Shown here: positions 1 through 64,000 of the stretch, in pieces
Layout of the letters: every line of letters begins with the position of its first letter
Numbering within the stretch: the stretch's first letter is position 1
Origin: Bifidobacterium coryneforme
GTDB taxonomy: Bacteria; Actinomycetota; Actinomycetes; Actinomycetales; Bifidobacteriaceae
Assembly: GCF_000737865.1 (NCBI RefSeq)
Contig: NZ_CP007287.1
Coordinates: 1,102,872-1,166,871 of the forward strand
DNA length: 64,000 bases
Reading direction: 5' to 3'
Translations under genes and position numbers: made by a program
The notes under the pieces: model-generated
The model's database searches: none
What the model saw: only the letters and a program-made list of their open reading frames with translations
Told to the model about the DNA's origin: nothing

Positions 1-595
1 TGACGAGGAAGTTGGAACCGAACCGGTAGCTCTCCTCACTGGCACCGATAAAAAGCACCTCCCTGTGCCCCAACCGGTAGAACTCATCCATGGCCATCCT
101 GCCCATGGACTCAAAGTCCATGTCCACGGAAACGACATCGGCATGATTCTCGGCACAACCGATTGAAACATAAGGCACCATGGAGGTCCGAGCATGCGCC
201 ACCCGTTCATCGTCGGTGTTGACGTCCAGCAGGAGAACCCCATCAACCATGCCGCTGTACGACATGCGCAGAAGCTCATCCTCCTCGTTCTCATCCGTCA
301 GCAGGACCACATTGTAGTGATATCGGCGAGCCCTGGCCACGACGGCGAAGAAGAAGGTGGCGTAGTTGCTGTAATCGGTATAGCTGTGCATGGGGGAACT
401 CAGGGCGATCAACCTGGTCCGCGCCCCCTGCCGAAGCATGACCGCCCCCTTCTTCGGGCGGTAGTCCAGAAGACGTACAGCCTCCAGGACCCTCAGCTTG
501 GTCTCGTCGCTGACCCGACGCTTTCCTGAGAGAGCATACGAAACGGTGCTGATGGAGACTCCAGCTTGAGCGGCAACGTCTTTGATTCCGGCCAC
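1..595 (-). CDS. LacI-family transcriptional regulator (3' end cut by window)
   Basis: Only the N-terminal ~198 residues are in the window; the gene runs off the left edge. The reading begins with the classic LacI helix-turn-helix (AGIKDVAAQAGVSISTVSYALSG), a hinge helix (KLRVLEAVRLLDYRPKKGAVMLRQG) and then a periplasmic-binding-protein-like effector domain (TRLIALSSPMHSYTDYSNY, later VVSVDMDFESMGRMAMDEF). I chose the GTG start at 595 because AGGAGG lies four bases upstream and the helix-turn-helix starts at once. Such proteins repress sugar-utilisation operons and are released by a sugar. The target is probably to the left of the window, so the ligand cannot be named. The family call is firm. 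Confidence 0.93.
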   Translation of the reverse strand, partial: MAGIKDVAAQAGVSISTVSYALSGKRRVSDETKLRVLEAVRLLDYRPKKGAVMLRQGARTRLIALSSPMHSYTDYSNYATFFFAVVARARRYHYNVVLLTDENEEDELLRMSYSGMVDGVLLLDVNTDDERVAHARTSMVPYVSIGCAENHADVVSVDMDFESMGRMAMDEFYRLGHREVLFIGASEESYRFGSNFLV

Positions 596-629
596 GTGAC
601 CTCCTGCAACAAGGGGAAACTGGGCATGA

Positions 630-657
630 ACCAATATAGCATTGGTCACCAGTGACC
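630..657. promoter_or_regulatory. Nested palindromes upstream of the LacI-family gene (candidate operator)
   Basis: Two inverted repeats share bases. ACCAAT-N5-ATTGGT spans 630-646, and GGTCAC-N2-GTGACC spans 644-657. They lie 35-60 bases upstream of the GTG start of the regulator, and a TATATT-like -10 on the minus strand falls inside the first one. LacI-family proteins often control themselves, so an autoregulatory operator is the natural reading, but that is inference. Confidence 0.5.
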
Positions 658-717
658 TTTCCGGCCCGCCTCAGCCGGGTGTGCGGCAGGCCATCAATCA
701 ATCAGGCTACCGACGTA

Positions 718-1527
718 TCAGGGCCTGGGACCGTTCGAAAGCCAGAGCAGGTATTCGATATTGCCGTGTGCTCCGGTAATGGGCGACGGTATCCGCCCCC
801 TGACCTCGAAGCCGGACTCCTCGGCACACCTGGTCACACGCTCCACAGCCTGGACACGACGGTCCTCCTCGGTGACCACGCCATGGTGGCCGAGGAGTGT
901 TCTGCCGACTTCGAACTGGGGCTTTATCAGGAGAATGCAGTGGGTATCCGGGGCAATGATGGCCGGCAGGACGGGAATCACATAGGTCAGGGAGATGAAG
1001 GAGACATCAGAGACCACATAGTCCGGCCGGTAGGGCAGATCGTCAGGTCCGACATCGCGGATATTGACGCCGCTCATCTCAAGGACCCTGGAATCCCGGG
1101 CAATCCGGTCAATCAGCTGGTCCTGCCCCACATCCAGGGCAACCACCCTGCTCGCCCCCCTGCGTAGAAGGAGATCAGTGAAACCACCGGTTGAGGCACC
1201 GATGTCCAGACAATGACGGCCTTCCGGCCCCGGTAGCCCCATGGGTTCGAAGGCTTCAAAGGCACCGGCCAACTTATAGGCGCCACGGGAGGCATAGTCG
1301 GCCCCCTTGTCGACCTCGATCAGGTCGCCTGTCTTCACCTTGGTCGATGGCTTTGTGCAAACGGTGCCCGAGAGGCGGACCGATCCATCCTGAATCAACC
1401 TTTGGGCCCTGGAGCGGGAATCCGCAAGGCCCAGATCCTGGATGACACGATCCAGACGGCCCGGCTCTACGACCTGGGCACCCGACCCTGCGTCTTCCAT
1501 GGATTCGGGGGAATCAGTCCTGTCCAT
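718..1527 (-). CDS. tlyA: TlyA family rRNA (cytidine-2'-O)-methyltransferase / hemolysin A family
   Basis: TlyA-family enzymes 2'-O-methylate cytidines in 16S and 23S rRNA. The protein of about 269 residues has an N-terminal S4 RNA-binding domain (RLDRVIQDLGLADSRSRAQ, then GDLIEVD). An FtsJ-like SAM-dependent methyltransferase fold follows, with the SAM loop DIGASTGGFTDLLLRRGA and later VVSDVSFISLTYVIP and LIKPQFEVG. I preferred the ATG at 1527 over upstream in-frame starts because GAAGGAG precedes it and the S4 domain begins soon after. It overlaps the 3' end of the small gene upstream by 14 bases, so translation is probably coupled. The operon also carries a HAD phosphatase and tyrS. The family is sure; the exact nucleotide target is inferred. 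Confidence 0.92.
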   Translation of the reverse strand: MDRTDSPESMEDAGSGAQVVEPGRLDRVIQDLGLADSRSRAQRLIQDGSVRLSGTVCTKPSTKVKTGDLIEVDKGADYASRGAYKLAGAFEAFEPMGLPGPEGRHCLDIGASTGGFTDLLLRRGASRVVALDVGQDQLIDRIARDSRVLEMSGVNIRDVGPDDLPYRPDYVVSDVSFISLTYVIPVLPAIIAPDTHCILLIKPQFEVGRTLLGHHGVVTEEDRRVQAVERVTRCAEESGFEVRGRIPSPITGAHGNIEYLLWLSNGPRP

Positions 1528-1777
1528 GCAACTCCTTCTGGAGTGCGGCAAGGGCACTCTGATATGCCTTGACCTGGTCCTCAAGATCCAGGTCATCAAT
1601 GTGGTCCAACTCGGGGAATCGCCCGACAAGCTCCTTCATGCCCGTAGCATTCTCCCCACGGGCCGTCGGCTCCTGCGATGAGGAGGCATCGACCCGTCCG
1701 GCTTCACCAGCAGCTCGGGCCATCATTTTCAAGGGGTTGGCCTTGCTGCCACCCTGGTCGGTTCCCTGGTTGTCCAT
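1514..1777 (-). CDS. Small hypothetical protein between HAD phosphatase and TlyA
   Basis: This 87-residue reading frame (MDNQGTDQGGSKANPLKMM at the start, QSALAALQKELHGQD at the end) fills the space between the HAD phosphatase, which ends five bases upstream, and tlyA, which it overlaps by 14 bases. The N-terminal half is polar and low in complexity. The C-terminal half is a charged, amphipathic helix (DHIDDLDLEDQVKAYQSALAALQKEL). There is no signal peptide or membrane segment. No strong ribosome-binding site is visible, so translation probably depends on coupling to the upstream gene. I do not recognise the family. The tight packing supports a real gene. Confidence 0.7.
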   Translation of the reverse strand: MDNQGTDQGGSKANPLKMMARAAGEAGRVDASSSQEPTARGENATGMKELVGRFPELDHIDDLDLEDQVKAYQSALAALQKELHGQD

Positions 1778-1781
1778 ATGG

Positions 1782-2858
1782 TCAGGCACCGATTCTGAAT
1801 TGGGGAAGACGCAGGTCGTGCACATCGTGCCCCTGGTCCATGTACTCCCAAACGGCGCAGGCACTGGCCCGAACGGCGTCCAGATCCGTCCTGGGATCAT
1901 AGGTGCTCTCGACACCATCGTGTGCCTCGGAGGAGTGCAGTTCCACGGTTCCACCCCTCAGAACAGCCGTGGCGCGCCCACAATGCCAGATCTGGTCGGC
2001 GGACTTCTCGGGGGTTGCATGTGGCGTGACCAGCCCGAGGAGGTCAGCGCTGATGTAGGTGGGACGATATTTGGGTTCAGCCAGGATGATGGACTCGACA
2101 CTGGCCACGCCGGTCAGAACCACCAGGGAATCATACCCGCCCCGATTGGCCGCCTCGATATCGGTATCCAACCGGTCACCGACCGGTAGGCACTCCTTGG
2201 CGGGAATCGGCTCGGCTCCATCGGCCAGCATCTGTCGGGCCTCGTCATACATGGCGGACTCGGGCTTGCCGGCCGAAGCCTCCGGTGACTTGCCACTGGC
2301 GATTGCCACCGTTTCGACCATGGCACCGTTCCCCGGTGCTATACCCCCCTCCCGGGGGATGGTCCTGTCCATGTTGGTCGCGAAGAAGCGGGCACCCTGC
2401 CCGACGGCATAAGCGGCTGCTGCCAGATCTTCCCAGTTCTGTTTCGGGTTCCAACCCTGAATCACGGCTTCGGGATGGTCGCTTGCCGCACCCACCACTT
2501 CCAGCCCGTTGGCCCTGACCTCTTCGCGGAGATGGTCTGCGCCGATGACCAGGACCTTGGCCCCCGCATGGAGGTTATGGCGAAGCATCCTGGCGGCGAC
2601 AATGGAGGAAGTGACAATCTGACGGTCATCGAGCTCCAGCCCGAATCCACGCAGCTGGTCCGCTACGACTTTCGGGGTCCTTGACGCATTGTTGGTGGTA
2701 TAGGAAATGGTCATCCCCTGCGACTCGGCCTGGGATATACCCGTGGCCGCATTCCTGATGGGGTTGGCACCGCGGTAGACCACACCGTCCAGGTCCAAGA
2801 GGGCCAGACGGTAGGTCCGGGACAGCGAAGTCTCAATACCCTTCAGGAATGCGGTCAT
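1782..2858 (-). CDS. HAD-IIA family hydrolase (NagD / p-nitrophenyl-phosphatase-like)
   Basis: A 358-residue cytoplasmic phosphatase of the HAD superfamily, subfamily IIA. Motif I is DLDGVVYRG with the nucleophile Asp near residue 22. The cap region includes TISYTTNNASRTPKVVADQLRGFGLE, which holds the TNN of motif II. The C-terminal half has KECLPVGDRLDTDIEAANRGG, the acidic motif IV of NagD proteins. Family members hydrolyse small phosphorylated metabolites; the substrate is not evident here. GGGAGG sits eight bases before the ATG. The gene follows the RGG-TPR gene by three bases and precedes the small TlyA-linked gene by five, so it is mid-operon. The C-terminal ~50 residues after VTPHATPEKSADQIWHC extend past the usual NagD length. 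Confidence 0.92.
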   Translation of the reverse strand: MTAFLKGIETSLSRTYRLALLDLDGVVYRGANPIRNAATGISQAESQGMTISYTTNNASRTPKVVADQLRGFGLELDDRQIVTSSIVAARMLRHNLHAGAKVLVIGADHLREEVRANGLEVVGAASDHPEAVIQGWNPKQNWEDLAAAAYAVGQGARFFATNMDRTIPREGGIAPGNGAMVETVAIASGKSPEASAGKPESAMYDEARQMLADGAEPIPAKECLPVGDRLDTDIEAANRGGYDSLVVLTGVASVESIILAEPKYRPTYISADLLGLVTPHATPEKSADQIWHCGRATAVLRGGTVELHSSEAHDGVESTYDPRTDLDAVRASACAVWEYMDQGHDVHDLRLPQFRIGA

Positions 2859-2861
2859 CGA

Positions 2862-4988
2862 TCAATCCTCCCAGGTCTGGTCCATTTGGCCTGCATTGTC
2901 TGAGGCCTGATCTTCCAGGACTTCATCGGCAACAGGAGCCTGGGTGGCGCCCAAGCGCTCAGGATTGCCGTCAAGCTCTGCATCGTTCTGTTTCTTGCCC
3001 TGACCGGCAATGACCGAAGGGATCCAGCCGACCTGGGCCGGGATGACCTCTGGTCGGACGGTATCCTGACCCCAGACGAAGGTGCCGGACCGCTGCGAAT
3101 CCAGCTCATCCAGATAGTCGCCTTCACTTGGATCGATGGAGAGTTCCTCCATCATCGAGTCATCCAGATGTTCCAGGTCATAGTCAATCAGAATCTCCTT
3201 GGGGGGAGCGTCCGGGTCCTCTTCCTCGTCGGCATACTGTGCCTCGAGTTTCTCCAGGAGAGGCTCAAGCTTCAAGGCATCTTCGGACCTTCCGGCCTGA
3301 TCCAGGAAATTCTGCTCAGCCTGGACGGCACGCATCCGGTAGTCCCCGCTCAGCCCTCTGGCCTTGACCAGTGCCTGAACGGTTTCAATGGCCTTGTCCC
3401 ACAGACCCAGATCGCCAAGGGCACCGGCGTAGACCAGGAACATCTCGACCTTTGACTCACCCGTCAGCCTCTGCGCCTCTTCCGAGGTGGCTTCTTCAAT
3501 GGCCTTGCGGGCATTGCCCAGTCCCCGCTCGCAGTCCGCTATGAAGGGGAGATAATCCTGATACCCGTTCATCCGATAGGCTGTGCGGAACTCCTTCAGG
3601 GCCAGCTTGTAGTCACCCTGCCTGTATGCCACCAGGGCCAGGGTCTCCCGTGCCAGGTCAATCCTGGAAGCCTGCCTGGCAGCCCACTTGGCGTGGTCCA
3701 GCGCACCCTCCGGGTCGCTTTCCTCCAGAGCGTAGGCAGCCAGGACATGCAGGCCGATGTTCTCGGCATGCTCCTTGCTCAGACCGCGCAGGCGCTCACG
3801 TTCATCCTTGGAGAGCATGGACCACTCAAGTCCCTTGGGCATTTTCGGCTCACCCGGACGGCGGTCCGTATACGGATTCTGCGAGGGATAGGAGATGGTT
3901 CCGTCCGAATTGCGGCGGGCCTGGTCATATCCTTCGTGGCGGTCCCGCTGATAGAAGCCCCTGCGGTTGTCGCCGCGATCGTTTCTCCGATCATAGCCAC
4001 GGTTGCCGCCACGGTCGTCGCGCCTGTTGTAGCCGCGCTGGTCCCTGTGGTCACCATGGCGGTCGAAGCCGTTGTCGCGGCGCCGATCGTCGTTTCGATC
4101 CCGGCGACCCTCGCCGTAGCCGCCGGACCTGCGATTGTCGTAACGATCGTCGCGGCGCTGATACCCACGGTCATCACGACGCTGGTGGTTGTCATCCCTA
4201 CGACCATAGGTACGGCCATTCCCATGCCTGTCATCACGGCGGTCGTTGCGGCGATCATTGCCCCGTGAATATCCGCGGTTGTCGTCCCTGCGGAATCCAC
4301 CCCGGTCATCACGACGCTCGAACCTGCGGTCCTGGCCCTGATGCCCGTCTTCACGGCGCCTGTCATCCTGACGCCGATCGTCTCGGCGTTGATACCCACG
4401 ATCCTGACCCTGTCGACGGTCATGGAAGCCGCCGCCACGGTTGGAGCCGTACCCGCCACGACCACCGGAACGGCCACGGTATCCGTCGCGATCCCCGTTG
4501 TCGGAGCGGTAGCCCCCACGGTCATCACGATTATCCCTGTTCCGGAAGTCCCGACGATCGTCACCATCGCGGCGGTCGTACCCTCTGCGATGGTCGTATC
4601 CGCCATGACCGTTGCCGTCGTTGCGGCGACCCTGGTAGCCACCACGGCGGTTACCATCCTGCCGGCGGTCACCATACCCGGAGCGCCGATCATCACGACG
4701 GTCATGGTCGTTATGGCGGTATGAACCCTGCCGGTCATCGCGCCTGCGGTCACCGCCCTGGCCCTCCTGCCGGTCACGATTGCCGTGGAAGTCATCCCTG
4801 CCGTGACGGAACCCGCCTGAACGTGAACCTCCGCGATAGCCGCCGCCCCTGGAATCCGAGGACCCGTGGCCCTTGTAGCCGCCCTTGCCGCGGTAGCCCG
4901 AGTGCTGGCCGCCGGAGCGGAAACCTCCCGAGCGAGGGCCGTCGGAGTGGCCCCGGTCGTTGCGGGAGCGATTGTATTCTTCTGCCAT
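2862..4988 (-). CDS. RGG/RDDR-rich disordered, TPR-like protein with acidic tail
   Basis: A 708-residue protein in three blocks. Residues 1-365 are extreme low complexity, almost only Arg, Gly, Asp, Asn, Tyr, His and Ser, with repeats such as RRDDRGGYR, GYQRRDDR and GGYR: an RGG-box, polyampholyte region expected to be disordered and to bind RNA. Residues 400-580 are helical and TPR-like (LDHAKWAARQASRIDLARETLALVAY, ALKEFRTAYRM, DKAIETVQALVKA). Residues 586-708 are acidic with a GTFVWGQDTVRP segment. There is no signal peptide or membrane span. AAAGGACACAG precedes the ATG. It starts 15 bases after tyrS and is followed by a HAD phosphatase, so it belongs to a translation-linked operon. A role in RNA or ribosome assemblies is inference; I know no described function. 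Confidence 0.88.
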   Translation of the reverse strand: MAEEYNRSRNDRGHSDGPRSGGFRSGGQHSGYRGKGGYKGHGSSDSRGGGYRGGSRSGGFRHGRDDFHGNRDRQEGQGGDRRRDDRQGSYRHNDHDRRDDRRSGYGDRRQDGNRRGGYQGRRNDGNGHGGYDHRRGYDRRDGDDRRDFRNRDNRDDRGGYRSDNGDRDGYRGRSGGRGGYGSNRGGGFHDRRQGQDRGYQRRDDRRQDDRRREDGHQGQDRRFERRDDRGGFRRDDNRGYSRGNDRRNDRRDDRHGNGRTYGRRDDNHQRRDDRGYQRRDDRYDNRRSGGYGEGRRDRNDDRRRDNGFDRHGDHRDQRGYNRRDDRGGNRGYDRRNDRGDNRRGFYQRDRHEGYDQARRNSDGTISYPSQNPYTDRRPGEPKMPKGLEWSMLSKDERERLRGLSKEHAENIGLHVLAAYALEESDPEGALDHAKWAARQASRIDLARETLALVAYRQGDYKLALKEFRTAYRMNGYQDYLPFIADCERGLGNARKAIEEATSEEAQRLTGESKVEMFLVYAGALGDLGLWDKAIETVQALVKARGLSGDYRMRAVQAEQNFLDQAGRSEDALKLEPLLEKLEAQYADEEEDPDAPPKEILIDYDLEHLDDSMMEELSIDPSEGDYLDELDSQRSGTFVWGQDTVRPEVIPAQVGWIPSVIAGQGKKQNDAELDGNPERLGATQAPVADEVLEDQASDNAGQMDQTWED
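3894..4988 (-). repeat. Low-complexity RGG/RDDR coding repeat
   Basis: About 1.1 kb coding for degenerate tandem units of the type RRDDRGGYR / YDRR / NDRR. The DNA shows the same drift, with frequent CGG, CGT, GAC and GGC codons. Units differ in length and are not perfect copies, so this is a protein-level repeat rather than a simple satellite. The complementary strand reads as an artificial hydrophobic frame because of this bias. Confidence 0.85.
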
Positions 4989-5003
4989 CTGTGTCCTTTA
5001 TTC

Positions 5004-6335
5004 CTACTTGGCGGCCTGGCGTTCGAGAGCGCCCAAGGCCTTCTTTCCTCTGCGAATCAGGGCAAAGCGCCCATGCAGAAAGTCATTCTCGTCCAGGACC
5101 ATGTCCTGGTCCTCCACCCGCTGATTGTTCAGGTAGAGACCACCCGACTTGATGGTCTTCCGGGCCTCGGATACCGATTTGAAAAGGCCTGCACCAACTC
5201 CGGCCTCCGCTACGCGCTGTCCAACCTGAGCGGCGGCGAAGACCCGACTACCGTCGGCTCCCTCCACCTTGAGGCCGTCCAGGGCGCTGTCGAGCACATC
5301 TTCGTCCAACTCCTCCAGGGTCTTTCCACGGCCAAAGAGGGCACCGGAGGCATCAATGGCCCCCTGGGCGGCATGATCGCCGTGTACGTAGCTGGTGACC
5401 TCCCAGGCCAGGACCTTCTGGGCCTCTCGGGCTCCAGGATTGGCGGCCACCTCACGTTCCAGTTCCTCGATCCTGGTCTTGGAGAGGAAGGTGAAGGTCT
5501 TCAGAAGCTTGACCACCTGGTCGTCGGACTGGTTGAACCAGAACTGATAGAAGCGGTAGGGACTGAACATTGTCGAGTCCAACCAGACGGCGTTCCCTTC
5601 GGACTTGCCGAACTTCTTGCCCTGGGAATCCGTAATCAGTGGGCTGGTCATGACATTAACCGAGGCTCCACGAACCTTGCGGATCAGGTCGAGCCCGGAG
5701 GTCAAATTCCCCCACTGGTCGCTTCCACCCAGCTGAAGGGTGCAGTGGTAGCGATCGAAGAGCTCCAGGAAGTCGTTGCCCTGCAGAACCTGGTAACTGA
5801 ACTCGGTGAAGGAGATCCCCTCGTCGGAGTTGAGCCGGCGCGCCACGGTGTCCTTGGCCAGCATGGTCCCCATGCGGAAGTTCTTGCCCACGTCACGCAG
5901 GAAGTCGATGACGCTCATGGACCCGGTCCACTCGAAGTTGTTGACGAAACGGACAGCCTGCTCGCCCTCGGTATCCAGGAAGCGGCCAATCTGCCTGCGC
6001 AGGCGCTCAGTCCACTCGGAAACGGTCTCCTTGGGGTTCAGCGTCCGCTCCCCCGACTGGCGGGGATCGCCAATCAGCCCGGTGGCACCGCCGACCACGG
6101 CTATGGGATGGAGACCTGCGGCTTGGAGGTGACGCATGTTGAGCAGCTGGACAAGATTGCCCACGTGAAGGGAGGGGGCGGTCGGATCGAATCCGCAATA
6201 ATAGGTCACCGATTCATCGCTCAGGGTCTTCTTGAGCTCGACCTCATCCGTGCACTGGGCTATGAGACCGCGCCACTTGAGCTCGTCGAAGAGCGAGTCG
6301 AAGCCCGCTTCCTTGAAATCAGTGACCTGCGCCAT
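5004..6335 (-). CDS. tyrS: Tyrosyl-tRNA synthetase
   Basis: Class I aminoacyl-tRNA synthetase that charges tRNA-Tyr in the cytoplasm. Visible marks are [17 protein letters not shown] (the HIGH-like HVGN motif), [19 protein letters not shown] for tyrosine and tRNA handling, and [13 protein letters not shown] (the KMSKS-like loop). A C-terminal S4 RNA-binding domain follows ([24 protein letters not shown]). The length of 443 residues is normal. I took the ATG at 6335, nine bases after GGGAG; an in-frame TTG three codons upstream is less likely. It heads the operon that continues with the RGG-TPR protein. Confidence 0.97.
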
Positions 6336-6364
6336 GTGAGGCAACTCCCTATCAAATTATCGTG

Positions 6365-6394
6365 AATGTAGTCGTAACCTATCCATTCTTGCAA
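6365..6394 (-). promoter_or_regulatory. Candidate promoter for the tyrS operon
   Basis: On the minus strand TTGCAA (6394-6389) and TACATT (6370-6365) are 18 bases apart and lie 30-60 bases upstream of the tyrS ATG. The leader is too short for a tyrosine T-box and no T-box core was found. Assigned by eye only. Confidence 0.4.
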
Positions 6395-6468
6395 ATGAGG
6401 GCGACACCGAGACCCGCTTTCAGGCCTGATATTTCACCCAAAAGCATGACGGGACGTCGGAGGTCCGA

Positions 6469-7203
6469 TCAGGCGGCACGGAGCTCATCTATGAAAGACT
6501 CGGGCAACTTGCCCACCACACAATAAGCCATGCGTCGATAGCCTTCACGCCCAGGATGGAAGTGATCGATACCCCAGAAGTCCTCCCGGTCCGTACCGAC
6601 ATCGTCATGAGTGGCATCCACGTAGGTCACACCCGCCCGGGCACAGACCTCCTTGCTGATCGCGGTCTGCCGGTCGATCCGCCGCTCCACCTCAGCCCGC
6701 AGGGCCCTGCCCAGGGCGGGATCGCGATAGAGCTGGCCCGAACTGAGGACCAGGACCCGGTTCCCCTTGGACTTGGCCTCTTCGAGGGTGGCGTCCAGAT
6801 CGGTCCGCCATTCATCCCAGGACCTATTGGCCATGATGTCATTGGAACCGGCGCAAACCACCAGAAGGTCGGCATGGCCGGTGAAGCCCGGAAGAAGCCG
6901 GTAACGCACCCGCCGGATGGTGGCCCCCAGCCGACCGTGAGCCGACCATTGCACCGATCTGCCCATACGTGATGCCAGTGCCTGTGCGATGGCGGGAATG
7001 AATCCCTGGTTTTGATCCGTAACGCCACATCCAACCGCCATGGAGTCTCCAATGGCGACCAGGGTCAGCGGACCGGCCCCGGAATGGTGGATATCCGACC
7101 CCTCCGGCACCGAACAGATCCCTTGGCGTTCCCCCGCCGGTTCCGCCGCCAACTTCACATGATGCTTGGCCCACCAGGCCTCGACCAGCACCACCGGGTT
7201 CAT
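6469..7203 (-). CDS. SGNH/GDSL-family hydrolase
   Basis: A lipase/esterase-like hydrolase of the SGNH superfamily. Block I is LVAIGDSMAVGCG with Ser about residue 54, block III is VVCAGSNDIMAN, and block V is WGIDHFHPGREGY, giving the Asp-x-x-His pair. The Gly of block II is in GRLGATIRRVRYRL. There is no signal peptide or membrane anchor, so a cytoplasmic role on acylated sugars or lipids is more likely than secretion, but the substrate is unknown. The ATG at 7203 was used; an in-frame GTG at 7212 is equally possible, with AAGGGAAGG just upstream. The gene is alone, between tyrS and argH. Confidence 0.88.
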   Translation of the reverse strand: MNPVVLVEAWWAKHHVKLAAEPAGERQGICSVPEGSDIHHSGAGPLTLVAIGDSMAVGCGVTDQNQGFIPAIAQALASRMGRSVQWSAHGRLGATIRRVRYRLLPGFTGHADLLVVCAGSNDIMANRSWDEWRTDLDATLEEAKSKGNRVLVLSSGQLYRDPALGRALRAEVERRIDRQTAISKEVCARAGVTYVDATHDDVGTDREDFWGIDHFHPGREGYRRMAYCVVGKLPESFIDELRAA

Positions 7204-7219
7204 ACCTACCACTGCCTTC

Positions 7220-7234
7220 CCTTGAAAATCAAGG
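7220..7234. repeat. Short inverted repeat in SGNH hydrolase leader
   Basis: CCTTGA-AAA-TCAAGG forms a 15-base inverted repeat about 17 bases before the start codon of the SGNH hydrolase. On the mRNA it overlaps the purine-rich ribosome-binding stretch, so it could be a small hairpin or an operator. No function can be assigned. Confidence 0.4.
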
Positions 7235-7325
7235 AATCAGCGGACCCACAGACCACACAGATGGCCGGAGCCTGCCTCACCTTATATACCGAGATGGCAT
7301 TGTATCTCAGGCGACAGGCCCAGAC

Positions 7326-10132
<2,807 letters not shown>

Positions 10133-10243
10133 GACTCTGCTTCTTTCCTTGGTGCTTGTTTGGCTTGACGATTCTTCTGCGCGTACGGTTCCCTGCATCG
10201 ACCTGCCGGCCGTGCGGCTCGGTCACTGCTCCGATGCCCTCTC

Positions 10244-10777
10244 TCAGGCGGAGGGAGAGTCCTCACCCGAGGTGATGGAGAGAAGCCAGTCTGCACGACT
10301 CTTGGCGCTGGCCTCATCCGCGGCGATGATCAGTACCGTATCGTCCCCTGCGATGGTGCCCAGGATGCCCTCCAGAGGCTGCCGGTCCAAGGCGGAGGCC
10401 GCATACTGGGCCGCACCCGCCGGTGTTCTGACCACCAGGAGGTTCTTGGCCTGCACCACCGAAGTAATCAGACCGGTCAGGACCTTGGAGAGATAAAGGT
10501 CGGTCTTGTTCTCCGATCCGGCATCGATTCCGACCGGCACCCCCGCCTCCAGGGCGGACTGGTCTGTGGCGTCGGGAATCCAATAGGCCATGGTTCCGTC
10601 GGGGTAGCGCAGTTTGGTGGCATGCAGGTCATCAAGATCACGGCTCAGGGTTGCCTGGGTCACATCGATCTGCTGCTCCTCAAGAATGTCGGCCAACTGT
10701 TGTTGGGAATTGACACGGGTACGGGCCAGAGCCTGCCGAATGGCATCCAGGCGGGCCACCTTGGAAGTCGGCCTCAT
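10244..10777 (-). CDS. argR: Arginine repressor ArgR
   Basis: Arginine-sensing repressor that binds ARG boxes. The N-terminal winged helix (ARLDAIRQALARTRVNSQQQ, then VTQATLSRDLDDLHATKLRY) is followed by a C-terminal oligomerisation and arginine-binding domain (NLLVVRTPAGAAQYAASALDR, then GILGTIAGDDTVLIIA). The length of 177 residues suits the family. The ATG at 10777 overlaps the argF stop codon as ATGA, which decides the start and implies translational coupling. It sits inside the operon it is expected to control; the likely target is the site pair upstream of argC. Confidence 0.97.
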   Translation of the reverse strand: MRPTSKVARLDAIRQALARTRVNSQQQLADILEEQQIDVTQATLSRDLDDLHATKLRYPDGTMAYWIPDATDQSALEAGVPVGIDAGSENKTDLYLSKVLTGLITSVVQAKNLLVVRTPAGAAQYAASALDRQPLEGILGTIAGDDTVLIIAADEASAKSRADWLLSITSGEDSPSA

Positions 10778-11751
10778 CGGCACACCCCCTCAATCAGGTC
10801 CATCCGCCCGGTGGACTGGGCCACCAGCCAGGTCAGGAGCGCTTTCTGTGCATGGAGCCGGTTCTCCGCCTCATCCCAGACCACGGATCTTGGGCCGTCA
10901 ATGACATCGGCGGTCACCTCCTTGCCCCGATATGCCGGCAGGCAGTGCTGGAAGAGGGCATCCGGTTTGGCCTTGTCCATCAGCGAGGCATTGACCTGGT
11001 AGTCCCAGAAAGGCTTGGACCTGGTTGCGGCCTGGTCCTCCTCCCCCATCGACACCCAGGTATCGGTGAAAACGCAGTCCGCCTGGTCGACAGCCTGGAC
11101 CGGGTCGGTGGTGACCAGGACGGATCCCCCGTTCTGCTCGGCCAGGGCGCTGGCCTCTTCGACGATGCCCGGGTCAGGCAGGAAACCGTTGGGACCGGCC
11201 ACCCTGACATGCATCCCGGCGACCGCCCCACCGAGCAAGTACGAGTTGGACATGTTGTTGGCAGCGTCACCCAGATAGGCAATGGTCATCCATGGCAGGG
11301 CATCCACCCCACCCCGGTGCTGGGCCAGGGTCAGGAAGTCGGCCAATATCTGGCAGGGATGGAAGGAATCGGTCAAGGCGTTGACCACGGGCACGGTGGA
11401 TTCCGCCGCCATGGTCTCCACCCGATCCTGCCCGAAGGTGCGCCAGACGATGGCGGATGTCATCCGGGTCAGGACCCGGGCCGTATCCGCCACAGGTTCG
11501 CCCCTACCCAGCTGGGAACCGTCCTTGTCGATGACCAGGGGGTATCCACCCAACTCGGCAACCCCAACGGAGAAGCTGGACCTGGTACGCGTGCTGGGCT
11601 TGTCGAAGATGACGGCCACGGCCTGGGGGCCTTCGAATGGGCGGGCCAGATACCTGTCCTGACGGAAGGCCAGACCCAGTTTCAATACCTCCGCCTGCTC
11701 GTCATGGCTCAAATCGTCGTCCCTGAGCATGTGCCTCAGTCTGTCTGCCAT
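10774..11751 (-). CDS. argF: Ornithine carbamoyltransferase
   Basis: Makes citrulline from ornithine and carbamoyl phosphate. Conserved carbamoyl-phosphate loop FDKPSTRTRSSF, then FHPCQILADFLT, and the ornithine-binding HCLPAYRGKEV near the C-terminus. The length of 325 residues is normal for anabolic OTC. GGAGG lies six bases before the ATG. It follows argD after about 100 bases and overlaps argR by four bases. No arginine deiminase genes are nearby, which supports the biosynthetic form. Confidence 0.97.
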   Translation of the reverse strand: MADRLRHMLRDDDLSHDEQAEVLKLGLAFRQDRYLARPFEGPQAVAVIFDKPSTRTRSSFSVGVAELGGYPLVIDKDGSQLGRGEPVADTARVLTRMTSAIVWRTFGQDRVETMAAESTVPVVNALTDSFHPCQILADFLTLAQHRGGVDALPWMTIAYLGDAANNMSNSYLLGGAVAGMHVRVAGPNGFLPDPGIVEEASALAEQNGGSVLVTTDPVQAVDQADCVFTDTWVSMGEEDQAATRSKPFWDYQVNASLMDKAKPDALFQHCLPAYRGKEVTADVIDGPRSVVWDEAENRLHAQKALLTWLVAQSTGRMDLIEGVCR

Positions 11752-11853
11752 CGGTTTCCTCCGTTTCCTTTCCTCATGTTTCCATTAGCCTTGATGCACC
11801 TGCAGCGAACGGCGGGCGCTGCCCGCCCTTCCTGAAATACCGGTCGGCACCGA

Positions 11854-13173
11854 TCAATCATCAGGTAAATCACCGGGTACCTGGGCCAGAATACCGACAG
11901 CCTGGTCTATATCGCCCGGACCGATGATCAGGGGCGGTGCCAGGCGTATGGCATCGGGAGCCACGGCATTGACAATCAGCCCGTGGTCAAGAGCCCAGGA
12001 TGCCAGGGCATGAGAGCAGGGATGGCTCAGCTGGACCGCATCCAAGAGTCCCCTCCCCCGGGTGCCGACGTAGAGTGGGTTCCCCGTATCCGCCATTCCC
12101 TGACGCAGCCGATTGCCGGCCGCCCGGGCATTCTCAAGAAGACCCTCGTTCCGAATCGTATCGAGCGTGGCCAACCCCAGTGCTGAGGCCAGGGGGTTTC
12201 CGGCGAAGGTGGACCCATGCAGGCCCGGAGCGAGCAGATCGGACAGCTCCTGCCCGAAGGCGATGACACCCCCCATGGGAAAACCGCCCGCCACCCCCTT
12301 GGCGAAGGTCACCAGGTCCGGTCTGACTCCTCCGGACAGGGTCGGGTCCTGGAAGGCGAACCAGTATCCGGTTCTACCCATGCCTGTCTGGACCTCGTCA
12401 ACAATCATCAGGGCTTGGTGGTCATTGCAGAGGCTGCGCACCGCGGAAACATAAGCCGGGTCAAGTGGCCTGACCCCGGCTTCACCTTGGATCAGCTCCA
12501 TGATGACGGCTGCGACCGGCCCTCCGGCCGTGTCCGCGAAAACCGACTCCATGGCATCGATGTCTCCGGCAGGAACGAACTCCACACCTGGGACCAGGGG
12601 GGTGAATGGCTCCCGGATACCCGGTTTCCAGGTGACGCTCAGAGACCCCATACTGCGCCCGTGGAATCCCCTGGTCAGGGCGACGATTCTGCCTGGCCCG
12701 CCGCCTTTCCCGGACAGCATGCCGACGCCATGGAGCCGGGCCATCTTGAGTGCGGCCTCATTGGCCTCGGTTCCCGAATTGGCGAAGTAGACATGGGAAC
12801 CCTCCGGCGCCCCGGATATGGCCAGGAGGCGTTCGGCCAGCTCGATCTGCGGCCTGGAGGCGAAGTAGTTGCTGATATGGGCCATGCGGGAGGCCTGGTC
12901 CTCCAACGCCCTGTTCCAGGCGGGGTGGGCATACCCCACGGAGTTGACGGCGATCCCGGCCATCATATCCAGGTAGCGATTCCCATCCAGGTCCCAGATG
13001 TGGACACCTTGACCATGGTCCATGACCCTTGCCGGACTGCCAAAGACATTCATGTGGGCATGGCCGTAACGCTCCAGCCAGTCCCGGCTGCAGGGACCGA
13101 CCGGGGTTTCAACCAAGGCACAGGCGGCCTTCCCCGTCTGCCCGGTTCCGGCCTTACTCGCCCCGGTGGTCAT
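11854..13173 (-). CDS. argD: Acetylornithine aminotransferase
   Basis: PLP-dependent class III aminotransferase that converts N-acetylglutamate semialdehyde to N-acetylornithine. Visible are the phosphate-binding [18 protein letters not shown], the [14 protein letters not shown] stretch holding the Asp that pairs with the PLP ring, the Schiff-base Lys in [16 protein letters not shown], and [13 protein letters not shown]. The length of 439 residues includes a short N-terminal extension. GAGGGGG precedes the ATG at 13173, and the start overlaps the end of argB by 20 bases. Confidence 0.96.
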
Positions 13174-14110
13174 GGATCCCCCTCATTCTTATGCCGTCGC
13201 CGGGAACCACCATGGTCCCGATGCCGTTCTTGGTGAAAATCTCATTGAGAATGGAGTGGGGTCGGCGCCCGTCAATGATGTGGGCCTCCTCCACCCCGCC
13301 CCGGACCGCCTGGACACAGGCTTCAAGTTTCGGCTTCATTCCGGCCTGCATCAGGTCCATCACCTCTTCAAGATAGTCGGTGCCGATGCTGGAGACCAGG
13401 GATTCCTTCTTGGGCCACTCCCGGTAGAGCCCCTCCACATTGGTGAGGATGACAAGCTTCCGCGCACCCAGGGCCGAAGCCAGGGCACCTGCCGCCGCAT
13501 CGGCGTTGACGTTCAGTACCTGGGTGGGATCGTTTTCATCGGGAGCCACTGAAGAGACCACGGGAATTCTCCCGGCCTCAATCAGGTCCTCTACGGCGGA
13601 GGCATCCACACCAACCACCTCACCGACCAGTCCCACGTCCACGGGCTTACCGTCAACCAGGGGCCGGCACCGGCTGGCCGAAAAGAGGGAAGCATCCTCT
13701 CCGGAAAGTCCCACCGCAAGGGGACCGTGGGTGTTTATCAGACCGACCAGATCCCGAGAGACCTGCCCGGTAAGGACCATCCGCACCACTTCCATGGTCT
13801 CAGGGGTGGTGACCCGCAGACCACCGCGGAAGACGGATTCGATTCCCAGAGCGTCAAGCATCCGGGTAATCTGCGGGCCTCCTCCATGGACAACCACGGG
13901 ATGCATCCCTACCTGGCGAAGGAAGACCATGTCCTGGGCGAAGCACCGTTTCAGGTGCTCGTCCACCATGGCGTTCCCGCCGTATTTGACAACAATCCGC
14001 TGGCCACTGAACTCCTCCAGCCAGGGCAGGGCCTCTATCAGGACCTCCGCCTTCCGGTCATCATCCAGATCGGCATGGATTCCGGTCTGCAAATCCGGCA
14101 GTCCACCCAT
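13154..14110 (-). CDS. argB: Acetylglutamate kinase
   Basis: Phosphorylates N-acetylglutamate, commonly the arginine-feedback step. An amino-acid-kinase fold with [31 protein letters not shown] and [32 protein letters not shown] chose the ATG at 14110 because a near-perfect AAGGAGG stands five to six bases upstream. An ATG at 14161 would overlap the argJ stop but lacks such a site. Residue count is then 318, close to family size. It lies between argJ and argD. Confidence 0.95.
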
Positions 14111-14160
14111 CGCCCCCTCCTTCGATTCGGTGATCGTCCCCAAGGTTCCGCCCTCCACCA

Positions 14161-15330
14161 TCAGCTGGTGTAGTCGGCATTGATGGCAACATAATCGTGT
14201 GTCAGGTCATCGGTCCACACATCGGCCTGGGCCGACCCCTGGTGCAGGTCGATATCGATGTGGACCTCGGGGAGGGTCAGATCCACCAGGTCGGGGTCCT
14301 GACCCGGCTTGCCCCCGTCACATACCCTGATGCCGTTGAAGTCCACACTGACCCGCGCCGGATCGTAGGCCGCCTCGGATTCGGGAACGGTACCCAGGGA
14401 GGAGACCACCCTGCCCCAGTTCGGATCGTTTCCGGCAACGGCACACTTCAGCAGGTTGGACCCCGCCACAGCCCGGGCGCAGACAAGGGCTCCATACTCA
14501 TCGTCGGCCCCCTGGACACGGATACGTATCTGATGATGGGCACCCTCTCCGTCACCGATAATCTGACGGGCCAGGTCGGAGCAAGCATGGTCGAGAAGGG
14601 CCTGGAACTCCTCCCTGTCGGGCCGGACGCCCGAAGCACCGGATGCCATGAGGAGAACGGTGTCGTTGGTGGACATGCACCCGTCCACGTCTATCCGGTT
14701 GAAGCTGGTATCGCAGGCCCGTCTGAGGGCGGTCCGCGCCTGGCCTGGATCGAGGACGGCGTCGGTGGTAATCAGGCAGATCATCGTGGCCAGCTGCGGA
14801 GCTATCATCCCCGACCCCTTGACCATGCCGCCCAGCCGGTAGCCCGCCCCGTCGAGGGTGACGGTCTTGCTGGTGGTGTCGGTGGTCATGATGGCCTTGG
14901 CTGCATCGGCGCCGGCCCGATCATCCCCGGCCAGGTCGGCATGGGCCTGGTCCACTCCGGAAAGGATGGCATCCAAATGGAGCAGATGACCGATGATGCC
15001 GGTGGAGCAAATCGCCACCTGTTCCGGTTCCAGCCCCAACATGCCGGCAGCCCTGATGGCTGTGTTCCTGGTCTGTTCAAGCCCCTCCTGCCCTGTGCAG
15101 GCATTGGCGTTCCCCGAGTTGATGACCACAGCCCCCGCATGGCCGTCGGTCAGGATGTGTTCGGTCCAGATGACCGGTGCCGCCCGGAAACGGTTCGGTG
15201 TGAAGACTCCCACCGCCGTATCCATGGGCCCCTGATTCACAATCATGGTCAGGTTCTTCCGTTCCGACCCGCCTGTCCGATGGGCCTTGGCGGTCCCTGC
15301 CTGGAATCCTGCCGCATACGTCACGCTCAT
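14161..15330 (-). CDS. argJ: Bifunctional glutamate N-acetyltransferase / ornithine acetyltransferase
   Basis: Transfers acetyl groups from N-acetylornithine to glutamate, so the acetyl cycle closes. ArgJ cleaves itself before a Thr nucleophile; the site is in [23 protein letters not shown], around the AT-M step. The length of 389 residues is typical. AGGAG lies seven bases before the ATG, which overlaps the argC stop as ATGA. No argA or argE was seen in the window, in line with the recycling pathway. Whether the enzyme is mono- or bifunctional cannot be decided from sequence. Confidence 0.95.
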
Positions 15331-16403
15331 GGTGCCACTCCTATGGTCGTCAATCCCGTCTGTTCAGGTAGGCCCAGGGCCAGATTCATGGATTGCAAGG
15401 CTTGACCGGCGGTTCCCCGGGTCAGGTTGTCAATGGAAGCAAAAGCGATCAGTCGTTGCGCCCGCTTATCCAGCACAACCTGTATCTGGGCCGCATTGGA
15501 TCCCAGCACATCCGCCGTCGAAGGCAGGACCCCCTCAGGCAGGAGCTGGACGAAGGGCTCTCCCGCATAGGCTTCAATCCAGATGGATCGGACTTCCTCC
15601 TCCGACAGGGATGACCCCCTCTCGGTCAGAGGGGCCGATACCGTGGCGAGTATCCCCCGCGACATGGGCACCAGAATCGGAGTGAACCCTAGCTTGAATT
15701 CAGTCCGGACACCATCGGAACCTGCGGCATGCCTGAGGTTCTGAATTATCTCGGGAATATGCCGATGCGCCCCGCCAACCCCGTAGGGATGGGCTGAATT
15801 AAGCGCCTGCGCGGCCAGAAGATCGACCCTGCCCGGGGTCTTCCCCGCTCCGGAATAGGCCACAACCAGATCGGCAACCAGGTCATCGGTCCGAACCAGC
15901 CCGGCCGATACGGCAGGCTGTATGGCCAGGGTCACTGCGGTTACGTTGCATCCCGGGCCGGCAATCCGGTGGGTCCCGGCCAGACGATCACGCTGCTTCC
16001 CGCCTCCGCCGAGCATGAGTTCAGGAAGGCCGTATGACCAGTGATCATGGAAGGGGCCACCATAGCAGTCATTCCAGTCACCGCTGCTTTCCAGTCGATG
16101 GTCGGCCCCCAGATCCACCACCAGGACTTCAGGATCCAAATCCTCGGCCAGGGCTCCTGAGCGTCCGTGCGGCAGGGCCATGATGATGATGTCGTGCCCG
16201 TTGAGAACGTCGGCCCGGGTCTCCTGTATGGGCATATCAGCCAGGGCCGGGATATGGGGCGAGTGGGATGCGAAGGAGTCCCCCACCGAGGATGCCCCGG
16301 TCAGGGTATCGACCCTGAATGCAGGATGACCACAGAGTAACCGGACCGCTTCGGTTCCGGCATAGCCCGTGGCTCCAGCCACCGCCACCGAGTATTCCTT
16401 CAT
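15327..16403 (-). CDS. argC: N-acetyl-gamma-glutamyl-phosphate reductase
   Basis: NADPH-dependent reduction of N-acetylglutamyl phosphate. The N-terminal Rossmann fold is VAVAGATGYAGTEAVRLL. The catalytic Cys is in GPGCNVTAVTLAIQPAV. The length is 358 residues. The ATG at 16403 has GGGGAGCGG upstream, and the coding frame starts right at the Rossmann strand. First gene of the arginine operon; the upstream region carries ARG-box-like repeats and a promoter. Confidence 0.96.
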   Translation of the reverse strand: MKEYSVAVAGATGYAGTEAVRLLCGHPAFRVDTLTGASSVGDSFASHSPHIPALADMPIQETRADVLNGHDIIIMALPHGRSGALAEDLDPEVLVVDLGADHRLESSGDWNDCYGGPFHDHWSYGLPELMLGGGGKQRDRLAGTHRIAGPGCNVTAVTLAIQPAVSAGLVRTDDLVADLVVAYSGAGKTPGRVDLLAAQALNSAHPYGVGGAHRHIPEIIQNLRHAAGSDGVRTEFKLGFTPILVPMSRGILATVSAPLTERGSSLSEEEVRSIWIEAYAGEPFVQLLPEGVLPSTADVLGSNAAQIQVVLDKRAQRLIAFASIDNLTRGTAGQALQSMNLALGLPEQTGLTTIGVAP

Positions 16404-16433
16404 ATCCGCTCCCCTCACCGACCACCAACCATA

Positions 16434-16469
16434 CTACATATTCATGCACGTTATTGCATATTTATACAG
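16434..16469. promoter_or_regulatory. ARG-box-like operator pair over the argC promoter
   Basis: TTGCATATTTATACAG (16454-16469) is a near-palindrome with the shape of actinobacterial and Bacillus ARG boxes. About 21 bases away TACATATTCATGC forms a weaker half-matching copy, which is the spacing seen in paired ARG boxes. Read on the minus strand, the first box overlaps a TATAAA-like -10 (TGTATAAAT). With argR in the operon, repression of argC onward by ArgR-arginine is the likely job. Box 2 is weak. Confidence 0.6.
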
Positions 16470-16505
16470 TTCGGCGTGTCGCCCTCGCACACGCAGACAT
16501 GCGAA

Positions 16506-16538
16506 AGGACCGCCCGAACATTCCGTTCGAACGGTCCT
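16506..16538 (-). terminator. Hairpin downstream of the phe operon
   Basis: AGGACCG (16506-16512) pairs with CGGTCCT (16532-16538), with an inner GAAC/GTTC stem. On the minus strand it is followed by TTTC only, so the U-tract is weak. Placed between the DUF4190 gene and the argC promoter, it probably separates the two operons. Confidence 0.5.
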
Positions 16539-16594
16539 CATCATCACGAACAACCTGCTTCAGGCCGCACCGTATCCGATACGGCTCCGGTCCT

Positions 16595-17236
16595 TCAGGC
16601 ACTCACCCCGTCTGCGCCGCCGGTTCCGACGGTACCACCGGAATCACCTGGTAGGGACGGTATGGCCGACTGAAGCATCTGCCTGGTCAGATCATCCACG
16701 GAAACCCCGGAAACAACCATCCACAGCCAACCCAGGGTGTACAGCACGTTGAGGATGATGGCGGCAAGAGCCAGACCGAATCCCTTCATATGCAGAACCC
16801 GCGTCCGGTATATGGAGATTCCCCCCAAGACGGCCGACAACAGCGGAACCGGCAGGAACAGGGCCATCACGAAGGAAATAATGGCGTACGGGTCCCAATG
16901 ACCATAGCTGGGATTCTGGGCAGGATCATCAAGATCGATACCGTTGACCACATGTCTGGGCCCATTCCCGGGATTGCCCTGGCCATTCATCGTGGGATAC
17001 CCTGGTACCCCCTGTCCGACGGATGGCTGACGACCCGCACCCGATGCAGACCCGCTTTCGGACTTATCGGGTTCAGGGTCGGGCTTCCCGAAGACATAAG
17101 GGTTCCAGCCCGGGTACTGGTCGGCACGTGCGCCGTATGCCGGCTCCACACGCTGCCCGTACTGGGGCTGGGTCTGGTCCGTCTGACCGGCTTCGCGGAA
17201 GTTCTGGCTTCCCTGCTGGTCTTCCATGTCCATCAT
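16595..17236 (-). CDS. DUF4190 domain-containing membrane protein
   Basis: A 213-residue protein with a long polar, Gly/Pro/Gln-rich N-terminus (about residues 1-110) and two hydrophobic spans (AIISFVMALFLPVPLLSAVLGG and GFGLALAAIILNVLYTLGWLWMVV). They are joined by the ISIYRTR...MKGFGLALAAI stretch that marks DUF4190. It is predicted to be a small inner-membrane protein with a cytoplasmic tail; no function is known. Three ATGs lie close together (17236, 17233, 17224) behind GAGGGG, so the exact start is open. It begins 24 bases after pheT and likely shares its transcript. Confidence 0.82.
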   Translation of the reverse strand: MMDMEDQQGSQNFREAGQTDQTQPQYGQRVEPAYGARADQYPGWNPYVFGKPDPEPDKSESGSASGAGRQPSVGQGVPGYPTMNGQGNPGNGPRHVVNGIDLDDPAQNPSYGHWDPYAIISFVMALFLPVPLLSAVLGGISIYRTRVLHMKGFGLALAAIILNVLYTLGWLWMVVSGVSVDDLTRQMLQSAIPSLPGDSGGTVGTGGADGVSA

Positions 17237-17260
17237 GTCCCCTCTTATCCGTGTTCAGGC

Positions 17261-19867
17261 TCAGGCGCGCAACTGCGCGCCAAGCTCCGAGGCTTTCGCC
17301 ACGATGGCACCCCTCAGCGCCTCGCTGTCCTCCGATGTCAGGGTCTTGTCCGGAGCCCTGAAGGTGACCGCGAAGGCCAGGGACTTGGCATCCTGACCGA
17401 TTTGGTCGCCGGTAAAGACATCGAAGAGCTCAATGGACTCAAGACTAGTCCCCGCGGCTTCTCTGATGGCGGAAGTCAGTTGATCGGCCGTGACCGATTC
17501 CGGGACCGTGAAGGCCAGGTCCTGACGGACCGGCGGGAAGGTCGAAATGGGCTTGGCCTGAAGTGGCTCGAAGTCCAGATGATCGAAGATCTCATCCAGA
17601 TCCAGCTCGAAGGCCGCGGAGTGATCGGGGAAGTCCAGGGCCGCAATGACATGCGGGTGGAGTTCTCCGACCATGCCCACGAGCGTTCCATCATCAAGGA
17701 CCACCTGCGCGGCACGGCCAGGATGCCACTGAACGGGGACCTGGTCGGCATCCGGCTGCTCCAGGTGGTACCGGGCACCAAGACGGTCCAGGACCCGGCG
17801 GGCCGATTCGACACCGTCGGTCCAGTCCACCTGGCGCCTGTCCTTGAGCCACCCATCCTCCTGGGCCAGACCCGTCAGCAAGGCGGCTACGTGCAACCGC
17901 TGCACTGGCAGTCCGGCATCCAAACCGGCCAGCTGCTCGTCACTGGGACGGGTGCCCCCAGGCAGGGTCGGCACAGCCGGAGCCTTGGGATCGCGGGTGA
18001 AGGTGTATCCAACCTCGAAGAGCGAGACGTTGGTGTTGCCCCGCCGCAGGTTCCGGGCCACGGTATTGGCCAGGGGCAGCATGAGGAATCGCCTCAGGAA
18101 TGGACGGTCAGCGGCCATGGGATTGGCCAGTTCGACACTGACCGCCTCCTCCTGGTCGGGATCGTAGCCGAAGGCCGTCAGGTCCTGCCTGCCGACGAAT
18201 GGATAGTCCAGTACCTCGGTCAGCCCATATTCAGCCAGGGTATCGGCCACCCAGCGCTTCCGGAGCTGACGGCCCGTCAGACCCACTTCACCCGTGACCT
18301 TGGCAGAGGGGATGTTGGTCGGAATCCTGTCATAACCGACCAGACGGGCCACCTCTTCAACAAGGTCGCATGCCTCGCCCAGGTCGGGCCTCCATGAGGG
18401 CGGCGTAACGGACAGGGTCCGGTCATCGACAGACTCGACCCGGCAGCCGATATCTTCCAGAATGGCGGCGATCTGGTCACGGTCCGTATCCAGATCCGTC
18501 AGTCGGGCCACCTGGGCAGGATCGAAATCAATCGCCGGCGCGGAACCGGTCCGATTCACATCCACGGGCCTGGCGTCAATCCTGGCGCCTCCGAATTCCT
18601 GCAAAAGCCCGGCCGCCATCTGCGCAGCAGCAGGCTGCATCTGGGGGTCCACCCCACGTTCGAAGCGCTTGGAAGCCTCGGAGGGCAGCTTGTGACGACG
18701 GGCCGACCGGGCGATGGTCACCTGGTCGAAGTGGGCCGATTCGATCAGGATGTTCTGTGTCTGGTCGGTCACCTCTCCGTAGAGACCGCCCATGACACCG
18801 GCCAGTCCAAGGATTCGGGAACCGGCCTCGCCCTTGGGCGAATCGGTAATCAGCAGGTCCTCGGTGCTCAGCTCACGGTCCTTGCCGTCGAGGGTGGTCA
18901 GACGTTCTCCCTGCCTGGCCCTGCGAACCACAATAGGACCTTCGATCTTGTCCGCATCGTAGGCGTGCAGGGGCTGGCCCAGGTCCAGCATGACGTAATT
19001 GGTCACATCCACGGGAAGTGAAATGGAGCGCATCCCGGCCCTGGTCAACCGCCTACGCATCCAAGCGGGGGTGGCGGACCCGGCTCGGTAGCCCTGGACC
19101 GTACGAACGTAGTAGCGGTCGCATCCCGGCACACCGTGAATGGGGCCGTCATCCTCGATCCGCACCTCGACGGCTCCCTGGTCACCCTGGTCGACCGCCT
19201 GAGGCAGGGCCTTGTTCAATTCCATGACCGGATCCGTATAGGCGGCACCGGTTGAGTGATGATATTCTCGAGCCACTCCACGGTAGGAGAAGGCATAACC
19301 CCGGTCGGGGGTGATGTTGATCTCCAGAACCGGATTGTCCATGTGGAGCAGGGCCATGGCATCATCGCCCGGTTTGAGGTCCTCGTACTCCTGATCGGTG
19401 AACCCATACTGCCGCAGGAGGATGATGCCGTTGTGGTCCGAGCCGAGCCCCAACTCACGCTCCGAGGCACACATGCCATCCGAGATGTGGCCATACGTCT
19501 TCCGCGGCTCGATCCTGAAATCACCGGGAAGGACCGCACCCGGCAGGGTCACGACGACCTTTTCACCGGCGGCCATGTTGGGGGCACCGCAGACAATGCC
19601 CCGCGGAACCTTCTTCCCGTCTTCATCAACGGCGTTGTAGGTCTCACCCACGTCGACATGGCACCAGTTGATGACCTTGCCATTCTTCTGGGGTTCGGGG
19701 GTGGCATCGACCACGTAACCGACCACGATGGGTCCGGTCACCGTGGACTGGTGGATCTCCTCCTCCTCAAGACCAACCCGGACCAGGTCCTTGGCCAGTT
19801 GCGGATAGGTCAGATCACCGGGAACCTCGACATGTTCCTTGAGCCAATCAATATCTACCATCGGCAT
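17261..19867 (-). CDS. pheT: Phenylalanyl-tRNA synthetase beta subunit
   Basis: Beta chain of the heterotetrameric PheRS. Domains in order: tRNA-binding OB fold (IVVGYVVDATPEPQKNGKVINWCHVDVG), the B3/B4 editing region in the middle (DRYYVRTVQGYRAGSATPAWMRRRL), the B5 domain (FDPAQVARLTDLDTDRDQIAAILEDIGC), a catalytic-like core, and a C-terminal anticodon-binding FDX-ACB domain (STFPPVRQDLAFTVPE, LFDVFTGDQIG). The length of 868 residues is a little over the usual 800. The ATG follows the pheS stop by six bases, with GGGGGAG upstream. Confidence 0.97.
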   Translation of the reverse strand: MPMVDIDWLKEHVEVPGDLTYPQLAKDLVRVGLEEEEIHQSTVTGPIVVGYVVDATPEPQKNGKVINWCHVDVGETYNAVDEDGKKVPRGIVCGAPNMAAGEKVVVTLPGAVLPGDFRIEPRKTYGHISDGMCASERELGLGSDHNGIILLRQYGFTDQEYEDLKPGDDAMALLHMDNPVLEINITPDRGYAFSYRGVAREYHHSTGAAYTDPVMELNKALPQAVDQGDQGAVEVRIEDDGPIHGVPGCDRYYVRTVQGYRAGSATPAWMRRRLTRAGMRSISLPVDVTNYVMLDLGQPLHAYDADKIEGPIVVRRARQGERLTTLDGKDRELSTEDLLITDSPKGEAGSRILGLAGVMGGLYGEVTDQTQNILIESAHFDQVTIARSARRHKLPSEASKRFERGVDPQMQPAAAQMAAGLLQEFGGARIDARPVDVNRTGSAPAIDFDPAQVARLTDLDTDRDQIAAILEDIGCRVESVDDRTLSVTPPSWRPDLGEACDLVEEVARLVGYDRIPTNIPSAKVTGEVGLTGRQLRKRWVADTLAEYGLTEVLDYPFVGRQDLTAFGYDPDQEEAVSVELANPMAADRPFLRRFLMLPLANTVARNLRRGNTNVSLFEVGYTFTRDPKAPAVPTLPGGTRPSDEQLAGLDAGLPVQRLHVAALLTGLAQEDGWLKDRRQVDWTDGVESARRVLDRLGARYHLEQPDADQVPVQWHPGRAAQVVLDDGTLVGMVGELHPHVIAALDFPDHSAAFELDLDEIFDHLDFEPLQAKPISTFPPVRQDLAFTVPESVTADQLTSAIREAAGTSLESIELFDVFTGDQIGQDAKSLAFAVTFRAPDKTLTSEDSEALRGAIVAKASELGAQLRA

Positions 19868-19873
19868 ATCGGG

Positions 19874-20938
19874 TCACTCCCCCATCTCAAACTGCTGGCT
19901 GAACCGCACGTCACCCTCGACCAGGTCGTGCATGTCGTTGATGTCATGGCGGAGCAGGAGGGTCCGCTCCATACCCACGCCGAAGGCGAACCCCGAGTAC
20001 TTCTCGGGATCCACACCGGCGGAACGCAGAACATTGGGGTTGACCATACCGCAGCCGCCCCACTCAATCCATCCGGGTCCACCCTTCTTGTCGGGGAACC
20101 AGAGGTCCATTTCGGCACTGGGCTCGGTGAAGGGGAAGTACGAGGGACGCAGCCTCGTCCGGGCCTCGGGGCCGAACATGGCCACGGCCAACTTGTCCAG
20201 GGTTCCCTTGAGGTCGGCCATGGTCAGATGCTCATCGACGGCAAGGGCCTCGCACTGGTGGAAGACGGGGGTATGGGTGGCATCCAGTTCATCGGTGCGG
20301 AAGACCCTGCCCGTGCAGGCCACATAGAGCGGTACGCCACGGGTGATCAGGGATCGTGCCTGGTCCGGGGAGGTATGGGTGCGCATGACCATGTTGGACC
20401 CGACGAAGCCGGCGGCGTCCTTGGCCTGGTTTCCCTTGACATAGAAGGTGTCCTGCATCTGGCGGGCCGGGTGATCGGGGCCGAAGTTCAGGGCATCGAA
20501 GTTGTACCACTCGGCCTCCAGCTCAGGACCCTGGGCGATGCGCCAGCCCATGGAGACGAAGAAGTCCTCCACGTCCTCCATCAGCTTGGAGAGGGGATGA
20601 CGTGCGCCCTGGGGCTTGCGCTCGACCGGAAGGGTCATGTCAACCCGCTCGGCCCGTAGACGACGGGTCTCCTCCTCCTGGCGCAACTGCCCTTCCTTGA
20701 GGCCGTAGGCCCTACCGAAATCGGCCTTGAGCTTGCCCACGAGCTGCCCGGCCGTCTTTTTCTGGTCTGCGGGCAGGACACCGATGGCCTTGCTGGCCCT
20801 GACCATGGCGGAGTCGGCACCCGAGTAGCGGGACCTGAGCGCCTTCAGCTCCTCCAGATCGGAGGCCTCCCGTATCTTCCCAATACCCTCGCTGACCTCA
20901 TCCGTCACTGCTGTAGGGTCGAACTCTACCTCTGCCAC
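19874..20938 (-). CDS. pheS: Phenylalanyl-tRNA synthetase alpha subunit
   Basis: Catalytic alpha subunit of PheRS, class II. An N-terminal coiled-coil arm (EVSEGIGKIREASDLEELKALRSRYSGADSA) precedes the class II core. The core includes the VERKPQGARHPLSKLMEDVEDFFVSMGW entry, the motif 2 region with TRLRPSYFPFTEPSAEMD, and the motif 3 GFAFGVGMERTLLLRHDINDM. I took GTG at 20938, seven bases after AAAGG. A GTG at 20953 lacks a good site. It is followed directly by pheT. Confidence 0.96.
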   Translation of the reverse strand: MAEVEFDPTAVTDEVSEGIGKIREASDLEELKALRSRYSGADSAMVRASKAIGVLPADQKKTAGQLVGKLKADFGRAYGLKEGQLRQEEETRRLRAERVDMTLPVERKPQGARHPLSKLMEDVEDFFVSMGWRIAQGPELEAEWYNFDALNFGPDHPARQMQDTFYVKGNQAKDAAGFVGSNMVMRTHTSPDQARSLITRGVPLYVACTGRVFRTDELDATHTPVFHQCEALAVDEHLTMADLKGTLDKLAVAMFGPEARTRLRPSYFPFTEPSAEMDLWFPDKKGGPGWIEWGGCGMVNPNVLRSAGVDPEKYSGFAFGVGMERTLLLRHDINDMHDLVEGDVRFSQQFEMGE

Positions 20939-20997
20939 CTTGGGACCTTTCACCTTGTAAGAGCCTGAAAACAGTGTTATATCGGTCTTTATAACCT

Positions 20998-21936
20998 TTA
21001 CATTCTTTCAATACGACTCGACATGGCCAGGCCATAAAGAAGGACCGCCGCCGAGGTGGCCAGGTTGAGTGATTCCGCCCGGCCATAAATAGGTATGGAA
21101 ACGATGGAATCCACCTGCTGCAGAAGCTCCGGAGGCAGCCCGCGAGCCTCGTTCCCGAATAGAACGACCCTGCCCCGGGCTGGCCCTCCGGTCGTGCTGC
21201 CGGATCCGGATTGCGCATCTTCCCGGGCCAGCAGGTCCGGCAGCTCGGTGGGCTTGCGATCAGGCGTGCCGTAGACATCCGCAGCAGTGATTCCATCTCC
21301 GCGGCCATGCACCCAGTCAAGGAAGTCATCGGTCCCCATGGTCAGAATCGGAATGTGGAAGGCCGAACCGGCAGTGGACCTGAGCACCTTTGGGTTGAGG
21401 GGGTCCACACAGTCGTCCACCAGGACCAGGGCCCTGCAACCTGCTGCATCGGCCGTTCTGATGACGGTCCCCGCATTGCCTGGGTCACGCACCTGCCAGA
21501 AGGCGGCAATCAGGTCCGGGCCTCCCTGACCATACCGCTCACCGTCATCGCCTGGCACCATCAGATCGGCAGGGTCGACCGCCATCCCCCGGGTATCACC
21601 CTGGGCGACAATCCCCTGGGCATCCGTGCTGATAGCCTTCATGACCCGTTCCGTTACCGGGTGTACGTATATGTTGTCGTGCTGCAGGGCATTCTCGGCA
21701 ATGGCTGCCACGACCGGATTTAGAAACCCGATACCCCCCTGGCCCGATGCATCCCCGGTCTGCACATAGAGGTCCGTGACCAGGTCGGATCGGCAATCCA
21801 CTGCCTCCCGGACGCTTTGCGGTCCTTCGATCAAAAAGCGCTCATGACGCTGCCGGGCCCTTCTTTCCTTGAGCTCGGCAAGCCGGCGTATGCGCTGCGA
21901 ACGCGGGTTATCCATCAGGGTTTCTGTCAGGGGCAT
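20998..21936 (-). CDS. TrmH/SpoU-family RNA 2'-O-methyltransferase
   Basis: SPOUT-class SAM-dependent methyltransferase for rRNA or tRNA. The N-terminus has the substrate-binding domain (RHERFLIEGPQSVREAVD). The knot region shows LIAAFWQVRDPGNAGTVIRTADAAGC, GRVVLFGNEARGLPPELLQQVD and the C-terminal SIPIYGRAESLNLATSAAVLLYGL, the three SpoU motifs. An insertion of about 30 residues (AREDAQSGSGSTTGGPARG) separates motifs 1 and 2. The ATG at 21936 is used; two GTGs just upstream are possible. It ends about 60 bases before pheS and may share its promoter. The exact target nucleotide is unknown. Confidence 0.92.
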   Translation of the reverse strand: MPLTETLMDNPRSQRIRRLAELKERRARQRHERFLIEGPQSVREAVDCRSDLVTDLYVQTGDASGQGGIGFLNPVVAAIAENALQHDNIYVHPVTERVMKAISTDAQGIVAQGDTRGMAVDPADLMVPGDDGERYGQGGPDLIAAFWQVRDPGNAGTVIRTADAAGCRALVLVDDCVDPLNPKVLRSTAGSAFHIPILTMGTDDFLDWVHGRGDGITAADVYGTPDRKPTELPDLLAREDAQSGSGSTTGGPARGRVVLFGNEARGLPPELLQQVDSIVSIPIYGRAESLNLATSAAVLLYGLAMSSRIERM

Positions 21937-21992
21937 ACCCACCACTCTAACTCTCTGTAATCAAGTTCACTGAACTGACCCCTGCAAATGCC

Positions 21993-22021
21993 TTGGCACA
22001 CTGCTTCCCCGGGGATAGTCT
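21993..22021 (+). promoter_or_regulatory. Promoter of sodA
   Basis: TTGGCA (21993-21998) and TAGTCT (22016-22021) stand 17 bases apart, about 95 bases before the sodA ATG. The match and spacing fit a vegetative promoter. The leader between it and the gene shows no obvious riboswitch. Confidence 0.6.
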
Positions 22022-22117
22022 GAGTAGACAAGCCAAATCGACTTGGTATTCCGAGCCTGCCGTTCGGGTTTTCCATCAAGGGTTGATGCCCTGCGGAGGC
22101 GAATGTAAGGAGACACC

Positions 22118-22738
22118 ATGCCCGTATATACACTTCCTGAACTACCTTATGACTATTCGGCCCTCGAGCCCTACGTGTCCGGCAAGATCATGGAACTCCA
22201 CCATGACAAGCACCATCAGGCGTATGTCAACGGTGCCAACCAGGCACTGGAACAAATTCACGACGCTGCCGAGTCCGGCAATGTGGCACAGTCCAACCTC
22301 CTGGAGAAGAATCTGGCCTTCAACCTGGCCGGTCACAAGAACCACACCATCTTCTGGAAGAACATGGCCCCGTCCATCGGACAGGAACCCACAGGCGAAC
22401 TCAAAGCGGCCATCGAGGACCAGTTCGGTTCCTTCGAGGGCTTCCAGCGGTACTTCGAGTCCATGTGCGCTGGCATCCAGGGTTCCGGCTGGGCCGTCCT
22501 GGCATGGGATTCCCTGGGTGAGCGCCTGGTCACCCTGCAGATGTACGACCACCAGGGCAACCTGCCCGTCACCATCTTCCCGCTGATTCTTCTGGATCTC
22601 TGGGAGCACGCCTACTACCTGGATTACCTGAATGTCAGGGCAGACTATGTCAAGGCCTGGTGGCACATCGTCAACTGGGAGGATGCCTCCAAGCGCTTCG
22701 ACGAGGTTCGCAACCTGAACACCAACCTGGTCAAGTAA
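22118..22738 (+). CDS. sodA: Superoxide dismutase (Mn/Fe type)
   Basis: Cytoplasmic enzyme that turns superoxide into hydrogen peroxide and oxygen. All metal ligands are present: His28 (MELHHDKHH), His76 (GHKNHTIFW), and Asp160 and His164 in DLWEHAYYLDYLN. Tyr36 and the His145-Gln146 pair (YDHQGN) resemble mycobacterial SodA, so metal choice (Fe, Mn or either) cannot be settled. The length of 206 residues is normal. A strong AAGGAG sits six to seven bases before the ATG. It stands alone, with its own promoter and terminator, between the phe operon and an ECF transporter. SOD is absent from most bifidobacteria known from mammals. Confidence 0.97.
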   Translation: MPVYTLPELPYDYSALEPYVSGKIMELHHDKHHQAYVNGANQALEQIHDAAESGNVAQSNLLEKNLAFNLAGHKNHTIFWKNMAPSIGQEPTGELKAAIEDQFGSFEGFQRYFESMCAGIQGSGWAVLAWDSLGERLVTLQMYDHQGNLPVTIFPLILLDLWEHAYYLDYLNVRADYVKAWWHIVNWEDASKRFDEVRNLNTNLVK

Positions 22739-22773
22739 CCTTCCTCCCCGTGCCGCCCTGGGCGTGAATAGGG

Positions 22774-22842
22774 AAGAGATCCGGATACCCTTACGCAGAA
22801 CCGCCGAGTATGGCGGGCGGAAGCGGTATCCGGATCTCTTTT
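22774..22842 (+). terminator. Strong terminator after sodA
   Basis: AAGAGATCCGGATACC (22774-22789) pairs perfectly with GGTATCCGGATCTCTT (22825-22840), then TTTT. The loop holds a second small hairpin (CCGCC/GGCGG). The 16-base stem and inner hairpin are longer than for most terminators here. Confidence 0.85.
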
Positions 22843-22923
22843 CATATATGACCGCTCATGTGTGCTGTCCAGGAGTCTGAGAACTACCGGATCGACACCG
22901 CCGGAACGGGGAGCGGACTACCG

Positions 22924-25530
22924 TCAATTGCCGAAGTAGGAGATGGCACCCGTCAATCCGGCCACGGTCAGGGCCACCACCGGAACGGCAAGGCAGATCG
23001 ATAGGTAGCACCAATCCCTGAGGCTGACTTTCGAAATCCGGGCATGGGTGCGTTCCACACGTCCACCGAACCCTCTGGCTTCCATGGCCGTAGCCAGGGT
23101 GGTCGAGCGCCTGATGGACAGGACCAGAAGGGCGAAGGCCTGCGGGAAGAAGGCCTTGAACCTGTTCTCATCACCCAACCCCCTGCTCCGCCTTGAAGCC
23201 GCAAGAGCGGTCCAGTCATCCCGCAGGACCGAGAAGAGTCGCAGCCCCGCCAACCCCCCGTACACGAACCGCTCAGGCAGGTGGAGAACCTGACTGAAGG
23301 CATCGGCCAGATCAGTGGCATCAATGCCCAGGACAGTGATGATGGCGGGTATTCCGATGGCGAGGATGCGCAGGGCAGTGGCAAGGGCCAGGTCCACCGA
23401 ACGCTGGGTGACGTGAATCATCCCCCAGGTCCAGTACGTGGCTCCTCCGGCCTTCCCATACAGGATGATGGCCAGGGCCGACCCCGGAGCTCCCAGGAAG
23501 ATGGGCCAGGCGGACCTGACAATCCTCCACGGGGTGAAGCCGGCCGCCATGAGGAGAATCAGCTCAAGTCCCAGAGCCACCGTGGCGGAGACCCAATCCA
23601 GACTGATCAGGAGGGGAAGGGCGGTCAGGAAGGCCCCCAGCAGGCGAAAAGCCGGATTGATGGAGGCGATATAGGCCGAGCGGCTTGACATTCTCGGAGG
23701 CTCGTCGCGTTGATTCATGGCCGCAACCGGCAGGACGACCGTATCCGGCACGTCCCGCCCACCCTCAGGGGCGATCTTCGCCTGTGCGGCAGCGGTCACC
23801 GGTGTTTGCCCGACTTCCCGCCGCGCCGATGCACAGACCGTTGCCTGCGAAGACCTCCCGACCGATTCGCCCGGCACCAGGCGTACCACACGGGCACCCA
23901 GGGCCTTGACCAGGTCCATATCATGAGTGACCACGATGATGCAGATCCCGTCGGCGCGCAGGGAATCGATCAACTGGGCCATACTGGTCCAAGTGACCCT
24001 GTCCTGCCCGAAGGTCGGTTCATCGAGTATCAGCACGCGGGGGGCCGCCGCCAGAGCGGCAGCCACCGTCAATCGGCGCTTCTCCCCCCCTGAGAGGGTA
24101 TAGGGATTGGCACTGGCGTATTGGTTCAGGTTGAACCGCTTCAGAAGACTTCGGGCCCGTTCCCTGGCCTCTTCCTCGGTGGCTCCGGTTCTGAGCGGGG
24201 CCACCATGACCTCTTCAAGCACAGAGCCCCGGGCGAACTGATGCTCCGGATTCTGGAAGACATAGGAGATACGTGAGGCCAGGTCGGTGGATTTCCAAGC
24301 CGACGGAGCGGATCCGTCCGCCATCGGCTGGTCGGGACCGTCACCTCCGACCAGCTCGGCCGAGGCGACCACACGACCGGAGACGGGTTCCATAAGACCT
24401 GCCAGAGTCATGGACAGGGTTGATTTACCAGCCCCGTTGGCTCCGACCAGGGCCGTTACCTCCCCCGTATGAAAGGCCAGATTGATACCGGAGGCGATGG
24501 CCCTGCCGTCTCGCCCGACGGCAAGATCGACCGTCTCCAGAATCGGGTCGCCGGCGGTGGAACCCGGGTCTTCACCCAACCGGGGCCGGCTCGAAATGCG
24601 GTCCACCTGGTCCGCCGGCCCCTTATAGGGGTCGGGTACCCATATCCCCAAAGCGGCCAGGTCGAGGCTTCTGTCGGAGAAGACCTGCTCGGGCGTGCCA
24701 TCGGCCATAACGATGGTGCGACGGAAACCGTCCCCTCCTGCCCTGCCTTCCTGACCTTCCACAGGGCCCAGCCCCAGCACGATGACCCTGTCGATCATTT
24801 CCATCCAGGGCTGCGCCCGGTGCTCCACCAGAATCATTGTGGAATGACGGCGGTCGAGAACCTGTCGAACCGCTCCGACAATCTGATGGACCCCGTCAGG
24901 ATCCAGGTTGGCCGTGGGCTCGTCAAGAAGCAGAAGACCCGGTTCCATGGCCAGGGCTCCGGCAAGTGCCAGGCGCTGCATCTGTCCACCACTGATATGC
25001 ATGGTGGACCTGGTCAGTTGCAGGTCCTGCAGTCCCACGGCACACAGGGACTCGTCGACCCTCCGCCATATCTCCTCCCTGGGGACCGCCATATTCTCGG
25101 GACCGAAGGCGACGTTATCACCAAGCCGCTGGAAGATGGCCTGAGCATCGGGATCCTGCAAAACAAGCCCCACGCGGCCGCCGACCCCACCAGCAGGTTG
25201 GCCATCGACCAGTATCCTTCCCCTGGTCACTCCCCCATCGGCGTCCTCCACCTCGATGGGCTGACCGCCAGCGGCACCGGCGTTCTGGACTCTGAGGGCT
25301 CCTTCCTGGTCACCCAGAATCCCGGCGATGCCCTCTAGAATTGTGGACTTTCCTATGCCGGAGGCCCCCAGGAGGAGCACACGCTGCCCGGCAGGGATGG
25401 ACAGGGAGAGGTCACGGACCGCGAAATGACTCCGATAGGCGTGACGATACCCCCAGTGGTCCAGGTCCAGACCTGCCGGTCTGGTCAGATCCGATCCATC
25501 CCCGGGCTGTGCTGAATCGGCTCGGGTCAC
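22924..25530 (-). CDS. Fused ECF transporter energiser: two EcfA ATPases plus EcfT (YkoC/YkoD-like)
   Basis: An 868-residue fusion of the three ECF energising parts. The first ABC ATPase (about residues 20-280) has Walker A GASGIGKST, signature ISGGQMQRL and Walker B LLLLDEPTANLD. The second (about 315-560) has GANGAGKST, LSGGEKRR and LILDEPTFGQD. From about 640 on there is a polytopic EcfT domain with the coupling motifs SRRSRGLGDE and MEARGFGGRVERT. The GTG start overlaps the YkoE stop as GTGA. It works with the adjoining YkoE S-component in the membrane and is controlled by the TPP riboswitch, so thiamin, HMP or a related pyrimidine is the likely cargo. Confidence 0.93.
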   Translation of the reverse strand: MTRADSAQPGDGSDLTRPAGLDLDHWGYRHAYRSHFAVRDLSLSIPAGQRVLLLGASGIGKSTILEGIAGILGDQEGALRVQNAGAAGGQPIEVEDADGGVTRGRILVDGQPAGGVGGRVGLVLQDPDAQAIFQRLGDNVAFGPENMAVPREEIWRRVDESLCAVGLQDLQLTRSTMHISGGQMQRLALAGALAMEPGLLLLDEPTANLDPDGVHQIVGAVRQVLDRRHSTMILVEHRAQPWMEMIDRVIVLGLGPVEGQEGRAGGDGFRRTIVMADGTPEQVFSDRSLDLAALGIWVPDPYKGPADQVDRISSRPRLGEDPGSTAGDPILETVDLAVGRDGRAIASGINLAFHTGEVTALVGANGAGKSTLSMTLAGLMEPVSGRVVASAELVGGDGPDQPMADGSAPSAWKSTDLASRISYVFQNPEHQFARGSVLEEVMVAPLRTGATEEEARERARSLLKRFNLNQYASANPYTLSGGEKRRLTVAAALAAAPRVLILDEPTFGQDRVTWTSMAQLIDSLRADGICIIVVTHDMDLVKALGARVVRLVPGESVGRSSQATVCASARREVGQTPVTAAAQAKIAPEGGRDVPDTVVLPVAAMNQRDEPPRMSSRSAYIASINPAFRLLGAFLTALPLLISLDWVSATVALGLELILLMAAGFTPWRIVRSAWPIFLGAPGSALAIILYGKAGGATYWTWGMIHVTQRSVDLALATALRILAIGIPAIITVLGIDATDLADAFSQVLHLPERFVYGGLAGLRLFSVLRDDWTALAASRRSRGLGDENRFKAFFPQAFALLVLSIRRSTTLATAMEARGFGGRVERTHARISKVSLRDWCYLSICLAVPVVALTVAGLTGAISYFGN

Positions 25531-26213
25531 GCCTTGGTTCCTTTACGGCTTCCGCTCCTGGGCAGGCGGCCCGACTCGAAGCGATCGAGGGCACCGGTCC
25601 TGGCTATGGCCAGATAGAGATACCAGACCAGAACCCCCGCCAGGAGGGCACCGGAGACCAGGGTGGCCACCAGGTAGATCAGACCGTAAGGACCGGTCAG
25701 ACTGATGGCTTGGAGATGGGTGCAGAAGGTGTATACCCAGCAGCCCAGCCCGGCAGCCATCCCCGACAGGGTGACCGTGGGCAGATTCCAGCGGCGATAC
25801 CGGCACAGGGCGAAGACCAGCTCGGCCATGGCACCCTGGAGAAGTCCTATCAGGAAGGTTTCGACCGGAACCCATTGGCTGCCCAGGAGGGATTCCAGAA
25901 CGGCGGCGACGACCTCGGCATAGATGGCCGCTCCGGGTCGACGCACGATGAGAATGGCGAGAGGGGCCGCAAAGAGATACAGACCATTGAGGATTCCGCC
26001 CAGGCCCGGGATAACACCATCGAGGAGAGACCAAGGCACCGACGTGACGATGGCCACCACCCAGTAGATGAATGCGCTGGCCACACCGATGACCGAAGCC
26101 ACGGCGATATCGACCACCCGCCAACGATTGGAGTGCCTGATATGGGTGACTTCCCCGTCACCTCTGGATCTGTCATCTTCGCCTTGGAATGGGGTCTGAT
26201 TCTGACTGTTCAT
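25527..26213 (-). CDS. ykoE: YkoE-type ECF S-component (thiamin or HMP uptake)
   Basis: A 228-residue integral membrane protein with five to six hydrophobic spans (VVDIAVASVIGVASAFIYW, VIPGLGGILNGLYLFAAPLA, FLIGLLQGAMAELVFALCRY, GLIYLVATLVSGALLAGVLV). The pattern fits YkoE, the substrate-binding subunit of YkoEDC transporters. I placed the start at the ATG at 26213, after AAAGG. The upstream leader is a TPP riboswitch, and the downstream gene is the fused A-A-T energiser, overlapped by four bases. This context supports a thiamin precursor as substrate. Substrate identity remains inference. Confidence 0.9.
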   Translation of the reverse strand: MNSQNQTPFQGEDDRSRGDGEVTHIRHSNRWRVVDIAVASVIGVASAFIYWVVAIVTSVPWSLLDGVIPGLGGILNGLYLFAAPLAILIVRRPGAAIYAEVVAAVLESLLGSQWVPVETFLIGLLQGAMAELVFALCRYRRWNLPTVTLSGMAAGLGCWVYTFCTHLQAISLTGPYGLIYLVATLVSGALLAGVLVWYLYLAIARTGALDRFESGRLPRSGSRKGTKA

Positions 26214-26220
26214 GATTACT

Positions 26221-26268
26221 GTGCCTTTCCGTAAGCACACCCTTGGGTGCGCATCCTGTTCAAGGCAC
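26221..26268 (-). promoter_or_regulatory. Expression platform of the TPP riboswitch
   Basis: In the mRNA, GTGCCTT (complement of 26262-26268) can pair with AAGGCAC (complement of 26221-26227), which contains the ribosome-binding AAAGG of ykoE. An inner hairpin (26235-26252, GCGCACCC/GGGTGTGC) stacks beneath. The layout suggests control of translation by hiding the ribosome site rather than a U-tailed terminator. Confidence 0.55.
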
Positions 26269-26276
26269 GGGTTGAG

Positions 26277-26378
26277 TGACATCCGTGCGCCGGCATTACC
26301 CGGTAAACGTTCGTCCGGTCGAGGCTGAGCCTCCTCTCAGCCACACGCTGCTCTGCAGCATGCGGCCCCCGTGTCACC
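26277..26378 (-). promoter_or_regulatory. TPP (THI-box) riboswitch
   Basis: Read on the minus strand, the leader has ACACGGGGGCC at the 5' side, the near-invariant GTGTGGCTGAGAGG of the pyrimidine sensor helix, then GAACGTTTACCGGGTAATGCCG and GGCGCACGGA at the 3' side. These are the hallmark segments of the thiamin pyrophosphate aptamer. It lies upstream of ykoE, which fits thiamin-related transport. It should lower expression when TPP is plentiful. Confidence 0.93.
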
Positions 26379-26401
26379 ACCTACTTTAGGACCAGCCTTG
26401 G

Positions 26402-27769
26402 TCAATCCCCCAGGCTGTCCAGGAGCAGCGCCTCAGTGACGATGTTGCGTTCCAGACCATAGAGGGAGATGGACTCATTCGGACTGTGGGCGTTGCCCTT
26501 GGGATCCTCCGGCCCTGTGACCAGAACCTGGGCCTTGGGGAAGAGACGCTTGAGCTCCGGTATGAACGGGATTGAGCCACCCTCGCCCTTGTTGACCGGG
26601 TCGCATCCGAAGGCCTGGCGCATGGCCTCCTCGGCGTTCCTGACCACCTGACTGTCGGGATCCATGGCCCATCCCATCCCGTTCTCTCCACAGGAGAACT
26701 CGACCTGGGCACCCAGGGGGGCATGCGAGCGCAGGAAATCGACCAGGGCCTTCTGAGCCTCCTCCGGACGCTGGGTGGGGGCTGTTCTCAGCGAGATGCG
26801 GAAGCGGGTCTGATCCGCCAGGACATTGAAGGATCCTTCGACAGGGTGGGCATCGAATCCGATAACCGACGCAGAGGGCTTGGTCCAGAGCCTGGAAGCC
26901 AGGGAGTCGGTGCCCGCCAGACGGTAGGAGTCCACCACTCCGGCATCCTTACGCACCTGGTCGGGATCCAGGTCGCGCTGGAGCCCACCCACGGGCTGCC
27001 CTCCCTCAAGGCCGGGGACCGCCAGCTCGCCCTTGTCGTTGTACATGGAGGCGATCAGCATGGCCGCCAGGGTGTTGGAGTCCAGGATGGGACCGCCGAA
27101 CTGCCCGGAATGGACCGGGTGTTCCAGGACCTTGACTGTGACATCCAGATCCGTATTGCCCCGCAGTGAGGTGGTCAGGCTGGGAATCCGGTCGGACCAG
27201 TTGCCGGAGTCGGCCACGATGATCAGGTCGGAGTCGAACTCCTCCTTGTGGGCTTCAATGAAGGGGATGAAGCTGGGCGAGCCCATCTCCTCCTCCCCTT
27301 CGATGAAGACCTTGATATTGACCTTGAGGTCGTCGCCCAGGGCGTGCAGGGCACCGGAGTGGATGGCGATGCCGCCACCGTCATCGGCCGATCCACGTCC
27401 GTAGAGCCTTCCGTCGCGTTCCACACCGGTGAAGGGGTCGGTATCCCAGGCCGTCGGGTCGGGAACGGGCTGAACATCATGATGGGCATAGAGAAGGACC
27501 GTGGGAGCGGTTTCGTCGACGATTCTGGAGCCGACCACTTCGAAGGCACCAGGCGTGCCATCCGCATTGGTGGACTGCACCACCCTGGCATCGATGCCCA
27601 CCTTCGTCAGCTCCTCGGCCACGAATTCAGCCGAGCTGCGCATGTGTTCCCCCGTGATTCCCTTGGCGGAAACCGAACCCAGGGCTATTTTCCCCTTGAG
27701 CAGATCGATGATCCTGGTCCAGTCGGCCCCTACCCGGCCCTGAATCTCTTCCAAGCCCAAACCTGTCAT
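26402..27769 (-). CDS. M20-family dipeptidase
   Basis: Zinc-dependent cytosolic dipeptidase of the M20 clan. Ligand motifs: LLYAHHDVQPVPDP, GRGSADDGGGIAIH with the bridging Asp, and FIEGEEEMGSPSF with the catalytic Glu. The later GEGGSIPFIPEL region holds the final metal-binding loop. The 455 residues suit the M20/M25/M40 dipeptidase subgroup. The ATG at 27769 has AGGAGG seven bases upstream. It faces away from the DUF3043 gene, 53 bases off. Likely role: release of amino acids from imported peptides. Confidence 0.92.
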   Translation of the reverse strand: MTGLGLEEIQGRVGADWTRIIDLLKGKIALGSVSAKGITGEHMRSSAEFVAEELTKVGIDARVVQSTNADGTPGAFEVVGSRIVDETAPTVLLYAHHDVQPVPDPTAWDTDPFTGVERDGRLYGRGSADDGGGIAIHSGALHALGDDLKVNIKVFIEGEEEMGSPSFIPFIEAHKEEFDSDLIIVADSGNWSDRIPSLTTSLRGNTDLDVTVKVLEHPVHSGQFGGPILDSNTLAAMLIASMYNDKGELAVPGLEGGQPVGGLQRDLDPDQVRKDAGVVDSYRLAGTDSLASRLWTKPSASVIGFDAHPVEGSFNVLADQTRFRISLRTAPTQRPEEAQKALVDFLRSHAPLGAQVEFSCGENGMGWAMDPDSQVVRNAEEAMRQAFGCDPVNKGEGGSIPFIPELKRLFPKAQVLVTGPEDPKGNAHSPNESISLYGLERNIVTEALLLDSLGD

Positions 27770-27822
27770 GTCCTACCTCCTGAAAATGCTGATGAGTCTA
27801 GGCGTCACCGTAACCTGTTCGC

Positions 27823-28461
27823 ATGACATGGAACCCCTTCAAAGGCAAGGACAAGAAGGTACAGGACCAGGAATCGGACACCAAGGAGATTCAGGACCGT
27901 ACCGGCGGCAAGGGGCGTCCGACCCCCAAGCGCAAGGTGGCAGAGGCCCAGACTCTCCGTCCTCTGGTCCCCAAGGACCGCAAGGCAAGCCGTAAGGCCG
28001 CCAAGGCCCGCATCAGGGCCAGGGAGGATGCCCAGTATGAGGCCATGAGGACCGGCGATGTCGCCCACATGCCCAAGTCGGAACGGCTCCCCTGGCGAAT
28101 CTACATCCGCGACTACGTGGATGCCCGGTTCAACCTGCTTGAATGGACCTTCCCTGCCATCATCATCATGCTCGTAGGGATGTTTGCATCCATGTTCGCC
28201 ACTTCCGTGGTCGATCCGGTGACCGCCAACAGCATCTACATGATGCTGATTGTGGTCGTCTACGCCTTCATCATCGTCGGCATCATCGATACCTGGCTGA
28301 TGTGGCACAGGCTCAAGGTGAAGCTGATCGAGAAGTTCGGCGAACGCTCCGTGGCCAAAGGCTCCCGCTCGGCCAGCTATGCCTGGCAGCGGGCCATGAT
28401 GGTACGACGCTGGCGGGTCCCCAAGCCGACCTCTCCCAAGCGCGGCAACTGGCCCAAGTAA
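27823..28461 (+). CDS. DUF3043 membrane protein
   Basis: A 212-residue actinobacterial protein with a Lys/Arg-rich cytoplasmic N-terminus (about residues 1-95). Two membrane spans follow (LEWTFPAIIIMLVGMFASMFA and SIYMMLIVVVYAFIIVGIIDTWLMW), then a basic C-terminal tail. This is the DUF3043 pattern; the function is unknown. No Shine-Dalgarno is visible before the ATG, so the message may be leaderless or have a very short leader. A hairpin terminator follows. Confidence 0.88.
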   Translation: MTWNPFKGKDKKVQDQESDTKEIQDRTGGKGRPTPKRKVAEAQTLRPLVPKDRKASRKAAKARIRAREDAQYEAMRTGDVAHMPKSERLPWRIYIRDYVDARFNLLEWTFPAIIIMLVGMFASMFATSVVDPVTANSIYMMLIVVVYAFIIVGIIDTWLMWHRLKVKLIEKFGERSVAKGSRSASYAWQRAMMVRRWRVPKPTSPKRGNWPK

Positions 28462-28505
28462 AAGCAACATCTTCGGTCGCGAAAGAGACCCTGCAAGCAA
28501 GCACT

Positions 28506-28545
28506 GCCGCCCTCCCCGTCCGGGGCAGGGCGGCTTTCCTTTTCC
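28506..28545 (+). terminator. Terminator after the DUF3043 gene
   Basis: GCCGCCCT (28506-28513) pairs with AGGGCGGC (28527-28534) and CCCC/GGGG extends the stem toward the loop. TTTCCTTTTCC follows. Confidence 0.8.
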
Positions 28546-28650
28546 CAACCGGATTCGGAAGAATCAAGGAGCGAAATCGGACGTTGGGAAGCGTTCACAG
28601 TGTGCAAACACTCAAGCCTGCTCGTCTTCTCTTCGCTAGCATGGGCAACT

Positions 28651-30138
28651 ATGAAACACACAGAGGATGGCATTGACCCCGCTTCGTCGGACCCCCTGGA
28701 CAGTTCCAAACGTCAATATGACGTCATCATCATCGGCTCGGGACCGGGTGGATACTCCGCGGCCCTGCGCTCGGCCGAGCTCGGCGCCCGGGTCGCGCTG
28801 ATCGAGCGTGATCCCGTACCCGGTGGGACCTGTCTGAACCGGGGGTGCATACCCACCAAGGCCCTACTGACGGCCACACAGGTACTGGAGCAGGCTTCCC
28901 TTGGTGAAGCCATGGGAATCCAGATGCAGGCCAAAGGCATCGACTACCAACGCCTGGCCGCCTACCAGGATGAGATGGTCGAAGCCATGACCAGTGGGCT
29001 TACCCAGCTGCTGTCCCAGCGAAAGGTGGACCTTATTCAAGGAGAGGGCTCCATCGTCGGCGATGGACTGGTTGCGGTCAGGACCCCTGACGGCACTGTC
29101 CGCCGGTTGACCACCTGCGACACGGTTCTGGCCATGGGTTCCCGCTCGCGCGCCCTGCCCGGCATACCGTTCAGCGATCGTGTCATCGATTCCGACCGGG
29201 CACTTCGCCTCAAGCCCTTCCGCAAACGGGCCCTGGTCATCGGATCCGGGGATGTGGCCTTGGAATTCGCCACCATATGGCATCAGGCCGGAACGGAGGT
29301 GACGCTGATGATCAGGCGTGACCGGGTCCTCTCCCATTGGGGGCGCCGTACCGGACTGGTCATGACGCGTGAACTGAAGCGGCAGGGCATCAACGTCATA
29401 ACCGATTCCACCTGCCAGGCCATCACCGAATCATCTCCCGACAAACCCCTGACCGTCACCTATGGCCCCACCCAAGGTGGGGGTGAGACGTCTTCCCTGG
29501 AGACCGACCTGGTTCTGGCAGCCATCGGCAGGGATCCCCAGACCGACCAGGATTGGATGGAAGGACTTGGAATCGACACCGATGATGCCGGGCAGATTCT
29601 GACCGATTCCCAGGGCCGGACCAGCCGGGAACGTGTCTGGGCTTTGGGTGACATCACCCCAGGTAACCATCTGGCCCACCGGGCCTTCCAGCAGGGCATC
29701 ACGCTGGCCGAGGCCGCGGCAGGTCTGGATCCCGAACCCGTCAAGGAATCCACCATTCCCCGGGTGGTCTATTCCTCCCCCCAGGCGGCCGCCGTGGGGT
29801 ACACCAAGCAGGAGGCACAGGACGACCCCACCCTGAACCAGGTGGAGGAGACCATATACCCCATGCAGGCCAATTCCCGAATGAGGATGAGCGGGTATCA
29901 GGGCACTTTGAGCCTGGTTACGGCCTGCCTCTCCTCCGATCTGGACACCCGAATCGTGGTGGGACTGGAGATGGTCTCCCCACAGGCATCGGAGAACATC
30001 GCCGAGGTTCAGCAGCTGGTGGGCAACAGGGTTCCACTGGACAGGGCGGCGGGCCTGATTCACCCCCATCCGACCTTTAGCGAGGCGATTGGTGAGGCTC
30101 TGCTCAAAGCCGATGGGCGCCCCCTGAACTTGCGGTAG
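28651..30138 (+). CDS. lpdA: Dihydrolipoamide dehydrogenase-like flavoprotein disulfide reductase
   Basis: FAD-dependent pyridine nucleotide-disulfide oxidoreductase of about 495 residues. FAD site VIIIGSGPGGYSAALRSAELG, redox-active disulfide GGTCLNRGCIPTKALL, NAD site ALVIGSGDVALEFATIW, second FAD motif RVWALGDIT, and C-terminal HPHPTFSEAIGEAL with the His-Glu pair. This is the Lpd subgroup. No E1 or E2 2-oxoacid dehydrogenase genes are next to it; bifidobacteria in general lack a pyruvate dehydrogenase complex, so the partner is unclear. The ATG at 28651 is chosen; upstream in-frame codons do not look coding. Confidence 0.88.
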   Translation: MKHTEDGIDPASSDPLDSSKRQYDVIIIGSGPGGYSAALRSAELGARVALIERDPVPGGTCLNRGCIPTKALLTATQVLEQASLGEAMGIQMQAKGIDYQRLAAYQDEMVEAMTSGLTQLLSQRKVDLIQGEGSIVGDGLVAVRTPDGTVRRLTTCDTVLAMGSRSRALPGIPFSDRVIDSDRALRLKPFRKRALVIGSGDVALEFATIWHQAGTEVTLMIRRDRVLSHWGRRTGLVMTRELKRQGINVITDSTCQAITESSPDKPLTVTYGPTQGGGETSSLETDLVLAAIGRDPQTDQDWMEGLGIDTDDAGQILTDSQGRTSRERVWALGDITPGNHLAHRAFQQGITLAEAAAGLDPEPVKESTIPRVVYSSPQAAAVGYTKQEAQDDPTLNQVEETIYPMQANSRMRMSGYQGTLSLVTACLSSDLDTRIVVGLEMVSPQASENIAEVQQLVGNRVPLDRAAGLIHPHPTFSEAIGEALLKADGRPLNLR

Positions 30139-30152
30139 ACTGGTCAACCAGT
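30139..30152. repeat. Short palindrome between lpdA-like gene and DUF4191 gene
   Basis: ACTGGT-CA-ACCAGT lies directly after the TAG of the flavoprotein gene and 24 bases before the next ATG. It may be a small hairpin or a protein site; nothing more can be said. Confidence 0.35.
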
Positions 30153-30175
30153 GAACGTTTCCGAGTGAGGATCAT

Positions 30176-30907
30176 ATGGCACAAGAGGACAAGGCCAAGA
30201 AGCCGAAAAAGAAGAATGGCACGTTTTCCCAAATCTGGAAAATCTACCAATTCACCCATGCAGAGGACAGGGCCCTGCCTTGGTTCCTTCTGGTGGCCGT
30301 CCTGGTGCCCATCGTGGTGGCTGTTGCGGTCTGCTTCATCTTCCATGTCGGCTGGCTGAGCTGGATACTGTTCGTCCTCCTGGGCATCATGGTGGGTCTT
30401 CTCCTGGGGACCATGACCCTGACCAGGCGCTCCGACAAGGTGGGATACGCCAAGATGGAGGGTCGCCCCGGCGCTGCGGCCGCAGTGCTGAGCAACATCT
30501 CCAAGGCCGGGTTCAGGTTCCCCCAGGATCCCGTCTGGATTGATGCCAAGACCAAGGATGCCATCTGGCGCGGCACCGGTCGGACCGGTGTCTATCTGGT
30601 TGGCGAAGGCGACTATGCCAGGGTCACCAAGGCCATGAAACGCGAAGAGGACAAGATTCGCCGCATCACCAAGGGTTCGGACATCCCGATCTACAAGATC
30701 AGCGTCGGCCAGGGTCCCAACCAGGTGCCCCTAGACAGGCTCCAGAAAGAGGTCATCAAGAAGAAGGTCAAGATGACTGCGGACGAGCTGGCCATCCTCA
30801 ACGAGCGTCTGATCACCCTCCAGAAACGGCAGAACGCCTTGGGCATGCCGAAGGGCATCGACCCCACCAAGGTCCACGTCAGCCGCAAGGCCATGCGCGG
30901 CCGCTGA
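30176..30907 (+). CDS. DUF4191 membrane protein
   Basis: A 243-residue actinobacterial protein. The Lys-rich N-terminus precedes two membrane spans (LPWFLLVAVLVPIVVAVAVCFIF and LSWILFVLLGIMVGLLLGTMTL). A long basic cytoplasmic part follows, ending in KVHVSRKAMRGR. The DUF4191 family is commonly found beside glnA and lipoate-related genes; here glnA is the next gene. Function unknown. A GAGG stretch lies near the ATG, and a strong terminator ends the unit. Confidence 0.88.
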   Translation: MAQEDKAKKPKKKNGTFSQIWKIYQFTHAEDRALPWFLLVAVLVPIVVAVAVCFIFHVGWLSWILFVLLGIMVGLLLGTMTLTRRSDKVGYAKMEGRPGAAAAVLSNISKAGFRFPQDPVWIDAKTKDAIWRGTGRTGVYLVGEGDYARVTKAMKREEDKIRRITKGSDIPIYKISVGQGPNQVPLDRLQKEVIKKKVKMTADELAILNERLITLQKRQNALGMPKGIDPTKVHVSRKAMRGR

Positions 30908-30923
30908 TCTGCCCATGCTTCCA

Positions 30924-30961
30924 CCCCGACACCGAACCTCCAGGCTTAGTGTCGGGGTTTT
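30924..30961 (+). terminator. Terminator before glnA
   Basis: CCCCGACAC (30924-30932) pairs with GTGTCGGGG (30949-30957), followed by TTTT. It closes the DUF4191 transcript. Confidence 0.88.
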
Positions 30962-31005
30962 CCGTATCAGGACTCTTCACACCCGTGTTACCGCCTCGGC
31001 AGTAC

Positions 31006-31021
31006 GAAACAACTCTGTAAC
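31006..31021 (+). promoter_or_regulatory. GlnR-like box upstream of glnA
   Basis: GAAAC-N6-GTAAC occurs about 80 bases before the glnA start. It matches half of the four-part site used by actinobacterial GlnR. A TTGGCG (31034-31039) and TAGACT (31055-31060) pair downstream is a weak promoter candidate with short 15-base spacing. Whether this organism has GlnR is not known from the window. Confidence 0.4.
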
Positions 31022-31097
31022 TTAAGTTGCGGGTTGGCGAAAACTCGGGTCTTTTAGACTGTATGACCATAACGGTTCTCATGAAAGGAGCGGTTCA

Positions 31098-32534
31098 GTG
31101 ACAGAACTGAAGTCAAAGGCCGATTGCGAAGCTTTGATCAACCAGGAGGGCGTGGAGTATGTCTCCGTCAGGTTTACCGACTTGATCGGGGTTCAGCAGC
31201 ACTTCACCGTCCCGGCAAGCGAGTTCCTCAATGACGCATTCACGGACGGCATGGCCTTCGACGGCTCTTCCGTACAGGGATTCCAGGCCATCAACGAGTC
31301 GGATATGAAGCTGATCCCCGATCCGGAGACCGCCTACCTGGATCCGTTCCGCAAGCACAAGACCCTGGATGTTGCCTTCTCCATCGTCGACCCGCTGACC
31401 GATGAGCCCTATTCACGCGACCCCAGGCAGATTGCAGCCAAGGCAGAGGCCTACCTGAAGTCGACCGGAATCGCCGACACCGCTTCCTTCGCCCCCGAGG
31501 CCGAGTTCTTCATCTTCGACAAGGTCCGCTTCGAGAACAGCATGCAACGCTCCTTCTACGAGGTGGACACCATCGAGGCCCCTTGGAATACCGGGGTGGA
31601 TGTCGAGGAGGACGGCTCCCCCAACATCGGTTTCAAGAACCGCATCAAGAAGGGCTATTTCCCCGTTCCCCCCATCGACCACTACCAGGATCTGCGTGAT
31701 GACATGGTTGCCAACCTGCAGAAGGTGGGCCTGATTCTGGAGCGTTCCCACCACGAGGTCGGCGGTGCCGGACAGCAGGAGATCAATTACCGCTTCAACA
31801 CCCTCCTGCATGCGGGCGACGACCTGATGAAGTACAAGTACGTGGTCCATGAGACCGCTGCCCTGGCAGGCAAGGCTGCAACCTTCATGCCCAAGCCCAT
31901 TGCAGGCGACAACGGCACGGGCATGCACTGCCACCAGTCCCTCTGGAAGGACGGCAAGCCGCTCTTCTACGATGAGAAGGGTTACGGCGGCCTTTCCGAC
32001 ATCGCCCGTTGGTATGTGGGCGGTCTGATCAAGCACGCCTCCGCGGTCCTGGCCTTCACCAACCCCTCGATGAACTCCTACAAGCGTCTTGTGCCCGGAT
32101 ACGAGGCACCGGTCAACCTGGTCTACTCGGCCAGGAACCGCTCCGCCGCCATCCGTATTCCGCTGGCCGGCACCTCGCCCGCCGCCAAGCGCATCGAGTT
32201 CCGTGCACCGGATCCCTCCTGCAATCCCTTCCTGGCATTCTCAGCCCAGCTCATGGCCGGACTGGACGGAATCCTCAACCACACAGAGCCTCCGGCACCC
32301 GTGGACAAGGATCTCTACGAGCTGCCCCCGGAGGAGCACGACCAGATCAAGCAGGTCCCCGGTTCCCTGGAAGAGGCCCTGAACGCCCTGGAAGAGGACC
32401 ACGACTTCCTGAGTGAGGGAGACGTCTTCACCGACGATCTGATCGAGACCTGGCTGGACCTCAAGCGCGGTGAGCTGGCCCAGGCCCGCCTGGCCCCCAC
32501 CCCCCTGGAGTACGAGCTCTACTTCCATATCTGA
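31098..32534 (+). CDS. glnA: Glutamine synthetase type I
   Basis: Condenses ammonia and glutamate to glutamine. Beta-Grasp N-terminus with [14 protein letters not shown] and [12 protein letters not shown], catalytic domain with [31 protein letters not shown], the ATP-site THMHCHQSL-type segment ([13 protein letters not shown]), [16 protein letters not shown] and a likely adenylylation Tyr near residue 407 in [11 protein letters not shown]. The 478-residue length and the Tyr loop fit the GSI-beta group. The start is GTG at 31098, seven bases after AAAGGAG. Monocistronic, between two strong terminators. Confidence 0.97.
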
Positions 32535-32586
32535 CCCCTATGCCCCGGACAAATCGATAAAGACTCGGTTCTTCCGGTATGGGTTC

Positions 32587-32632
32587 AAGCCCCCGGCCCG
32601 ACGCCTTGGCGCCCGGTCGGGGGCTTGTTTTT
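32587..32632 (+). terminator. Terminator after glnA
   Basis: AAGCCCCCGGCC (from 32587) pairs with GGTCGGGGGCTT (to 32626), with a short inner GGCGCC segment, followed by GTTTTT. A very stable hairpin. Confidence 0.9.
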
Positions 32633-32708
32633 CCGCATAGGCGATGCGACCCAACACACCTGGTCCCTCCCCAATGATGAGATTGAAGTGAGAAGAAATC
32701 CATGACCG

Positions 32709-34034
32709 ATGGAGGTGGCGGTGCGCTGGGTGCGCGAGTTCATGAGTCTTCCGGACTACCTCCGGACCATGCTGATAGTCGACCTGATGTGTTCCTTCGG
32801 CATCGGCCTGGTCATGCCCATCGAACTCCTTTTCGCCACCCACTCGCTGGGAGCCACCATGAGCGAGGCTGCCCTGCTGGTCACCATCAGCTCCATCGGC
32901 TCGCTGATTTCCAACCCGATCATCGGTTGGGTCTCCGACCGTCGATCCTCCTGGCTGGCCATGCACACGGCGATGATCTTCTCCGTGATAGGGCCACTGA
33001 TTTTCACCCTGGCCCATGACTTCACGATGGGGGCCGTCGGAGCCTTCGTCTCCGGTCTGGGGATGGGCATGCAGACCTCCTGGTCCAGCATCCTGACGCA
33101 GATATCGACACGTGAACAGCATCGAATCGTCTACGGAATCAACCAGGCTGAAGTGAACCTGGGTATCGGCCTGGGAGCTGCGGTCGGCGGACTCCTGGCG
33201 GCAGGCGGCCAGGACTACCTCTACCGGTGGGGATTCGGCGGCCGCGCACTGGGGTTCGCCCTGCTCAGCCTGACCCTTCTTATCATCGAACGGCACTACG
33301 ACCTGCGCGCGCTGACAGCCCGGCTCAAGGTCGAATTCCAGGAAGAGGACAGGAAGGACTCCCCCGCCTCCGGGAGAACAGAAGACAGCAGCACGGCCCA
33401 GACTGCCCAAAGCGGCACCTATGGCGGCTCGACCAGGTCCCTGACCTACGTACTGGTGACCATGGGACTCCTGGTCTGCGGGAGCTTCTTCATGGACCTT
33501 TTCGGATACTCCCAGTTCGACGCCGGCCTGGTCACCACGCTCATATCCGATCAGCACATCCCCCGGTGGTCGCTTTCCGTGGTCGATGTGGTCAACACCT
33601 TCTCGGTGGTCATCCTGAACATCATCCTCCTCCCCAGGCTGAAGGACCACAACCATGTACGAATCCTGCGCACGGTCCCGGTTTTCTGGGCCGCCGCCTG
33701 GATCATCATCGTTCTGGGCCTGAGACTGACCACCACCTTCGGAGCCCTGACCGTGGCCTCCCTGGGTATCATCGTCTTCGGACTGGGCGAGGTCATGATG
33801 GGGATATCCCAGCCCGTGGTTGCCGCAGAACTGGCTGGGCCCGCCTACAGTGGCAGGATGTTCGGTCTGCTCAATACGGCGGCTTCCCTAGGCTATATCT
33901 TCGGCCCCATGTTTGCGTCATACATACTGGCCGGCCATGAGACCATACCACTCCTTGCCATGTGCGCCATCGGCTTGATCGTGGTCAGTCTGCCCTGGCT
34001 CCTCTTCATTCCCTCGGGTGAACGTCGCGCTTAG
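32709..34034 (+). CDS. MFS transporter, sugar-efflux-like
   Basis: A polytopic membrane protein of 441 residues with about twelve hydrophobic spans in two halves, joined by a polar loop of about 60 residues (EFQEEDRKDSPASGRTEDSS). The GRITWGVSDRR-like loop between spans 2 and 3 (NPIIGWVSDRRSSWLAMH) is the MFS signature. The arrangement resembles SET-type sugar efflux transporters, but the cargo is not evident. Start choice is open: ATG 32709, or GTG 32721 with GGAGG five bases upstream. It is a single gene after glnA. Confidence 0.85.
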   Translation: MEVAVRWVREFMSLPDYLRTMLIVDLMCSFGIGLVMPIELLFATHSLGATMSEAALLVTISSIGSLISNPIIGWVSDRRSSWLAMHTAMIFSVIGPLIFTLAHDFTMGAVGAFVSGLGMGMQTSWSSILTQISTREQHRIVYGINQAEVNLGIGLGAAVGGLLAAGGQDYLYRWGFGGRALGFALLSLTLLIIERHYDLRALTARLKVEFQEEDRKDSPASGRTEDSSTAQTAQSGTYGGSTRSLTYVLVTMGLLVCGSFFMDLFGYSQFDAGLVTTLISDQHIPRWSLSVVDVVNTFSVVILNIILLPRLKDHNHVRILRTVPVFWAAAWIIIVLGLRLTTTFGALTVASLGIIVFGLGEVMMGISQPVVAAELAGPAYSGRMFGLLNTAASLGYIFGPMFASYILAGHETIPLLAMCAIGLIVVSLPWLLFIPSGERRA

Positions 34035-34155
34035 TCAATAAGCCCGATATTCACTCGTCTCCGATACCCCTTGCCTGGCGGTCGAAGACCTCATGCAGAC
34101 CTTCCTGGTCTGGACTGCAAACCGATTGCAACCGGGCGTCATGCCGCCCGATCCA

Positions 34156-35343
34156 TCAGGAGGTGGCGGACATCAGGGTCTTGGCCAGGTCCACAAAGCG
34201 GCGCGCCAGGTCGGAATCATCCAGTGAGCCATCCGGCTTGAGCACGGCGGGCCGGCCGGATTCTCCCACGGTCCGAACCTCTGGCTGCAGGGGCAGCTGG
34301 GCAAGGAGGGGGACCTGGTACCCCAGGGCCTCGGTCAGTTGGTCGGAGACCCGTTGCCCACCGCCACTGCCGAATATCTCCAGGTGTTCATCCTGATGGT
34401 CGTACCAGGACATGTTCTCCACGACCCCACGGACCCTGGTGGGCACCTGAAGCGCCACCAGACCGGACCTGACCGCCACATCAGAGGCACTGGGCTGGGG
34501 GGTGGTGACGACCACCAGCTCGCTGTTGGGCAGGGCCTGGGCCACCGAAAGCGCCATATCCCCGGTCCCGGGGGCAAGGTCCAGCAGGAGCACATCCGGG
34601 TCACCCCACCAGACATCCGAGAGGAACTGTTCCAAGGAACGTTGCAGCCGTGGACCCCGCCAGAGGATAGCCCGGTCGGACCCTGCGAACATGCCGATGG
34701 ATATCAGCTTGACCCCCCAAGCCGTGACAGGCATGAGCATCCCGTTCAGATTCGTGGGCTGGGTGTCCACACCGAAGAGGTTGGGCAGCGAGAACCCATA
34801 GATATCCGCATCAATGGCGGCGGTGTCGTACCCCAGAGCTGCCAGGGTGGCTGCCAGGTTGACCGTGACCGAGGACTTGCCCACACCGCCCTTCCCCGAG
34901 GCAATGGCGAAAATTCGGGTCTTGATACCCGGCTTGGTGAAGGGGTTGCTTCGCCTGGCCGCCTTGAGGTCCGCAACGAGGTTATTCAGTTTCTCCTTGC
35001 TCATGGATGCTACATCAATCCGGGAGTGCAGCCTGGCCCGGGGGTAGGAGGAAACAGCCCCGTTGATCTGGTTGGTGATGGTTTGGGAGAGGGGGCATCC
35101 CTTGATGGTCAGCTCCACCCTGACCGTCACATCATAGTCGGCCTCAGTGGTATCACGGCGTGGTACTACCACGATGTCGGTTATCATGCCCAGGTCCGTG
35201 ATGGATCGGCCCAGTTCGGGGTCGATGACCTTGCTTAGACGTTCGAAGACCTCGCCCTTGATGCGGCGAGGGAAATCCTCCCAATCCGTCTGGTCGTTCA
35301 CTCCGCTACCACCGTTTTCCGTTCTAAACTGCTCTTGACCCAT
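34156..35343 (-). CDS. mrp: Mrp/ApbC-family iron-sulfur cluster carrier ATPase
   Basis: P-loop ATPase that carries Fe-S clusters to target proteins. The N-terminal MIP18/DUF59 domain (VIDPELGRSITDLGMITDIVV, with a GCPLSQTI Cys) is followed by the NTPase domain with the deviant Walker A ASGKGGVGKSSVTVNLA, switch region IDADIYGFSLPNLFG and DVLLLDLAPGTGDMAL. The usual C-terminal CxxC is not obvious; NMSWYDHQDEHLEIFGSGGG stands where it normally is, which is common in actinobacterial Mrp. The ATG at 35343 or one at 35355 may be used. It converges with the MFS gene. Confidence 0.92.
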   Translation of the reverse strand: MGQEQFRTENGGSGVNDQTDWEDFPRRIKGEVFERLSKVIDPELGRSITDLGMITDIVVVPRRDTTEADYDVTVRVELTIKGCPLSQTITNQINGAVSSYPRARLHSRIDVASMSKEKLNNLVADLKAARRSNPFTKPGIKTRIFAIASGKGGVGKSSVTVNLAATLAALGYDTAAIDADIYGFSLPNLFGVDTQPTNLNGMLMPVTAWGVKLISIGMFAGSDRAILWRGPRLQRSLEQFLSDVWWGDPDVLLLDLAPGTGDMALSVAQALPNSELVVVTTPQPSASDVAVRSGLVALQVPTRVRGVVENMSWYDHQDEHLEIFGSGGGQRVSDQLTEALGYQVPLLAQLPLQPEVRTVGESGRPAVLKPDGSLDDSDLARRFVDLAKTLMSATS

Positions 35344-35414
35344 GCCGCCCACCATAGCCCGAGACCAGGGCGCACCTCCAGAGCGGGACTGGTCGGATAT
35401 TGCGAAGAGCCTGG

Positions 35415-41523
<6,109 letters not shown>

Positions 41524-41567
41524 AATTGTCCCAATTCATCCAGACATGTCGCTTATAGAATAAAGGG

Positions 41568-43886
41568 GTGAAACGAACCCCCGCCATACCTCGACCGAGG
41601 GCATCAGGCCGTCTTGCCCTCTGCCTGGGCATCCTCCTTGTTCTGGTCATGGAGGTCGGGGTATTCAACCTGTCCCACTGGCAATCCCTGGGAGGGCAGA
41701 CCCCTGAAACATCTCGGCAGGCAGACACCGAACCCGAACTCGGTCCGGGTCTGGAGTCCCTTCCAGGTGGGGGTCTGATCGTCACGGACCCTGCCGGGGC
41801 TTGGATTCAGATCCCCGCTCCCACCCGTGGGTCGAAGTTCGTCAAAGTAGAGACGTCCAAGGCAAAAGACGGCAATCACCACGAAGGCCATGTCCCCGGA
41901 CAGGTCCATGTCCGACTGGATGCCAGGTATTCCCCCTCGGCAGGGTGGACCAGAGGCAGCAACGCAATGGTGGTGTACCGATCAGCCAGATCGCTTTACC
42001 TGAGGAACACGGCCGAACCACCACAGACAGGAGGGTCACTGACCGCATTGCGGCTCTGGGTGGAAGAACCGGCAGAAACGCGCCTGTCCATCAGGACCTT
42101 GATTCCCGACGTCAGGGTTCCTCTGAGCGTCAATCCTGTGCGCCTGATCGCCATGGCGGCCCTAATCCTCCTGGTTGCGGCCTTCCTGCCCGGATCACGC
42201 CTCTGGAGGACACCACTGGATACGAAATCGCGGGGACAGCGGCTGGCCCTGACCCTGGCCCTGGCTCCGCTGACCGTTTGGGCAATCTGCTCCATACTGA
42301 ACGACCTGTCGACCTTCGTGCCCGGGGACTTCCATAATCCAGATTCCTACACCTACGACTTCAACCAATACGACCATGTGGCCCAGGCCCTCCTCCAGGG
42401 TCGCCCCTGGTTGGATCTTGACCAGGCACCAGGCCTGGCCGCGGCCGAGAACCCTTATGACATCGTCACCAGGAACAATCTGTTGGCCCAGGACCAGAAA
42501 CCCATTTACTGGGACTATGTCTATTGGAAGGGTCACTGGTACTCCTACTTCGGTGTCCTCCCCGCCATCCTCCTCTTCATGCCTTATCGGGCCCTGACCT
42601 CCCTCTTCCATCCTGGCGGGTACGCCCTGCCCACATCAGCCGCGGCCTCCATCCTGACCCTTCTGGCCACGGTCGCGATGGTCCTGGCGGTCATCCGCCT
42701 CCTGGACCGGCACTTCCCGGGTATCAGTCTGGCCTCGACCATCCTGTCCCTGATAGCGATCCTGACCGGGTCGAACATCGCCTACCTCTGGTGCAGGAAG
42801 AATTTCTACACGGTGCCCTTTGCCGCAGGTTTGCTCTTTGTGATGACCGGCCTATGGATCTGGCTCGGAGCCCGGAGGGTCCACTCGGTGGGGGGAGGAA
42901 CCCGGAGGTGGACCCTGGCAGATGGTGGCGGATGGCTCCATACCCCGGGAGATCCGAAGCCTGGGTGGACACTGTCAAAGCCACGTGTATTCCTGGGGTC
43001 GCTCTGCATAGCGGCCACCCTGGGATGCCGGCCCACTTTCATAGTGGCCGGGCTCCTGGCCATCCCCATCTTCTCCCATGAAATCAGGGATATGATGAGC
43101 TCCCTCCGCCCTCGGCCAGGCACCTCTTCAGCCAGGGAAGGAGCCGGTCCCTCACCGGCTGTTTCGGCCACCCTGCTCGGCACCGCCCTGCTTCCCCTGC
43201 TCCTCGTTGCTGCCCCTCTACTCTGGTACAACCACTGGCGGTTCGGTTCCGCCCTGGATTTCGGCAACAGATACCAGATGACCGTTGTGGACCTGACCCA
43301 ATATCATCCCCACCTCGGCAGCCTCCCCCGACTTTTCGGTTATTACCTCTTCCAGCCGCTGTCCACCAAGGGCTCCTTCCCCTTCCTGAGAATCTCACCC
43401 GCTCCCCTGAATGTATGGCACTACACCGAACCGGGTATCGGAGGGCTCCTGGTCACCGCACCGGTAATTCCGGTCTGCCTGATTCTCCTCTGCTCAACCC
43501 AGGTGCGCCGAAATCTGAAGGACCGGAACCTGTACGGGCTGACCCTTCTGTCCATTCCCTCGGCTCTTCTGGTCATGGTTATGGATGCCTACCTGGGTGG
43601 ATTCTCCGACCGGTACATGATTGATTTCGCCTGGTTGCTGGCCCTGGTGGCGGTCCTGGTCATATCCTCCTGCGACCGGTCTGGTCAGGATACCCTGAGG
43701 AAATTGAACGGAACGGCAGGGTACACCGATCGGACGGATGGACCGGCCGGAAAACCGGTATCATTCCTTCTGACCTTATCCTGCCTGGTATCCGTCCTGC
43801 TGATGACCGGATATGTTCTGGTCCTCCTCTCCCATTTCGAGACCTCGATATTCTCCACCATCGAAGTCTGGTTCACCTACCTGTAG
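41568..43886 (+). CDS. Polytopic membrane protein, GT-C glycosyltransferase-like
   Basis: A 772-residue integral membrane protein with a single N-terminal span, an extracytoplasmic beta-rich domain (about residues 45-200), and then about eleven spans. The loop after the third span contains NPDSYTYDFNQYDHVAQALLQGRPWLDL and NPYDIVTRNNLL, where acidic residues sit as in GT-C transferases. KPIYWDYVYWKGHWYSYFG follows. That suggests lipid-linked sugar transfer to the envelope, but homology is not proven. The GTG start at 41568 lacks a good Shine-Dalgarno, and a TATAGAAT box lies about ten bases upstream, so a leaderless message is possible. Confidence 0.72.
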   Translation: MKRTPAIPRPRASGRLALCLGILLVLVMEVGVFNLSHWQSLGGQTPETSRQADTEPELGPGLESLPGGGLIVTDPAGAWIQIPAPTRGSKFVKVETSKAKDGNHHEGHVPGQVHVRLDARYSPSAGWTRGSNAMVVYRSARSLYLRNTAEPPQTGGSLTALRLWVEEPAETRLSIRTLIPDVRVPLSVNPVRLIAMAALILLVAAFLPGSRLWRTPLDTKSRGQRLALTLALAPLTVWAICSILNDLSTFVPGDFHNPDSYTYDFNQYDHVAQALLQGRPWLDLDQAPGLAAAENPYDIVTRNNLLAQDQKPIYWDYVYWKGHWYSYFGVLPAILLFMPYRALTSLFHPGGYALPTSAAASILTLLATVAMVLAVIRLLDRHFPGISLASTILSLIAILTGSNIAYLWCRKNFYTVPFAAGLLFVMTGLWIWLGARRVHSVGGGTRRWTLADGGGWLHTPGDPKPGWTLSKPRVFLGSLCIAATLGCRPTFIVAGLLAIPIFSHEIRDMMSSLRPRPGTSSAREGAGPSPAVSATLLGTALLPLLLVAAPLLWYNHWRFGSALDFGNRYQMTVVDLTQYHPHLGSLPRLFGYYLFQPLSTKGSFPFLRISPAPLNVWHYTEPGIGGLLVTAPVIPVCLILLCSTQVRRNLKDRNLYGLTLLSIPSALLVMVMDAYLGGFSDRYMIDFAWLLALVAVLVISSCDRSGQDTLRKLNGTAGYTDRTDGPAGKPVSFLLTLSCLVSVLLMTGYVLVLLSHFETSIFSTIEVWFTYL

Positions 43887-43941
43887 CCCGACGAGAACGG
43901 CATGCTCCATGAGCTGCCGTGCTGGATGGTGAAGCATACAG

Positions 43942-43983
43942 AGGGGCCGGCATCCACCTCATATGGGATGGATGCCGGCCCCT
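43942..43983. terminator. Bidirectional terminator between converging genes
   Basis: AGGGGCCGGCATCCA (43942-43956) pairs with TGGATGCCGGCCCCT (43969-43983). It lies between the plus-strand membrane-protein gene and the minus-strand GH3 gene, which converge. T-tracts are poor on both sides, so efficiency is uncertain. Confidence 0.7.
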
Positions 43984-44016
43984 ACCTCTTATCGGTTAAC
44001 CGAATCTGTCCGGTCT

Positions 44017-46272
44017 TTACTCGCTCCCCCTAGAAGCCCCGGTCAGCCCTTGCTGTTCGATTGCCTTCTGGTAGTCGGTAATCATATCGGCGACCACGCT
44101 GTTGCCATCCCCTCCGGAGAGGGTGATGACCGAAGCCAGCGGCATGCTGTCGAAGAGCTTGGCCGTATTGGGATCATTGGGAAGGGGAACCTTTCCACCC
44201 TCAACGTGGGACTTCATGATCGGCCCACCGACCTGATCCTCACGCCATTCCTCCATGGTGGAATTGGAGTTGAGCCTGACAAAAAGCCCATCCCCGTCAA
44301 GGTCCACGTCCAGCTTGGAAACCAGGTCCCTGGAGGAGGTACCCACCTCGATGCCATAGGTGCCGGCCTCCACATGCCACTCATTCATGGCGGTCGACCA
44401 GTAAGCGAAGTCACGCTCATCCAGGTCCAAACTGATTTCCTGGGATTCGCCCGCCTTGAGGAAGACCTTGGCGAAGGACTTGAGCTCGTGGGAGGGGCGA
44501 CCCACCTTGGAGGCGCAAGGAGCCACATAGACCTGGACGGTCTCAGCCCCATCGATACCCGAGGTATTGGTCACGGTCAGGTCGACCCGGACCGCATTGG
44601 GGCCGGTCTTCTCCACGCGGACATCCGAAATTTCAAAGGTCGAATAGGAAAGACCGAAACCGAAGGGGAAGGCAACCGGCTTATTGAAGGTGTCGTAGTA
44701 GCGATAGCCCACATAGATACCCTCCCCATAGCGCGAGTGTCCCTCCTCGCCGGGGAAGGAGGTGATGGAGGGATTGTCCTCAAGACGCACGGGAATGGTC
44801 TCCGGCAGCCTGCCGGAGGGGTTGGCCCCACCAGTCAGAATGTCAACGACGGCCTGTCCGCCTGCCTGACCCAGGAGCCAGGATTCCAGAACCGCCTTGG
44901 CCTGGGGAAGCCAGTCCACTACGGAGACCACCGAACCGTTGGAAAGGACCACAACCACCTGGTCATTGACCTGGCTCACAGCCCTGAGAAGATCGAGCTG
45001 CTTGGTCGGCAAATCAATATCAGTGCGGTCGAACCCTTCGGACTCGGCGTCCTCGGGCAAGCCAAGGAAGAGAACCACCTTATCGGCATCCGCCGCGGCC
45101 TTGACGGCCTGGTCGGTCAGAGACTGATCCTGGGGAGCCTCATCCAGGGTGAACCCTGGAACGAAGTCCACATCCATGCCCGCCTCCTTGAAGGAGTCAA
45201 GGGCCGTGGTGACCTTGGTGGGGGTGATGTGGGAGGAACCGCCACCCTGGTAGCGCGGGGTGCGGGCGAATTCGCCGATCAGAGCGACCTTTTCGCCCGG
45301 AGCCAGGGGAAGCACACCATCCTCGTTCTTGAGCATGACGATGGATTCCTGGGCGGCCTGGCGGGCCACCTGGTCATGGGCCTCCACGTCATACTGGTAG
45401 CCCTTCTGCGACATGGCGGGCTTGGCCTTCTCGATGAGGTCCAGAACCCCTTGGGCCATCCTGTCGAGCTGATCCTTATCCAGGTTTCCGGCCCTGACCG
45501 CCTCGACAACCTCATGGTCGCTGGCGGATGGCGGCATCTCAAGGTTGAGACCGGCACGAAGGGCCGCGGCCCTGTCATGCACGGCGCCCCAGTCCGACAT
45601 GACCAGACCCTGATAACCCCACTCACCGCGCAGCACGTCGGTCAGCAACCAGCGGTTCTCCGATCCATACACCCCGTTGAGCTTGTTGTAGGCGCACATG
45701 ATGGTCCAGGGTTTGGCGTGCTTGACTACATACTCGAAGGCGGGCAGGTATATCTCGCGCAAGGTGCGCTCATCGATGTCGGAGCTGACCCTGAGACGAT
45801 CGGTCTCCTGGTTGTTGGCAGCGAAGTGCTTCAAGGAGGTGCCCACGCCCTTGGATTGGACCCCATCGACCAGGCCTGCGGCCTGATGACCGGCCAGGAC
45901 CGGGTCCTCCGAATAGTACTCGAAGTTGCGGCCCCCAAGCGGACTGCGCTTGATGTTGATGCCAGGGCCGAGGATAACGGCCACTTCCTCCTGGATGCAC
46001 TCCTCACCCATGGCCTGCCCGACCTGATAGGTCAAATCCGGGTTCCAGGATGAGGCCAGGCCGGCGGTCGGCGGGAAGCAGGTGGCGGGGACGGAACCGT
46101 ATACATCCGATCCTGTGGCCTTGCGCAACCCGTAGGGCCCATCCGTGATCATGTACTCCGGATAGCCCTGGTCCGGCACTCCTTGCAGGTGCCAGGCGTC
46201 CGAGCCGGAGGTCAGCGAGGCCTCCTTTTCGATATCCAGATCCTTGGCTTGTAGATGCTTGTCAGTGGTCAT
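44017..46272 (-). CDS. Glycoside hydrolase family 3 beta-glucosidase-like enzyme
   Basis: A 751-residue cytoplasmic GH3 enzyme without a signal peptide. The N-terminal barrel carries ITDGPYGLR, LGPGINIKRSPLGGRNFEYYSEDP, SLKHFAANNQETDR and the nucleophile Asp near 227 in GLVMSDWGAVHDR. The alpha/beta sandwich has GGANPSGRLPETIP, and a fibronectin-III-like domain ends the protein (EKTGPNAVRVDLTVTNTSGIDGAETVQVYV). Family 3 members cleave beta-glucosides and related links. It follows an MFS transporter by 49 bases and starts after GAAAGGAAG. A beta-glucoside or oligosaccharide imported by that transporter is a likely substrate. Confidence 0.93.
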   Translation of the reverse strand: MTTDKHLQAKDLDIEKEASLTSGSDAWHLQGVPDQGYPEYMITDGPYGLRKATGSDVYGSVPATCFPPTAGLASSWNPDLTYQVGQAMGEECIQEEVAVILGPGINIKRSPLGGRNFEYYSEDPVLAGHQAAGLVDGVQSKGVGTSLKHFAANNQETDRLRVSSDIDERTLREIYLPAFEYVVKHAKPWTIMCAYNKLNGVYGSENRWLLTDVLRGEWGYQGLVMSDWGAVHDRAAALRAGLNLEMPPSASDHEVVEAVRAGNLDKDQLDRMAQGVLDLIEKAKPAMSQKGYQYDVEAHDQVARQAAQESIVMLKNEDGVLPLAPGEKVALIGEFARTPRYQGGGSSHITPTKVTTALDSFKEAGMDVDFVPGFTLDEAPQDQSLTDQAVKAAADADKVVLFLGLPEDAESEGFDRTDIDLPTKQLDLLRAVSQVNDQVVVVLSNGSVVSVVDWLPQAKAVLESWLLGQAGGQAVVDILTGGANPSGRLPETIPVRLEDNPSITSFPGEEGHSRYGEGIYVGYRYYDTFNKPVAFPFGFGLSYSTFEISDVRVEKTGPNAVRVDLTVTNTSGIDGAETVQVYVAPCASKVGRPSHELKSFAKVFLKAGESQEISLDLDERDFAYWSTAMNEWHVEAGTYGIEVGTSSRDLVSKLDVDLDGDGLFVRLNSNSTMEEWREDQVGGPIMKSHVEGGKVPLPNDPNTAKLFDSMPLASVITLSGGDGNSVVADMITDYQKAIEQQGLTGASRGSE

Positions 46273-46321
46273 AGTGGTTCTTCCTTTCAGACTGCGGCAG
46301 TTCGGCGATGATGTGCCCAGC

Positions 46322-47644
46322 TTATTTCACCTTACGAATCATCATGATGAAAACGGTACCCAGGAGGAGGCAGATGATGGCTCCGGGGAAGACCATCCGA
46401 TACCCGCCGAAGATGCCGATGACGGCCGTGGTGCAGACCGGAGCAAGCACCTGCCCGATCGTGTTCGACAGGTTGAGGATGCCCAGGTCCTTACCTGCCT
46501 CTTCCCCGTTGGGCAGCACATCAACGTTCAAGGCCTGATCGACTGACATATAGCAACCGTTGCCCAGGCCGGCAAGAGCACCGTAGATGTACATGCCCAT
46601 GGCGTTAGGCATGAAGATCGGGAAGAGCATGCCTGCGGCGATGACAACACTGCTGGCAGCCACGATGATTTTGCGTCGTTGCAGGTAGTCCGAGAGCGGC
46701 CCGGATACGGCTGCCGCCAGGATAGTCGTGATTGTGGTGATGACGGCAAGAACCTTCATGGTCGAAGAGGCCACGTCATCACTCATATTGCAGTACTTCT
46801 GCAAAATGTAGAGCTGGTACCCGATGATCATATAGCAACCAAGAACGAAGGCGAGACGGCCGAATAGGGCCAGGTAGAAGTCACGGCAGTTCTTGGTCGG
46901 CGGAATGAAGGACCTGGCTACGTCGGCCCAGGAGCGTTCCGCCCTGTTACTGGCTGCCGACGCCTCACGCGGCCAGACCAGAACCGTTACGATGCCCGAG
47001 AAGAAGAAGACGACCATCCCGATGGCGAATCCGGTGGAGGCATTCTTCAGGAAGTAGCTGCCGATGAAGTTGCCCAGCTGGGTGCCCACGACCATGCTGG
47101 CACCGTAGAGGGAGGAGAAGGTTGCCCTGGTTGCTTCTGGAATCCTGTCCGAGAGAACGGCCACAGCCGGCGCAATCAGGCAGTTGATACCGACCTGGAC
47201 TATGCACCAGCCCACGATAATGGGCCAGAGGGTATGGGACTGGAAGACGATGAAGAATCCGACCGCTCCGATGATGCCGCCCAGAATAATCCAGGGTGTG
47301 CGCTTGCCCAGTTTGAACCGGGACATGTCAGACAGGGCCCCGAAGAGGATATTCGCTATCAGGGCGAAAACACAGCCGATGGAGTTCATGGTGCCAAGGG
47401 CGGCCTCGGCACTGACTCCCGGAATCGTGTTGAAGATTTGAGGTAGAAGCACTCCGGATCCCATGGCGAAGGGTGTGGACCACAATATGGATATGAGGGC
47501 AAATCCGACGGCGAAGCGACCCTTCTCCGAGGTGGTGAGTTTCCTACCTGAATCCGGCGCCAGTGTCGGATCAATGGTCGCACCGACCACTGCATCAGCA
47601 GACGGTGTCAGGAAATCCTCATCCCCTTGTATTGAATTGTGCAT
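46322..47644 (-). CDS. MFS sugar transporter
   Basis: A 440-residue protein with about twelve membrane spans. The loop motif NILFGALSDMSRFKLGKRTPWIILGG between spans 2 and 3 is of the MFS/GPH type for glycosides, and a cytoplasmic loop (WPREASAASNRAERSWADVARSFIPP) divides the halves. It is the first gene of a two-gene unit with the GH3 enzyme downstream, so import of a beta-glucoside is inferred. The 40-residue N-terminal tail before the first span is polar. An ATG at 47644 with GGGG upstream was used. Confidence 0.88.
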   Translation of the reverse strand: MHNSIQGDEDFLTPSADAVVGATIDPTLAPDSGRKLTTSEKGRFAVGFALISILWSTPFAMGSGVLLPQIFNTIPGVSAEAALGTMNSIGCVFALIANILFGALSDMSRFKLGKRTPWIILGGIIGAVGFFIVFQSHTLWPIIVGWCIVQVGINCLIAPAVAVLSDRIPEATRATFSSLYGASMVVGTQLGNFIGSYFLKNASTGFAIGMVVFFFSGIVTVLVWPREASAASNRAERSWADVARSFIPPTKNCRDFYLALFGRLAFVLGCYMIIGYQLYILQKYCNMSDDVASSTMKVLAVITTITTILAAAVSGPLSDYLQRRKIIVAASSVVIAAGMLFPIFMPNAMGMYIYGALAGLGNGCYMSVDQALNVDVLPNGEEAGKDLGILNLSNTIGQVLAPVCTTAVIGIFGGYRMVFPGAIICLLLGTVFIMMIRKVK

Positions 47645-47665
47645 GATTCGATACCCCTTGTTATT

Positions 47666-47702
47666 TTGCTACATTGCAATCATCATGGCTCAACTTTGAG
47701 CC
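47666..47702. promoter_or_regulatory. Two inverted repeats in the MFS-GH3 promoter region
   Basis: TTGC-N6-GCAA (47666-47679) and GGCTCA-ACTT-TGAGCC (47687-47702) lie 20-60 bases upstream of the MFS start. Spacing and length suit operators of a LacI- or similar-type sugar regulator. No regulator gene sits next to the unit. Confidence 0.45.
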
Positions 47703-47787
47703 CTTACTTGCCTTTCCCCTTTCGGAAATAGTCAACTCTTCAATCTCACACTATCGAGAGAGCGAAATCAACAACCGGCGAGACCAT

Positions 47788-49116
47788 TTACAGCAATTTG
47801 CTGATAGCTGAACTCACTGCCTGGATATTTCGTTGGAATTCCGCGGCTCTCGGAAGAAGAGAAAGAGCAAGATATCCGTTGCTCGGCATGTCGAAGAAGT
47901 ACCCAGGCTGGCCGGTCAACCCGTAAGAGCGAATCAGATGAAGAATCAGCTCATCCTCGTCGATGACGGCGGGGAACCGTAAGAGGACGTTCCATCCGGC
48001 CTCGGGCCTGAGCAGGGATATACACGAATCCCCCTCGCTCAGAAGGCCGCGCACCTGGTCCAGGTTGCCTCGGATCCGATCGCCCACGCGGCGCGTCTGG
48101 ACGGGGACGGCATCGAGCATGGTCCCCATCCGGTCGGTAATCAGTTGACTCATGGGCAGGTAGTCATCGGCAATTAAATCCAGGCGACGCTTGGCTTCGG
48201 CCACCTGGCTTTCCGGCCCTGAAACCTGAATCCACCCTACCTTGGCATGGGGAGCGGCCAGACTCTTGGAGAACCCATCCAAGGCAAACGTCAGAACACG
48301 GTCCTCTCCCGCCAGCCGGGCCCGTCCGGGCAAGGAATCCAGAGGATAGTCATAGAAGACCTCGTCGGCGATGATGGCCACCCCATGCTCACTGCAGAGG
48401 TCAAGGATGGCTCCACGTTCCTCAGGATGCACATACGACCCGGTGGGGTTATTGGGGTTGATGAGGACAATGGCCCGAATCCTCTCCCCCGCAGGCCCCT
48501 CCAGAGCCTGCCTGACGCTTGCCAGGTCCAGGGCCCAAGACCCGTCATAGGAAAGACGGTAAGGCAAGGTCCTCACGCATTCGAGGCCGGCGATGGACTC
48601 GATCAGCGGGTATCCCGGCCGGGGTTCCAGGATGATGTCTCCGGGGTCGCACAGGAGCTTCATCAACCAGGAATAAGCCTGGGAGGTAGAGGAGAGCAGA
48701 TAAAGATCGTCGGGATTCACAAGCAGCTGCTCGAGAGAACTCGAACGAGAAGATGAAAGCCTCAAAGGCCCTGAATCGGCATACGTCGCCACCGATGATA
48801 TCGGGGCTGCCCAGGGTTGTTCGGATGGCAATCCGGCTGACCCGTCTCTGCCGCAAGCCTCACCCGAACTGTGTGAAGTAAGGAAGGAGGCCAGATCAAT
48901 ACGGGCCTGGAGGGGGCCCCTGGGCTGTGCCTGGTACGTCTGCGGCAGGAAATCCGGAGACAGTCCGAACCTTGTCGGGTTGGAGTCGTTGAGCCCTCCC
49001 AAGCGAATCCCCATAGCCCTGGACCGTGCTTCGGCCAGGGCTATGGGGTTGGGATGCTCAGGACCAGTGCGATGGGAGAAACGCACCGCACCGTCGTTTT
49101 CGTCCCTCGAGGTCAC
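47788..49116 (-). CDS. Class I/II aminotransferase
   Basis: PLP-dependent fold-type I enzyme of 442 residues. The Schiff-base Lys lies in FALDGFSKSLAAPHAKVGWI, and LINPNNPTGSYVHPEE and IADEVFYDYPLD provide the Asn and Asp/Tyr contacts with PLP. The C-terminal RPEAGWNVLLRFP resembles the substrate-carboxylate Arg region. A polar Ser-rich stretch (SSGEACGRDGSAGLPSEQ...LRLSSSRSSSLEQ) of about 45 residues interrupts the N-terminal part. The GTG start overlaps the ppgK stop as GTGA. The amino-acid substrate is not evident. Confidence 0.88.
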   Translation of the reverse strand: MTSRDENDGAVRFSHRTGPEHPNPIALAEARSRAMGIRLGGLNDSNPTRFGLSPDFLPQTYQAQPRGPLQARIDLASFLTSHSSGEACGRDGSAGLPSEQPWAAPISSVATYADSGPLRLSSSRSSSLEQLLVNPDDLYLLSSTSQAYSWLMKLLCDPGDIILEPRPGYPLIESIAGLECVRTLPYRLSYDGSWALDLASVRQALEGPAGERIRAIVLINPNNPTGSYVHPEERGAILDLCSEHGVAIIADEVFYDYPLDSLPGRARLAGEDRVLTFALDGFSKSLAAPHAKVGWIQVSGPESQVAEAKRRLDLIADDYLPMSQLITDRMGTMLDAVPVQTRRVGDRIRGNLDQVRGLLSEGDSCISLLRPEAGWNVLLRFPAVIDEDELILHLIRSYGLTGQPGYFFDMPSNGYLALSLLPRAAEFQRNIQAVSSAISKLL

Positions 49117-49883
49117 CCCAGATGCTTCTGCTGGAGATCAGCCAGGTATGCGGCACCAACGATGCCTGCCTGATTGCGCAGCTTGGCGGCCACGATAGGC
49201 GTTTCGATCTCGATGTGGGGAAGGAACTTCTCGCTCATCCTGCTCACGCCGCCACCCACAACGAAGAAGTCGGGGTTGAGGTAGTGCTCAAGCAGACGGT
49301 AGTACTTGGTCAGGCGATTCGCCCACTTCTTGTAACTGAGCTTCTTGCGGTCACGGACCGAGGAGGCCGCATACTTCTCGGCGTCCTTACCGTCCAGATC
49401 CAGGTGACCCAGCTCGCTGTTGGGAATAAGCACACCGTTGTATATAAGTGCCGTACCGATGCCGGTGCCCAGGGTGGTGGCAATGACCAGACCCTTCTGC
49501 CCCTTGGCGGCGCCGTACTGCACCTCGGCAAGGCCAGCCGCATCCGCGTCGTTGACCACGGTGATGGGCCTCCCGCAGGCCTCAGAGAAGACGGCCTCCA
49601 CGTCGGCACCCACCCAGGACTGATCCAGGTTGGCCATGAAGTTCAGCGGTTGTCCGGGCTTGACCGGGGCGGGGAAGGCCACGCCCACGGGGATATCATC
49701 AGTGACTTCGAACTGGTCCAGGAGCTGCTTGACCACCGCGCCCACCGCCTCAGGGGTGGAGTGCTCCGGAGTGAGAATCTTCTTGCGGGGCTCGGCAAAG
49801 TCGCCAACGGTAAGATCAACCGGGGCAGCCTTGATGCCGGATCCGCCGATATCCACTCCAAAAGCCTGCGCTGTATCAATCAT
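49113..49883 (-). CDS. ppgK: Polyphosphate glucokinase
   Basis: ROK-family kinase that phosphorylates glucose with polyphosphate, and often also ATP. N-terminal FGVDIGGSGIKAAPVDL binds phosphate. NLDQSWVGADVEAVFSEACG and VVNDADAAGLAEVQYGA hold the catalytic Asp. The polyphosphate-type insert is LYNGVLIPNSELGHLDLDGKDAEKYAASSVRDRKKLSYKKWANRL, rich in basic residues. The length of 256 residues is normal for PpgK, shorter than most ROK sugar kinases. A clear GAAGGAG precedes the ATG. It is co-transcribed with an aminotransferase. Confidence 0.95.
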   Translation of the reverse strand: MIDTAQAFGVDIGGSGIKAAPVDLTVGDFAEPRKKILTPEHSTPEAVGAVVKQLLDQFEVTDDIPVGVAFPAPVKPGQPLNFMANLDQSWVGADVEAVFSEACGRPITVVNDADAAGLAEVQYGAAKGQKGLVIATTLGTGIGTALIYNGVLIPNSELGHLDLDGKDAEKYAASSVRDRKKLSYKKWANRLTKYYRLLEHYLNPDFFVVGGGVSRMSEKFLPHIEIETPIVAAKLRNQAGIVGAAYLADLQQKHLG

Positions 49884-49978
49884 TGCTGCTCCTTCAGGTG
49901 CTGACTAGTTAGGATGACGAACCGGCACGTAGGAATTGTACCCCATAGCATGACTTGATTCCCCCGACCCCGATGGAT

Positions 49979-49992
49979 TGCACCCGGGTGCA
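49979..49992. promoter_or_regulatory. Perfect palindrome between ppgK and the nitroreductase gene
   Basis: TGCACCCGGGTGCA is a perfect 14-base palindrome in the divergent intergenic region. It stands about 30 bases before a TATATA box (50021-50026) that serves the plus-strand nitroreductase. It may be a regulator site. Confidence 0.45.
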
Positions 49993-50034
49993 GGTAGAAC
50001 CATTAACCCTCATTGAGCAGTATATAGGTGGATA

Positions 50035-50823
50035 ATGGGCAATATGACAGAACACACCCAGCTCATCGACGCACTGAATGTACGCATCACCACCAGGCAC
50101 TACGACCCCTCCCCCATCGACATGGACACAATCCGGCAGCTATCCAGCACCCTGAACGCGATCAACATGCTGAGCGGCCTGGATATCCAGCTGGTGACCG
50201 ATGCACCCGACGTATTCTCGGAAGTCAATACCTCCGGGCACTTCGCCAACGCCGCCAACTACCTGGCCCTGGTCGGCCCTATGGGCGACCTGGAGAGCAT
50301 GGAAAAAGCGGGTTTCTATGGTCAGCGTCTGGTCCTGACGGCCACCCTGTACGGACTGGGAACCGGTTGGGTGGCCGGGAGCTGGGACAGCGAGGCGGCT
50401 CAGCGGCACTGCCGCGTAACACCCAGTCAGGATCTCTATCTGGGCATCACCTTGGGCAACTCGGCCACAGAGGCGGACTATGGAAATCAGGATTACGACC
50501 AGCTATGTCAACGCCAGGCCAGGCACAGGCCATCCAAGTCCTATGAGGAACTGACAGCCCCCATGAGCCAGGAAGACAGGGCTTCGGCCCCGGACTGGTT
50601 CAAGTCCGGGGTGAACGCGGCCGCCAAGGCTCCGTCGAGCATGAATGGTCAACCCATCCTCTTCACCTGGGACCGGGAATCGGGCGATGCCGTTGCCCGC
50701 CTGGATGATTCCGCGGAGACCGGCTCGCCAGTCGACCTGGGCATAGCAAAGCTCAACTTCCAGATCGGGGCCGGTGGTGGCACCTGGGTATGGGGCAACG
50801 AAGGCCACTTCATCAGGGCCTGA
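50035..50823 (+). CDS. Nitroreductase-family flavoprotein
   Basis: A 262-residue member of the FMN-dependent nitroreductase superfamily. The N-terminal VRITTRHYDPSPIDMDTIRQL holds the phosphate-binding RxxRxY-type segment. GFYGQRLVLTATLYGLGTGWVAGS is the helix and FMN loop, followed by LYLGITLGNSA. A second half (WFKSGVNAAAKAPSSMNGQPILFTW; VDLGIAKLNFQIGAGG) repeats the NTR layout, which points to a two-part variant. The physiological acceptor is unknown. A TATATA box about 14 bases before the ATG at 50035 makes a leaderless start possible; ATG 50044 is the alternative. Confidence 0.85.
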   Translation: MGNMTEHTQLIDALNVRITTRHYDPSPIDMDTIRQLSSTLNAINMLSGLDIQLVTDAPDVFSEVNTSGHFANAANYLALVGPMGDLESMEKAGFYGQRLVLTATLYGLGTGWVAGSWDSEAAQRHCRVTPSQDLYLGITLGNSATEADYGNQDYDQLCQRQARHRPSKSYEELTAPMSQEDRASAPDWFKSGVNAAAKAPSSMNGQPILFTWDRESGDAVARLDDSAETGSPVDLGIAKLNFQIGAGGGTWVWGNEGHFIRA

Positions 50824-50878
50824 ATCTCCAGCCCCTGCATGGGAATTGTGGCAGGACCACCGTGTAGGGTTGTGCGCC

Positions 50879-51649
50879 ATGACCAATGGAGCATCATCAG
50901 CAGTATCGAACAACCTTGACCCCGATTCCACTGGCCGGGTGACCCTCTTCCTGACCCGGCACGGCAGGACCACGGCAAACAGCATGCGCCTGATGCAGGG
51001 GTGGTCCGACTTCCCCCTGACCAAGGAGGGCAGGGAGGGTGTCCGCCGGTTCGGGCGGGGACTACGGGGAGTACACTTTGTTTCCGCCTGGTCCGGCAAT
51101 CTGACCCGCCATTACGACACAGCCCGCGAGGCCCTGGACGCTTCCGGCCAGAAGGATCTTCGAATCCAGGTGGATCCCGACCTGCGCGAGGACAACTTCG
51201 GCAGCTATGAGGGCCGCGACGAAATCGAGACCCTGACGACCGTCTGCAACTACATGGGGTATGAGAGCCGCGACCAGCTGCGCGAGGCCAAGGGTCGGAT
51301 GATATCGGCCTACATGCAGGACGCCTTCCACCGTCTGGACCTGGAAAATCCGCTGGGCACCGATCTGGCTCCGGAGGACAGGGCCGAGACCACCGAGCAG
51401 GTCCTGACCCGCATGAAGAGGGCCCTGACCGGCATCGGCGAGGATGCACTGGCCCGCGGCGGAGGCAACGTGCTGGTCGTCAGCTCCGGCATGTCCCTCC
51501 AACAGTTCCTGATCACCCTGGGAGACGACATCGACGTACCCGACATGGCCAACACCTCGGTCACCAAGGTCGCCTATGCCAACGGCAGGTTCAGCCTGGC
51601 CGGGCCGCTGGCCTCCATGGAGTATTTCCAGGCCGGCGGGGAAGAGTAG
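50879..51649 (+). CDS. Histidine phosphatase family protein
   Basis: Branch 1 histidine phosphatase, 256 residues. The catalytic His is residue 28 in LFLTRHGRTTANSMRLMQGWSDFPLTKEGREGV, with the second conserved region SAWSGNLTRHYDTARE, LREDNFGSYEGRDEIE, and the distal VLVVSSGMSLQQFLITL in place of the usual SHG. The His that normally pairs with the nucleophile is replaced by Ser-Gly-Met in that last motif, as in some family branches. The start at 50879 gives 20 residues before the core. The substrate is unknown. Confidence 0.88.
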   Translation: MTNGASSAVSNNLDPDSTGRVTLFLTRHGRTTANSMRLMQGWSDFPLTKEGREGVRRFGRGLRGVHFVSAWSGNLTRHYDTAREALDASGQKDLRIQVDPDLREDNFGSYEGRDEIETLTTVCNYMGYESRDQLREAKGRMISAYMQDAFHRLDLENPLGTDLAPEDRAETTEQVLTRMKRALTGIGEDALARGGGNVLVVSSGMSLQQFLITLGDDIDVPDMANTSVTKVAYANGRFSLAGPLASMEYFQAGGEE

Positions 51650-51678
51650 GCAAACCGCTCTCCCCCGACTCCGGCAGG

Positions 51679-52677
51679 TTACTTCTGGAGCGGCTCCATG
51701 GGCTTCCAATCCGGATCGTGGAGGATCTTGCGCGAATCCACCCACCCCTGGATGATTTTGGGAATGCCGGTCATGAGGTGCCCCCGGTCCACGGCCAGGA
51801 GGCGGATGACCTCTTTTGCGGCCGTCGCCATGGTTCCCAGGGCGAAAGCCAGAGGGCGGTAGTCACCGTGGAGCATGAAGTACCTGGCCATGTACCCGCG
51901 GTTTCGCATGATGTGATAGCGGTTGATGTCCGAGGTGGAATTCAGCTGACGGATACCACCCATGTCCCAATTGTCGATGTTTCTGGTCCGCCGCATGACC
52001 ACGTCACTGACCTGTACCGCCCTGGTCACCTTGCTGGCCAGATACCCGTACACCGTGTCATCCCAGTAGATGAAGAACCTGGGGTCGGGCAGTCCGATCT
52101 GCTCAACCACCGTGCGCGAGAAGAGGGCACCCTCAAAGCACATGGTGTTCATCGGCCTGTATCCCGATGAATCGAAGGCGGCCGGGGCAACGGGGTCCGG
52201 AATGCCCATGGGAACGATGAAATGGTACTGCCAGTAGAAGGGTCCACCGTCGTAGTCCAGGCGGGACCCCTGGATGACCTGGAAACGGTCGGTCCACTTG
52301 GACAGGCGCTCCAGCCCCTCAGGTTCCACGGCCACATCGTCATCCATGACCCAGAACCACTGTGCACCAAGACGGTAGGCCTTGCCCACACCGGCCGAGT
52401 ACCCACCGGCACCACCACCATTGTGCTCCTGAGGAAGGTAGACCAGCCGGTGCTCACCGCCCTGACCGTCCACGACGGTCTTCCCCCAGAGTCGATCGAT
52501 CTGCTCGGAGAATGCCTCAACCATCTGCCGGGTCCGGTCTGAATTCTCATTGTCCACCACAACAATCCGCCAGGGGGCGACGGTCTGGCTGAGGATGGAT
52601 TCGAAAAGATTGGACAGGAGTTCCTGCCGTTTGTAGGTCACGACGACCATGGCGACCTTGTCTATCACTTTTTCCAT
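51679..52677 (-). CDS. Family 2 glycosyltransferase
   Basis: A GT-A fold enzyme that likely moves a sugar from a nucleotide sugar to a wall or surface polymer. The N-terminal VAMVVVTYKRQELLSNLFESIL begins the nucleotide-binding fold. VVVDNENSDRTRQMV follows, then the metal-binding WFWVMDDDVAVEPEG (DDD). FFIYWDDTVYGYL lies in the acceptor half. This layout is like GlfT2 and rhamnosyl-type GT2 enzymes. No membrane segment. The start is uncertain: ATG 52677, with GGAGG only one base away, or GTG 52668 (ten-base spacing). Confidence 0.88.
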   Translation of the reverse strand: MEKVIDKVAMVVVTYKRQELLSNLFESILSQTVAPWRIVVVDNENSDRTRQMVEAFSEQIDRLWGKTVVDGQGGEHRLVYLPQEHNGGGAGGYSAGVGKAYRLGAQWFWVMDDDVAVEPEGLERLSKWTDRFQVIQGSRLDYDGGPFYWQYHFIVPMGIPDPVAPAAFDSSGYRPMNTMCFEGALFSRTVVEQIGLPDPRFFIYWDDTVYGYLASKVTRAVQVSDVVMRRTRNIDNWDMGGIRQLNSTSDINRYHIMRNRGYMARYFMLHGDYRPLAFALGTMATAAKEVIRLLAVDRGHLMTGIPKIIQGWVDSRKILHDPDWKPMEPLQK

Positions 52678-52838
52678 GCCTCCATTGTTGCACCTCCGGA
52701 GACCGAACAGGCGAGCGCGGCGGAACATCCGCAGGATGTACTCCCCGCAGTGTGGGTATCGATCCGTATTGGGCCGATGTGTCATTGGATACAGAGGTTT
52801 GACCTCCATATGGCCCACTGCTAGATTGAAACCGTCAA

Positions 52839-52963
52839 GTTTCAGGGAAGGTGAGAGTCCTTACTGGCGGTATCCGGTTGCAATCCGGGAGCCCGCGACC
52901 CGCGCGAGCGGTGGATATCGGTGAGAGTCCGAAGCCAACGGTTACAGTCCGGATGAAAGAAAC
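52839..52963 (+). promoter_or_regulatory. FMN riboswitch
   Basis: The leader of ribU has TTTCAGGGAAGGTGAGAGTCC, GGCGGTATCC, AGCCCGCGACCC, GGATATCGGTGAGAGTCCG, AAGCCAACGG and AGTCCGGATGAAAG: the conserved blocks of the RFN element. P1 can form from GTTTC (52839-52843) and GAAAC (52959-52963). The ribosome-binding GAGG of ribU follows P1 at once, so FMN binding could block translation. Confidence 0.95.
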
Positions 52964-52973
52964 GAGGCTCTAT

Positions 52974-53585
52974 ATGAGCATGCCTTCGCATACCGAAAAC
53001 CAGGAACACCACGATGCGAATCTCGGTGGGTCCTTCGAATTCCACTCAACGACGGCAGGACGAGGAGGACGTTGGTCAACCAAGCGCATCGCTGTATACG
53101 CGCTCTTCGTGGCCTTGACCATCGTCCTGAGTTATGTTTCCATTCCGATTTTCCCTGCTGCCCCCTTTCTGAAGTATGACCCTTCCGGAATCGTGGTCCT
53201 GGTGGCAGGATTTGCTTTCGGCCCCTTGGCCGCCGCCGTCGTCGGCACTCTCGGATTCGTGCCCCACATCTTCAGTAATCCCTTCGGGGCCCTGATCGCC
53301 ATCATCGTCGCCCTGGCCCTGGGGCTGCCGGCGGCCTTCATCTACAAGCGAATCCGCACTCGAAAAGGCGCGGTCATCGGCATTCTGATCGGATCGGTGG
53401 CGGGTCTGGCTGCCGCCATACTCTGCAATGTGATCATCACCCCCATATACGCCCACATGAGCTTCCAGCAGGTTCTGGGCATGATCATCCCCGTCCTCCT
53501 GCCCTTCAACCTGATGAAATTCGCAATCCACGGGGTCATCACCTTCCTGATCTACAAGCCCATCTCAGTCCTGGTCAACCACTGA
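52974..53585 (+). CDS. ribU: Riboflavin ECF transporter S-component RibU
   Basis: A 203-residue integral membrane protein with about six spans (IAVYALFVALTIVLSYV, GIVVLVAGFAFGPLAAAVVGTLGFV, ALIAIIVALALGLPAAFIY, GAVIGILIGSVAGLAAAILCNVIIT, VLGMIIPVLLPFNLMKFAIHGVITFLIY). The IPIFPAAPFLKYDPSGIVVLVAGF and GTLGFVPHIF stretches match RibU-type S-components. The ATG at 52974 has GAGG six bases upstream, right after the FMN riboswitch. That regulatory link makes riboflavin the expected cargo. The energising partner is probably the fused gene 50 bases downstream. Confidence 0.92.
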   Translation: MSMPSHTENQEHHDANLGGSFEFHSTTAGRGGRWSTKRIAVYALFVALTIVLSYVSIPIFPAAPFLKYDPSGIVVLVAGFAFGPLAAAVVGTLGFVPHIFSNPFGALIAIIVALALGLPAAFIYKRIRTRKGAVIGILIGSVAGLAAAILCNVIITPIYAHMSFQQVLGMIIPVLLPFNLMKFAIHGVITFLIYKPISVLVNH

Positions 53586-53635
53586 ACATCCCCGACAGTT
53601 CAGGAACAGCTTCATCAGCAGGGATTGGACGAACC

Positions 53636-56108
53636 GTGAGTTATAAACCGGTACAGACGATTCGGGACGACGAACCCTTGGCCGTCCTGGACGAGGTCTC
53701 TTTCAGCTATGACCAGGGTCGAACCTGGGTACTCGACCATGTGAGCCTGACCATCCATCGAGGAGAACGGGTTGCCGTCGTCGGAGCCAATGGGTCAGGC
53801 AAGTCAACCCTTGCCCTCCTGCTGGCCGGCGCCCTGGCACCTGACCGGGGACGCATCGAACTGAGAGGGCAGGTTGTATTCGACTCCGCCCGCCCCTGGG
53901 CCGAACGGGTGGACACCGATGCCTACCGCCAGGTCAGGGAAGGCATCGGGATGGTGTTCCAGAATCCGGAGGATCAGATAGTCACCACCGTCACTGAGGA
54001 TGACGTTGCCTTCGGACCGGAGAATCAGGGCATGGCACGACCTGCCATGCAGGCGTCCGTCGTGAGGTCTCTCAAGGAGGTCGATCTGTCCGGCCGCGAA
54101 CGGTCTGACCCGACCAGGATGTCCGGCGGCCAGCAGCAGCGGGTCTCCATTGCCGGTGCCCTGGCCATGGACCCTGACATGTTGGTGATGGACGAGCCGG
54201 GCGCCATGCTGGACTCGTCCGGTCGAAGCAGAATCTCCACCATCATGGCCACCATGGCCGAGCAGGGTAAGACGGTGGTTCACATCACCCATCATCTCGA
54301 CGAGGCCGGCACTGCCAGCAGGGTGATTGTCCTCGATCAGGGTCGCATCATCGCCGACGGTCCTCCCGACCAGGCGCTGCCCACCCTGTACCGGCAACTC
54401 AACACCGACTCCCCCGCATCAGGGGCAGGTAGGCATACGGCCGATTGGGATGCCAACACATCCGGAGTCGGTTTGGGCCAGCGCACCGAGCACCGGCACG
54501 ACACCTCCGACGAAGAGGAACCCGCTGTGGAGGCCAAGGGCCTTTCCTACAGGTTCGGTGAGGGAAGACGCCAGGTGGTGGATCACCTCGATTTGAGACT
54601 GGAAAAGGGGCGGACCCTGGCCATACTAGGTCCCAACGGTTCCGGCAAATCAACCCTTGCCCGGTTGATCTGTGCACTGATTCGCCCGACCGAGGGGGAT
54701 CTCTCAGTAGCGGGAATACCGCTGACCGTTGGGGGAAACACCCCGCGACGGGCCCGCAACCGTCGGCTCGGCATGCTGCGACAGCGGGTGGGATATGTGA
54801 TGCAGAAGCCCGAACACCAGCTCTTCGCCGAAACCGTGGCGCAGGATGTGGCCTATGGCCCCGGCAATCTCGGTTTCGACAAGGGGGATACCGCCCTACG
54901 CGTGAAACAGGTTCTCACCCTGCTGGGATTGGAGGAGCTGTCCGACCGCTCCCCCTTCGACCTTTCCGGTGGTCAGCAGCGCCTGGTCGCCTTGGCTGGC
55001 GTTCTGGCCACATCTCCGAAGATTCTGGTACTGGACGAGGTGACGGCCGGTCTGGATCCCAAGGCGTCCGAAACCATCATGACCGTGTTGGAGCGCCTCC
55101 AAGGTGAGGGTGTGACGATCATTCTCATCACCCATGATGAAGAAGAGGTCATCCGCCTGGCCGACCAGGCCCTCCTCATGAACCAGGGACACATGGTCTC
55201 GCACGGCAACGTGGGGAAGGTTCTCAAGGATTACCACGACCTACGGGCCCATATCAGCTCTTCGGGAAACCACGAGGAGGACTCCGGGACCGAACAAATC
55301 GAAGAACCAGCATCCGAGAGCAAGGCAAAAGACCAGGCGGACGGGTCTTCCCTGATTGCTCGCCTGGATCCCCGAGCCAAGGTGGTCTGCTTCCTGATGC
55401 TCATGGTCACCTCCTTCTTCATCGGCACTGGGCCGCAGCTCATCCTGGGAGCGTTGGTCACTCTGGCAATCATCATGGCGGCGCGAATATCGCCGCTGAA
55501 ACTGATGAAATCGGTCAGTGGACTCCTGGCCCTCCTGGTACTGGTTGCCCTGCTGAATCTCCTGGTTACCCGAGACGGCACCGCCCTGACCCGATGGGGA
55601 CCGTTGATCATCACCGACCAGGGGCTATGGGCCGCTCTGGTATATACCTGCCGGTTTGGCCTTGTCCTCCTTTTGGGGGCCCTCCTGCTCATGACCACAA
55701 CGCCGACACAGATGACCGACGCCTTCGAGTCCCTCCTCTCGCCCCTGGGCAGGCTCGGAGTCCATACCAGCGAGATATCCCTGGTCCTCTCCCTGGCTCT
55801 GCGGTTCATCCCGACGCTGGTTCGGGAGATGCAGTCCATCCGTGAAGCCCAGGCCGCCAGAGGTGGAAGCATCGAAAGCGGCAGCCCCTCCCGACGGGCA
55901 CGGGCCATGGCCGCCATCATCATACCGGTCTTCGCCGCCGGCCCTGCGCCATGCAGACAATCTGGGACAGGCACTGGATGCCCGCTCCTACCATGGAGGA
56001 AGGGGTCGCACCCACTACCGGATCTCCCGGATGCGTGGCATCGATTACGGGTTCATCACTCTGGTCGCCGTCTACCTCGCTCTCCTGGTGGTCCTGATTT
56101 TCCTCTGA
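53636..56108 (+). CDS. Fused ECF energiser (two ATPases plus EcfT), frameshifted as read near the 3' end
   Basis: Second A-A-T fusion of the window, serving RibU. First ATPase with GANGSGKST, RMSGGQQQRVSI and MLVMDEPGAMLD; second with GPNGSGKST, LSGGQQRL and ILVLDEVTAGLD; EcfT from about residue 585, with the first coupling motif EAQAARGG. Near 55938-55941 the frame jumps: the next family-like segment (ALRHADNLGQALDARSYHGG, with the second coupling motif) is in frame +1 and stops at 56108. One extra base in the run GCCGCCGGCC explains it. As read, the first frame ends at 56140 with an unrelated tail. Start is GTG at 53636. A sequencing or assembly error is the simplest cause; a true inactivating change is the alternative. 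Confidence 0.85.
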
Positions 56109-56154
56109 CAGGCACCTGCGAAGCTTCAGTGTGTCGGTAGGTTAAGCGCCACGT

Positions 56155-56189
56155 AAAAAAGGGACGGAACCATTACGGCTCCGTCCCTT
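56155..56189 (-). terminator. Terminator of clpC, perhaps bidirectional
   Basis: AAGGGACGGA (56159-56168) pairs with TCCGTCCCTT (56180-56189). For the minus strand the stem is followed by TTTTTT (complement of 56155-56160), a good intrinsic terminator. It may also stop the plus-strand ECF transcript. Confidence 0.82.
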
Positions 56190-56245
56190 CCTGATTACAA
56201 TCTACTTGCTGCCGTATGACAGCACGGTTTCAGTGGGAACTCATA

Positions 56246-58891
56246 TCACTCCTGTGCAGGGGTTCCATCAGACCCGGAACCCGGAAGCTCGGATGATTCA
56301 CTGTCCGCCTGTTCCGGCTGGGCAAGGTCAGAGTCCGAATCATCCTCGGTCGAGGTGGAAACCTGAGCACGTACCAGCTCTGGCTCCCGCTCCCCTGATG
56401 CATCCTCGTCCCCACCTTCGAAGGGCACACCCTTGAAGGTGAACTCGCCCAGGATACCCTCGCCTTCGGCATCCACACGGACCGACTCATTGTCTTTGAG
56501 TTCGCCCATGAGGATCTTCTCAGAGATGGCATCCTCTATGTCACGCTGGATGACACGACGCAGGGGCCGGGCACCGAGGAGCGGGTCGAAGCCCTTCTCC
56601 GCCAGAAGATCCTTGGCCTTGGCGCTCAGATCCAGCGACATATGACGCTCGAAGAGACGGTCATTGAGCTGGTTGACATCCAAATCCACGATCTGGCGCA
56701 CCTGGGGCTCGGTCAGCTGCTGGAAGACGATGATATCGTCCAGACGGTTCAGGAACTCGGGCCTGAACTGCTGCTTGAGCTCACTGGTCACCTGGTCCTT
56801 CATCCGCTGATATGAGGTCTCGGTGTTGCCCGAAGCGTTGAAGCCGGTGTTGGCCGCCTTGGCGATGTCACGGGTACCCAGGTTGGTGGTCAGGATGATG
56901 ATGGTGTTCTTGAAGTCCACCGTCCGTCCCTGCCCATCGGTCAGGTGCCCGTCATCCAGGACCTGGAGGAGGGTGTTGAAGATGTCCGGGTGGGCCTTTT
57001 CGATCTCATCGAAGAGGACCACGGAGAAGGGCTTGCGACGGACCTTCTCGGTCAGTTCGCCACCCTCCTCGTATCCGACGTACCCCGGAGGGGCACCGAA
57101 GAGCCTGGAAGCCGCGTACTTCTCCGAGAACTCCGACATGTCGACGCGAATCAAGGCGTCCTCATCGTCGAAGAGGAACCGGGCGAGGGACTTGGCCAGC
57201 TCGGTTTTGCCCACACCGGTCGGGCCGGCGAAGATGAAGGAACCGGCGGGACGCTTGGGATCCTTGAGGCCGACTCGGGTGCGGCGGATGGAGCGAGACA
57301 GGGCGGAAACGGCCTCATCCTGACCGATGATCCGCTTGTGGAGCTCCTTCTCCATGCCCAGAAGCTTCTTGGACTCGGCCTGGGTGAGTTTGAAGACCGG
57401 AATTCCTGTGGTCGAAGAGACCACCTCGGCGATGACATCCTCATCCACAACCATCTTGACATCGGACTCGCCCTGGCGCCAGGCCTTCTCCTTCTCCTTG
57501 CGCTCGGCCTCAAGCTTTTCCTGGCTGTCACGCAGTTCAGCGGCCTTTTCGAAGTCCTGGTCCTTTATGGCCTGGTCCTTCTGGGCAGAGACCTTATCGA
57601 CCTTGGCATCCAGTTCCTTGAGCTCAGGCGGTGCGGTCAGACGCTTGATACGAAGCCGGGCACCGGCCTCATCAATCAGGTCGATGGCCTTGTCGGGCAG
57701 GTTACGGTCCTGGATATACCTGGAGGACAGTTCCGCAGCCGACTGCAGGGCCTTGTCGGTGATGGTGACGTGGTGGTGGTGCTCGTAGCGACCACGCAGA
57801 CCCTTGAGTATCTCAATGGTCTGGGCGATGGTCGGCTCGGAGACCTGGATGGGCTGGAACCGCCTCTCCAGGGCAGCGTCCTTCTCGATGTACTTGCGGT
57901 ACTCGTCGGTGGTGGTGGCACCTATGGTCTGAAGCTCGCCACGGGCCAATAGGGGCTTGAGCATATCGGAGGCACCCAGGGCACCGTCCGCGGAGCCGGC
58001 ACCGACGATGGTGTGAATCTCGTCGATGAAAAGGATGATGTCGCCGCGGGTCTTGATCTCCTTGAGGACCTTCTTCAGCCGCTCTTCGAAATCACCCCGG
58101 TATCGGGAACCGGCCACCATGGAGCCGAGATCAAGAGAATATACCTGCTTGCCCCTCAAGGTCTCCGGAACGTCACCCTCATGAATCTTCTGCGCGAGAC
58201 CTTCGACCACGGCCGTCTTGCCCACACCGGGCTCGCCAATCAGGACCGGGTTGTTCTTGGTGCGCCTGGACAGGACCACCATGACCCGCTCTATCTCGTT
58301 GGCACGCCCAATGACCGGGTCAAGTTTGCCTTCGGCGGCTTCCTGGGTCAGGTTTCGGCCAAACTGGTCAAGGATGGCGGAACCGGTCTGCCCGCCCTTG
58401 TTCTGCACCCCACCAGCGTTGGCCAGGTCGCCCTTGCCGGACTCCCCGCCCTCGTGGTTGCCGCGAATCATGTCAATCGTGGCTGTCCGCAGGTCTCCCA
58501 GGTCCACGCCCATCTTGATCAGGACCTGGGTGCCGACGCCCTCGCCCTCTCGAATAAGGCCCAGCAGAATGTGCTCGGTACCGATGTAGGAGTGTCCCAG
58601 CTGCAGAGCCTCCCTGAGTGAGAGCTCCAAAACCTGCTTGGCATGTGGTGTAAAGGGAATATGCCCATTGGGAGCGGCATTGCCCTTGCCGATCATTTCC
58701 TCGACCTGCTTGCGGGTCGCTTCCAGTTCAACACCCTTGGAAGCCAGGGCCTTTGCGGCAACACCGTCCCCCTCGCGGATCAGGCCCAGCAGGAGGTGCT
58801 CGGTGCCGATGTAATTGTGCTGAAGGGTGCGGGCCTCTTCCTGCGCCAGCACAATCACCCGCCGCGCACGGTCGGTAAACCGTTCGAACAT
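56246..58891 (-). CDS. clpC: ATP-dependent Clp protease ATPase subunit ClpC
   Basis: AAA+ unfoldase that feeds ClpP. Clp_N double domain at the N-terminus ([24 protein letters not shown] and its repeat), first NTPase ([13 protein letters not shown], then [12 protein letters not shown]), a UVR-type middle region ([22 protein letters not shown]) that marks ClpC, second NTPase ([18 protein letters not shown]), and LGF-like pore loop region. The acidic C-terminal tail is about 60 residues longer than usual. AAGG lies six bases before the ATG at 58891; an in-frame start ten codons upstream is less likely. ClgR-like sites stand upstream. Confidence 0.97.
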
Positions 58892-58963
58892 ACTTGTCCT
58901 TCCCTTTGATCTGTACCTCACTCTACAGATTCGCGGTGACGTTTATTCTCGACCTGCCCCTGA

Positions 58964-58986
58964 TTGCGCTCTCAACGCAAAGCGTT
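58964..58986. promoter_or_regulatory. ClgR-like inverted repeats upstream of clpC
   Basis: TTGCG-N7-CGCAA (58964-58980) overlaps AACGC-AAA-GCGTT (58974-58986), about 75-95 bases before the clpC start. Read on the minus strand, CGTTGAGAGCG differs by one base from the CGCYNANRGCG core given for actinobacterial ClgR sites. ClgR control of clp genes is known in actinobacteria; here it is inferred. Confidence 0.45.
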
Positions 58987-59027
58987 GGAATATCAGGCCT
59001 TAACCCAGGTGTTCCAACCAGGGATTC

Positions 59028-60029
59028 CTATTCCAGTTCGGACTCGGCCTCATCCTCTTCGGCGGTCAGCTCCTCCATCAGCTCCACCTCGGGCCGCTCC
59101 TCACGGGGCTTCTGGCGGACCACATCAATATGAAGGTCATCAAAGGCAGGCTCGGACTGGACCCATAGGTGGGTATCCTCCTGGGGCAGAATCTCCGAGT
59201 GTTCCCCACAGCCATGGTCCAGGGACACCACCCGCCCGTCATCGGGGCTCCACCGATTGGCACAGACGGCAAACATGGTGCCCAGCTCCCCCTTGAGGGG
59301 AATCAGGAACCCACAGGTTTCACAGGCATTGCCCTTGGCCGTCCTTGTCGACAGGGACTTGGGGCCATGCTGCCCCTCATACCAACGCTTGGCTGTCGCT
59401 GCTCGCGCCTCGGCGGTCATGACGTGACGGCGGCTCAGGATCAACTCGTCGACGACCTCTTCCAAATCCTCTTGAGAGGTCTGTGGATCGCCTTCACCGT
59501 CCAGATCCGGCTCATCTTCCGCCGCTGACTGACCGGTGCCGGATTCATCGTCGATGCGGAAAACGGCACCTGACCCGCCCTCATCATTCTTGGTAGCGGT
59601 CTCCTGACCCGGATTCGATTCAGGGTCCGATTCCGTCTCCCTGTCAGAGGGCTCCTCGACCTGGGGAGCCTCGTATCCCTTGACAAGTCTCGGGTCATCC
59701 GGGTCGGTCCCCATGGCATCGGTCACGCTCAGGTCGGAGGGAAGCAGCCGATCCTTCCAGGGAATCCACTTGGGCGGTTGCAGGGCTTCGGCCGAGGGAA
59801 TGAGGGAGGACTCATCAACGGTCCAGGTATCGGCATCCTGGTCATGATAGAGGGTCACCGACCACTGCCAACCCTCATACCCGGTGATATGGGAGTCGAA
59901 CCGGTAGTCGTACACACCGTCCTCAAGCATGGTGCTGGTGATGAAATCGCCCACCTCGGAACTCTTGGAGGCCACACTCAAAGCCACGCTCCTGGCCAGT
60001 TCCTCGGGGTCAAAATCCACTTCAGCCAT
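59028..60029 (-). CDS. DUF3027 domain-containing protein
   Basis: A 333-residue actinobacterial protein. The N-terminal half has HITGYEGWQWSVTLYHDQDADTWTVDE and PPKWIPWKDRL. An acidic, low-complexity middle region of about 90 residues follows. The C-terminal half carries a four-Cys/His module (CETCGFLIPLKGELGTMFAVCANRWSPDDGRVVSLDHGCGEHSE) that is probably a metal-binding site. This is the DUF3027 layout; the function is unknown. The gene sits between the cold-shock gene and clpC on the same strand. Confidence 0.88.
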   Translation of the reverse strand: MAEVDFDPEELARSVALSVASKSSEVGDFITSTMLEDGVYDYRFDSHITGYEGWQWSVTLYHDQDADTWTVDESSLIPSAEALQPPKWIPWKDRLLPSDLSVTDAMGTDPDDPRLVKGYEAPQVEEPSDRETESDPESNPGQETATKNDEGGSGAVFRIDDESGTGQSAAEDEPDLDGEGDPQTSQEDLEEVVDELILSRRHVMTAEARAATAKRWYEGQHGPKSLSTRTAKGNACETCGFLIPLKGELGTMFAVCANRWSPDDGRVVSLDHGCGEHSEILPQEDTHLWVQSEPAFDDLHIDVVRQKPREERPEVELMEELTAEEDEAESELE

Positions 60030-60099
60030 GTATCACACCTTCATACTCTGATGGGCCCGGCACCAGGCCGGCCCATGTCTCTTCCTGCCCCGCCGTGAT

Positions 60100-60489
60100 T
60101 CACGCAGGTACGTCGAAGTCGTCCGCCACCGCCCTGAGCAGGGTGGCCAGCTTCTTCGACTCCGCAGGGGCGGGATAATGATGTCGTCGCAGACCATTGC
60201 CCGCGGAATCCAACAGCTTGATCAGGTCCTCGACTATGGCGGCCATGTCATCCGGGGCGGGCCGGGTGGCCTTGACGATCGAGGGTGCGGAACCCACCAG
60301 TTTCAGGTCCAAGGCCTGGGGCCCCTTGCGCCCCTCGGCAACAGAGAAGTCCACACGGGCACCTTTTCGAACCGTGGAGATGCCGGCAGGAAGGGCGGAG
60401 GCAGGAAGGAAAACGTCCTGACCCTCATCGCCCGTGATGAAACCGAACCCACGATTGGCATCAAACCAACGCACTTTCCCACTGGGCAT
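60100..60489 (-). CDS. Cold-shock domain protein with C-terminal extension
   Basis: A 129-residue protein. Residues 1-68 form a cold-shock OB fold with RNP motifs GKVRWFDANRGFGFI and QDVFLPASAL, which bind single-stranded RNA or DNA. The extra ~60 residues (PAPDDMAAIVEDLIKLLDSAGNGLRRHHYPAPAESKKLATLLRAVADDFD) are helical and not part of the compact CspA type. The ATG at 60489 follows GAGGAAG; a start six codons upstream is less likely. It is followed by the DUF3027 gene after about 70 bases, an association seen in actinobacteria. Confidence 0.92.
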   Translation of the reverse strand: MPSGKVRWFDANRGFGFITGDEGQDVFLPASALPAGISTVRKGARVDFSVAEGRKGPQALDLKLVGSAPSIVKATRPAPDDMAAIVEDLIKLLDSAGNGLRRHHYPAPAESKKLATLLRAVADDFDVPA

Positions 60490-60585
60490 AGTCTGGCACT
60501 TCCTCACTGGATGATTCCGAGCCGTTTTACCGGCCTTGCTGCATACCTGTCCAGTCTAGCCCAATGCCCTGTGCATGTGGGGCCA

Positions 60586-62556
60586 TCACGTCAAAGGCGT
60601 ACAGCCCGAGCTCCCAACCTGCTGTTTCGGCGGCTCAGGATGAGTCCTCAACCCCTGAGAGGTCCGTACCGACTCCTGCGAGTGCGGGCTCTGTCGTCCC
60701 GGCCTGTCCGGCTCGGGCGACCCCGGGGTCTGCCGAAGAGACTCAACCTGGCCCTGCGGAATCACCATGGTGAAGGTCAACCCGCCACCCGGGGTCTCCT
60801 CCACGCATATCAGCCCACGATGTGCCTTGACGATGGACTGGACGATGGCCAGCCCCAGGCCGGTCCCTCCCTTTTCCCTGGCGCGGGAGGGATCTGCCGT
60901 ATAAAAGCGTTCGAAGAGCCTCGCCCTGGATTCCGCTGGCACACCCGGCCCATGGTCGATGAAGCGCAGAACCAGATAGGGAGTGCCCACACGACTGTTC
61001 TGAGCCACCTGCACCGCATCGAGGAAATGCGCCATGCCTGTTTCGTCAGACCCCAGCCTGGCCATGGCCTCAGGGGGTATGGCCGCGTTGAGGAGCCCCA
61101 TCGATACCTGGACCGGCGAATCGGAGGGTGTGTATCGATGGATGTTCCCTACGATGTTGGTCGCCACCTGACGCAGGCGACTGGGATCTCCCACAACCTC
61201 AACCCCCGGCAGTGGACCCTCCTGAAGGGACAGAGAGGTGACCACCCCGACACGACCGACCGGCTTTGTGCGAACGCGCCCCTTGCCCTTGGCTGATCCC
61301 CGCCCCTTGGGAGCGGGAGGCGAAGACGGGTCCTCGCGAGTATCGGTCACCACCGTGACGGTTCCACAGATGATCTGACGCTCCGGGTCCAGAGCATGCA
61401 GATCATCCACCGAGTCCCGCACCAGGCCGGTCATATCGACCGGAAGGTTGGTATTGATACCCCTACCCTCGTCCAGTCTGGCCAGGGAGAGGAGGTCGGA
61501 GACCAGGTCGGTCATCCGGCTGCTGGAGTCCTCGATATGTCTGATCGATTCATCGGCCCTTTCCAGGGCCCCAGGGTAGGCGCGCTGCATCCGATACAGT
61601 TCGGCATATCCATGGATGGCGGCCAGGGGTGTTCTCAGCTCGTGGCTGGCATCGGAGACGAAGCGTTTCATCTTCTCGGTGGTCCGCTTCTGCTCATTGA
61701 AGGATTGCTCTATCCGGGCCAGCATGACATTCAGGGACGCGGCCAGGGATCCGACTTCGGTGTTCTCGGGGAAGCTGGGAATGCGCTGGTGCAGGTTGCC
61801 CGCGGCAATCATGGCAGCCGTCTTCTCTATACGTTTGAGAGGCACCAGGGTGGATTGGATGAGCAGGGCTGACACGACCCCACCGAGGAGAACGACAATC
61901 ACCGACATGACCAGGCAGAAGGTGGTTAGGGCATGAAGGGCCTCATTCTGGTCGCTCATGGACAGACCGATGTAGAGCACCCCGCTGATATCGGAGTCCT
62001 CCAGGTCGCTGTGCAGTCTCCACTGCATGGTCACGACCCGCCATGAGGCCCCGGCCCGTTTGAGGGAATCCCGATCCGGCGATGCCTTCGAATTCACCTT
62101 TACATAAGCGGGGACCGTGGTCGGCTGCCCCAGGGGTATCGACCCCATGGTGCCGTTGGCAGGCAGCCTGGGCCGGGAAACAACCCCGTTGAACTGCATG
62201 GGGTTGAGGTCATCGGCGATGATCTGCAGTTGGTCGTCACGAATCTGCAGGAAGTAATCGGTTGGCCCGAGACCACTCTTGCTCAGGTCCTCCTGCTTGA
62301 GAAGTGTGGCATTCCTAATGCCCAGGTTGGCCTGACGAATCAGCTGGGTATCGGTCTTCTTCATCAGGTAATCATCGGCCATCTGGCAGATGGCCACCGA
62401 GATGCCGACCGTACCCACGATGAGAAGAATCAGCATGGAGGCCACCAACTTGGTACTCAGGGGTATGCCCGCCAGGAGTGAATCATGGCGTGGTCGCCTC
62501 TGCCCCTGCTGTCCGCCCTCGGGTCTGACGGGCGCTCTGTACGTTGATGACTTCAT
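60586..62556 (-). CDS. Membrane sensor histidine kinase
   Basis: A 656-residue two-component kinase. Residues 36-58 and 212-234 are membrane spans that frame an extracytoplasmic sensor domain of about 150 residues. A HAMP linker (235-287) follows. The HisKA box FVSDASHELRTPLAAIHGYAEL has His305, and the ATPase domain shows VATNIVGNIHRYTPSD (N box), FIDHGPGVP (G1) and EKGGTGLGLAIV (G2). An insert with basic residues (SSPPAPKGRGSAKGKGRVRTKPVG) lies in the ATPase part. The tail after the kinase (about 50 residues) is Pro/Gln-rich. It begins 18 bases after its response regulator. The signal is unknown. Confidence 0.95.
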   Translation of the reverse strand: MKSSTYRAPVRPEGGQQGQRRPRHDSLLAGIPLSTKLVASMLILLIVGTVGISVAICQMADDYLMKKTDTQLIRQANLGIRNATLLKQEDLSKSGLGPTDYFLQIRDDQLQIIADDLNPMQFNGVVSRPRLPANGTMGSIPLGQPTTVPAYVKVNSKASPDRDSLKRAGASWRVVTMQWRLHSDLEDSDISGVLYIGLSMSDQNEALHALTTFCLVMSVIVVLLGGVVSALLIQSTLVPLKRIEKTAAMIAAGNLHQRIPSFPENTEVGSLAASLNVMLARIEQSFNEQKRTTEKMKRFVSDASHELRTPLAAIHGYAELYRMQRAYPGALERADESIRHIEDSSSRMTDLVSDLLSLARLDEGRGINTNLPVDMTGLVRDSVDDLHALDPERQIICGTVTVVTDTREDPSSPPAPKGRGSAKGKGRVRTKPVGRVGVVTSLSLQEGPLPGVEVVGDPSRLRQVATNIVGNIHRYTPSDSPVQVSMGLLNAAIPPEAMARLGSDETGMAHFLDAVQVAQNSRVGTPYLVLRFIDHGPGVPAESRARLFERFYTADPSRAREKGGTGLGLAIVQSIVKAHRGLICVEETPGGGLTFTMVIPQGQVESLRQTPGSPEPDRPGRQSPHSQESVRTSQGLRTHPEPPKQQVGSSGCTPLT

Positions 62557-62574
62557 ACCTGCCGCCGTTCGGCC

Positions 62575-63330
62575 TCAGTCCCCTGTCAGAGGCGAGGTTG
62601 AATCCTTGGGACTGCGAATCATATAGCCGATGCCGCGCTTGGTTTCAATCAGCGGGGTCACCTTGCGGAGGCGACCATCCTGATCCTTGACCTTGATGCC
62701 GTCCACCTTCTTGCGCAGGTAGGAGATGTAGGACTCGACGATGGCTGCGTCACCGCCCCAGTCATACTGCCATACATGATCCAGAATCTGCGCCTTGCTC
62801 AGGACCCTTCCTTCGTTGTCCATCAGATAGCGCAGCAACTTGTACTCGGTGGGACTCAGACCGATGGGCTGACCTGCGCGGGTCACATCGTGGGAGTCCT
62901 CATTGATCTCCAGATCTCCCACCCTGATCAGGGGGTCGTCCTCCTCATGCTCCCTGGTGCGGCGAAGGATGGCCTTGATCCTGGCAACGACCTCTTCCAG
63001 ACTGAAGGGCTTGGTGACGTAGTCGTCCCCGCCCACGGTCAGCCCCATGACCTTGTCCTGGGTGTCGTCCCGGGCGGTGAGGAAGAGGACCGGCGCGTCA
63101 ATCCCCTCCTGGCGAATGCGGGAGGTAACCGTGAAACCATCGATGTCGGGCAACATCACGTCCAGAACAATCAGGTCCGGCTTGGTTTTCTCTATGACCT
63201 CGATGGCTTCGGAACCCGATGCCGCAGTGGTCACCTCAAATCCAGCAAAGTGGAGGGAGGCCACCAGAAGATCCCTGATGGAAGGCTCGTCATCTACAAC
63301 GACCAGGCGTGCTTCGGTTGGTTTGCTCAT
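62575..63330 (-). CDS. OmpR/PhoB-family response regulator
   Basis: A 251-residue regulator. The receiver domain has the acidic pocket VVVDDEPS, the phosphoacceptor Asp57 in LIVLDVMLPDIDGF, the switch Thr in LFLTARDD and the Lys in DDYVTKPFSLEEV. The C-terminal winged helix is of the PhoB type (GLSPTEYKLLRYLMDNEGRVLSKAQILDHVW, then VESYISYLRKKVD). It is co-transcribed with the histidine kinase. The resemblance is to actinobacterial TcrA/MprA-like systems. Targets cannot be read from this window. Confidence 0.95.
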   Translation of the reverse strand: MSKPTEARLVVVDDEPSIRDLLVASLHFAGFEVTTAASGSEAIEVIEKTKPDLIVLDVMLPDIDGFTVTSRIRQEGIDAPVLFLTARDDTQDKVMGLTVGGDDYVTKPFSLEEVVARIKAILRRTREHEEDDPLIRVGDLEINEDSHDVTRAGQPIGLSPTEYKLLRYLMDNEGRVLSKAQILDHVWQYDWGGDAAIVESYISYLRKKVDGIKVKDQDGRLRKVTPLIETKRGIGYMIRSPKDSTSPLTGD

Positions 63331-63409
63331 GCCCTAAGATTGCCGCCCTTTCCTGAAGGTTATCTGAAAACCTGCTGAAACCTCATCAAGACCTGTGGAA
63401 GCGGACCGG

Positions 63410-64000
63410 CTACTTGGCTCCGGGCCGGGTTTTGTCCTCGTCCTCCCGGCGAGGCGCAAATCTGGCATCGGCCGAATCACCGGCATCAACGCTCTTCATG
63501 CCGTCAAGGGTGTCGGTCCCGCCATCACGCTCAGTTCCGGCCTTGGACACAGTCTCTTTACCCGCGTCATTCGCAGCTTTCTTTCCCGTATCAACGTCTC
63601 GCTTTGCTTCAACGACGCTCCCGGACTTTTTCCGCCTCTTCCGAATCAGCAGGAATGCACCAACCCCCAGAACCACGACAACCGCGAGAACAACAAGGAT
63701 GATGGTGACCTGTCGCTGCTGCTTGCGCTGCGCATCGATTCGTGAGATTCCATCCATCAGGGCCTTGGCCGAACCGACCCAGTCGGGATTGCCGGCCTTG
63801 CTGATCGGACCGAGGGCATCCTGGGAGAGTTGATCGACGGTCTTCTGGTCACGCAGCCACTCATCTGAGTTGTTGGAGACGGCCACGACCAACTTGCCGT
63901 CCTGGGACGCTACGGCCAGGAGGACCGTGTTGGGGGCCGGTTTCATGGATGCCAGCACCTGCTTGGCCCAATCCTCCGGCTTCATTTTCTGATAGAAGCT
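63410..64000 (-). CDS. TPM-domain membrane protein (5' end cut by window)
   Basis: The last ~196 residues of a protein whose start lies beyond the right edge. The visible part begins inside a TPM domain (WAKQVLASMKPAPNTVLLAVASQDGKLVVAVSNNSDEWLRD). Then come a helical stretch, one membrane span (VTIILVVLAVVVVLGVGAFLLI) and a Lys/Asp-rich tail. In the family the TPM domain is usually extracytoplasmic behind a signal peptide. It is upstream of the two-component pair by about 80 bases on the same strand. Function unknown. Confidence 0.8.
   Translation of the reverse strand, partial: SFYQKMKPEDWAKQVLASMKPAPNTVLLAVASQDGKLVVAVSNNSDEWLRDQKTVDQLSQDALGPISKAGNPDWVGSAKALMDGISRIDAQRKQQRQVTIILVVLAVVVVLGVGAFLLIRKRRKKSGSVVEAKRDVDTGKKAANDAGKETVSKAGTERDGGTDTLDGMKSVDAGDSADARFAPRREDEDKTRPGAK

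Follow-up and report, generated by a model that had tools for sequence, protein, structure and literature searches.

Closest described systems

The closest described counterpart of the gene analysed here is the mycobacterial Rv1691/MSMEG_3754, which encodes a TPR protein and stands in an operon listed as lprJ, Rv1691, Rv1692, Rv1693, tlyA, ppnK and recN (PMC3072309). MSMEG_3754 (Rv1691) was a match in affinity purification–mass spectrometry (AP-MS) of RNA polymerase, where a FLAG pull-down came without DNA and the authors remarked that it "may simply be RNA associated"; metabolic contaminants were also recovered (PMC7092591). It is further listed in a ClpC1 interactome (PMC10433963). Our search of the open-access literature returned no published function for Rv1691/MSMEG_3754, only these AP-MS and interactome mentions and operon lists, and found nothing on this TPR family among papers on bacterial RGG or Arg-rich proteins; the first-pass annotation had likewise known of no published function.

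The RG/RGG proteins FUS, LAF-1 and SERBP1, the last a eukaryotic RGG protein, share with the present protein a disordered arm rich in R, G, D and Y, with both Tyr and Phe, and such an R/G/aromatic composition has been associated with RNA binding and with phase separation. In most eukaryotes, low-complexity domains of the GR and RG type are connected with RNA binding (PMC11132505). Unlike FUS, LAF-1 and SERBP1, the present protein has no tri-RGG and no enrichment in RGG; its repeat is the polyampholyte RRDDR, and its folded part is a TPR core rather than any known RNA-binding domain. The scaffold regions of RNase E and the BR-bodies offer a bacterial parallel of a disordered, Arg-rich region, and segments of this kind also occur in the host RNase E/G and PNPase; however, the TPR protein has no nuclease domain. 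With the generic TPR adaptors (YrrB, MamA, LGN and consensus TPR) it shares the superhelix, which is predicted, as a fold match only.

The gene and its neighbours

The window is the whole 64,000-nucleotide stretch of Bifidobacterium coryneforme analysed here, and the host genome is one contig of 1,755,151 bp. The gene, its parts and its neighbours are as follows.

2862..4988, minus strand: whole gene, 708 aa, with disordered arm, TPR core and acidic tail; an open frame with core homologues in 151/151 family genomes and purifying selection on each of the three parts
3891..4988, minus strand: arm, residues 1–366, disordered and R/G/D/Y-rich, net charge +30, RRDDR eight times (composition, shuffles, FoldIndex -0.65, pLDDT, dN/dS)
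3225..3890, minus strand: residues 367–588, conserved PSQNPYTDRRP linker and predicted TPR superhelix (sub-cut-off Pfam TPR matches, confident AlphaFold2 model, generic TPR fold matches)
2865..3224, minus strand: residues 589–708, acidic disordered tail opening with the conserved motif ILIDYDLE..LSI (net charge, motif conservation in Bifidobacteriaceae, low pLDDT)
5004..6344, minus strand: tyrS, 15 bp upstream of the TPR gene (Pfam/NCBIfam)
1782..2858, minus strand: HAD-IIA phosphatase, 3 bp downstream of the TPR gene, in the position of the Rv1692 orthologue (Pfam/NCBIfam)
1514..1777, minus strand: small ORF, 87 aa, in the Rv1693 position, exact start uncertain (ORF listing; gene order in PMC3072309)
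718..1527, minus strand: tlyA, rRNA 2'-O-methyltransferase, exact start uncertain (Pfam FtsJ and S4; NCBIfam TlyA slightly under the curated cut-off)

By sequence scan, a promoter-like site precedes tyrS, and no terminator-like site was found on the minus strand from tyrS to tlyA. Among 80 bifidobacterial loci, tyrS lies upstream of the TPR gene in 78 (the remaining two are near contig ends), the HAD gene lies downstream in all, and the order tyrS-TPR-HAD-TlyA recurs in 78. Pfam/NCBIfam and these 78 loci thus bear out TyrS and TlyA as the neighbours named in the first-pass annotation. The order TPR-HAD-(small ORF)-tlyA in the window is the published mycobacterial one, and TPR-HAD-TlyA also occurs in Mycobacterium-like loci, a label that, like 'Streptomyces-like' and others outside Bifidobacteriaceae, we infer partly from gene order. 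Rv1691/MSMEG_3754 and the bifidobacterial gene have in common a TPR protein, the downstream order TPR-HAD-small-tlyA (loci L193, L288 and L289) and a core that one profile detects in single copy, whereas in the Mycobacterium-like forms the Arg-rich N-terminus is short and free of RDDR repeats and the acidic tail is nearly missing.

A class-wide family with an arm of variable length

Profile searches place the TPR core in all 151 family genomes, in 270 of 297 genomes of the class and in 82 of 198 drawn from the phylum, a set that includes members of the class; a genome nearly always has a single copy. In 51 of 53 distant loci, the stretch that precedes the core is rich in Arg and net basic. Across the class, the length of this arm runs from tens of residues in deep and Mycobacterium-like lineages to hundreds, with RRDDR, in Streptomyces-like ones; the longest open frames in the family reach 1352 aa. 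On profile matches and gene order, the gene represents in bifidobacteria an unstudied TPR family of actinobacteria, and its positional orthologue is Rv1691/MSMEG_3754.

Since short-armed homologues without RDDR occur in other lineages, the long RDDR arm is best read as a selected elaboration on this class-wide family. The first-pass annotation had named repeat-free homologues with full function as what would count against its reading; in other lineages, all that remains of the arm is indeed short, basic and free of RDDR repeats, which bears out the repeat-free half of that description and not the full function of those homologues. In one divergent family member (L050), the basic low-complexity stretch is C-terminal rather than N-terminal.

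Composition and repeats of the arm

Residues 1–366 comprise 27.6% R, 20.8% G, 18.0% D and 6.0% Y, with 22 Tyr and 9 Phe as aromatics, aliphatic residues nearly absent and a net charge of +30. The FoldIndex is -0.65, and the AlphaFold2 pLDDT stays below 50 across residues 1–355. The Arg/Gly/Asp/Tyr-rich disordered stretch first described from the sequence is confirmed by all three measures. RRDDR occurs eight times against 0.24 expected from shuffles, a count reached in 0 of 2000, whereas RGG, also present eight times, is expected 4.3 times from composition and reached that count in 110 of 2000 shuffles. The protein contains no tri-RGG or tri-RG cluster, only di-RGG (two) and di-RG. The motif enriched beyond composition is RRDDR, not RGG, and of the initial label 'RGG/RDDR-rich' the second half is exact and the first is loose.

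The eight RRDDR copies are encoded by different codons and DNA-level tandem repeats are almost absent, which argues for repetition at the protein level and not for recent DNA expansion; tandem-repeat expansion of the DNA as the origin of the arm was rejected on these grounds.

TPR core and acidic tail

AlphaFold2 models the core as a superhelix, mostly at pLDDT above 90, while Pfam TPR matches to its sequence are weak and under cut-off. The model aligns with consensus TPR, LGN, MamA and YrrB at VIA-align Z of about 12–15, with identity of only 10–17%; these matches to the predicted structure are generic TPR and uninformative on function. By sequence, no solved homologue was found except a designed repeat protein (E 0.037), and Pfam gave no match to a known RNA-binding domain or to RNase_E_G in the protein. 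The C-terminal 121 residues carry a net charge of -27 and are mostly disordered, with low pLDDT; the motif at the start of the tail is conserved in Bifidobacteriaceae, with the family consensus VIDYDLE...LGI. Structure and disorder prediction (AlphaFold2, FoldIndex), the check proposed with the first-pass annotation, returned a disordered arm and a confident TPR superhelix; the helical-repeat core that it had described holds, by the model and the fold matches, as does the acidic tail, by its net charge of -27.

Selection and charge constraint

Between related species, dN/dS (NG86) is 0.04–0.31 in the arm, 0–0.09 in the core and 0–0.42 in the tail; in bifidobacteria all three parts are under purifying selection. 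The arm carries many indels among related species, and the comparison of repeat length across relatives, also proposed earlier, yielded a several-fold variation in arm length with frequent indels; the 78 bifidobacterial arms span 142–427 residues. Arg+Lys makes up about 28% of the arm independently of GC (rho about 0; n=78; GC 0.38–0.70). A GC-driven composition was rejected because Arg+Lys is flat over 38–70% GC, though Gly rises with GC.

The net charge of the same 78 arms averages +23 with an SD of 4.8; each of 1000 resamplings gave a larger SD, whatever the block size (null means 7.7 to 12.3, from nulls that ignore kinship), and a subset of 25 and a thinned set of 21 show the low spread too. 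Arm and tail charge are not correlated within Bifidobacteriaceae (rho -0.13 for all, 0.18 thinned). In the 53 distant loci, longer arms accompany more acidic tails (rho 0.77, kinship ignored).

Position beside the rRNA operon

Rfam scans place a 5S rRNA shortly upstream of the TPR gene in many non-bifidobacterial loci. Of 40 single-contig genomes from 19 genera outside Bifidobacteriaceae, 27 have a 5S on the same strand at most 1 kb upstream of the TPR core, a number that rises to 33 at 2.5 kb and to 37 at 6 kb; the larger distances are partly the arm itself, and in L300 and L307 other sequence intervenes. Where found, tyrS precedes the rRNA genes, giving tyrS-rrn-TPR, followed by HAD and tlyA where these are found. 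An rRNA operon between tyrS and the TPR gene is present in many actinobacterial genera (L288-L303, L305-L307) and in other classes (G475, G550, G493). That rrnB follows tyrS in mycobacteria is already known (PMC10218544); our literature search found no report of the TPR gene as next after rrn, or of the spread of this arrangement across the class or into other classes.

The 5S genes of 24 complete Bifidobacteriaceae genomes are elsewhere, with no rrn at the TPR locus, and the tyrS-TPR adjacency of bifidobacteria is most simply explained by loss of the intervening rRNA operon. Most of the 5S-TPR spacers inspected have a hairpin with a T-run after the 5S; given this terminator-like element, adjacency does not imply co-transcription with rRNA, and the position of the TPR gene may be inherited synteny.

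Compositional companions in the host proteome

Among 1294 crude ORFs (a few of them spurious) covering about 95% of the host genome, the TPR protein ranks first for Arg-rich and for R/G/D-rich 100-aa windows and for RGG count. Ranked by their most Arg-rich 100-aa window, the first four ORFs are the TPR protein and, as identified by Pfam, PNPase, a DEAD-box helicase and RNase E/G. Rho stands in the next ranks, among spurious-looking ORFs, and ranking by R/G/D content or RGG count brings up S5 and IF-2 after these. Four of these companions carry long Arg-rich low-complexity segments.

L279:17030-19891, minus strand: PNPase with a long Arg-rich low-complexity segment (Pfam)
L217:5248-7041, plus strand: DEAD-box helicase with a long Arg-rich low-complexity segment (Pfam)
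L280:14328-17204, minus strand: RNase E/G with a long Arg-rich low-complexity segment, a gene separate from that of the TPR protein (Pfam)
L283:15316-17277, minus strand: Rho with a long Arg-rich low-complexity segment (Pfam)

By their Pfam identities, all recognisable companions act on RNA or in translation. The description of such a stretch as rare in bacteria is right for the host proteome; it misleads in that the stretch is typical of this TPR family across the class.

Proposed role and alternatives

We consider it an even call that the TPR protein is an RNA- or ribosome-associated adaptor whose arm binds RNA multivalently; its RNA binding, its partners, its condensation and the role of its tail are what we infer. 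The predicted TPR superhelix would hold one or more protein partners, and the basic disordered arm would bind RNA weakly at many points, with rRNA, ribosomes or decaying mRNA as the likeliest targets. The arm may help to concentrate RNA-processing enzymes whose own arms are likewise Arg-rich (PNPase, RNase E/G, DEAD-box helicase and Rho), and the acidic tail could serve as an intramolecular counter-charge that restricts RNA binding. The adaptor reading is supported by the gene's place next to the rRNA operon outside Bifidobacteriaceae, by the RNA-decay and translation proteins that match it best in composition, by the basic arm in distant loci, the GC-independent Arg+Lys, the tight net charge and the low dN/dS, by the relation of arm length to tail acidity in distant loci (with kinship ignored), by the recovery of MSMEG_3754 with RNA polymerase without detectable DNA (PMC7092591), and by the neighbours tyrS and tlyA, which act in translation. 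It is weakened by the shrinkage of the arm to tens of residues without RDDR in several lineages, by the possibility that rrn adjacency, with its terminator-like hairpins and its loss in Bifidobacteriaceae, is inherited synteny, by the contaminants in the AP-MS data, by TPR-HAD fusions that suggest a phosphatase partner, and by the uncorrelated arm and tail charges within Bifidobacteriaceae. The link to RNA handling or translation drawn by the first-pass annotation is strengthened by two observations independent of each other, rrn adjacency outside bifidobacteria and the resemblance of the arm to those of RNA-decay and translation machinery; the protein is no bifidobacterial oddity but belongs to a class-wide family.

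The TPR-HAD fusions make the HAD phosphatase the best candidate partner of the core: five genomes from two genera of one Mycobacterium-like family carry TPR and HAD as a single continuous ORF (L188-L192), and HAD lies directly downstream of the TPR gene in every bifidobacterial locus and in many other lineages. It is nevertheless unlikely that the TPR part mainly binds or regulates the neighbouring HAD-IIA phosphatase (Rv1692 type), with an arm that only localises or solubilises the complex. Such a scaffold leaves the basic Arg-rich arm and the rrn position unexplained; HAD lies 1.5–4 kb from the TPR gene in other lineages, and in one family (L199, L298, L299; also L070, L075) the TPR gene has tlyA with it but no HAD detected at its side. 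The persistence of TPR and tlyA together without HAD (L199, L298, L299) suggests a HAD-independent role. A HAD partnership is, moreover, compatible with an RNA role for the arm, so that the phosphatase is either a rival or an additional partner. By analogy with SERBP1, the protein could instead be a ribosome assembly or hibernation factor that binds ribosomes or pre-rRNA directly, without scaffolding decay enzymes; the gene's place 3' of the rRNA operon, the adjoining tyrS and rRNA methyltransferase gene tlyA, and S5 and IF-2 among the compositional matches fit this, but the strongest matches are decay enzymes, and we hold this reading to be just as improbable as the phosphatase scaffold. That the arm is low-complexity sequence which expanded under near-neutrality on a conserved TPR protein, drifting in length with little function, is far less probable again. 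The several-fold length variation, the frequent indels and the short-armed homologues are what it would predict, whereas the low arm dN/dS, the repeats in different codons, the GC-independent Arg+Lys, a net charge with a smaller spread than under composition and block nulls, and a basic arm retained in nearly all distant loci all stand against it.

The adaptor reading can be extended, tentatively and with a likelihood only slightly above that of the phosphatase scaffold or of the ribosome factor, to a phylum-old family immediately 3' of rRNA operons that would act as an RNA/ribosome condensate adaptor, in which a polyampholyte Arg-Asp arm with a tuned net charge, an acidic counter-tail and a TPR hub organise enzymes of rRNA maturation or mRNA decay. 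If the adaptor reading is right, Streptomyces, mycobacteria and bifidobacteria would have in common a conserved RNA/ribosome factor, present in single copy, that escaped notice because mycobacteria carry it as a plain TPR protein of small size. With arms of tens to hundreds of residues occurring naturally on one folded core, the family provides a test bed for bacterial Arg-rich disordered arms, and the locus supplies a concrete candidate gene adjoining the rRNA operon.

Other features of the window

A defence-system role was rejected, as PADLOC gave no match. A GDSL/SGNH hydrolase gene lies at 6469-7212 (minus strand) between argH and tyrS. Downstream of tlyA, at 1-600 (minus strand), where mycobacteria have ppnK, a frame resembles a LacI-family regulator by eye only. 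Rfam places FMN and TPP riboswitches at 52834-52968 (plus strand) and 26264-26382 (minus strand), respectively.

Follow-up and report, generated by a model that had tools for sequence, protein, structure and literature searches.

The question raised by this locus is whether a Bifidobacterium that seems unable to make riboflavin has lost the protein that powers its riboflavin uptake, or whether its genome sequence carries one base too many. The window (the whole 64,000-nucleotide stretch analysed) comes from a probable honeybee-gut dweller, with a genome of 1,755,151 bases in one contig.

The riboflavin importer locus and its change of frame

The features of the locus are collected in Table 1. 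The FMN riboswitch upstream of ribU was the single RF00050 match found across the window's genome. The mechanical open reading frame that contains ribU (52851-53582) begins inside this riboswitch, and its product matched PF12822 (72.3 bits) and PF07155 (51.7 bits, cut-off 26.7), both above the cut-off; a riboflavin S component under FMN control is thus present (PF07155, RF00050). The following gene encodes two ECF-type ABC ATPase domains (TIGR04520, 460.7 bits with a cut-off of 315, and TIGR04521, 444.7 bits with a cut-off of 330; these are whole-protein scores, over two stretches each) fused to an EcfT/CbiQ transmembrane domain (96.6 bits, cut-off 25). As judged from its sequence, the locus encodes a dedicated riboflavin importer of the ECF type, ordinary and of a known kind, with predicted transport activity, in which RibU would bind riboflavin and the fused ATPase-ATPase-EcfT protein would power RibU. 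Like the bifidobacterial ECF riboflavin transporter, it has an FMN riboswitch, RibU, a pair of ECF ATPases and EcfT next to one another; the difference is that here the tail of EcfT lies in another frame. One study describes a ribU with an upstream FMN riboswitch in B. infantis, and a single copy of ribU in all the species investigated there (PMC7522473). By descent, the locus of the window is a member of the ECF family; its product as written is incomplete.

Table 1. Coordinates in the window of the features of the riboflavin importer locus.
Feature	Position	Strand	Basis or remark
FMN riboswitch, upstream of ribU	52834..52968	+	Rfam RF00050, 83.7 bits, E 1.5e-17, gathering 66.2
ribU, riboflavin S component	52974..53585	+	Putative start codon
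EcfA-EcfA'-EcfT fusion read in one frame, 834 aa	53636..56140	+	ORF; TIGR04520, TIGR04521, PF02361
First ATPase domain	53690..54379	+	TIGR04520 best stretch, residues 19-248
Second ATPase domain	54533..55252	+	TIGR04521 best stretch, residues 300-539
EcfT (CbiQ) domain, in-frame part	55346..55936	+	PF02361 residues 571-767, profile 2-190 of 216
First X-Arg-X coupling motif (Ala-Arg-Gly), in frame	55856..55864	+	Sequence
Frame-change site	55938..55943	+	One base more in the window than in the same-species copy (alignment, frames)
Native EcfT tail with stop, other frame	55941..56108	+	53/55 residues equal to the same-species tail
Second X-Arg-X coupling motif (Ala-Arg-Ser), shifted frame only	55980..55988	+	Sequence
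Last hydrophobic segment of EcfT, shifted frame only	56037..56105	+	Seen in translation

The upstream frame is open from 53636 to 56140, with no stop until 56138, and from about 55940 the continuation of EcfT is found in the next frame, which closes with a TGA at 56106-56108. The BLASTN comparison with a genome of the same species, B. [indicum] LMG 11587 (G014), revealed that the window carries a surplus G at 55940, although it is arbitrary which member of the local GG is given this label. With one base fewer, the G014 copy reads through to a stop matching the one at 56106-56108, and the next relative (L061, 404/508 identical over the stretch) likewise lacks the extra base. When aligned to the 823-aa G014 protein, residues 1-768 of the window copy matched in one frame (98.6%) and residues 769-823 in the next (96.3%), leaving residues 769-834 of the window product (55940-56137) out of frame. 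The high identity of the tail (Table 1) indicates that the frame-shifted match is not due to chance. These results confirm the frame change. They also bear out the initial annotation, which had recognized the energiser of RibU, placed the change of frame near 55940 with the tail running to 56108 in the next frame, and explained it by one extra base; the comparison with related strains that it suggested gave the same answer in both relatives.

In the product as written, the 55 native C-terminal residues are replaced by 66 unrelated ones, and EcfT retains one in-frame X-Arg-X motif instead of two. It had been proposed that a coupling helix with the second ATPase-coupling motif is lost. The motif is indeed absent from the frame of the product; however, this description was incomplete, as the last hydrophobic segment, probably a membrane helix, is also gone. 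Accordingly, the CbiQ match of the window gene ends at profile position 190/216, whereas in all 26 other genomes of the genus the best-matching copy reaches position 215 or 216. The intact EcfT of G014 aligns over 247 to 251 residues, nearly the whole length, with the solved EcfT chains 5d3m, 4hzu and 4huq (E 7.3e-34 to 8.8e-32), and both X-Arg-X motifs fall inside the alignment. In those structures EcfT is a separate chain; in the window it forms one protein with both ATPases, and its second motif is out of frame. Arg replacement in the two motifs reportedly inactivated subgroup II ECF transporters (PMC3246461). As the second of these motifs is out of frame, together with the last hydrophobic segment, the energiser as written should not work. 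The reported inactivation also argues against a real insertion in this strain.

The energiser gene in other genomes

The energiser gene was matched in 27/27 genomes of the genus, that of the window included. It is in one frame in 24/26 of the others, the same-species genome among them, and the tail motif is present in 26/26. Together with the read-through of the G014 copy, this conservation favors a surplus base in the sequence, and it also bears on the idea that the ribosome changes frame here by design. For a conserved programmed frameshift, the frame change itself is all that can be adduced; a shift conserved among relatives was not found, given that 24/26 copies read in one frame and the two exceptions break elsewhere. 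Programmed frameshifting was consequently rejected, and we consider it highly improbable.

The two exceptions, G015 (L034, about 2712-2784) and G021 (L033, about 1495-1507), are broken at different places, both inside the second ATPase. In the 40 kb around them, the other matched genes were in one frame in 15/15 and 9/9 cases, respectively (pieces of >38% identity, E 1e-20 or better, some of the matches being partial). This speaks somewhat for real breaks in G015 and G021 and does not favor poor assembly, and suggests that breakage of the energiser gene may be tolerated. Both copies thus count in favor of a real insertion in the window and against an error. A broader proposal would be that the energiser is repeatedly broken in nature (3/27 genomes of the genus, at three places), the predicted auxotrophs surviving by leaky frameshifting or by lending another ECF module to RibU, and a dedicated energiser being dispensable; we regard this as a long shot.

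In a further set of 20 Bifidobacterium loci, several of which belong to genomes already in the genus set and are not independent, each gene was in one frame at least as far as residue 796 of the 823. In the wider family, 158/189 genomes were matched; among the matches listed, those of G045 and G070 are likewise in short open frames.

Riboflavin requirement and other ECF modules

Lumazine synthase was found in 0/27 genomes of the genus (control 14/14) and riboflavin synthase in 0/3 (control 11/14), while flavokinase was present in 3/3. Of the S-component and riboflavin importer families, ECF_trnsprt and BioY were searched for in the window's genome; the first gave one match and the second none. 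These gene contents predict a riboflavin auxotroph, for which one RibU, under one FMN riboswitch, was found. RibU is reported to be essential in B. breve (PMC7522473). The accessible part of a TraDIS study lists one riboflavin-utilisation gene without giving its name, and in that part nothing was found on the energiser (PMC5514069).

With a predicted auxotrophy and one RibU found, a real loss should be nearly lethal, as would be expected of a true null of the importer. The loss of riboflavin uptake that the initial annotation considered is therefore doubtful: given the apparent inability of this bacterium to make riboflavin, a real loss is less probable than a sequencing error.

If one base had truly been inserted recently in this strain, EcfT would lack the last part of coupling helix 3 with the X-Arg-X motif of that helix, and also the last hydrophobic segment. 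RibU would then be unpowered or borrow another ECF module, in a strain living on rich medium. Two further EcfT domains in the window's genome make such borrowing possible and weigh to that extent against an error; however, they lie in other loci, with ATPases of their own fused or adjoining. The predicted auxotrophy with one RibU also speaks against this insertion, as does the absence of any other break in ribU or in the first 768 residues of the energiser, both of which are open and conserved, as would be expected if the surplus base were an error. We consider a real insertion of this kind unlikely.

If the insertion were real but partly overcome by leaky slippage, ribosomal or transcriptional, a little full-length protein would be made, which would reconcile the mutation with an essential function. 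However, no slippery run was obvious by eye at the site, and the 71 nt downstream folded no better than shuffled sequences (z -0.49; 59/200 shuffles at least as good) when this one stretch was folded as a pseudoknot-free structure. Moreover, the upstream frame is free of stops until 56138, so there would be no forced pause. The chance of such a bypass appears slim.

The second ECF module of the genome lies in the window within 23047-26382 and comprises an 872-aa open frame on the minus strand with ATPase and CbiQ matches. Near it is a TPP riboswitch (26264-26382), which presumably points to the uptake of thiamine or a precursor. A third ECF-like locus (L003, G000:C1:46839-50519) encodes a 491-aa double ATPase and an EcfT-like protein; its membrane protein, examined by eye, may be an S component.

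Differences between the two assemblies of the species

Over 154,372 compared bases, 40 indels whose length is not divisible by three separate the window's genome from G014; 22 of these fall in the 30-66 kb stretch. At least three of the 40 cut a recognized conserved domain, a lower bound given that, besides EcfT, four loci were checked with Pfam (one of them without a family) and the rest were judged by coordinates. These three affect EcfT in the window's genome, and a response regulator and carA in G014. The window encodes the whole response regulator at 62787 (251 aa), whereas a one-base difference leaves G014 with a 189-aa version (L141, 13963-14532). A one-base difference also removes the end of the glutamine amidotransferase domain from the carA of G014 (L158, 17153-18343), which is kept in the window's genome. 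Such isolated breaks of conserved genes fit sequence errors and lend support to an error in EcfT too, although very young mutations would look alike. In the bases compared, however, no conserved gene other than EcfT is shown to be broken on the side of the window's genome; since the other two breaks lie in G014, they do not demonstrate errors in the window assembly. That the site is no long homopolymer also weighs against an error. No sequencing platform was found for the window's genome in the record listings or in the available portions of PMC10092428 and PMC5540593. An apparent break of guanylate kinase, considered as a broken essential gene of the same assembly and hence as proof of error, was dropped, as the indel falls right where the mechanical open reading frame begins and the kinase is intact.

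Relative to the same-species copy, the head of the protein (its first 768 residues) has 13 synonymous and 10 nonsynonymous changes, and the tail has 0 synonymous and 3 nonsynonymous changes, two of them in one codon (Fisher p 0.22). The exclusively nonsynonymous changes of the tail lean toward a real insertion and away from an error, but they are too few to count, and decay of the tail was rejected as proof of a real mutation.

Taken together, the evidence leads us to infer that the extra base is probably a sequencing or assembly error and that the living strain carries an intact gene: one surplus base in the GC-rich EcfT stretch would be an artefact, and the transporter in the living strain would be ordinary. 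The initial annotation itself had named an outcome contrary to a real frameshift, namely a superfluous base in the sequence; this is the better-supported reading, though not a proved one. If the base is an error, the reference riboflavin transporter protein of this strain is wrong and unfit for inferring a loss of uptake. If it is real, a predicted auxotroph would be living with its dedicated energiser out of order, which would suggest that one ECF module can replace another in bifidobacteria.
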